A stretch of 30,607 nucleotides of DNA from a virus, in IMG/VR virus record IMGVR_UViG_3300025646_009126, positions 1-30,607 of that record; one strand, 5' to 3'. The notes under the pieces were generated by a model. That model ran no database searches. It had not been told where the DNA came from and saw only the letters and a program-made list of their open reading frames with translations. The translations under genes were made by a program, and so were the position numbers. Position 1 is the first letter of the stretch. Each line of letters begins with the position of its first letter. Of the stretch, positions 1 to 30,607 are shown one piece after another.

Positions 1-1
1 G

Positions 2-266
2 GACTATATACTGGTTGTTCCGACCTACGGCGGCGGAGCAGAAGGACCAGCCATTCCAAAACCTGTAAGGGTTTTTCTTAATAATCCTGCCAATAGGGAT
101 TTGTTGCGTGGTGTTATAGGCACTGGCAATACAAACTTTGGCGAACATTACTGCAAGGCAGCAGATATGATTTCTGCTAAAACTGGCGTACCCATTATTG
201 CCAGGGTAGAGATCACGGGGACACCCGAAGATGTAGAACTAGTAAAGAAAAGGTTGGAAATATTAT

Positions 267-277
<11 letters not shown>
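2..277 (+). CDS. nrdI: NrdI flavodoxin-like RNR activator (5' partial)
   Basis: The open frame enters from the left edge and gives 91 residues ending ...[10 protein letters not shown]. It contains VPTYGGG near the start, a VRVFLNN segment, and [15 protein letters not shown], all typical of the FMN-binding loops of NrdI. NrdI is a small flavodoxin that delivers oxidant to assemble the dimanganese-tyrosyl cofactor of class Ib ribonucleotide reductase. The N-terminus (roughly 30 residues) lies outside the window. The stop codon overlaps the nrdE start by 11 bp, so the two are translationally coupled in an nrdI-nrdE-nrdF operon. Recognition is from the sequence and the neighbour order. Confidence 0.9.
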
Positions 278-3328
<3,051 letters not shown>

Positions 3329-3345
3329 TAGTTAAATAGTATAGT

Positions 3346-3351
3346 TATAAT
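3346..3351 (+). promoter_or_regulatory. -10 element TATAAT upstream of small membrane protein gene
   Basis: A perfect TATAAT lies in the nrdF/3390 gap. No strong -35 is visible. The leader also holds two copies of the palindrome GCATGC separated by 4 nt (about 3360-3375), which could form a small hairpin before the GGAGA ribosome binding site. Confidence 0.5.
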
Positions 3352-3389
3352 TATATTAGCATGCACTCGCATGCATTGGAGATATAACT

Positions 3390-3623
3390 ATGAGAAAGCT
3401 TTGGCGAATATTTAAAAGAATTTTAGCTACTTTTGCACTTAATGCATTTGCCGTAATTGGTGGTGGTGCACTTATTGGCCTAGATGTTATTGAAACTGTA
3501 CTGCTAGCGGGCATCCTGGGCGTTGCAAATGTTTTAGAAGATTTGGCACGTGGCTACGTAAACGACGGCTATTTGTCTGATGCAGAAATTGAGGCGGCAT
3601 TTAGAAGGGCCTCAGAAGAATAG
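3390..3623 (+). CDS. Small phage membrane protein, 77 aa
   Basis: The N-terminus is basic (MRKLWRIFKR). One long or two short hydrophobic segments follow at about residues 13-45 (AFAVIGGGALIGLDVIETVLLAGILGV), then an acidic soluble tail. GGAGA lies 8 nt before the ATG. The LARGYVNDGYLSDAEIEAAF tail is familiar from small membrane proteins of actinobacteriophages, but I know of no assigned function. Holin-like activity is possible but unsupported. The gene has its own TATAAT upstream. Confidence 0.75.
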   Translation: MRKLWRIFKRILATFALNAFAVIGGGALIGLDVIETVLLAGILGVANVLEDLARGYVNDGYLSDAEIEAAFRRASEE

Positions 3624-3632
3624 TCTTAACAC

Positions 3633-3661
3633 TTGCACTGCACTCATTCTTAATGTATAAT
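3633..3661 (+). promoter_or_regulatory. Sigma70-type promoter TTGCAC-N17-TATAAT
   Basis: TTGCAC at 3633-3638, a 17-nt spacer and a perfect TATAAT at 3656-3661 with an upstream TG (TGTATAAT, extended -10). It would drive the 59-aa gene and perhaps the tRNA-Asn/tRNA-Asp/oxygenase/tRNA-Glu unit behind it. Confidence 0.75.
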
Positions 3662-3682
3662 TGACATAGAAAAGAGGTTGCT

Positions 3683-3862
3683 ATGTCAATGGAATTCGAC
3701 AACGTGCATCAGTGGATTCAGCACGGAATTGACGAAGGCTGGATTACGCCTACATTTTGCTTTACTCATGATGGTGACGCATACATGACACCAGAAGAAG
3801 AGGCAGAGTGGGAAGACGGCGGAGATCCCTGCTGCCACGTAGTCAAATTTATTCATCAGTAA
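3683..3862 (+). CDS. Hypothetical small acidic protein, 59 aa
   Basis: The product begins MSMEFDNVHQWIQHGIDEG and ends in a CCHVVKFIHQ segment. It is acidic and contains a short EEEAEWEDGGD stretch and three cysteines. AGAGG at 3673-3677 lies 5 nt before the ATG, and a strong promoter lies at 3633-3661. The stop is 6 bp before tRNA-Asn, so the transcript probably continues into the tRNAs. I do not recognise the family. The coding call rests on the ribosome binding site, the promoter and the packing. Confidence 0.65.
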   Translation: MSMEFDNVHQWIQHGIDEGWITPTFCFTHDGDAYMTPEEEAEWEDGGDPCCHVVKFIHQ

Positions 3863-3868
3863 CCGCCT

Positions 3869-3940
3869 TCCCCCTTAGCTCAACGGCAGAGCAGAGAGCT
3901 GTTAACTCTAAGGTTCGTGGTTCGAATCCACGAGGGGGAG
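3869..3940 (+). tRNA. tRNA-Asn (GUU)
   Basis: A 72-nt cloverleaf: acceptor stem TCCCCCT/AGGGGGA, D stem GCTC/GAGC, anticodon loop CTGTTAA with anticodon GTT, T arm CGTGG-TTCGAAT-CCACG, discriminator G. CCA is not encoded. The outermost anticodon-stem pair is a G-A mismatch. It lies 4 bp before tRNA-Asp. Confidence 0.95.
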
Positions 3941-3944
3941 CTTT

Positions 3945-4018
3945 GGCCTGGTAGCTCAGTTGGTTAGAGCACCACCCTGTCACGGTGGGGGTCGTGGGTT
4001 CAAGTCCCATCCAGGTCG
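3945..4018 (+). tRNA. tRNA-Asp (GUC)
   Basis: A 74-nt cloverleaf: acceptor GGCCTGG/CCAGGTC with one G-U pair, D stem GCTC/GAGC, anticodon stem CCACC/GGTGG, loop CTGTCAC with anticodon GTC, T arm ending TTCAAGTCC, discriminator G. CCA is not encoded. One nucleotide after its 3' end comes the ATG of an oxygenase gene. Confidence 0.96.
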
Positions 4019-4019
4019 C

Positions 4020-4592
4020 ATGGAAAAACAAATATTAGCTCCAGGAATAGTTCAATATGAGAATGTTGTAGATAGTCCTATGGGCTTTATCAATGTTTTG
4101 AATAACGGTTCGTTGTGGGAACCAGGCATAGCTGCACCATCAAGATATCTTAAAAAAGATGGACACGAAATGGAAAGGCTAGTAGAAGTTTTCTTTCTTC
4201 CAACTCGTGAAGAAATTCAGAATCAAGAAATGCTTTTTTGGAGGAATCGGTTTGTAGATGCAATTGAAGAATGCGAAAAAGATTATTTAGATTATTATGT
4301 GGTTGACACAGTATTTTATGAAAGAGAGTGGCTTCAGTTTTTAAAGTATGAAAAAGGCCATCATTTTGCTAACCATATAGATGATGTTCCAGATTCCAGA
4401 AGAACCTTATCTGGAGTTTACTATTTTAATGATGACTACTGTGATGGGCAGCTTTACTTTAAACATTTTGATTTAACCATTAAGCCAAGGCCAAACACAT
4501 ACCTTTTGTTTCCCTCTAATTGGACGTATGCCCACTCTGCAAAAAAAGTTACTTGCGGAACTAAGTATGCTATGGTAAACTTTTTACTCTAG
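4020..4592 (+). CDS. 2-oxoglutarate/Fe(II)-dependent oxygenase (prolyl-4-hydroxylase-like), tRNA-flanked
   Basis: A 190-aa protein whose C-terminal half shows a double-stranded beta-helix oxygenase signature: H119-x-D121 (NHID), distal H172 (YAHSAKKV) and a basic 2OG-anchoring position at K182 (TKYAMVNF). YYFNDDYCDGQLYF matches the central strand motif of P4H-like enzymes. The family hydroxylates proteins, amino acids or small molecules; the substrate is unknown. The ATG is 1 nt after tRNA-Asp, and the last base of the TAG stop is the first base of tRNA-Glu. There is no room for a ribosome binding site outside tRNA-Asp. Processing of the tRNA 3' end would leave a near-leaderless mRNA (inference). 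It is the most divergent of five oxygenases in the window. Confidence 0.88.
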   Translation: MEKQILAPGIVQYENVVDSPMGFINVLNNGSLWEPGIAAPSRYLKKDGHEMERLVEVFFLPTREEIQNQEMLFWRNRFVDAIEECEKDYLDYYVVDTVFYEREWLQFLKYEKGHHFANHIDDVPDSRRTLSGVYYFNDDYCDGQLYFKHFDLTIKPRPNTYLLFPSNWTYAHSAKKVTCGTKYAMVNFLL

Positions 4593-4664
4593 GTCCGTTG
4601 GAGTAGCGGTTATCTCGTCTGCCTTTCACGCAGAAGATCACGGGTTCGATCCCCGTACGGACTA
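4592..4664 (+). tRNA. tRNA-Glu (UUC)
   Basis: A 73-nt cloverleaf: acceptor GGTCCGT/ACGGACT with a terminal G-U pair, D stem GAG/CTC, anticodon stem TCTGC/GCAGA, loop CTTTCAC with anticodon TTC, T arm ACGGG-TTCGATC-CCCGT, discriminator A. CCA is not encoded. Its first base is the third base of the upstream gene's stop codon. Confidence 0.94.
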
Positions 4665-4671
4665 CCTGTGA

Positions 4672-4677
4672 TATAAT
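4672..4677 (+). promoter_or_regulatory. -10 element TATAAT upstream of the micro-ORF and katG
   Basis: A perfect TATAAT 8 bp after tRNA-Glu and 22 bp before the ATG at 4700. No clear -35 is visible; such a box would fall within the tRNA 3' half. It is the best candidate promoter for the katG unit. Confidence 0.6.
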
Positions 4678-4699
4678 TAATATCTAGAGATAGGAAAAA

Positions 4700-4807
4700 A
4701 TGGGAATTCCAGAATTGTTTGATACCAAGTTGCAGCAAGAAAAATTTGCAGAAATGGTAGCCGAAAAAGTAATCGAAAAACTACTTGAAGAGAAAGAAAA
4801 TAAATAA
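4700..4807 (+). CDS. 35-aa micro-ORF translationally coupled to katG
   Basis: The product begins MGIPELFDTKLQQ and continues as one charged amphipathic helix rich in K and E. AGG precedes the ATG. The TAA stop overlaps the katG ATG by one base (TAATG). katG has no ribosome binding site other than the A-rich AGAGAAAG run inside this ORF, so ribosomes finishing here probably reinitiate on katG. It could be a leader peptide or a small partner. The coding call rests on position and overlap only. Confidence 0.6.
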   Translation: MGIPELFDTKLQQEKFAEMVAEKVIEKLLEEKENK

Positions 4808-7008
4808 TGACTGAAGAAGCAAAGTGTCCAGTTGATCATGTTTCATCTGTTGCAGATACAAAACCAATGAATTCTGCAGGAACCTCAAATAATGATTGGT
4901 GGCCAGAAGTAACCTCCCTGGAACCGCTACTACACAACTCTCCAAAGAGTAATCCAATGGATACCTCATTTAACTATGCAAGGGAATTCTCTACGTTAGA
5001 TTTAGATGAAGTTAAGAAAGATATTGTTGATGTAATGAAGGACTCCCAGCCATGGTGGCCCGCAGATTTTGGTCACTATGGACCATTCTTTATCCGCATG
5101 GCATGGCACTCTGCAGGAACTTACCGAGTGCAGGATGGCCGAGGCGGTGGCGGAGAAGGCTTGCAGCGTTTCGCACCGCTAAACTCTTGGCCAGATAACG
5201 TAAATCTTGACAAAGCTCGTCGCCTATTGTGGCCAGTTAAGAAGAAATATGGGCGTAAACTTTCCTGGGCAGACTTGATGATTCTTGCAGGTAATGTTGC
5301 CCTTGAAGACATGGGCTTTAAAACTTGGGGGTTTGCGGGAGGCCGAGAAGATGTTTGGGAGCCAGACAACACCTACTGGGGCACGGAAACTGAGTGGCTA
5401 GCAAGCAAGAGATACCATGAGTCTAGAGAAGCTGACACCCTAGAAGACCCACTGGCTGCTGTACAAATGGGGCTTATATACGTAAACCCAGAAGGCCCAG
5501 ATGGCAACCCAGACTTTAAGGCATCTGCTGCTGATATTCGAACTACATTTGCTCGCATGGCAATGAATGATGAAGAGACTGTAGCTCTAATTGCTGGTGG
5601 CCACGCCTTCGGCAAAACTCACGGTGCTGGTGATGCTGCACAGGTCGGTCCAGAGCCAGAGGCCGTTCAGGATCCAGCGGCTGTCGGACTTGGATGGGCA
5701 AACTCCCAGGGCAAGGGGCACTCAGAAGATACGATCTCTTCTGGTCTTGAGGTAACCTGGACCCCGAATCCAATTAAATGGGATAATGACTACCTGAGAC
5801 TTATTTATAAGTATCAGTGGATGAAGTCTGAAAGCCCCGCAGGAGCAGTGCAATGGGAACCACTAGATTGTGATGAAGAAGATATGGCACCACATGCTCA
5901 CCTTCCAGGTGTTCTTGTAAAGCCAAAGATGCTTACCACAGATCTAGCACTGAGATTTGGAGACGATGAATACGACAAGATTTGTAAAAAGTTTTTAGAG
6001 GACTTTGATTATTTTTCTGAGACTTTTGCAAAAGCATGGTTTAAGCTAACCCATAGAGACATGGGCCCTACGTCTAGATATTACGGTAGCGATGTTCCAA
6101 CCACTATCCTAGATTGGCAAGAGCAAATTCCAAAATCAGAGTCACCAATGTTTTTGTCTTCTGAGGATGCCGAAACAATCACAGAACTTATTATTAACTC
6201 TAAGACTCCAATGCATGACTTTATCAAGGCTGCCTGGGCCTCTGCATCCACCTATCGAAAAACAGATAAAAGAGGTGGTGCAAATGGCGGTAGAATATTG
6301 CTAGAGCCATATTCTGGATGGGCCGTAAACGAGCCAGAAGTTCTGGGAAACACCCTAAATTCTCTAAATGAAATTCGTGTAGCTTCAGGTTCAGAAATTT
6401 CTATGTCAGATTTAATTGTTTTTGCAGGCAAGGTAGCAATTGATCAGTCATTCAGCAAGGCTGGAATAAAGACATCAGTTAGATATGTTGGTGGTCGTGG
6501 TCAATTATCTCAGGAAAAAATTGACCAGTCATCTGCCAACCACCTGAGGCCAATTGCAGATGGCTTTAGGAATTGGGTTGACGAAGGGGCTGAAGGCAAA
6601 AAGCCTGAGAATTTGCTAATTGAGAAGGCAGCACTTCTAGGACTTACGCCACCCGAAATGACTGCCCTAGTTGGAGGCATGAGGGCACTAGGTGCGTCTG
6701 TGGGCAAGCCAAGCTCCCTAGTGTCAGATCATTCACAATTTTCAAATGAATTTTTTGTTAATCTGTTAGATATGAATATATCGTGGAAACCAGTAGAGGG
6801 GTCAACAGACCAGTATGCTGGACACGACAGAGAGACTGGCGAACAAAAATTTACAGCCACTAGGGTTGATTTAATTTTTGCATCTCACTCAGTTCTTCGA
6901 GCATTGGCAGAAGTTTACGCCTCAGACGATGGCCTTGAAAAGCTGGCCAGTGACTTTGCAATTGCCTGGAACAAAGTAATGATGCTAGATAGATTTGATA
7001 TAGCCTAA
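4807..7008 (+). CDS. katG: Catalase-peroxidase KatG
   Basis: A bifunctional haem catalase/peroxidase that removes H2O2. At 733 aa it is full length for the two-domain family. The active N-terminal domain has the distal triad R97, W100, H101 (RMAWHSAGTYR) and proximal haem ligand H266 (GGHAFGKTHGAG). The KatG-specific Met-Tyr-Trp crosslink residues are M251 (RMAMND), Y225 (GLIYVNPEGP) and W100. The SPAGAVQWEP and HRDMGP segments match bacterial KatG. The haem-less C-terminal domain is complete, with no frameshift. The start overlaps the micro-ORF stop. Downstream is a perfect inverted repeat across the stop, then tRNA-Thr. KatG is a bacterial housekeeping enzyme and is very unusual in a phage-like context; acquisition from the host is likely. 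Confidence 0.97.
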   Translation: MTEEAKCPVDHVSSVADTKPMNSAGTSNNDWWPEVTSLEPLLHNSPKSNPMDTSFNYAREFSTLDLDEVKKDIVDVMKDSQPWWPADFGHYGPFFIRMAWHSAGTYRVQDGRGGGGEGLQRFAPLNSWPDNVNLDKARRLLWPVKKKYGRKLSWADLMILAGNVALEDMGFKTWGFAGGREDVWEPDNTYWGTETEWLASKRYHESREADTLEDPLAAVQMGLIYVNPEGPDGNPDFKASAADIRTTFARMAMNDEETVALIAGGHAFGKTHGAGDAAQVGPEPEAVQDPAAVGLGWANSQGKGHSEDTISSGLEVTWTPNPIKWDNDYLRLIYKYQWMKSESPAGAVQWEPLDCDEEDMAPHAHLPGVLVKPKMLTTDLALRFGDDEYDKICKKFLEDFDYFSETFAKAWFKLTHRDMGPTSRYYGSDVPTTILDWQEQIPKSESPMFLSSEDAETITELIINSKTPMHDFIKAAWASASTYRKTDKRGGANGGRILLEPYSGWAVNEPEVLGNTLNSLNEIRVASGSEISMSDLIVFAGKVAIDQSFSKAGIKTSVRYVGGRGQLSQEKIDQSSANHLRPIADGFRNWVDEGAEGKKPENLLIEKAALLGLTPPEMTALVGGMRALGASVGKPSSLVSDHSQFSNEFFVNLLDMNISWKPVEGSTDQYAGHDRETGEQKFTATRVDLIFASHSVLRALAEVYASDDGLEKLASDFAIAWNKVMMLDRFDIA

Positions 7009-7018
7009 ATATCAAATC
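6992..7018 (+). repeat. Perfect 10-bp inverted repeat across the katG stop codon
   Basis: GATTTGATAT (6992-7001) and ATATCAAATC (7009-7018) flank a 7-nt loop that contains the TAA stop. The right arm ends 1 nt before tRNA-Thr. No T-run follows, so it is unlikely to be an intrinsic terminator. An mRNA 3'-end stabiliser or a boundary for tRNA 5' processing is plausible. Confidence 0.7.
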
Positions 7019-7019
7019 G

Positions 7020-7093
7020 GCCTCCTTAGCTCAGCTGGCCAGAGCAACGCACTTGTAATGCGTAGGTCGTCAGTTCGAATCTGACAGGAGGCT
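7020..7093 (+). tRNA. tRNA-Thr (UGU)
   Basis: A 74-nt cloverleaf: acceptor GCCTCCT/AGGAGGC, D stem GCTC/GAGC, anticodon stem ACGCA/TGCGT, loop CTTGTAA with anticodon TGT, T arm with TTCGAAT, discriminator T. CCA is not encoded. It lies between katG and the endolysin gene. Confidence 0.96.
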
Positions 7094-7101
7094 CTTTATG
7101 G

Positions 7102-7107
7102 TATAAT
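7102..7107 (+). promoter_or_regulatory. Extended -10 promoter (TGGTATAAT) for the endolysin gene
   Basis: TGGTATAAT at 7099-7107 follows tRNA-Thr by a few bases. The AAGGAGA ribosome binding site and ATG 7134 come about 27 nt later, so this is a leadered transcript. No good -35 is seen. Confidence 0.65.
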
Positions 7108-7133
7108 AGATAAAGATTTAAGGAGATTTATTT

Positions 7134-8036
7134 ATGGCAACATGGAAGCTACCCTTTGCTGACAAGTATGTAACGGGAGAGTTTGGTACTCGTAGTAAAT
7201 TTAGAATTGCAAATAACCTGGGCCCACACCGTGGGGTTGACTGGTCAAGACCTTCGGGCACAAAGATCCCAGCTGTAACAAGCGGGACCGTTTCTCTGGT
7301 AAAGTGGAGCAACGTCCTCGGCTGGGTTTTGGTACAGACTGGATGGGCTGAAGGAAAGACCTGGTATATTGGTTACTCTCATCTTCTAGAAGAGCCTACG
7401 CTAAAGGCTGGAGATAAGGTTAAGATGGGTCAGACTGTAGGTTTGATGGGGTCAACGGGTTCTGCTAGCAGTGGTCCTCATTTGCATGCAACTTTGGGCT
7501 CAACCCCAAAGTCTGTATTTTATGGCAAGGTGCAGGACTTAAAAGCATTTATTAAAAAGCAAATGGTGGCTGAAGAAGAGGCTGCAAAAAAGGCTTCTAC
7601 AAAGAAGGGCACGGCTGGAACCGCCAAGGGTGCCACAAAGCCACTGTCAGTTAAAACCGAACCTATTAAAACAGTTAAGGAGCCAGCAGCAAAAGCTACG
7701 CCAGCTAAGCCAGCTCCCAAAAAGGCTGCACCAAAAGCAACACCAAAAACTCACAAGGTGTTGAAGGGGGAGTCGTATTATAGCATTGGTGAAAAGCATG
7801 GAATTGACTACAAGAAGCTCCAAGAACTTAACAAGAATAAGCCACTCAAGCCTGGAGATATCGTAAGGCTAGATCCTGGAAAAAATATTGACAAAACCAC
7901 TAAGAGAATGTATACTGTAAAGTCTGGAGATTCTTATTGGAAGATCGGAAAGCAGTTTGGTATTGACTATCGAAAGCTGCAAAGAATTAATTCCAATAAG
8001 CAACTAAATCCAGGTGACATTATCAAGCTAGACTAG
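7134..8036 (+). CDS. Endolysin: M23 (LytM-type) peptidase with two C-terminal LysM domains
   Basis: A 300-aa cell-wall hydrolase. The N-terminal M23 zinc endopeptidase (about residues 5-140) shows H32-xxx-D36 (PHRGVD), SHL near residue 82 and H116-x-H118 (GPHLH). A Lys/Ala/Pro-rich linker (about 145-202) leads to two LysM peptidoglycan-binding repeats at about 204-247 and 257-300, each with a G(E/D)SYxxIGxxxGIDYxKLQxxN core. There is no signal peptide, so export would need a holin; two candidates lie 6-8 kb downstream. AAGGAGA precedes the ATG. Endolysin is the likely role; a tail-associated lysin is the alternative. Confidence 0.92.
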   Translation: MATWKLPFADKYVTGEFGTRSKFRIANNLGPHRGVDWSRPSGTKIPAVTSGTVSLVKWSNVLGWVLVQTGWAEGKTWYIGYSHLLEEPTLKAGDKVKMGQTVGLMGSTGSASSGPHLHATLGSTPKSVFYGKVQDLKAFIKKQMVAEEEAAKKASTKKGTAGTAKGATKPLSVKTEPIKTVKEPAAKATPAKPAPKKAAPKATPKTHKVLKGESYYSIGEKHGIDYKKLQELNKNKPLKPGDIVRLDPGKNIDKTTKRMYTVKSGDSYWKIGKQFGIDYRKLQRINSNKQLNPGDIIKLD

Positions 8037-8044
8037 GAGTGGGT

Positions 8045-8221
8045 TTGCCAGCATATTCTTACACATGCATTGGTTGCGACGTATCTGTTGAAAAGATTCG
8101 TAGCATAAAAGAAGACGAACCCATTTACTTTTGCGAGGGTTGTGGTAATGTCTTAATTAGAAGCTATGAATCACCATCAATCCAGTTCAACGGTTCTGGA
8201 TTTTATTCAACAGATAAGTAG
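8045..8221 (+). CDS. FmdB-like zinc-ribbon protein, 58 aa
   Basis: The start L/MPAYSYTCIGCD and a second CEGCG give the two Cys-x2-Cys knuckles of the FmdB family of small zinc ribbons. I chose TTG 8045 because the FmdB family starts M-P-x-Y-x-Y-x-C and because AGGAG at 8035-8039 lies 5 nt upstream; GTG 8039 would overlap that site. The ribosome binding site overlaps the endolysin stop. Function in phage is unknown; regulatory or adaptor roles have been suggested for the family. Confidence 0.8.
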   Translation: MPAYSYTCIGCDVSVEKIRSIKEDEPIYFCEGCGNVLIRSYESPSIQFNGSGFYSTDK

Positions 8222-8230
8222 AATAGATAT

Positions 8231-8467
8231 ATGGAAGTTATTACTAAAAAAGAAGCAACACTATTTGCAACCGATAGATGTGATGCCAGAGATTGTGGTG
8301 CACAGGCTTACGTAAAAGCAATTGGCGTTAGCGGAGAGCTCACCTTTTGTGGTCATCACTATGAAGGAATTGTAGACAACGCAATTGGCTGGGCAAACCT
8401 AGAGAAGTTTGCCTATCAAGTAATAGATGAACGAGACAGGCTAATTGAAAATAGGCTTCTTGACTAG
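8231..8467 (+). CDS. DUF7455-like zinc protein, 78 aa
   Basis: Residues about 16-40 read RCDARDCGAQAYVKA then GELTFCGHHYEG. This matches the C-x-x-C-GAQA ... LxFCxHH pattern of the actinobacterial DUF7455 family, here with an extended first knuckle (CDARDC). A helical tail follows. No ribosome binding site is visible. TAGAAT at 8219-8224 lies exactly 6 nt before the ATG, which mimics the leaderless promoters elsewhere in the window with one mismatch. Function unknown. Confidence 0.75.
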   Translation: MEVITKKEATLFATDRCDARDCGAQAYVKAIGVSGELTFCGHHYEGIVDNAIGWANLEKFAYQVIDERDRLIENRLLD

Positions 8468-8475
8468 GACCAAAT

Positions 8476-9264
8476 ATGAATATCCACTGGATGCAGAATA
8501 ACGATTTTGATAGTATTGAAAATTTATCAAAAGAGTTGGAAGAAATAGGTTATAGCTCTGTGCTATTAACCTATAATTCTAATAATCCAGATTTATTTGT
8601 TCAGGCAATTTCAAACTTAAAACAAAGTTCTATAACTTATAATATTGCAGTTAGACCACACACCATTAGTCCAGAACTTCTGGCAATGATTGCTCAAGCA
8701 CTTGAGAGTAATTTTCCAGGCAGATTTATGTTTAATTTTGTATCTGGAAATTTTTATGAAAATGAAAACCTGGAGGGCATAATCCACTATGACACCTCCC
8801 TGGTTGCCAATCTAGAGTATAGACGAAACTATTTATCAATCTTTTTAGATAAATTCTTAAACAGGTCAGTGTTAAAGCATAAGCCTATTTGTATGATAGG
8901 AAGCTCCTCCGAAATTGCAATTAAGCTTTGTCAAAAGCATGACCTTATGCTTGCCATGACATATGAAAATTTTATGTCTAATAAAGAAGAGCTGCTGGCT
9001 AAAGTTCCTAGACTTATGATTAACCTGCCAGTTATATTGAGATCTGAAATTAAAGATGCCCAAGGCCTGGCCGACTCTTTCTATGGTCAGGGGGACTTTG
9101 AAAATAAGTTTTTAGTTGGAAATTCAGAAACCCTTTTGTCTAAAATTACTGAGTTACGGGGTTATAATATTAATGATATTATGCTTAGTAATGTTATAGA
9201 AGATACAAAGTATTACAAAAATCATGCTGAGATTAAAAAGGCATTGGGGGTGCTAGATGTATAA
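8476..9264 (+). CDS. Luciferase-like (SsuD-type) flavin-dependent monooxygenase, short form
   Basis: A TIM-barrel flavin monooxygenase-like protein. Residues about 55-100 (NIAVRPHTISPELLAMIAQ, then GRFMFNFVSGN) match the alkanesulfonate-monooxygenase/luciferase superfamily segment around RPG-SP and GR-x-NxVxG. YDTSLVANLEYRRNYLSIF corresponds to the conserved R-Y-x-E-F helix region. At 262 aa it is shorter than typical SsuD/LLM enzymes (330-380 aa), so loops or a barrel segment are reduced. A host-derived metabolic gene is likely, perhaps for organosulfur use, but the substrate cannot be read. It overlaps the next gene by 8 bp. Confidence 0.75.
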   Translation: MNIHWMQNNDFDSIENLSKELEEIGYSSVLLTYNSNNPDLFVQAISNLKQSSITYNIAVRPHTISPELLAMIAQALESNFPGRFMFNFVSGNFYENENLEGIIHYDTSLVANLEYRRNYLSIFLDKFLNRSVLKHKPICMIGSSSEIAIKLCQKHDLMLAMTYENFMSNKEELLAKVPRLMINLPVILRSEIKDAQGLADSFYGQGDFENKFLVGNSETLLSKITELRGYNINDIMLSNVIEDTKYYKNHAEIKKALGVLDV

Positions 9265-9643
9265 GTATTGGGCAGAAGTGCTTCGGGTAGTTGATGGCGA
9301 CACCATAGACATGCTTATTGATTTAGGTTTTGATGTTTGGGTAAAGCAAAGAATTAGGCTTCTGGGAGTTGATACTGCAGAAAAGAAGCATCCCCTGGGC
9401 AAGGCAACAAAAAAGACAATGGCTGACCAGCTTGAAGGCGAAATTATTCTAATTGAAGTAACAAAGCCAGACAAGTATGGAAGATACCTTGGAACACTCT
9501 GGCTTACAGAGGCCTCGATCTCTAGCATTAATGATCAGTTATATGTAAATGGCCTTGCAAAATTATACGACGGAGGCTCTAAAACCTCTCTATGGACTGC
9601 TGAGGAGCTCTCAGTGGCAGCTGTGAGGGTGGTTTTTGAATGA
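9257..9643 (+). CDS. Thermonuclease-like (SNase) domain protein
   Basis: A 128-aa staphylococcal-nuclease-fold protein. The signature parts are in order: RVVDGDTIDM (residues about 10-19), RIRLLGVDTAE (about 32-42, with catalytic R and E), DKYGRYLGT (second catalytic Arg) and LYVNGLAKLYDGG. No signal peptide is present, so it would act in the cytoplasm, for example in nucleic-acid degradation or recycling. The ATG lies inside the 3' end of the monooxygenase gene. The stop overlaps the next ATG (ATGA). Confidence 0.87.
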   Translation: MYKYWAEVLRVVDGDTIDMLIDLGFDVWVKQRIRLLGVDTAEKKHPLGKATKKTMADQLEGEIILIEVTKPDKYGRYLGTLWLTEASISSINDQLYVNGLAKLYDGGSKTSLWTAEELSVAAVRVVFE

Positions 9644-9975
9644 TAGTGCCGTTTAATGACCCAGATTTTTTTGATAAGCTAATCCTTGAAGGTGCCATGG
9701 AGCCAGCTGGCATGGACGAAGATGGGGAAATGCTTTTTAATTTTACTAAAAAGCTTCCAGAAGTAAGTCCAGAAATGCACGAGAGGCTAGCTGGCAACAT
9801 ACAGAATGATGTTCGTACCTTGTGGGAGCTAGGCTTTTTAGATTTTAATATATTAGAAGAAAACCCGCTAATAAACATTACGGCAAAGGCATTAAATCGA
9901 AATGCTCTTGAGGAGCTACCACCATACTATAGGCAACTTCTTGCTAATATAAAAGAGGCAATGAGGAGTGAATAA
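9640..9975 (+). CDS. Conserved phage-type hypothetical protein, 111 aa
   Basis: Acidic, mostly helical, without recognisable motifs. It begins MIVPFNDPDFFDKLI and has an RTLWELGFLDFN segment. The ATG overlaps the nuclease stop by 4 bp, so it is co-translated. The next gene starts 2 bp after the stop. Function unknown. Confidence 0.75.
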   Translation: MIVPFNDPDFFDKLILEGAMEPAGMDEDGEMLFNFTKKLPEVSPEMHERLAGNIQNDVRTLWELGFLDFNILEENPLINITAKALNRNALEELPPYYRQLLANIKEAMRSE

Positions 9976-9977
9976 TT

Positions 9978-10397
9978 ATGGATTTTGTTTTAGGATTTTT
10001 ACTGACCACCTTTTGCTTCTATATTTTATCTAGGATCTATAAAAACAAAGTTGCCCTAGAACCAAAATTTAGAATAAGGTTTTCTCAAACTCATAAGTTT
10101 GAGTTAACCAAATGGTCTTACCTTCCTTTTTATAAAACTAGAACAAAGAAAAATAGACAGTCTCAGAACTACTTCGATAAAACTACACTTAAGATTTATG
10201 TCTTAGAAAACCAAGCCTACTGGATTGCAGAGGGAGGGCTTCACACTGCTAAGGTGATCGACGGCTCTCTCGACAGAAATTCTACAAAAAGGGTTGACAC
10301 AATGGGCATGGATGAGGTAGAATTAAAGCGAATCATTTATGTAATTGATCAGCTTAATGAAGGGAAGCAAAATGATTCTGGGAATCCAGGGAACTAA
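9978..10397 (+). CDS. Phage membrane-anchored hypothetical protein, 139 aa
   Basis: One N-terminal transmembrane helix (residues 3-20, FVLGFLLTTFCFYILS) is followed by a basic stretch and a globular C-terminal domain. YWIAEGGLHTAKV, then VDTMGMDEVELKRIIYVIDQL, is a module I recognise from many actinobacteriophage hypothetical proteins. Function unknown. The 3' end overlaps the next gene by 26 bp. Confidence 0.75.
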   Translation: MDFVLGFLLTTFCFYILSRIYKNKVALEPKFRIRFSQTHKFELTKWSYLPFYKTRTKKNRQSQNYFDKTTLKIYVLENQAYWIAEGGLHTAKVIDGSLDRNSTKRVDTMGMDEVELKRIIYVIDQLNEGKQNDSGNPGN

Positions 10398-10719
10398 AAG
10401 CTTTAACAAATATCAAAGTGTGTTCATTAGGGGTATGGGAAGGGCCCTATCTTTAATGAAAGACGGAGATAAAGAGTTTACGATATACGCAGCTGGTCCC
10501 GCAAATATTAATAGCATGGCCCACGAGTTTGTTAATGTTTCTAATTTTAAAGCTAGGGGAGTTCGGGCAGTAGTTAGGACAGTTCCCCCCAAGTGGATTA
10601 AGGAAAACATTCATGACTTTGACATGTTTTTATACTTCTGCTCGCCAAAGGAGCCTCTCTCTGAACTGTGCGAGTATGCTGATCAAAAAAATATAGAGGC
10701 CGAAGCTTATAGATATTAG
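10372..10719 (+). CDS. Conserved phage protein (MILGIQGTKSF family), 115 aa
   Basis: I chose ATG 10372 because the product then begins MILGIQGTKSFN, the conserved N-terminus of a small alpha/beta protein common in actinophages. Residues IYAAGPANINSMAHEF, then a VPPKWIKENI segment, resemble a Rossmann-like, SLOG-type nucleotide-binding fold. That fold assignment is inference from secondary-structure pattern. GGGAAG lies just upstream within the preceding gene. Confidence 0.78.
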   Translation: MILGIQGTKSFNKYQSVFIRGMGRALSLMKDGDKEFTIYAAGPANINSMAHEFVNVSNFKARGVRAVVRTVPPKWIKENIHDFDMFLYFCSPKEPLSELCEYADQKNIEAEAYRY

Positions 10720-10768
10720 TGTCTACAGATAGTTAGACGTTCTATGCTCGGCTAGATGGAGTAAAGAA

Positions 10769-10987
10769 ATGAAAATAAATTCTTTATCGCAAATGGAAGA
10801 CCTTGTTCGTAAAAACAGGTCTTTACGATGGGAAAGCTGGGATGTTGTCCACTTCTATCAATCTGACACCGCTTGGATGTCACCCTATGGATCTTTTTTT
10901 AAGGGCAAGTGGTATATGAATAGGCGTTTTAAGGTTACCGAAATGGGATGGGATATCCCAGAGAGGTTCCTCGGCAGGACAAAATGA
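10769..10987 (+). CDS. Conserved phage hypothetical protein, 72 aa
   Basis: A small Trp-rich basic protein (SLRWESWDVVHF, WMSPYGSFFKGKWYMNRRF, GWDIPERFLG). The pattern resembles a short beta-rich protein seen beside WhiB or structural genes in actinophages. GGAG lies about 8 nt before the ATG. The 49-bp leader has a weak TATGCT at 10743 as its only -10 candidate. The stop overlaps the whiB ATG (ATGA). Function unknown. Confidence 0.75.
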   Translation: MKINSLSQMEDLVRKNRSLRWESWDVVHFYQSDTAWMSPYGSFFKGKWYMNRRFKVTEMGWDIPERFLGRTK

Positions 10988-11277
10988 TAAATAACGGTTG
11001 GAAAGACGAAGCCGCATGTAAGCACTTTGACACCAACCTCTTTTTTGAAAAATATGAAGAAAGCCCAACATTAAGGCCAGGAGTTGATTCTGTTTGTTTT
11101 GGTTGCCCAGTGCAAAGAAATTGTTTTGCAATTGGAGTTTCTCAAAAAGAGTGGGGTGTTTGGGGCGGAGTTTATTTAGAAAATGGCAAAGTCTCTAGGG
11201 AATTTAATAATCATAGAAACAAAAAAGAGTGGGGCAATGTTTGGAAAATTCTTACAACAGATACGGATAAGAGATGA
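10984..11277 (+). CDS. WhiB-family Fe-S transcriptional regulator
   Basis: A 97-aa Wbl protein with the four cluster cysteines C12, C38, C41 and C47 (C-x25-C-x2-C-x5-C), followed by GVWGGVY, the sigma-A-contacting G-x-W-G-G turn, and a basic C-terminal tail. Wbl proteins bind [4Fe-4S] clusters and sigma-A, and are restricted to Actinobacteria and their phages. This is the strongest host indicator here. Phage WhiB proteins can repress host whiB-type genes (established for mycobacteriophage TM4). ATG 10984 overlaps the previous stop. It may sense redox state alongside the peroxide-defence genes (inference). Confidence 0.93.
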   Translation: MINNGWKDEAACKHFDTNLFFEKYEESPTLRPGVDSVCFGCPVQRNCFAIGVSQKEWGVWGGVYLENGKVSREFNNHRNKKEWGNVWKILTTDTDKR

Positions 11278-11301
11278 TACCTGCTAGTGCATTGGCAGTG
11301 G

Positions 11302-11307
11302 TATAAT
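11302..11307 (+). promoter_or_regulatory. Extended -10 promoter (TGGTATAAT) for the HAD gene
   Basis: TGGTATAATAGATAA at 11299-11313 is almost identical to the endolysin promoter core at 7099-7113. It starts a leadered transcript with GAAGG before ATG 11334. Confidence 0.65.
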
Positions 11308-11333
11308 AGATAAGATAGAAGGTCTTGATATTA

Positions 11334-11933
11334 ATGTATAAACTATTTATTTTTGATTTAGATGGGGTTTTGGTAGACAGCCAGGAGATGCACCAGCAGT
11401 CACTGGTAGCCTCTATTAAAATGTTTGCACCTAATTATGAAATTACTAATGATGGATATAAAATTATTCAAATGGCAATCCCAAGCAAAGAAAAACTAAA
11501 AAGGCTAGGAATTGAAGACAACCTTTCTGATAGCATTCTTAAGAAAAAGCAAGAGATTACAATGTCCGAGGTTGCCCTGGTCAAGGAAGACCCAAAGCTT
11601 GTTAAACTTTTTAAAAAGGTTGCTAAGAAGTCTAAGATTGCAGTTGCCAGCAACAGCCATTCAGAGACCGTACAAGCCATGCTAGACAGCCTGGGCTTGA
11701 TAGACCTAGTAGATTTTTATATTGGAAACGATGAGATAAATAAGGCCAAGCCAAGCCCAGAGATATATATAAAAACAATGTCCTTTTTTAACATTAGCGG
11801 CAAAGAAACTGTTATTTTTGAAGATAGTCCTGTAGGAATTATTGCAGCACAACTTTCAGGGGGACATGTAATAAGGGTTAAAAATAGCAAAGATCTTAAA
11901 AAAAGATTAAGGAGAGCCCTTGTACACAGATAA
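11334..11933 (+). CDS. HAD-superfamily hydrolase (phosphoglycolate-phosphatase-like)
   Basis: A 199-aa haloacid-dehalogenase-type phosphatase with all four motifs: DLDGVLVDS (residues about 8-16, nucleophile and acid/base Asp), VASNSH (motif II), KPSPEIY (motif III Lys) and FEDSPVGI (motif IV acidic pair). The helical cap between motifs I and II is of the C1 beta-phosphoglucomutase/Gph type. The substrate is unknown. A phosphosugar or nucleotide is typical, and a link to the glycan genes would be speculation. ATG 11334 was chosen over upstream TTG 11325 because GAAGG precedes it. Confidence 0.9.
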   Translation: MYKLFIFDLDGVLVDSQEMHQQSLVASIKMFAPNYEITNDGYKIIQMAIPSKEKLKRLGIEDNLSDSILKKKQEITMSEVALVKEDPKLVKLFKKVAKKSKIAVASNSHSETVQAMLDSLGLIDLVDFYIGNDEINKAKPSPEIYIKTMSFFNISGKETVIFEDSPVGIIAAQLSGGHVIRVKNSKDLKKRLRRALVHR

Positions 11934-11934
11934 T

Positions 11935-12162
11935 ATGAGAAGAGCCTTTCATTCTCTTGATCAACATCGCCCGAAGGGCTTTGGGCTACAGATCGAAGAT
12001 AATGAATACTTTTTAACAGTACGAGCAAGTGAAAAAAGTTTTATGCAATTGCTTGACGAAGACAAGCGACGTGCGGTAGAATATATGGTAAGAGTAAAAA
12101 AGGCGTTAGAAGATAACGGAGCAATAGTCCTGCTTGTGAGAGAGGGCGGAAAAGAGGAATAA
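11935..12162 (+). CDS. Conserved phage hypothetical protein, 75 aa
   Basis: Begins MRRAFHSLDQHRPKGFGLQI and contains YFLTVRASEKSFMQL and AVEYMVRVKKALEDNGAIV. This is a small protein pattern I recognise from several actinophage genomes. It follows the HAD stop by 1 nt and shares its last base with the next start (TAATG). Function unknown. Confidence 0.75.
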   Translation: MRRAFHSLDQHRPKGFGLQIEDNEYFLTVRASEKSFMQLLDEDKRRAVEYMVRVKKALEDNGAIVLLVREGGKEE

Positions 12163-12368
12163 TGGCAAAGAAGAAAGATCCTGTAGAGGAAGCAGTAGAC
12201 ACAGCAAAGCAGCTTTCTCTAAGCGAAGAGCAGCTTAAGGTTGCCAACATGTTGATTGTTCACGGTGCCAAGCTAGAGCGAGAAGCACTTATCAATAACC
12301 TATCTAAGTACGCTGGCCAAGCCGTCAGTGTAGATGAGCTTATTAATGCACTAAAGAAAGTTAATTAA
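12162..12368 (+). CDS. Small helical hypothetical protein, 68 aa
   Basis: A Lys-rich start (MAKKKDPVEEAVDTAKQL) is followed by a helical domain (LSEEQLKVANMLIVHGAKL, then SVDELINALKKV) that could be a mini winged-helix or helix-turn-helix. No DNA-binding motif is convincing. AGAGGAA just upstream serves as ribosome binding site. Function unknown. Confidence 0.7.
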   Translation: MAKKKDPVEEAVDTAKQLSLSEEQLKVANMLIVHGAKLEREALINNLSKYAGQAVSVDELINALKKVN

Positions 12369-12369
12369 A

Positions 12370-12861
12370 TTGCAAACATTTTTGCCTTCAAAAGATTTTG
12401 ATACGGTAGCAAATATGCTTGACTCTAAGAGATTAAATAAACAAATTTTAGAGTGTTACCAAATTCTTAAAGTGCTGTCCACCAAGGACCCATTTGCAGG
12501 ATGGCGAAACCACCCTGCAGTTAAGATGTGGCGTGGTCACGAGATAGCTTTGTTTGATTATGTTCTTGCCATGATCCGTGAAGCAAATCGAAGAGGAATT
12601 AAAACAGACAAAAACAAAGATAACCTAATTAGTCTTCGTGCAAAATATGTATCTGAGTGGGGAAGTGGTTACCCCGTATGGTACCAAAACTCAGAAACCA
12701 TGAGTCGTATTACTACAACACATAAAGCAAACCTTTATAAGAAAGACCCTGAGTATTACCATGCATTTTATATTGATTCTATCAGCCCAAATAACAAGCC
12801 CTGTTGTGATACCTGCCAGTACTTCTGGGCTACTCACGCCATGGAGTATGCAAATGCCTGA
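12370..12861 (+). CDS. Pyrimidine-dimer DNA glycosylase-like protein (MSMEG_6728-type)
   Basis: Starts with TTG 1 nt after the previous stop. The product begins MQTFLPSKDFDTVANMLDSKRLNKQ, then GWRNHPAVKMWRGHE and THKANLYKKDPEYY. This pattern is shared by the actinobacterial MSMEG_6728 family and Pyr_excise-like pyrimidine-dimer glycosylases. The likely role is repair or incision at UV photoproducts, which fits a sunlight-exposed host. A C-terminal CCDTCQ cluster is an addition I do not recognise. Family recognition is good; the biochemical activity is inferred. Confidence 0.8.
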   Translation: MQTFLPSKDFDTVANMLDSKRLNKQILECYQILKVLSTKDPFAGWRNHPAVKMWRGHEIALFDYVLAMIREANRRGIKTDKNKDNLISLRAKYVSEWGSGYPVWYQNSETMSRITTTHKANLYKKDPEYYHAFYIDSISPNNKPCCDTCQYFWATHAMEYANA

Positions 12862-13231
12862 TCTCGGACAGCTGATTCCTCTTGCAGTGCTTCTTGTGCT
12901 TTTTTGCCTAGCCCTATTTCAGATTGCTGTGGGGTACAATGATAAAATTAATCTCATTAAAGAACTGACTCAGGCCTATAATGATATTGAAATTTTGTCA
13001 ACAAGGCTATCTGAAGTTGCAGAGTCTAAGAACATATCGGAGATACCAGAAAATGATTTTATTAAGTTTCTTTCTGATTCAAGAGAGGATGCGTTTGGCT
13101 TTATTACAAACGTCCAGGAAACAATACTAGAACTTAAGACTGCAACAGAAGCAAAAGATTCAGAGCTAGAGTCTAGTGCGTATAATAAATTAATTAGTTT
13201 TTTACCAAACGATAATGATGTGGTAAAATAA
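12854..13231 (+). CDS. Membrane-anchored phage protein with coiled-coil tail, 125 aa
   Basis: ATG 12854 gives MPDLGQ, then one transmembrane helix (residues 7-27, IPLAVLLVLFCLALFQIAVGY), then a long helical cytoplasmic segment with a FIKFLSDSREDAFGFI motif familiar from actinophage hypothetical proteins. The start lies inside the previous gene by 8 bp. Function unknown; a spanin-like or membrane-scaffold role is possible but unsupported. Confidence 0.72.
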   Translation: MPDLGQLIPLAVLLVLFCLALFQIAVGYNDKINLIKELTQAYNDIEILSTRLSEVAESKNISEIPENDFIKFLSDSREDAFGFITNVQETILELKTATEAKDSELESSAYNKLISFLPNDNDVVK

Positions 13232-13241
13232 TAAAAGAAAA

Positions 13242-13418
13242 ATGCTACCATTAAAAGATATTGACAGAATGGAGGAGTGCACAATAGAGGGCATTCCTTG
13301 CTGTTCTATATCTGGTTGTTCAGAAATGTCTGATGGGGTATATGTTACACTAGAAGGTAGACAACTACCTATGTGTGTAGGGCATCACGAACAAATAGCT
13401 GGACACATTTTATGGTAG
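13242..13418 (+). CDS. Small zinc-knuckle protein, 58 aa
   Basis: Begins MLPLKDIDRMEECTIEG. It contains CCSISGCS and, 22 residues later, MCVGHHEQI. This spacing is like the C-x-x-C ... C-x-HH pattern of the DUF7455-like protein at 8231, so the two may be distant relatives. It has a full open frame between two well-supported genes and an A-rich leader with no clear ribosome binding site. Function unknown. Confidence 0.62.
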   Translation: MLPLKDIDRMEECTIEGIPCCSISGCSEMSDGVYVTLEGRQLPMCVGHHEQIAGHILW

Positions 13419-13435
13419 ATCAACAAGGAGAAAAT

Positions 13436-13783
13436 ATGGAAATCAACAAGGCAATGGCAGAGTCCTATCTGCGTAACTTGCTAGGAGTTGTTCTTGCACT
13501 AACCGTTAGTGCAACTGCAACTGCTGGAGTGGCATCGCCATTTGAGCTAGGCACTGCAGAGTGGCTGACCGTTCTTAATGGTGTATGGGCTGCTGCTGTA
13601 CCAACACTTATCCGCTGGCTGAACAAGAAGGACCCAGCCTTTGGTCGTGTTGCAGAGGTGGTCGCAGAGCAGGTATCTGAAAAGATTACGACTGCATCAA
13701 AGACCACAAAGAAGAAGGCCACAACACCACGCAAGGCTACTGGCACTGGTGGCAGTGGCGGAGTTGCTAAGAAAACTCGGTAG
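13436..13783 (+). CDS. Holin-like membrane protein, 115 aa
   Basis: ATG 13436 has AAGGAG at 13425-13430. Two hydrophobic segments lie at residues about 14-35 (NLLGVVLALTVSATATAGV) and 42-60 (EWLTVLNGVWAAAVPTLIRWL), followed by a long basic Lys/Thr-rich tail (KKKATTPRK). Two transmembrane helices plus a charged tail match actinophage holins. It could form the membrane lesion that releases the signal-less endolysin. The gene ends just before an intrinsic terminator. Confidence 0.75.
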   Translation: MEINKAMAESYLRNLLGVVLALTVSATATAGVASPFELGTAEWLTVLNGVWAAAVPTLIRWLNKKDPAFGRVAEVVAEQVSEKITTASKTTKKKATTPRKATGTGGSGGVAKKTR

Positions 13784-13796
13784 TTAAATTAAAAAG

Positions 13797-13827
13797 TAGC
13801 CCTGGTTATTGCTAGGGCTATTTTTTT
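13797..13827 (+). terminator. Intrinsic terminator after the holin-like gene
   Basis: TAGCCCT (13797-13803) pairs with AGGGCTA (13814-13820) around a 10-nt loop, followed by seven T residues. It ends the 7.1-13.8 kb transcription block. The hsp20 promoter's -35 and spacer lie on the loop, 3' arm and T-run. Confidence 0.88.
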
Positions 13828-13837
13828 ATGCTATAAT
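13809..13837 (+). promoter_or_regulatory. hsp20 promoter TTGCTA-N17-TATAAT, overlapping the terminator
   Basis: TTGCTA at 13809-13814, a 17-nt spacer that includes the terminator T-run, and a perfect TATAAT at 13832-13837. Transcription would begin at about 13844, inside the CIRCE operator. Confidence 0.8.
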
Positions 13838-13841
13838 ATTT

Positions 13842-13868
13842 TTAGCACTCGCCTAATGGGAGTGTTAA
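13842..13868 (+). promoter_or_regulatory. CIRCE operator (HrcA-binding inverted repeat)
   Basis: TTAGCACTC (13842-13850), a 9-nt spacer, and GAGTGTTAA (13860-13868). The consensus CIRCE is TTAGCACTC-N9-GAGTGCTAA, so 17 of 18 arm positions match and the spacing is exact. It starts 5 bp after the -10 box and covers the predicted start site, the classic repression position. HrcA releases CIRCE on protein misfolding or heat. No hrcA is seen in this window, so a host HrcA would be the regulator (inference). Confidence 0.92.
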
Positions 13869-13897
13869 CTAACTCGCTTAATAAAGGAGATGATAAT

Positions 13898-14290
13898 ATG
13901 ATGGTATCTTACCTAGATCCATTTGCACAACTTAGTCGGGAATTCGACAAGTTTTTTGGTGCACCAATGCAGAAAACAAATTACCCACCATATAACGTAA
14001 AGAAGGTAAACGATGACCACTTTACTATGGAGTTTGCTGTTGCAGGCTTCAGTCGTGGTGAGCTAGATGTGTCTGTAGAGCGTGGGATTCTTACCGTAAC
14101 TGGAGAGAAGCTCGGCCAGGAAGAAGAGTATATCTACAAGGGAATTGCTACTCGTAAATTTACTCGCTCATTCTCATTGCCAGAATACTTTGAGATTACT
14201 GACGCATCAACATTTGATGGTATCTTATACATTGATCTTCACCGCAATATGCCAGAAGACATGAAGCCTAAGAAAATAGAAATTAGGTAG
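13898..14290 (+). CDS. Hsp20 / alpha-crystallin-type small heat-shock protein
   Basis: A 130-aa ATP-independent chaperone. After a short N-terminal arm (YLDPFAQLSREFDKFFG), the alpha-crystallin domain spans about residues 28-125. It contains FTMEFAVAGFSRGELDVSV, GILTVTGEK, RKFTRSFSLPEYFEI and the closing DGILYIDL strand. The C-terminal I-x-I anchor reads KKIEIR. The start follows AAAGGAGA by 7 nt; ATG 13901 is an alternative. It is controlled by its own promoter with a CIRCE operator, so it would respond to host heat-shock status. Hsp20 genes are known in marine phages, but host-type CIRCE control is unusual. Confidence 0.95.
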   Translation: MMVSYLDPFAQLSREFDKFFGAPMQKTNYPPYNVKKVNDDHFTMEFAVAGFSRGELDVSVERGILTVTGEKLGQEEEYIYKGIATRKFTRSFSLPEYFEITDASTFDGILYIDLHRNMPEDMKPKKIEIR

Positions 14291-14292
14291 TG

Positions 14293-14298
14293 TATAAT
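14293..14298 (+). promoter_or_regulatory. -10 TATAAT (TGTATAAT) in front of the candidate small RNA
   Basis: A perfect TATAAT overlapping the hsp20 stop region; the predicted start is near G14305. The same AGTGTATAAT core recurs at 22981 and 24605. Confidence 0.6.
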
Positions 14299-14304
14299 TA
14301 AATA

Positions 14305-14398
14305 GTCCCCCACACACGGGCAAGGGGTGCCTGCCTTAGGATGGATTAGTTACCCATTTGACTGGGCTACGCCAAGGTTCCTGTGTGGGGGCATTTTT
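14305..14398 (+). ncRNA. Candidate structured small RNA, about 90 nt
   Basis: A closed structure can be drawn by hand. The outer stem P1 is CCCCCACACA (14307-14316) with TGTGTGGGGG (14382-14391), 10 pairs. An inner hairpin CGGGCA-AGGGG-TGCCTG follows P1. A second arm has CCTT/AAGG, TAG/CTA and CCCA/TGGG stems capped by TTTGAC. A T-rich run (CATTTTTAT) follows P1, as in a terminator, and a TATAAT precedes it at 14293. Together this looks like promoter, RNA and terminator. It fits neither tRNA, SRP RNA nor 6S RNA. Its 3' half overlaps the 3' end of the minus-strand gene, so antisense action or a bidirectional terminator are alternatives. Confidence 0.5.
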
Positions 14399-14847
14399 AT
14401 TGATGCTGTTATAAATTTATTTTCAGATTCTAGCAGCACACTAACGTCTGAGCAATCCTTTGTGTCCCAAATGCTTGCAGATAAAGCTGAAATTTCATAC
14501 CTGTCTTCTTTTAAACAAATTGTTTCATCATTTATTAGGGGAATTACGCAATAATAATCTGAGTCATGGTACTCTAGGTCAAGATGATCTCTATAAATCA
14601 CATCAAACCCCTCTACAGAAACCTCATCAGCCCCAATCTGAAGATATGTAGAAATATTTTTTGATAATCTTTTTTTTAGTTCTTCAACTACCATTCCCAA
14701 CGGAGAGTTGGGACCGTAAGCCCCACTAATCTTAAAAACTTTTTCATCATCATCGGCCTTTTTGTTTTCATACAAGTACAATCCTTGCTCTGAGCCAGCC
14801 ATGAATGATGAAATCGTAATTAGATTATTATCTTTATTAATTTGCAT
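14350..14847 (-). CDS. Hypothetical protein, 165 aa, leaderless minus-strand gene
   Basis: Start ATG 14847 (MQINKDNNLITISSF) lies 6 nt after a minus-strand TATAAT (14859-14854), so the mRNA should begin at the ATG; the upstream in-frame ATG 14865 would be untranscribed. The protein is acidic, alpha/beta in pattern, with no known motif (GLYLYENKKADDDEKVF, YGPNSPLGMVVEELKKR). Its last ~14 codons run through the 3' half of the candidate RNA on the other strand. Not recognised. Confidence 0.7.
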   Translation of the reverse strand: MQINKDNNLITISSFMAGSEQGLYLYENKKADDDEKVFKISGAYGPNSPLGMVVEELKKRLSKNISTYLQIGADEVSVEGFDVIYRDHLDLEYHDSDYYCVIPLINDETICLKEDRYEISALSASIWDTKDCSDVSVLLESENKFITASIKMPPHRNLGVAQSNG

Positions 14848-14853
14848 TAGATA

Positions 14854-14873
14854 ATTATAACACATGCTATAAT
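14854..14873. promoter_or_regulatory. Back-to-back divergent leaderless promoters
   Basis: Minus-strand TATAAT at 14859-14854 is 6 nt from ATG 14847. Plus-strand TATAAT at 14868-14873 is 7 nt from ATG 14881. Both genes lack a Shine-Dalgarno. The two -10 boxes are 8 bp apart, so polymerase binding to the two should be mutually exclusive (inference). Confidence 0.75.
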
Positions 14874-14880
14874 TGTTGCT

Positions 14881-15117
14881 ATGAATTCGTTAAAAGAAAA
14901 GATCATGTTTGTGCTTGCAGCTGGTGTTATGGCTGCCATCATCATTGCAATCGTGGGTGACTACGTAGTTGCAGGGATTGAAACCGCTACCACAGGAGAA
15001 CCAGTAGACGTTTCTGCTGACGTTATGACTTTGGTACAGACTGCCCTTGGTGGTGTCATTGGTATCATCGGTGGCTATTTTGGTGCAAAAGCAGATAATA
15101 AGAAGGATAATGAATAG
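14881..15117 (+). CDS. Second holin-like membrane protein, 78 aa
   Basis: Two hydrophobic helices: residues about 8-32 (IMFVLAAGVMAAIIIAIVGDYVV) and 50-70 (VQTALGGVIGIIGGYFGAK), with a short charged tail (KADNKKDNE). The topology resembles small phage holins. The start has no ribosome binding site and lies 7 nt after TATAAT, so it is leaderless. The stop overlaps the GTG start of the next gene by one base. A pinholin/antiholin pairing with the 13436 product is possible but untested. Confidence 0.7.
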   Translation: MNSLKEKIMFVLAAGVMAAIIIAIVGDYVVAGIETATTGEPVDVSADVMTLVQTALGGVIGIIGGYFGAKADNKKDNE

Positions 15118-16262
15118 TGCCTTATAGTGTCGGAGAAAAAGGCAGCTACGGATGTAGCGGATACCCTGCTGTAAAAGAAGGCGGGGAAGTTATGGGCTGC
15201 CACGACACTAAAGAAGAAGCTATGGCACAAATTTATGCTATTAATCAATCAGAAGAAAAGTCTGGAGAGATCAATAGCAATGGTGTAGGAATTAAAAATC
15301 CTGAAGAGTGGCCAAAGGTCAAGAAAAATTCTTTATCTGAAGGTGACTTTGTAATGGGGCAAACTTCTGAGGGCATGATTCACGGACGTGTAGAGCACAT
15401 TATGTGGGAGGGCGGAACCCTGGGCCAGCCTGGGGAAGAGTATGCCTTAGAGTCTATGCCACCTGAAAATCCAGCAATGTCTGTTAGAATATTTACAGAG
15501 AAAGAGTCTGGAGGATGGGAAGCTACGGCATATAGCATAGGAATGATGTATCAGGATGCTACAGTTATTAATCCTGAAACGCACACCATGAAGAGTTTGA
15601 CTGATTCTAATGGTATGCCATCAGCTACAGGACAGCCCTATCCTGCATCAGAAAAAGACTTTGTTACACCAGTTCCAAAGCAGAAAACAGGAGATACAAG
15701 TATGTCAGAAGAAGTAGAAAAGGCTTGCTGGGAAGGTTATGTCCAGCGTGGAATGAAAGAAAAAGATGGTCGCATGGTTCCAAACTGTGTTCCAGCAGAT
15801 AAGAAATATGATTTATGGGAAGATGGAGATGATGTTGTTTATGAAGGCGATATGGAAAAGGCTGAAGGATATTCTCCTCCTGCTGGTGCTAGGTCTGCTG
15901 CTCGTAGGGCAATTAAGTTCAAAGAAGATGGCAAAGCGACGGGTGCAGGAACGGCCGTGGGATGGACTAGAGCTAGACAGCTGGCTAATGGAGAGACACT
16001 CTCGCTAAGCACCGTTAAAAGAATGTATTCTTATTTCTCTCGTCATGAGGTAGATAAGAAGGGCAAAGACTGGGGCAACTCGGCAAACCCATCTAAGGGC
16101 TATGTGATGTGGCTTGCTTGGGGTGGCGATGCAGGCTATTCCTGGTCTCGTAAAATTGTAAATCAAGAAAAAGACAAAGCATTGTTCGCTGACCTATTTA
16201 AAGCACCTGATAACATGCCAAGCCGTGGGTATGTAGATTGGTTCTTTAACGAAAAGGGGTAG
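15117..16262 (+). CDS. Phage multi-domain protein, 381 aa (structural/packaging-associated type)
   Basis: GTG start with AAGGA about 10 nt upstream. The N-terminal module (residues 1-45) reads GSYGCSGYPAVKEGG, then GCHDTKEEAMAQIYAI, a cysteine-containing unit seen near phage portal or prohead-protease proteins. The middle holds a beta-rich region (GDFVMGQTSEGMIHGRVEHI). The C-terminal module (about 250-380) reads YSPPAGARSAARRAI, then RMYSYFSRHEVDKKGKDW and WLAWGGDAGYSWSRKI, a module I have seen in many phage proteins without assigned function. The role is uncertain; decoration, maturation or DNA association are possible. No catalytic motif is visible. Confidence 0.75.
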   Translation: MPYSVGEKGSYGCSGYPAVKEGGEVMGCHDTKEEAMAQIYAINQSEEKSGEINSNGVGIKNPEEWPKVKKNSLSEGDFVMGQTSEGMIHGRVEHIMWEGGTLGQPGEEYALESMPPENPAMSVRIFTEKESGGWEATAYSIGMMYQDATVINPETHTMKSLTDSNGMPSATGQPYPASEKDFVTPVPKQKTGDTSMSEEVEKACWEGYVQRGMKEKDGRMVPNCVPADKKYDLWEDGDDVVYEGDMEKAEGYSPPAGARSAARRAIKFKEDGKATGAGTAVGWTRARQLANGETLSLSTVKRMYSYFSRHEVDKKGKDWGNSANPSKGYVMWLAWGGDAGYSWSRKIVNQEKDKALFADLFKAPDNMPSRGYVDWFFNEKG

Positions 16263-16263
16263 C

Positions 16264-16536
16264 ATGCCAAAAGAACTATACGTATTTTTTAATGACAATT
16301 GCTGGGACTATAAGCAGCATGAGCCAGTAATTGATGAGTTTGCTGCTGAAAATCCAGACATTGTAGTTGAAAAGTTTAATTTTACTGATATGTCTTACCC
16401 ACCAACTAGCTATCATGTAAGCAAGTATGACGTAAAGCAATCTCCCACCTATATTGGTGTTGTAGATGGGCAAGTAATAGACAGACAAAATGGAGGCAAG
16501 CCGTCTAAGTTTGCTCTTCGATCTCTGCTTGGATAA
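16264..16536 (+). CDS. Thioredoxin-fold protein with a degenerate active site
   Basis: A 90-aa protein with a beta-strand start LYVFFNDNCWDY, an expected helix, and a cis-Pro loop QSPTYIGVVDGQ followed by a NGGKPSKFALRSLL helix. This is the thioredoxin layout. In place of W-C-x-x-C there is only C13 (NDNCWDY), so it cannot do ordinary dithiol exchange. It could bind rather than reduce, or act by a monothiol route. It overlaps the 3' end of a minus-strand gene by 32 bp. Confidence 0.72.
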   Translation: MPKELYVFFNDNCWDYKQHEPVIDEFAAENPDIVVEKFNFTDMSYPPTSYHVSKYDVKQSPTYIGVVDGQVIDRQNGGKPSKFALRSLLG

Positions 16537-16666
16537 GACCTTTTAGTTTTAAAACGTACTTGTCGTAATCAATTTCTATAATTGTATTATCTCTATCAAT
16601 TTTATGAATCTTAATGTCTTTGCCTATTTCAAATAAAATATTTTTAATCTTGTCATCTAGATTCAC
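16505..16666 (-). CDS. Small hypothetical protein, 53 aa, minus strand
   Basis: GTG 16666 is preceded by AAGGAGAG with 3 nt spacing. The product begins MNLDDKIKNILFEIGKDIKI and ends EIEEQT. It starts inside the cupin 3' end (14-bp overlap), so it would be the last gene of the minus-strand glycan operon, and it overlaps the thioredoxin-like gene end-to-end. Unrecognised. The call rests on the strong ribosome binding site and the overlap style. Confidence 0.6.
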   Translation of the reverse strand: MNLDDKIKNILFEIGKDIKIHKIDRDNTIIEIDYDKYVLKLKGLIQAEIEEQT

Positions 16667-16994
16667 GGTCTCTCCTTACAACGACTTTATCATTAGTAAA
16701 ATTAGGAACTTTAACACAAACAATTTCACAGTCCTCTAAAAAATCTGGGTCTGCTATTTCCAGGGGCTCAAGAATAAAGATATCTCCTGGCACCAGTTTC
16801 TTTCCTTGAATAATCATTGTTCCCCTAATGAGCAAGTTAATTTCGTCTAAATGCTCATGATAGTGCCAATCCCAGTTTTCACCCTGCTTGTGTATTTTAA
16901 AAGATACCTCTAGGCCCTTTGTTTGATAGGCAGCATTGGGAAAATTACCAACATACCATCCGCCAATACTGTTTTCAATTCTATAAGTTTTCAT
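16653..16994 (-). CDS. Cupin-domain protein
   Basis: A 113-aa single cupin barrel. Motif 1 reads WHYHEHLDEINLLIRG, with the H-x-H-xx-(H)...E metal ligand set. The second half reads LVPGDIFILEPLE and lacks a clear second-motif histidine. ATG 16994 lies 14 bp inside the preceding nucleotidyltransferase-GT61 gene; the next upstream ATG would extend far into that gene. Given its neighbours it may be a nucleotide-sugar isomerase/epimerase-like or sugar-sensing cupin (inference). The substrate is unknown. Confidence 0.8.
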   Translation of the reverse strand: MKTYRIENSIGGWYVGNFPNAAYQTKGLEVSFKIHKQGENWDWHYHEHLDEINLLIRGTMIIQGKKLVPGDIFILEPLEIADPDFLEDCEIVCVKVPNFTNDKVVVRRDRESR

Positions 16995-18639
16995 TGCTTC
17001 CCGTCTTGTCAATAAAAATTGGATTTTCAATAAAAGAACTTACGATTACTTCATGTGGAAATGTGTTTTCTTTTTTTAAATTAATCATCGTAAATACTGT
17101 ATCTGAAGAGGCAAATGCACTGTGAACGCTATTTGAGCCTTTAATTGTTGCTATGTGTGAAGCTTTTCTAACAATATTGATTTGATCAGCAACGCTTAGT
17201 CGCTCAGGATCAACTACCTCATATCCATCATCTGTAAATAATTTAACAACAGCCTCGTACTCATCCTTGCTGGCAAAACGATTGTGAGTTTCGTCGATGT
17301 CCAATGAGCCAGTCCCTACCTTATTGTTGGAGGCATGAAAAAATACTTTATTATTTTTTTGAGTATTGTCTTGCACTGAAAGATTATCTAAAATTTCTTT
17401 TGAGGAGCTTCCCAAAAGAAGTTTAATATATTCAGGATTTCCAGGGTGGCTTTCTTCGGTTAAGATTTGAGGAATATAGTCCATAAATAACTTATAAAAC
17501 AATGAATAGTCTCGTGGGGAAATTACAAAAAGATTTTTAATCTTAACTCTGCCGACTGTGTCATCGACTGTTAGTAAGTTTACTATTCCAAGGTCCAGCA
17601 ACTCTTTCATAAAGGGCTGTATGTTATTAAAAGAAATATCAGAATTTATTTCAAGATACAGCGGACTAATATCAGTTTGCGTAAGCTTTTTAAGGGCAAG
17701 CCACTGTCCGACAACGTCGCACAGGCCATGATAAAAACTCTTTTCATTAGCGTTAAACAAAAAAACATTTTCAAGATATTTTTCTTCGTCCCCTCTAGAG
17801 GGCATCTTAATCTCAACATCTTTTAATATGCTATATGGAATTGTGCCACTAACAGATACTACATCGCCAACCTTGGCGGTGTGCCTAATCTCATCAAAAT
17901 GTAGCCTGACCTTTTCTCCCATATTTAAATAGTTATCTATGTCGCTTGGAGTTCCCAGGCTGTAATATCTTTCAGAGCCATGGAAGATGTAAGGCACAAC
18001 TGGCTTATTAATAAGAAGATAATTGTAGGTAAGAGATACGTACGGCTCTTTATATCCTAAATCCTTATACTCAGCCAGTAGCTTTCTTGCTGTGTCAAAA
18101 AAGTCTTTTGCTTTTTTCCAGTAGTGAACTCCAATTAAAGCAGTATCGCTAATAACTTCTTTTTCTGCAAGCTTAACTATTCTATTTTCTTTAATTTGTG
18201 CGTAACTATGATTCGGATCGTTTGATGTATAAACAACTACTGCACCATAGGCACCCTGATGCCTTACCTCCCTTAGAAACAGCTCTGGGTCCCACTTCAG
18301 GGCCTGGTCACAATTGGTAATAATAAGCTCGTCATCTAGTTGTAAATATTTTTCAGCATATAGTGCTGAATGTGCTGCACCTAAATGCTCATCGTCTATT
18401 CGCACTTCTGTAAAAGACTTACAGTTTTTTGTAAAAATTTCTGTAAGCATTTCGTTGTGCTCAGAGTTTTCAAAACTTTTTGTAATAAAAACAAAATGCC
18501 AATCAGGCAGACCCAAAGTTTTAATGGCTATTTCTGCCAGCGTTTTGCCAGCTACTTTTACAAGGGGCTTTGGAAGGCGGTATCCCGCATTTGAAAAACG
18601 ACTTCCTTTTCCTGCCATGGGAATAATTACTGTGGGCAT
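16981..18639 (-). CDS. Fusion of sugar nucleotidyltransferase and GT61-like glycosyltransferase
   Basis: 552 aa in two domains. Residues 1-245 form an NTP-transferase: IIPMAGKGSRFSNAGYRLPKPL (nucleotide-binding G-x-G-x-R and the KP motif), then IITNCDQALKWDP with the metal-binding Asp, and a closing YYSLGTPSDIDNYL. Residues about 290-552 form a GT61/DUF563-like domain: FYHGLCDVVGQWLALKKL, then ADQINIVRKASHIATIKGSNSVHSAFASS. Such a protein could make an activated sugar and transfer it. It lies in a minus-strand operon 1 bp downstream of another GT61 gene and upstream of the cupin. Glycan decoration of virion or host surface is inferred. Confidence 0.85.
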   Translation of the reverse strand: MPTVIIPMAGKGSRFSNAGYRLPKPLVKVAGKTLAEIAIKTLGLPDWHFVFITKSFENSEHNEMLTEIFTKNCKSFTEVRIDDEHLGAAHSALYAEKYLQLDDELIITNCDQALKWDPELFLREVRHQGAYGAVVVYTSNDPNHSYAQIKENRIVKLAEKEVISDTALIGVHYWKKAKDFFDTARKLLAEYKDLGYKEPYVSLTYNYLLINKPVVPYIFHGSERYYSLGTPSDIDNYLNMGEKVRLHFDEIRHTAKVGDVVSVSGTIPYSILKDVEIKMPSRGDEEKYLENVFLFNANEKSFYHGLCDVVGQWLALKKLTQTDISPLYLEINSDISFNNIQPFMKELLDLGIVNLLTVDDTVGRVKIKNLFVISPRDYSLFYKLFMDYIPQILTEESHPGNPEYIKLLLGSSSKEILDNLSVQDNTQKNNKVFFHASNNKVGTGSLDIDETHNRFASKDEYEAVVKLFTDDGYEVVDPERLSVADQINIVRKASHIATIKGSNSVHSAFASSDTVFTMINLKKENTFPHEVIVSSFIENPIFIDKTGSNENL

Positions 18640-18640
18640 T

Positions 18641-19858
18641 TTATAAAAAATCTCCTTTTTCTTTTTCTAGATCGCTAAGAAGCCTGTTAATGTCAAACTT
18701 TTTCCTCAAAACTTCTCTTTGATCATAATAAATTATAGGCTTTACTTCTTTAAAAAATAAGTCTAGGGTCTCAAGGTGATTAAATTGATAGGTAGTATTC
18801 GGCTCTAAATAAACAATTTGGGTGCTGCTTTCAGCGATTATAGCATTAAGAATTGCAGCCCCAGATATTAGAGCAACTTTTTCTGCACGAATAATCATAT
18901 TTAGCATGTCTACCCAAGATAGCTCTTGTGAGTCTAAGAAGAAATAGTCTCTTCTTTTAAAAAAGTTATCTATTGCCAAAACTTCTTCAGGAGAAAGGTA
19001 TCTTTCCCCAAGCTCTGCCACCACCCCACGCATTGAACCAGCATTAGTCAAATCAATTGTATGTCTCCAATAATCTATGTTTATTACCTCAGCAGCAACG
19101 CCCTTGGGGTCAGAAACAATATTTAAATCTTTGTCAAAAACAACATTGTTTTTTTCAAAGTATTTAATTTGATCATGCCATGCCTGAAGTCTTTCTATTG
19201 TTAATCCAGGTCGCACAAATACTCTGGTGGGATAATTAAAGTCTTCTGGCAGCCTATTATGCTCAAGTGCTTTTTTATAAATAAACTCTTTGAGAAGGGG
19301 AAGCATTAGCAGTCTGCTTCCACTTCCATTTAAAACATCTGCCAGTAGCGGTATAGATATTTCAGAAATCTTTTCCCTTAAAAAAGTAATGTTTGAGTTT
19401 GCCAGCAAGAATAGCTTGTCTACCTTTAGCTTTTTATATGTACAAAGATTTATTACTTCTCCACCAAAGCCCTCCTCCTGGCACCATTGAATGACGGTAG
19501 ACACAAAATCTTTTTGAGTTTTTGCAAGCTCATCAACCGCACCTGGCTGATCATTAACAAAATATATTTTTATTTCTGGAATAAATGTTCTTAGCCAAAG
19601 GTACTGTGCAAGCCCATCACACATGAAGTGATAAAATTGACTTTCATATATCCCTACAAAAAAAGATGGTCCGCCAATTGTTCTTGAGTACTCTCTAGTA
19701 AATTCTGGATAAGATGTTTTATTAAAAAAAACATTGCTGATCTCATGGAGATAAAGGTTTTCAGGAGATTCAGATCCATCTATATTACTAAGTCCATTAT
19801 CCCAAACTTTGTTGGTTAATACCTCATCATAAGAAGCAGTAAATTCAAGGGCAGACAT
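18641..19858 (-). CDS. GT61-like (DUF563) glycosyltransferase
   Basis: 405 aa. ATG 19858 (MSALEFTASYDEV) is 6 nt from a minus-strand TATAAT and has no ribosome binding site, so the gene is leaderless; upstream in-frame starts are not transcribed. The GT61 signature parts are FYHFMCDGLAQYLWLRTF (residues about 85-105), a central RVFVRPGL strand, and the C-terminal VALISGAAILNAIIAES, where GT61 enzymes carry their G-A-x-L-N-A motif. It heads the minus-strand glycan operon and is paralogous to the C-terminal halves of the 16981 and 25308 products. Confidence 0.82.
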   Translation of the reverse strand: MSALEFTASYDEVLTNKVWDNGLSNIDGSESPENLYLHEISNVFFNKTSYPEFTREYSRTIGGPSFFVGIYESQFYHFMCDGLAQYLWLRTFIPEIKIYFVNDQPGAVDELAKTQKDFVSTVIQWCQEEGFGGEVINLCTYKKLKVDKLFLLANSNITFLREKISEISIPLLADVLNGSGSRLLMLPLLKEFIYKKALEHNRLPEDFNYPTRVFVRPGLTIERLQAWHDQIKYFEKNNVVFDKDLNIVSDPKGVAAEVINIDYWRHTIDLTNAGSMRGVVAELGERYLSPEEVLAIDNFFKRRDYFFLDSQELSWVDMLNMIIRAEKVALISGAAILNAIIAESSTQIVYLEPNTTYQFNHLETLDLFFKEVKPIIYYDQREVLRKKFDINRLLSDLEKEKGDFL

Positions 19859-19864
19859 ATATAA

Positions 19865-19870
19865 ATTATA
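19865..19870 (-). promoter_or_regulatory. Leaderless extended -10 promoter (TGGTATAAT) of the minus-strand glycan operon
   Basis: Reads TGGTATAAT on the minus strand, with exactly 6 nt to ATG 19858. It is divergent from the nrdH promoter 60 bp away. Confidence 0.78.
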
Positions 19871-19928
19871 CCACGCAAGCTTAATCAAAACGTTATAAAT
19901 ACGCCAGTTTCTGAAGCAAAATATGAGG

Positions 19929-19934
19929 TATAAT
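19929..19934 (+). promoter_or_regulatory. -10 TATAAT for nrdH
   Basis: GAGGTATAAT precedes a leader with AAAAGGAG at 19953-19960 and ATG 19969, so this is a conventional leadered gene. No clear -35 is seen. Confidence 0.62.
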
Positions 19935-19968
19935 TGGTCCATTCAATTTAATAAAAGGAGAATATTAT

Positions 19969-20190
19969 ATGACAACGGTGTATACAAAGCCAGCGTGTGT
20001 TCAGTGTGACGCTACAAAAAGACTGATGGATAACTTAGGAATTAATTACGAAACAGTAGACATAACACAAGATGAGGCTGCGTATACTAAGATTGTTAAT
20101 ATGGGATATCAAGCTGTCCCAGTGGTTATTACCACCAACGGCTCCTGGTCAGGTTTTCAGCCAGATAAAATTAGCCTTCTGGCTGCTTGA
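19969..20190 (+). CDS. nrdH: NrdH-type glutaredoxin-like redoxin
   Basis: A 73-aa redoxin with the active site C10-V-Q-C13 in YTKPACVQCDATKRLMD, a VPVVI cis-Pro loop, and the NrdH-specific WSGFQPDKI segment before the C-terminus. NrdH reduces the C-terminal CVSC pair of NrdE and is itself reduced by thioredoxin reductase. It is separated by 17 kb from nrdIEF, whereas bacterial operons are usually nrdHIEF. It has its own promoter and a strong ribosome binding site. Confidence 0.93.
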   Translation: MTTVYTKPACVQCDATKRLMDNLGINYETVDITQDEAAYTKIVNMGYQAVPVVITTNGSWSGFQPDKISLLAA

Positions 20191-20216
20191 CACTAGGCCC
20201 TGAGAGGGTGTATAAT
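20187..20216 (+). promoter_or_regulatory. Promoter TTGACA-N18-TATAAT, leaderless
   Basis: A consensus -35 TTGACA (20187-20192) overlaps the nrdH stop; after 18 nt comes TATAAT (20211-20216), with TG two bases before it. ATG 20223 is 6 nt after the -10. Confidence 0.85.
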
Positions 20217-20222
20217 ATGGGT

Positions 20223-20393
20223 ATGGGACCTAAATGTGTTTGTAATTTATGTGATGATGTCATCCAGTCAATGCACCGCCATGACTTTGTACGATGTAAG
20301 TGTGGCAAGTCTTTTGTAGATGGTGGAGACAGATATGTTCGCTGTGGCGGATACATAACAATTATGGAGGATAATCTTGTTAAGAAAAATTGA
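20223..20393 (+). CDS. Small zinc-ribbon protein (DUF7695-like), 56 aa
   Basis: The product reads MGPKCVCNLCDDVIQSMHRHDFVRC, split here as CVCNLC, HRHDFVRCKCGKSFVDGG and RYVRCGG. Two Cys-x-Cys/Cys-x2-Cys knuckles with an H-x-H-D-F-V core match a family of small proteins I know as DUF7695. Start 20223 is chosen because it lies 6 nt from TATAAT; ATG 20217 is the alternative. It leads a run of overlapping small genes. Function unknown. Confidence 0.8.
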   Translation: MGPKCVCNLCDDVIQSMHRHDFVRCKCGKSFVDGGDRYVRCGGYITIMEDNLVKKN

Positions 20394-20559
20394 TATAGAA
20401 ACAGATCCAGATTATGCATATGAGTGGGCGGAAAAAGGAATTAAGTTTGAGCGTGCTAGAATTTTAAAACTTCTTGAAGAGTTTAAAGACGACAGCGGGT
20501 ACATAAATGCAGCCTGGTTCGTAATAGAGAGAGAAATTAACCATGGAACACTTGATTGA
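20377..20559 (+). CDS. Small helical protein with the GxxFERxRILxLL motif, 60 aa
   Basis: TTG start with GGAGG at 20366-20370. The product contains WAEKGIKFERARILKLLEEF. The same G-x-x-F-E-R-x-R-I core occurs in the products at 28506 and 29267, making a family of short phage helical proteins. It overlaps both neighbours by 17 bp. Function unknown. Confidence 0.7.
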   Translation: MLRKIDIETDPDYAYEWAEKGIKFERARILKLLEEFKDDSGYINAAWFVIEREINHGTLD

Positions 20560-20716
20560 GGTAATGTTTGGACCTGAGCATGTAATTGCAGAGTTTTTTT
20601 GGAATGCAGTTTTCATTGCTGCAACATATGTAATTGCAAGAGGCGGGGCACTTCGTAAAGCCCATAGGTATATTGATGACAAGCATGGCGTAAAGCATGC
20701 AGATAGCGAATATTGA
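20543..20716 (+). CDS. Small single-pass membrane protein, 57 aa
   Basis: Begins MEHLIEVMFGPEHVIAEFFW. A short hydrophobic helix (WNAVFIAATYVIA, residues about 20-33) is followed by a basic tail (RGGALRKAHRYID). It starts 17 bp inside the previous gene and its TGA shares a base with the ribA ATG (TGATG), so it is probably coupled. Unrecognised. Confidence 0.65.
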   Translation: MEHLIEVMFGPEHVIAEFFWNAVFIAATYVIARGGALRKAHRYIDDKHGVKHADSEY

Positions 20717-21321
20717 TGGGTAGAGTAGAGCTCAGGGCTGTTACGACAGTTCCCACCGTGTACGGTGAAATGCAAATGCGTGGATACTATGACCATGTAA
20801 TGAATGTAGAACATGTAGCACTTGTTGCAGGATGCTCTGACAAAGAAAACACATTGCTAAGAATACACTCTGAGTGCATCACGGGGGAGGCCTTTGGATC
20901 TCTCAAATGTGAGTGTGGGCCTCAATTGCATTTTGCATTAGAACAAATTGGAGAGCATGGTGGTGTTGTCATCTACCTACGTGGGCAGGAGGGCCGTGGC
21001 ATTGGCCTTATCAACAAGCTAAGGGCTTATGCATTGCAAGAGGAAGGCCTTGACACAGTAGATGCAAACCTAGCCTTAGGTCTTCCAGAAGAGGCCAGGG
21101 AGTACGGTGCTGCAATTGCAATCCTAGAAGAAATGGACATCAAGGGCGTAATCTTGCTTACGAACAACCCCGCAAAAACTGATTGTTTAAATGGATCTTC
21201 TGTTGTAAATGTTGTAGGCACTGCCCCCATAGTTGTGGGCATCTCTGAAGAAAACAAGGGCTACCTTAAAACTAAGCGAGATAGAATGAAGCACTATATT
21301 GACAGCCTAGCCCTGGCCTGA
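20716..21321 (+). CDS. ribA: GTP cyclohydrolase II (RibA-type)
   Basis: 201 aa, the normal length of a stand-alone RibA. The zinc site is C54, C65, C67 in HSECITGEAFGSLKCECGPQ. The GTP-binding/catalytic loop is YLRGQEGRGIGLINKLRAYA, followed by TNNPAK. The enzyme opens GTP to the first riboflavin intermediate with release of formate and pyrophosphate. No ribB, ribD, ribE or ribH neighbour is present. It could boost host flavin synthesis, in line with the flavin-dependent NrdI and luciferase-like genes, or provide a modified pyrimidine precursor (both inference). The ATG overlaps the previous stop. Confidence 0.93.
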   Translation: MGRVELRAVTTVPTVYGEMQMRGYYDHVMNVEHVALVAGCSDKENTLLRIHSECITGEAFGSLKCECGPQLHFALEQIGEHGGVVIYLRGQEGRGIGLINKLRAYALQEEGLDTVDANLALGLPEEAREYGAAIAILEEMDIKGVILLTNNPAKTDCLNGSSVVNVVGTAPIVVGISEENKGYLKTKRDRMKHYIDSLALA

Positions 21322-21342
21322 TACAATTACTTAGGAGGAAAA

Positions 21343-21543
21343 ATGGAATCAACAAAACGTAGTTTAATTAAAACATTTAGCTGGGAAGTATTTCACCTAA
21401 TTGGTGTTGCTGGTGTTATCTTTTTGTTTACTGGAGAGTGGGAGTATGCAACTCTAGGTGCTCTTCTTTATATAGCCTGGGAGGCACTAGGCTACTTTAT
21501 TCATGAAAGAGTATGGGCAAGGTTCGGTAATAAGGTAAAGTAA
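21343..21543 (+). CDS. DUF2061-family membrane protein, 66 aa
   Basis: Begins MESTKRSLIKTFSWEVFHLI, with two transmembrane helices (about 15-33 and 38-56), ending in YFIHERVWARFG. The SxxKTxSWE start and the HERVW end match the DUF2061 family of small membrane proteins. TTAGGAGGAAAA gives a strong ribosome binding site. The TAA shares its last A with the next ATG (TAATG). Function unknown. Confidence 0.85.
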   Translation: MESTKRSLIKTFSWEVFHLIGVAGVIFLFTGEWEYATLGALLYIAWEALGYFIHERVWARFGNKVK

Positions 21544-22982
21544 TGAAAAAATTTATAGTGGGTATGATAGGTGTTGCACTTCTATCTGGGTGCAGCACCA
21601 CTAGCGTAAATGAGACAGCAAACGAAATTGTAGCAGAAGCAAGACCTACAAATGTTTTGCCCACAAATGATCACAAACAAGATAATCAAACACAAAATGA
21701 TAGTACATTTTATGAGCCTTCAGAGTCTCCAGCAGTTGAAACTTCAGAGTCTCTAGGTGTATCTAGTCCAGAAGAGTCTGCTCCAGCAAAGCAGGAGCCT
21801 AAGCCCGTAGAGTCTAGTGCCCCAGAGCCATCGCCTACGGCCTCTGAGAAGCCGTCAGAGCCTACAAAAGAGCCTGAGGCAGTATACGACACCGTTTCTT
21901 TTGTAGATAACGTTGATCTTTGCAAAATTCCTGAATATACCTGGACTGGACCACACTCTAAGGGCTTTCCAATTAGAAATAACGACGTTCCTTACTCTGG
22001 AATCGTAAATGTTGCTGTAATTCCAATTGATTTTTCTGATGCTACCTCTAGCGGAATGAGCTCTTTATCAACTTATAAAAAATACTTTGATTTTGCAAGG
22101 TCATGGTCTAACTTTTACTCTGACGGCAAAATGACATATAACATTTCAATCCATACGGAATGGCTTCGTGCACCTAAAAAGGCAACAGAGTATCCAAAGA
22201 GAAACGACTACGCTGAGTATGCTCAAATGCAAGACTGGATAAGCGTGGCAGATCCATATTATGATTTTTCAAAAACTCATTTCGTATACTTTGTTGTTCC
22301 AGAAAAAGCTCACTTCGAGCTGGGGGCAGACATGTATGGCCCTGGCATTGCCAACACTGATGAGGGCCAGCTTATTTCTCGTGTCTTTACCTACGCTGGA
22401 GAACCCAACAAGATTTGGAGTCACCTTGTCCATGAAATTTTACATGACCAAGGATTTATTGGTCATGGTCCTGCTAACGGATCTGCCTATGGAGTTATGA
22501 TGGGACAATGGAACCAGTCGTTGTCTGTATTATCCTGGCCCAGCTTTTTGGCTGGCTGGTTAGACTCAGATGATATTGTATGTATTGATGCAAGGAAACA
22601 GTTTGCAACTTCTATAATTCAAGTAGAATCTTTGGACGCATTGGGAGCATCTCCTGGCATTAAAAGCGTCATTCTTAGAACTGGTGAAACAACCGCAACC
22701 GTAGTTGAATATCGAACTGATGGAAAGTTTAGTACCCTATCCGAATTAAGGCATGGAATTACTGCTTACAACCTCGATACCTCAAAGCCAAGCAATAGGT
22801 GCGACTCTTGTGGGCCTCAAGAATATGAGGATAGAAAGAACTGGTGGAACTATATTAGAAAACCAGGCACCTTTGACGGCGGTGGAAATAATAACTTTAA
22901 CTTTAAGTCTGGGACTATTCCCAATACTACTGGATTTACTATAAAGATTCTTTCTAAGAATATTATACAGATATCCAAATAG
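21543..22982 (+). CDS. Lipoprotein with an M6-like zinc metalloprotease domain
   Basis: 479 aa. The signal peptide MKKFIVGMIGVALLSGC ends in a lipobox with lipidated C17, so it would be anchored outside the cell membrane. Residues about 20-115 are a low-complexity Pro/Glu/Ser/Thr stalk. The catalytic region (about 145-400) contains VAVIPIDFSD, typical of M6-type peptidases, and the zinc motif H297-E-I-L-H301 with a further H308 (HEILHDQGFIGH). A CDSCG knuckle lies in the C-terminal beta-rich part. A phage-borne secreted protease-lipoprotein is odd: superinfection exclusion, surface processing or a lysogenic-conversion moron are possibilities. Proteolytic activity is inferred. Confidence 0.83.
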   Translation: MKKFIVGMIGVALLSGCSTTSVNETANEIVAEARPTNVLPTNDHKQDNQTQNDSTFYEPSESPAVETSESLGVSSPEESAPAKQEPKPVESSAPEPSPTASEKPSEPTKEPEAVYDTVSFVDNVDLCKIPEYTWTGPHSKGFPIRNNDVPYSGIVNVAVIPIDFSDATSSGMSSLSTYKKYFDFARSWSNFYSDGKMTYNISIHTEWLRAPKKATEYPKRNDYAEYAQMQDWISVADPYYDFSKTHFVYFVVPEKAHFELGADMYGPGIANTDEGQLISRVFTYAGEPNKIWSHLVHEILHDQGFIGHGPANGSAYGVMMGQWNQSLSVLSWPSFLAGWLDSDDIVCIDARKQFATSIIQVESLDALGASPGIKSVILRTGETTATVVEYRTDGKFSTLSELRHGITAYNLDTSKPSNRCDSCGPQEYEDRKNWWNYIRKPGTFDGGGNNNFNFKSGTIPNTTGFTIKILSKNIIQISK

Positions 22983-22984
22983 TG

Positions 22985-22990
22985 TATAAT
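22985..22990 (+). promoter_or_regulatory. Leaderless promoter (AGTGTATAAT) of oxygenase 1
   Basis: TATAAT 2 bp after the lipoprotein stop; 6 nt later comes ATG 22997. There is no ribosome binding site. Confidence 0.8.
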
Positions 22991-22996
22991 ATACAC

Positions 22997-23707
22997 ATGA
23001 GTGAAATTATTTTAACTAAAGAGTATATCGAGTCGCTGGGCTATGAGGTAGAGGTTGTTGATTACAGAATTTTTCTAATTAAAAACTTCACTAAGCCTGA
23101 AGAAATTGAAGAAATTATAAATCAGGCAGAGAATGCAACTCAGGAAGAATGGGAGCACCACTATCTTGAGGGTGCAATCAATCTTGCCAAAGTTAAGTTT
23201 GGAAGAACTGACATCGATAATTTAGTTGCAGAGGGCCTTTATGAATTAACCCATAATTGGAATGACAAAAATCTTAAAATTGCAAACTGGGATTTGGCCA
23301 CAACTCTTAACAAGAGGGCACAAGAAGTGTTTGACTTTAGAGATGATCTTCACTTTAATGGGTGTGGCACAATTCAGCGTCAATATGAGGGTGTTCCACT
23401 TAAAGACCATGTTGATAATCACACAGACCCATCTCTAGAATATGCAGCTGTTTTTTACTTAAATGATAATTACACTGACGGAGAGGTTTATTTTGTCAAA
23501 CAGGATATTCAGTTGCGTCCAGATCCAGGTGATCTCCTTGTTTTTCCAACAAGCGAGGATTGGAGGCACGGAGTAAATGCTCCTGGGCCAGGGCCCCACA
23601 GGTATATTATTCCTGGCTTTATTTCTAGAAAAGGTTTCTGGGACAAGCACCAAAAAAATAATTATAACGTAGATAAAACTTTAGATGATACTAAATACGT
23701 GCCTTAA
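22997..23707 (+). CDS. 2-oxoglutarate/Fe(II) oxygenase, tandem copy 1
   Basis: 236 aa. ATG 22997 is set by the -10 box 6 nt upstream; the GTG at 22982 would lie upstream of the transcript. Metal ligands are H138-x-D140 (KDHVDN) and H191 (WRHGV); the 2OG-binding Arg follows in PGPHRYIIPGF. The central strand YAAVFYLNDNYTDGEVYF is the P4H-like core. The N-terminal half (YRIFLIKNFTKPEEIEEII, then EEWEHHYLEGA) is shared with the copies at 23996 and 24621, so the three arose by tandem duplication. The substrate is unknown. Its C-terminal tail is longer than in its paralogues. Confidence 0.9.
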   Translation: MSEIILTKEYIESLGYEVEVVDYRIFLIKNFTKPEEIEEIINQAENATQEEWEHHYLEGAINLAKVKFGRTDIDNLVAEGLYELTHNWNDKNLKIANWDLATTLNKRAQEVFDFRDDLHFNGCGTIQRQYEGVPLKDHVDNHTDPSLEYAAVFYLNDNYTDGEVYFVKQDIQLRPDPGDLLVFPTSEDWRHGVNAPGPGPHRYIIPGFISRKGFWDKHQKNNYNVDKTLDDTKYVP

Positions 23708-23718
23708 AATAGTTTTAT

Positions 23719-24018
23719 ATGATAAAGGGTGCAGGATTTCGCAAAGAATTTTCTAAAACTTTACACGAACTTCACTTGTATAAAGAGGCTCACGGCTGCT
23801 CTGATTGTCACAACAAGTTCCCCCACTATGTTCTAGAGTTTGATCACAGACCAGAATGTGTTAAAATAGATGTTGTATATCGGGTTCTTCGTAATCAGGG
23901 ACCAGAGGCTGCCTGGGAAGAGGTTAAAAAATGCGACGTTGTTTGTTCAAACTGTCACAAAATAAGAACATATATGAGAGAATTTGGGCAGCATAATGAT
24001 AAAGGCAAAGCAGCTTAA
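23719..24018 (+). CDS. HNH endonuclease-like protein
   Basis: 99 aa. The zinc/HNH layout is CSDCHNKFPHYVLEFDHRP (first Cys pair and the catalytic H of the FDH motif), then CDVVCSNCHKIRT (second Cys pair and closing His). It sits between two oxygenase copies and overlaps the next gene by 23 bp. Free-standing HNH genes in phages are often homing endonucleases or packaging-associated nickases. The position within a tandem array could reflect mobility. A weak TAAAAT at 23705 lies 8 nt from the ATG. Confidence 0.85.
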   Translation: MIKGAGFRKEFSKTLHELHLYKEAHGCSDCHNKFPHYVLEFDHRPECVKIDVVYRVLRNQGPEAAWEEVKKCDVVCSNCHKIRTYMREFGQHNDKGKAA

Positions 24019-24613
24019 AAAGTATGATGTTGTTAATTTTGGTAATGACATACTTTTAATTAAAAATTTTTTGTCAAAAGATAATTTAAACTATTGTCTC
24101 TCTACAATCGCCAGTGCGAAAGAAGAAGATTGGGGCAAAGACTATGTTGATGGTTTAAAGAGAGAGGCTCTACAAAAATTTGGCGACAGCGATTATCAAA
24201 AATACGTAGATGAAAATCTTATGACAATGAATAGCGACTGGGTAGATAAGTCTATTGAAATTAATGAAGATGTTGCTATGCAAATTTCGCAAGATATTCA
24301 GGCATTGTTTAAAACTAAAACAGCATTAGAGCCGATGAGAACGGTGCAAAGACACTACCCTGGATCTTTTTTAAAAGAACATGTTGATGCTGAGCATGAT
24401 TCTTCACTAATATATGCCTGTGTTATATACCTAAATGACAATTTTAATGGCGGGAACTTGTATTTTCCTAAACTGGGAGCTACCATTCGCCCAGTCACAG
24501 GGGCATTGGCAATTTTTCCAACTGGTGATCAATATTTGCACGGGGTTTCTTTGGTTGAGCCAGGTCCCACTAGGTATGCTCTGACGGGTTTTATATTTTC
24601 TGATAGTGTATAA
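23996..24613 (+). CDS. 2-oxoglutarate/Fe(II) oxygenase, tandem copy 2
   Basis: 205 aa. ATG 23996 gives MIKAKQLKKYDVVNFGNDIL. Metal ligands are H129-x-D131 (KEHVDA) and H182 (YLHGV); the 2OG anchor is R193 (PGPTRYALTGF). The core strand reads YACVIYLNDNFNGGNLYFPK. It is close to copy 3 (same RHYPGS/A, NGGxLYFPK and EPGPTRYA motifs). It starts inside the HNH gene and ends over the promoter of copy 3. The substrate is unknown. Confidence 0.92.
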   Translation: MIKAKQLKKYDVVNFGNDILLIKNFLSKDNLNYCLSTIASAKEEDWGKDYVDGLKREALQKFGDSDYQKYVDENLMTMNSDWVDKSIEINEDVAMQISQDIQALFKTKTALEPMRTVQRHYPGSFLKEHVDAEHDSSLIYACVIYLNDNFNGGNLYFPKLGATIRPVTGALAIFPTGDQYLHGVSLVEPGPTRYALTGFIFSDSV

Positions 24614-24614
24614 T
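24609..24614 (+). promoter_or_regulatory. Leaderless promoter (AGTGTATAAT) of oxygenase 3
   Basis: TATAAT overlaps the stop of copy 2, with exactly 6 nt to ATG 24621. The 10-nt core AGTGTATAAT is identical to the one at 22981-22990, consistent with duplication of promoter plus gene. Confidence 0.8.
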
Positions 24615-24620
24615 TGTTTT

Positions 24621-25304
24621 ATGGTAATTACAGAAAAACTAAATGATCTCGGCTTTAATTGGGAACGGCTTGATACAGACATCTACTACATTCATAATTT
24701 TGCAACTGCAGAAGAGCTTGCTTTTTGCTACAATTTTTGTGTTTCTGCAACAGAAGAAGAGTGGAGTGCTAGATATCTAGAAACAATAAAGCAAGAGGGA
24801 TTGCAAAAGTTTGGTAGAGATGATGTAGATAACTTAATTGCTGAGGGGCTTATTGATATTAATGAAGAGTGGATTGACAGGACTCTTCAGCTACAGGGAG
24901 AGTTGCCTCATGTTTTTGCACGAAGAATTCAAGATTTTTTAACTGATGACCTTGAGGCCACGGCACTGGTGGGCATTCAGCGTCACTATCCTGGAGCAAG
25001 TCTTGCTGAACATATTGACGCAGAAACTTCCGAGCACTTGCGATATGCAGCAGTATTTTATATTAATGATGATTTTAATGGGGGAAGGCTTTACTTCCCA
25101 AAAAGAAATTTGACAATAGAGCCACGAGCTGGAAGCCTTATTATTTTCCCTACGGGTAGAGACTACCTACACGGAGTGGGTGTGGTTGAGCCAGGACCAA
25201 CTAGGTATGCTATTGCTAACTTTGTTTGGACTCGTGGATACGAAGAGAAAGCCTGGAAGGGTGAAATTGAAATAAACCGTGTTCATAAAAAAGTTGAGGA
25301 ATAG
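24621..25304 (+). CDS. 2-oxoglutarate/Fe(II) oxygenase, tandem copy 3
   Basis: 227 aa. Metal ligands are H131-x-D133 (AEHIDA) and H184 (YLHGV); the 2OG anchor is R195 (PGPTRYAIANF). The core strand reads YAAVFYINDDFNGGRLYFPK. The first 110 residues align with copies 1 and 2 (FGRDDVDNLIAEGL matches FGRTDIDNLVAEGL in copy 1). The start is fixed by the leaderless promoter; the in-frame GTG at 24606 overlaps the -10 box. It is followed within 4 bp by the oxidoreductase-GT61 fusion, so both are probably on one transcript. Confidence 0.92.
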   Translation: MVITEKLNDLGFNWERLDTDIYYIHNFATAEELAFCYNFCVSATEEEWSARYLETIKQEGLQKFGRDDVDNLIAEGLIDINEEWIDRTLQLQGELPHVFARRIQDFLTDDLEATALVGIQRHYPGASLAEHIDAETSEHLRYAAVFYINDDFNGGRLYFPKRNLTIEPRAGSLIIFPTGRDYLHGVGVVEPGPTRYAIANFVWTRGYEEKAWKGEIEINRVHKKVEE

Positions 25305-25307
25305 TAA

Positions 25308-26747
25308 TTGGCTTTAAATCACAGTACACTGGACAACCCTAAAATTTCTGTCGCATTAGCAGGAGCAGGACAGGTAGGGATGAATTTTTTAGAACTTGTT
25401 GATTTAAAAAGTATAAACCTTATTTTTGTAGCGACTAAAAGGCCAAGAGCTATCGGTACAATACCTGAAAAATTTAGAGAATCTACGCTGTGGATTACAT
25501 CCCTAAGCGAGATATCAATGAATGAATCTGTTAATGTTGTTATAGAGGCAATAGATGATACAGATGCTGCAAGACAGTTTATTTTAGATTGTCTTATATC
25601 AGGCAAAACAGTTATCTCTTGTAGCAAAGACGTTTGGGTAAAACATTTACAGGAAATTGTACAAACTTGTCAAGACTTTAAAGATTCTGGTGCAAAACTA
25701 ATTCTCAATTCTTTAACAGCAGATAATAATGGCAAGTCGGGATATAAAGATCTCTTTTTAGACCATGATTCTATATCGCTTGTTGATATAAACGATGTTG
25801 TACAATTTCGTGGTGCTGATGGAAGAGCAACGGCAAAGGTTATTGTTGCAGATTTAAATGCAGCACAAACACAGCATTCAATTAAAACTACTAAAGATGC
25901 TACCATAGTTAAAATTATGCAATCAGCATTTAATACTGGCATAATTAACAATAGCGTATCCGTAGCTCCATTTATTATTGAAGACGATAGACCAGTTCTT
26001 TTTCTGAGCGGAGACTGTGGCTCTTTATACCATAGTCTTTTTGATGAGATTGGCCAGGCCCTTTACTTAAAACAATTATTGCCAGAACTGAGAGTCCTAG
26101 CGGTTTACTACGACGCAGAGCCTGGCAAGCTAATGCAATCTCTATGCAAAATGTTTGGGTTTGAAATGATGAAACAAAGAATTCCAAAATATCAACAAAT
26201 AAAAGTAAAAAATTTAGTCTGGCTTCGTAACCCCAGCAACGTCTGGCTAAAAAGAGAAATGCAAAAACAAAAATTAAAGCTGCCAATTTTTACAGAAGCA
26301 TCGTGGCAAAATATAGTTGGCCCAACACTTAGGGAAGCATTTAAGGATAAAATAATTGCGAGTGAGTCGCCAAATAAAAAAATATTTTTACAAATCCCAC
26401 CTGGCAAGTGGAAAGATTCTGGAAGAAATTTTTTATCAAAAGATGTTTTGATGATTGAAAAGTTTTTTAAGAATAAGGGTTACCTAATAGTTGATCCTAT
26501 GAAAATACCTTTTAGTGATCAAGTAAGTCTGGTAGCTAATTGCACACACCTGGCTAGCCTTGCTGGCTCTAATTCAGCACATTCTGTATATGCAAAAGAA
26601 GATGCTATTTTTGTAATGATAAATTTAAGCGAAAAATATGGATTTGCTCATTCAAATGTTTTGCGTCTTAATTGCGACGGACGCTATATTAAGGGCAACA
26701 TTGAACTGGTCATGGATTCTTTAAGGGCAATGGAGGAGGAGCTATAA
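25308..26747 (+). CDS. Fusion of NAD(P)-binding oxidoreductase domain and GT61-like glycosyltransferase
   Basis: 479 aa from TTG 25308, with GAGGA 7 nt upstream. Residues about 10-200 form a Rossmann domain resembling homoserine dehydrogenase/GFO-type enzymes (VALAGAGQVGMNFLEL, VVIEAIDDTDAARQFI, KTVISCSKD), though catalytic residues beyond the dinucleotide fold are not evident. Residues about 215-479 are GT61-like: LYHSLFDEIGQALYLKQLLPE, KIFLQIPPGKW, then FSDQVSLVANCTHLASLAGSNSAHS. The last part is very close to the end of the 552-aa fusion at 16981. I know of no described protein with this pairing. It lies directly behind the oxygenases and before a GDPD-like gene. Confidence 0.78.
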   Translation: MALNHSTLDNPKISVALAGAGQVGMNFLELVDLKSINLIFVATKRPRAIGTIPEKFRESTLWITSLSEISMNESVNVVIEAIDDTDAARQFILDCLISGKTVISCSKDVWVKHLQEIVQTCQDFKDSGAKLILNSLTADNNGKSGYKDLFLDHDSISLVDINDVVQFRGADGRATAKVIVADLNAAQTQHSIKTTKDATIVKIMQSAFNTGIINNSVSVAPFIIEDDRPVLFLSGDCGSLYHSLFDEIGQALYLKQLLPELRVLAVYYDAEPGKLMQSLCKMFGFEMMKQRIPKYQQIKVKNLVWLRNPSNVWLKREMQKQKLKLPIFTEASWQNIVGPTLREAFKDKIIASESPNKKIFLQIPPGKWKDSGRNFLSKDVLMIEKFFKNKGYLIVDPMKIPFSDQVSLVANCTHLASLAGSNSAHSVYAKEDAIFVMINLSEKYGFAHSNVLRLNCDGRYIKGNIELVMDSLRAMEEEL

Positions 26748-26748
26748 A

Positions 26749-27210
26749 ATGAGAATTATTGCACATAGAGGAAATTTAGCAGGCCCAAATCCTGCTAAGG
26801 AAAATGATCCCGAATATCTTAAAGAAGCAATTGTTCTGGGATACGATGTTGAAGTAGATATTTGGTATCACGATGGCCAGCTATTTACTGGGCATGATGG
26901 GCCAGCATACGTGCTCGATAATAAAACATTTAGAGAAATAGTTACAAAGTCCTGGCTTCACTGCAAAAATGTAGAAGCTTTAGAGTATTTTGACAGACAT
27001 TTTTTAAAACCAAATTTTTTCTGGCATCAAAGCGATGACTATACTCTCACTAGCTGGGGGTACTCCTGGACCTACCCACACATGAAGCCTACTCGTAGAT
27101 CAATTGCTGTTTTGCCAGAGATATTTAATGCTAGTCGTAATGACTTAATAGATTTTTGGGGTGTGTGCACGGACTACCCATTAGAATTTGACCCCAGCCA
27201 GTCCCAATAA
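26749..27210 (+). CDS. Glycerophosphodiester phosphodiesterase-like protein
   Basis: 153 aa, beginning MRIIAHRGNLAGPN. It keeps HRG, then an E in AKENDPEYL, then VEVDIWYHDGQLFTGHD, the metal- and substrate-binding pattern of the GDPD/PI-PLC TIM-barrel superfamily. It is shorter than ordinary GDPDs (about 240 aa). Short versions occur in polysaccharide clusters. It follows the GT61 fusion by 1 nt, so a role in surface-glycan or lipid-linked-glycan chemistry is inferred. A terminator follows. Confidence 0.82.
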   Translation: MRIIAHRGNLAGPNPAKENDPEYLKEAIVLGYDVEVDIWYHDGQLFTGHDGPAYVLDNKTFREIVTKSWLHCKNVEALEYFDRHFLKPNFFWHQSDDYTLTSWGYSWTYPHMKPTRRSIAVLPEIFNASRNDLIDFWGVCTDYPLEFDPSQSQ

Positions 27211-27216
27211 ACTCTT

Positions 27217-27251
27217 CCCAGTCCACCAACTGACTGGGGCCATTACTATTA
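27217..27251 (+). terminator. Hairpin terminator after the GDPD-like gene
   Basis: CCCAGTC (27217-27223) pairs with GACTGGG (27232-27238) around an 8-nt loop, followed by GCCATTACTATTAT, only moderately T-rich. It closes the oxygenase/glycan block. An alternative left arm at 27192-27203 may compete. Confidence 0.7.
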
Positions 27252-27267
27252 TATCATAAAACAGAAC

Positions 27268-27273
27268 TATAAT
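27268..27273 (+). promoter_or_regulatory. Leaderless -10 TATAAT for zinc ribbon A
   Basis: TATAAT with 6 nt to ATG 27280; no ribosome binding site in between. Confidence 0.75.
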
Positions 27274-27279
27274 AAAGGC

Positions 27280-27447
27280 ATGAGATGTCCTGAATGTGAT
27301 GGCAGGGTTGTACCCATTCATTATGGACACGTCGACTTTGCTACCATAGAAAGGGCAATTATTGGAGATCTTGTAATTGCTGAAAAATTTGGGATAGAAA
27401 AATTTCAATGCAAAGAATGTGCTAAAAAATACATTGAAATTGAATAG
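27280..27447 (+). CDS. Small zinc-ribbon protein A, 55 aa
   Basis: Begins MRCPECDGRVVPIHYGHVD and ends with QCKECAKKYIEIE: two Cys-x2-Cys knuckles flanking a helix. GRVVPIHYGHVDFATIERA parallels GEMVPVLYGYPDTKMIEHA of the next gene, so these are tandem paralogues. The leaderless start is fixed by the -10 box. Function unknown. Confidence 0.78.
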   Translation: MRCPECDGRVVPIHYGHVDFATIERAIIGDLVIAEKFGIEKFQCKECAKKYIEIE

Positions 27448-27453
27448 TGTCGT

Positions 27454-27459
27454 TATAAT
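27454..27459 (+). promoter_or_regulatory. Leaderless -10 TATAAT for zinc ribbon B
   Basis: TATAAT 6 bp after the stop of zinc ribbon A, with 6 nt to ATG 27466. Confidence 0.78.
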
Positions 27460-27465
27460 TTAATA

Positions 27466-27672
27466 ATGGATTATAGGTCTTATTCTTGTGGCTGCTCAGG
27501 AGAAATGGTGCCAGTACTGTATGGCTACCCAGATACAAAGATGATAGAGCATGCTCGTGGGGGCCTAATAGCTCTCGGTGGCTGCTCAGTTAGAAGTGCC
27601 ACCCACTATTGCTATTCCTGTAATACACTTTATCAAGTAAAAAATGAGAGTATAATAGAGCTGGAGGATTAA
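27466..27672 (+). CDS. Small zinc-ribbon protein B, 68 aa
   Basis: The first knuckle is degenerate, CGC rather than C-x2-C (SYSCGCSGEMVPVLYGYPD). The middle has GGLIALGGCSV and the end HYCYSCNTLYQV. The G-Y-P ... E-x-A-x-x-G-x-I-x-L-G-G-C pattern is a known small bacterial/phage zinc-ribbon type. It is paralogous to the preceding gene but retains the LGGC segment that A lacks. It is followed by GGAGG for the GPx-like gene. Confidence 0.8.
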   Translation: MDYRSYSCGCSGEMVPVLYGYPDTKMIEHARGGLIALGGCSVRSATHYCYSCNTLYQVKNESIIELED

Positions 27673-27674
27673 AC

Positions 27675-28289
27675 ATGTCTATTTATGATATCAAACTGAG
27701 TTCCTGGGATAACTCTACAGAAGATTTGCTTGCAGAATTTAAAGGCAAGGTAACTCTAATTGTTAATGTTACTGGAGACTGTGGAAATGCACCACAGTTT
27801 AAAATTATTGAAAACATCTACAATGAGTACAAGGATCAAGGCTTTGAGGTTCTTGCTGTCCCTACTAATGAGTATTGCGGTGGCGGAATTACCTATGGAG
27901 AATATTGCGAAGGTTTAAGGGATGCAGCTCATGCACGGGAATATGCAGTAGACAAATACGATGTCTCCTATAAGTTTTCCGAGCTTGTCAACTCTAAGCC
28001 AGGAGCAGACTGGTTTAAGCAGCTCCCAGAGGGCGAAGTTCCTCACGAACTTTTTGACAAGATGAGTGCCATGAGCGGAACAGACATGTTTGGAAACTTT
28101 GAAAAATTCCTGGTAGATAGAAATGGTCAGCTCGTAGGTAGATACGCTAATGCTACTTTGCTAGACTATGCAAGAGACAATGGCGACATGGAAATCGGCT
28201 CTGCAGAAGAAGAGATTGCACGTTTAAAAAACAACATAGAACTAGCCCTAGAGGGCAGCCTAAAGCCTGTTTCTGAGGTGTACGGCTAA
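27675..28289 (+). CDS. Glutathione-peroxidase-like thiol peroxidase
   Basis: A 204-aa thioredoxin-fold peroxidase. LIVNVTGDCGNAPQF holds the peroxidatic C36, then GFEVLAVPTNEYCGGG, and FGNFEKFLVDRNGQLVGRY near the C-terminus matches the GPx F/WNFxKFLV motif with Trp replaced by Gly. Further cysteines in NEYCGGG and EYCEG could serve as resolving residues. It reduces peroxides, probably using thioredoxin rather than glutathione in an actinobacterial host (family knowledge). GGAGG lies 7 nt before the ATG. Together with katG this gives two peroxide-removing enzymes. Confidence 0.88.
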   Translation: MSIYDIKLSSWDNSTEDLLAEFKGKVTLIVNVTGDCGNAPQFKIIENIYNEYKDQGFEVLAVPTNEYCGGGITYGEYCEGLRDAAHAREYAVDKYDVSYKFSELVNSKPGADWFKQLPEGEVPHELFDKMSAMSGTDMFGNFEKFLVDRNGQLVGRYANATLLDYARDNGDMEIGSAEEEIARLKNNIELALEGSLKPVSEVYG

Positions 28290-28471
28290 TCCTGTAGCGA
28301 TTGCTTGTTGTTGTCGTCTATTTGATGAATTAGTTTATCAAGATATGATTCACGCCTAAATTGGGCAAGGATGTCCTCACCAGTAACCTCTGCCTTGAGG
28401 CCATCATCCCACTCTAAAATGTAGGTCTGATCTGGAAATACCAAATACTTAAATTTATTCTCTTTTTCCAT
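28286..28471 (-). CDS. Small hypothetical protein, 61 aa, minus strand, leaderless
   Basis: Begins MEKENKFKYLVFPDQTYILE; a small beta-rich start and helical, charged end. ATG 28471 is 6 nt from a minus-strand TATAAT (28483-28478). The gene ends 4 bp inside the GPx-like stop. Function unknown. Confidence 0.72.
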   Translation of the reverse strand: MEKENKFKYLVFPDQTYILEWDDGLKAEVTGEDILAQFRRESYLDKLIHQIDDNNKQSLQD

Positions 28472-28477
28472 TTACAT

Positions 28478-28499
28478 ATTATACCCCATCTGTTATAAT
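28478..28499. promoter_or_regulatory. Second pair of divergent leaderless promoters
   Basis: Minus TATAAT 28483-28478 (6 nt to ATG 28471) and plus TATAAT 28494-28499 (6 nt to ATG 28506), 10 bp apart. The layout is the same as at 14854-14873. Confidence 0.8.
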
Positions 28500-28505
28500 A
28501 GACTT

Positions 28506-28694
28506 ATGAGTTTTGACGCACATGATTTAAAGCAGGCATTTGAAGACGGTAGGAAGTTTGAGAGGCAGAGAATTTTAGACCTCCTTCGTAATAGAATTAT
28601 TACAGATATAAATAACGGGGACCAAAGAAACAACTACGTTGGCTATGTAAAAGAATTTAATGCAGAAGATCACTGGGACATCGGAGAGCTATAA
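28506..28694 (+). CDS. Small helical protein with the GRKFERQRIL motif, 62 aa
   Basis: Begins MSFDAHDLKQAFEDGRKFER, continuing QRILDLLRNR. It shares the G-x-x-F-E-R-x-R-I-L-x-L-L core with the 20377 product. Leaderless. The stop abuts the TTG start of the next oxygenase with no gap. Function unknown. Confidence 0.75.
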   Translation: MSFDAHDLKQAFEDGRKFERQRILDLLRNRIITDINNGDQRNNYVGYVKEFNAEDHWDIGEL

Positions 28695-29252
28695 TTGGAT
28701 CAAATATTTATAATAAATAATTTTTGTTCTCAAGATGAGTGTAAATTTTATATAGACTATATTAATAATAATATTGATAAGCTAACATTTTCTGAGCAGG
28801 CCAAGCGATGGCAACTCACTATGGGAATTGACAACATCCCAGGATCAAATAGTCCTCGCACTCTTGAGCCAGTTTCTGACATAGAGCCAGTGGTTCGTAA
28901 TTTATTTGCACGTGCAGAAGCAAAGGCAGAAGAGCTTTATTCTTCAAGTAAGCTGTATGTATCAAACTTCTTTTTAACCAAGCAGGGGCCAGGGGCAAGC
29001 ATACCAATTCATTACGACCAGGACAACGGAAGCAATCCTCACTGCACATATAGTGGAGTTTTTTACCTAAATGATATGATTGCAGACGGATTCCTGGAGT
29101 TTACACAATTTAATTATACTGTTCGCCAGAAGGCTGGAGACCTTATCTTATTTCCATCTACCGATGCATATATGCATCAAGTAAAAAGTATTTCTCAAGA
29201 TAGATATGCTTTACCAATTTTTTTAACTAATGACATAACATTTAAGCTATAG
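28695..29252 (+). CDS. 2-oxoglutarate/Fe(II) oxygenase, fifth copy
   Basis: 185 aa from TTG 28695, directly after the previous stop; GGAGAG precedes it within that gene. Metal ligands are H106-x-D108 (IHYDQD) and H161 (YMHQV), with R170 (DRYALPIF) as 2OG anchor. The core strand is YSGVFYLNDMIADGFLEF. The N-terminal half lacks the WxxxY-G-rich region shared by the three tandem copies, so it is a separate lineage. The substrate is unknown. Confidence 0.87.
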   Translation: MDQIFIINNFCSQDECKFYIDYINNNIDKLTFSEQAKRWQLTMGIDNIPGSNSPRTLEPVSDIEPVVRNLFARAEAKAEELYSSSKLYVSNFFLTKQGPGASIPIHYDQDNGSNPHCTYSGVFYLNDMIADGFLEFTQFNYTVRQKAGDLILFPSTDAYMHQVKSISQDRYALPIFLTNDITFKL

Positions 29253-29266
29253 ATAGGAGAGGTGTA

Positions 29267-29623
29267 ATGTTTTCAATAGAAGACGCAGACGGATATGATG
29301 AGCTAACAGAAGAGCAGCAAGATCTTGCTCAAGAGTACTTTACTCTGGGCTATGAAGATGGCTATGATGAGGGCTACGAGACTGCTGAACTAGAAAGCAG
29401 TTCTTATGAAGACGGCAAGTCTGTAGGCTTTGCAGAGGGTATGGAAAGAGAGCGTCAGCGTATTTATTCTATTCTTGATATGCAAATGAAGTGGGCAGAG
29501 CAAGAAGGCAAGGGTGCTGAGTATCTCCGATGGAAGAATGTTAAAGAATACCTAACGCCAATTGATCTAAAGCCATGGACCGATGAGGAGTGGCAAGAAG
29601 AGCTAGCCAAAGATGGCTTCTAA
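29267..29623 (+). CDS. Acidic helical phage protein, 118 aa
   Basis: A very acidic first half with Tyr/Asp/Glu repeats (YEDGYDEGYETAELE), then GMERERQRIYSILDMQMKW, a third occurrence of the E-R-x-R-I helix motif, then a Trp-rich end. GGAGAGG gives a good ribosome binding site. It overlaps the next small gene by 11 bp. Function unknown. Confidence 0.75.
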   Translation: MFSIEDADGYDELTEEQQDLAQEYFTLGYEDGYDEGYETAELESSSYEDGKSVGFAEGMERERQRIYSILDMQMKWAEQEGKGAEYLRWKNVKEYLTPIDLKPWTDEEWQEELAKDGF

Positions 29624-29729
29624 ACTTCCTGGCACAACAAGTTTTGGCTGGTGCTTGACAGGGCATCACGAGTCCTGTATAATTGAATTATCAACAGGAG
29701 AGAGGTGTGGCTGTGGATGTCATGCGTGA
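29613..29729 (+). CDS. Cys/His-rich small protein, 38 aa
   Basis: The product contains CLTGHHESC, then ERCGCGCHA: a C/H cluster ending in C-x-C-x-C-H, a pattern I recognise from short actinophage proteins. The start lies inside the previous gene. A strong promoter lies within its coding sequence. Small size keeps the confidence moderate. Confidence 0.6.
   Translation: MASKLPGTTSFGWCLTGHHESCIIELSTGERCGCGCHA
29655..29683 (+). promoter_or_regulatory. Consensus promoter TTGACA-N17-TATAAT
   Basis: A perfect -35 (29655-29660), 17-nt spacer and perfect -10 with TG extension. It is the best canonical promoter in the window, inside the 38-aa ORF, driving the 29707 membrane peptide and later genes. 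Confidence 0.9.
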
Positions 29730-29814
29730 GTTATTTGGTTCAGCCTGGGCATATTATTTTGCCTTCGTAATCCTAGCCGTTTGGGCTTTTGTATATAGAA
29801 AGCTACGCAAGTAA
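29707..29814 (+). CDS. Single-pass membrane micropeptide, 35 aa
   Basis: GTG 29707 has AGGAG at 29696-29700. The product MAVDVMRELFGSAWAYYFAF continues with VILAVWAFVYRKLRK: one transmembrane helix and a basic C-terminus. It is immediately downstream of a consensus promoter. The stop shares its last A with the next ATG. Starts at 29713 or 29722 are alternatives. Confidence 0.65.
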   Translation: MAVDVMRELFGSAWAYYFAFVILAVWAFVYRKLRK

Positions 29815-30029
29815 TGTCACAGTTCGTAATAGCTAAGCGTGATACATATATTAATCTTATGAGAGATATGGATGTTGAGACTGCCATACCCCAGGGTACC
29901 CGCATGTTTCTTATCACATCTGATAAGCAAACCAAATACTTAGAGCCAGATGAGATCTGTGTATATACTATTGAGCATGGACTAAACTATTCGTATAAGG
30001 GAGACTGGGAAGAGCATGCTGCAGTATAG
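29814..30029 (+). CDS. Hypothetical protein, 71 aa
   Basis: Begins MSQFVIAKRDTYINLMRDMD and looks like a small beta-rich fold (GTRMFLITSDKQTKYLEPDEI). Coupled by the TAATG overlap; the next gene starts 14 bp before its end. Unrecognised. Confidence 0.7.
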   Translation: MSQFVIAKRDTYINLMRDMDVETAIPQGTRMFLITSDKQTKYLEPDEICVYTIEHGLNYSYKGDWEEHAAV

Positions 30030-30177
30030 GCACTATAACAATAAAGAGTGGGACCCCGAAGTTCGTTATGGCATTGCACTATACGCACATCCTGAAAGAA
30101 TAACTTTAGATATTTACTTTGGCACCCATGTATTTGTGTGGTTTAGAAATCGTGGAGCATGGAAAGATTGGAAGTAA
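30016..30177 (+). CDS. Hypothetical protein, 53 aa
   Basis: Begins MLQYRHYNNKEWDPEVRYGI, then ITLDIYFGTHVFVWFRNRG: an aromatic-rich beta pattern. It lies wholly within the tightly packed end block and overlaps the previous gene by 14 bp. GGGAAG lies just upstream. Unrecognised. Confidence 0.62.
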   Translation: MLQYRHYNNKEWDPEVRYGIALYAHPERITLDIYFGTHVFVWFRNRGAWKDWK

Positions 30178-30179
30178 CT

Positions 30180-30524
30180 ATGACGAGTAAGCCAAGCAAG
30201 GTCAAAATAGGTCCTCAGACCTTTAAGATTGAGTTTCGTAAGACAGACAATGATGGCATGCTTAATGATGGTTCGCATGGGTACACCCTTGACCAGGGGA
30301 ATTTGATTGTTGTTGCAAGTGATATTAGCCTATCTAAGCAAAGAGTGACCTTGTTGCATGAAGTCCTTCATGCTGCTAGAATGGTATTTGACAATAATAG
30401 ACCAAAAAGAAGGGCAGATTTCGAGGACTGGGAACATTACTTTATTGGAATTTATGAAAACGCAATATTAATGATTATTAACGATAATCCAGAGCTAATA
30501 GATTGGATCAAAGATGAATCCTGA
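30180..30524 (+). CDS. Small zincin-like protein (HExxH), phage type
   Basis: 114 aa from ATG 30180; ATG 30159 is an alternative 7 residues longer that would overlap the previous gene. The central helix reads RVTLLHEVLHAARM with the zinc motif HEVLH, preceded by a beta segment (YTLDQGNLIVVASDI). Small phage proteins with L-L-H-E-x-L-H are ImmA/IrrE- or SprT-like zincins. Cleavage of a repressor-type target is typical for the ImmA branch; activity here is inferred. It overlaps the last gene by 11 bp. Confidence 0.75.
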   Translation: MTSKPSKVKIGPQTFKIEFRKTDNDGMLNDGSHGYTLDQGNLIVVASDISLSKQRVTLLHEVLHAARMVFDNNRPKRRADFEDWEHYFIGIYENAILMIINDNPELIDWIKDES

Positions 30525-30607
30525 TAAAATAGAAAAAGAATACGGGCTGCAAGTAGAGAACTCGCCGTCTGGAACAACCGTTATTAAAAGATGTGTTGTA
30601 TGCGATG
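30514..30607 (+). CDS. Hypothetical protein, 3' partial
   Basis: Begins MNPDKIEKEYGLQVENSPSG and runs off the right edge at KRCVVCD, apparently entering a Cys-x2-Cys zinc knuckle. It starts inside the zincin-like gene. Too short to identify. Confidence 0.55.
   Translation, partial: MNPDKIEKEYGLQVENSPSGTTVIKRCVVCD

Follow-up and report, generated by a model that had tools for sequence, protein, structure and literature searches.

A putative HrcA operator overlies the first hairpin of a ROSE-like RNA leader at a phage hsp20 gene

We analyzed a 30,607-nucleotide stretch of viral DNA (IMG/VR virus record IMGVR_UViG_3300025646_009126, positions 1 to 30,607), referred to here as the window, and examined the leader of its hsp20 gene. 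The start codon that fits the Shine–Dalgarno sequence lies at 13898, compared with 13856 in the mechanical list of open reading frames, and places the Hsp20 reading frame 30 nt beyond a repeat resembling the bacterial CIRCE element. The locus contains the following features.

13791–13826, + strand: terminator-like hairpin with a T-run that closes the upstream unit, identified by folding; a terminator is found here in some, not all, relatives
13829–13837, + strand: extended −10 promoter, TGC-TATAAT, identified from sequence, with an extended −10 in 54/54 related actinophage leaders
13842–13868, + strand: CIRCE-like putative HrcA operator (17/18) doubling as the hairpin I stem in RNA, identified by motif match, fold and RNA model R1; bulged G at 13851, inner pairs CC/GG at 13852–13853 / 13858–13859, loop TAAT
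13873–13889, + strand: RNA hairpin II, CTC-G-CTT / AATA / AAG-GAG, with a ROSE-type UCGCU motif and a bulged G at 13876, pairing with the Shine–Dalgarno sequence
13898–14290, + strand: hsp20, 130 aa, start at 13898 or 13901; PF00011 at 67 bits, phrog_432 Hsp20
14303–14400, + strand: structured RNA element 3′ of hsp20 with a covarying outer stem and a T-run, a separate feature with no Rfam family

The CIRCE-like site at 13842–13868 reads TTAGCACTCGCCTAATGGGAGTGTTAA and takes the form TTAGCACTC-N9-GAGTGTTAA, with 17/18 arm bases, a single arm mismatch and a 9-bp spacer. It is the sole such site in the 30.6-kb record, and sites with three or fewer mismatches are expected by chance at 0.02 per window. 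The repeat begins 4 nt past the TATAAT box (13832–13837) of an extended −10 promoter, TGCTATAAT, and thus has the arms, the spacing and the position just after a chaperone-gene promoter of a CIRCE operator, bearing out the preliminary description of this DNA, which had placed a CIRCE with exact 9-bp spacing between TATAAT and the Hsp20 gene. A chance origin can be rejected from the expected 0.02 together with the recurrence of the element in three stem types. Every one of 54 related actinophage leaders carries TGNTATAAT (or TGNTATACT), with TGN preceding TATAAT or a one-base variant of it in 54/54; the −35 region is not conserved among them and matches consensus at 1–6 of 6 positions, mostly 2–4. 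The window candidate TTGCTA (13809–13814) is a weak 4/6 match that straddles the terminator loop and 3′ arm. Together these patterns indicate an extended −10 promoter, and they leave without support the earlier proposal that read-through and initiation are coupled through a −35 element in the terminator loop. The terminator-like hairpin (13791–13826) also stays clear of CIRCE (13842–13868), in disagreement with the overlap that had been described.

As RNA, the same bases form the first of two hairpins. Hairpin I folds as TTAGCACTC-[G]-CC-TAAT-GG-GAGTGTTAA and hairpin II as CTC-[G]-CTT-AATA-AAG-GAG, with Hsp20 downstream of both, and G13876 is unpaired in both the minimum-energy and the centroid fold. 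Taken as one piece, this region folds much more stably than shuffled sequence (z −5.5, a value to which the upstream terminator contributes). Related phages carry a hairpin I at the same place. Its stem covaries, a single G bulges out of the 5′ strand, the inner pairs number 1–4 (often CC/GG) and the loop is mostly 4–6 nt long; a second hairpin, CUCGCUU-loop-AAGGAG or UCGCU variants, follows over the Shine–Dalgarno sequence. The window shares this architecture, so the CIRCE arms form the outer helix of hairpin I, whose bulged G, inner pairs and loop make up the "9-bp spacer". Hairpin II shows the hallmarks of ROSE-like thermometers, with U(U/C)GCU:Shine–Dalgarno pairing in the 3′-proximal hairpin (CUCGCUU/AAGGAG) and a bulged G in that helix. 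The preliminary description had recognized the operator and missed that it lies inside hairpin I of a conserved ROSE-like leader.

Several comparisons support the RNA structure. In the best single-bulge version of hairpin I, the bulge is a G in 114/118 non-redundant viral leaders and in about a fifth of shuffles; this large leader set was partly retrieved by leader or CIRCE patterns, and the bias-free samples are only the 54 loci found by Hsp20 similarity and 12 named phages. MAFFT misplaces stems in mixed leaders, and stems were therefore parsed by script with held-out pairs: hairpins were selected on their core plus two outer pairs alone, and the next four pairs were scored. These held-out stem pairs 3–6 were paired in 65–89% of cases compared with 36–41% after shuffling, and all six standard pair types occurred. 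Covariation in alignment A2 scored 0.78 versus 0.19 for shuffled and ≤0.17 for slid alignments, although A2 rows were picked by hairpin and the held-out pair test is the fairer measure. A covariance model, R1, trained on 28 leaders with CIRCE members excluded, matches the window at 13845–13900 (48 bits, E 2e-11) and also recognizes L026, L084 and L056, the three further leaders with CIRCE that were tested. The predicted probability that the Shine–Dalgarno sequence in hairpin II is unpaired rises from 0.02 at 25 °C to 0.10 at 45 °C, a modest opening, and falls below 0.01 when the bulge is deleted in silico; predicted thermal opening is flat in two other CIRCE leaders.

The two-hairpin leader extends well beyond actinophages. 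In phages hsp20 is a very frequent gene (508 records matched), and 11/12 named phage genomes checked, with cyanobacterial, SAR11, Methylophilales and rhizobial hosts, have the leader layout: Pelagibacter phage HTVC115P, Methylophilales phage Melnitz-3, the jumbo phages Atu_ph07 and Phosso, and cyanophages S-T4, P-TIM68, S-B05, S-RIM4, S-H9-2, S-CREM1 and S-SCSM1. Cyanophage S-TIM54 does not. By-eye translation calls also place the same leader ahead of other phage genes, DnaK-, peroxiredoxin-, rubredoxin- and phasin-like (L227, L159, L202 and L187).

A further structured RNA lies on the 3′ side of hsp20. The element at 14303–14400 spans ~100 nt around a core TTAGGATG(G)ATTAGTTACC, with a −10-like box in front and a T-run at its end, and its outer stem covaries, being CCCCCACACA/TGTGTGGGGG in the window and TCCCCATACAG/CTGTATGGGGA in the related locus L001. 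All 17/17 occurrences in fetched loci sit 38–52 nt past hsp20, and a search of Rfam gave no match; we consider the element a candidate small RNA gene. Five relatives (L010, L012, L029, L037 and L039) have in its place, just 3′ of hsp20, a compact pseudoknot-like motif such as ACTC-CTGGGGCAT-GAGT followed by TGCCCC.

In contrast to the RNA leader, CIRCE is missing from most related phages. Among 54 viral hsp20 loci retrieved by Hsp20 protein similarity, two (L026 and L052) carry the repeat, each at 18/18; the others match the arms at ≤11/18, so no half-decayed copies exist in this set. The 52/54 relatives that keep hsp20 without the repeat are the outcome that the preliminary description itself had named as counting against it, and we reject CIRCE as a conserved control element of phage hsp20; what is conserved is the RNA leader. 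In all CIRCE-bearing phages checked, the site lies 3–4 nt past TATAAT. Leaders that combine an exact CIRCE with hairpin II fall into three spacer types, GCCTAATGG (the window and L084), GTCTAATGA (L026 and L052) and TGCTTCGGG (L056, L065, L082, L087, L106 and others), and all three retain the bulged-G core, compared with 4/191 other CIRCE spacers. On sequence grounds, then, the window and at least two further actinophage lineages have a CIRCE as the stem of hairpin I, with the bulged-G core kept in its 9-nt spacer. Stems are usually 4–8 bp in the family and at least 9 bp in CIRCE carriers, which account for 6 of the 11 stems that reach this length. The Hsp20 tree demands at least five changes of CIRCE state, three of them forced by well-supported branches. 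The sister of the window, L001, encodes an Hsp20 that is 89% identical and has an ordinary hairpin without CIRCE, and the window and L084 share a nearly identical CIRCE leader though their Hsp20s are only 35% identical, which suggests that the CIRCE module has been exchanged between phages. In our reading, CIRCE is an add-on laid several times in actinophages over a freely variable hairpin I stem and is probably not the core control. A separate viral contig, L079, contains three perfect CIRCE repeats at 49-bp spacing (5424–5548), with no Hsp20, GroES, GroEL, DnaK or DnaJ found nearby.

The host side of such an operator can be approached through gene content. The window codes for WhiB, a protein family of actinobacteria, as do 22/27 related contigs; the five without it are all shorter than 12 kb. 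HrcA was found in 386/395 Actinomycetes, the likely host class, and was not seen among the window proteins examined. This distribution supports a reading of the repeat as an operator for host HrcA, as do its near-perfect match at the right promoter position and its recurrence in at least three actinophage stem and spacer types; to this extent the earlier proposal that this phage hsp20 has an HrcA operator of host type appears sound. In 18/23 small actinobacterial genomes (1.0–1.5 Mb) a CIRCE with ≤1 mismatch is present. Of 18 CIRCE loci taken from these genomes, 17 have the site 5 nt past a −10-like hexamer, ahead of groES or groEL. The right arm in these loci is mostly GAGTGATAA; GAGTGTTAA of the window deviates at the same arm position, and the deviation keeps a G–U pair in the RNA. 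Some actinobacterial genomes of 1.3–1.5 Mb (G054, G073, G091, G106 and others) give HrcA matches with E values of about 1e-20 to 1e-25, far weaker than the roughly 1e-55 seen in other Actinomycetes, and they still keep CIRCE at groEL.

Hsp20 itself is missing from 21/23 of the small actinobacterial genomes (controls matched in 12/14 genomes), and in such streamlined actinobacteria a phage may supply a chaperone that its host lacks. The tandem of CIRCE and leader is absent from the GTDB genome contig collection, and R1 matches none of the 23 small genomes in a search with no positive control; on these two results we reject the idea that the module was copied from a bacterial hsp20. The window also encodes a full catalase-peroxidase (katG, 4807–7008), whose relatives are 51–55% identical in the genome collection, with full-length copies at 50–58% in sampled small actinobacterial genomes. 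Host assignment by katG was dropped, as its genome relatives are mostly 50–59% identical.

HrcA represses transcription at CIRCE and needs GroEL for its activity, so that misfolded protein relieves repression, and ROSE-like hairpins open with heat. We propose, with a probability of roughly two in three, that the hsp20 leader combines two heat switches, a DNA operator for HrcA and a ROSE-like RNA thermometer. At the DNA level, host HrcA bound to CIRCE at the transcription start would block the extended −10 promoter until misfolded protein, arising from heat or from heavy phage protein synthesis, occupies GroEL, leaves HrcA inactive and allows transcription to start. The transcript would then open with hairpin I, made of the CIRCE bases and the bulged-G core. 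Hairpin II would come next; it is predicted to hide the Shine–Dalgarno sequence behind the ROSE motif UCGCU and to open at higher temperature. Stacked in this way, protein-folding stress would license transcription and warmth would license translation. We lean cautiously toward the wider claim that a ROSE-like leader family not described before is common to the hsp20 genes of phages that infect several bacterial phyla, and that the 27-bp sequence in the window works twice, as HrcA operator in DNA and as hairpin I in RNA, so that transcription of hsp20 would answer to protein folding in the host and its translation to temperature. If the shared leader is indeed ROSE-like in function, phage RNA thermometers would be common and not three isolated examples; if the CIRCE version acts as proposed, a phage has adopted the misfolding sensor of its host.

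Each half of this arrangement could also be imagined to act by itself. Hairpin I may be a 5′-terminal stabilizing hairpin of a ROSE-like leader whose likeness to CIRCE reflects coincidence or RNA convergence, with HrcA uninvolved. Such an account fits the presence of hairpin I without CIRCE in nearly all relatives, the free variation of the stem sequence and the RNA pair retained at the arm mismatch in the window, yet we consider it unlikely, because CIRCE stems exceed the 4–8 bp usual in the family and because one given 9-bp arm would arise by chance at ~4e-6 per stem and is nevertheless present in three lineages or more, in each case 3–4 nt past the −10 box. The converse explanation, that CIRCE and HrcA are the real switch and that the hairpins form without regulating translation, draws on the perfect fit of CIRCE to the promoter and on the modest predicted melting of hairpin II. 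It sits poorly with a two-hairpin leader that covaries strongly and that is conserved, bulged Gs included, across phages of very different hosts that mostly lack CIRCE, and we judge it improbable.

The near-identical leaders of the window and L084 raise a third explanation, in which a mobile CIRCE module was gained by recombination and is neutral in the present host; sister phages do manage without it. The arms are nevertheless intact (17–18/18) in every carrier and no half-decayed copies occur among the relatives, making a neutral relic very improbable.

We compared the locus with characterized systems. The window site resembles the CIRCE of bacterial groES and groEL in its arms (TTAGCACTC-N9-GAGTGCTAA), 9-bp spacer, transcription-start position and downstream chaperone gene, and it differs in lying in a phage, in a spacer that forms a bulged-G RNA core and in the Shine–Dalgarno-hiding hairpin that follows. 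CIRCE on a bacterial hsp20 is already known from Lactobacillus acidophilus hsp16 (PMC3179173). The literature searched (open-licence papers, with most subscription journals missing) yielded no report of a phage CIRCE or phage ROSE element and no description of how phage hsp20 is regulated, in keeping with the earlier statement that no described CIRCE-controlled phage hsp20 was known.

The closest RNA counterpart is the validated short two-hairpin ROSE-like thermometer of Pseudomonas ibpA (PMC3669281; Rfam ROSE_3, RF02523), in which hairpin II likewise pairs U(U/C)GCU with the Shine–Dalgarno sequence and contains a bulged G; by contrast, hairpin I of the window carries a putative HrcA operator. 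The window aligns over its full length to ROSE_3 at 15.7 bits, below the gathering cut-off of 43; we therefore describe it as laid out like a short ROSE-like leader and reject formal RF02523 membership. The cyanophage S-SCSM1 leader scores 24.8 bits against the same model, and R1 gave no match to a Pseudomonas-type ROSE leader. OQ572409 ("Pseudomonas phage Y7", an unverified record that is perhaps host DNA) contains an ibpA-type ROSE_3 leader, used as a control, at 69.2 bits with a hairpin I core GGGAT-G-CC...GG-GTTCC of the window type and a hairpin II CTTGCTG...CAGGAG. A 2024 paper (PMC11182007) counts only three phage RNA thermometers, in lambda cIII, SP-beta blyA and a gut-phage sigma-70 gene. 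They share with the window a temperature-sensitive leader on a phage gene, a response that in the window is predicted only. The latter two are of the fourU type, and none of the three is ROSE-like, controls hsp20 or is joined to a transcriptional operator.
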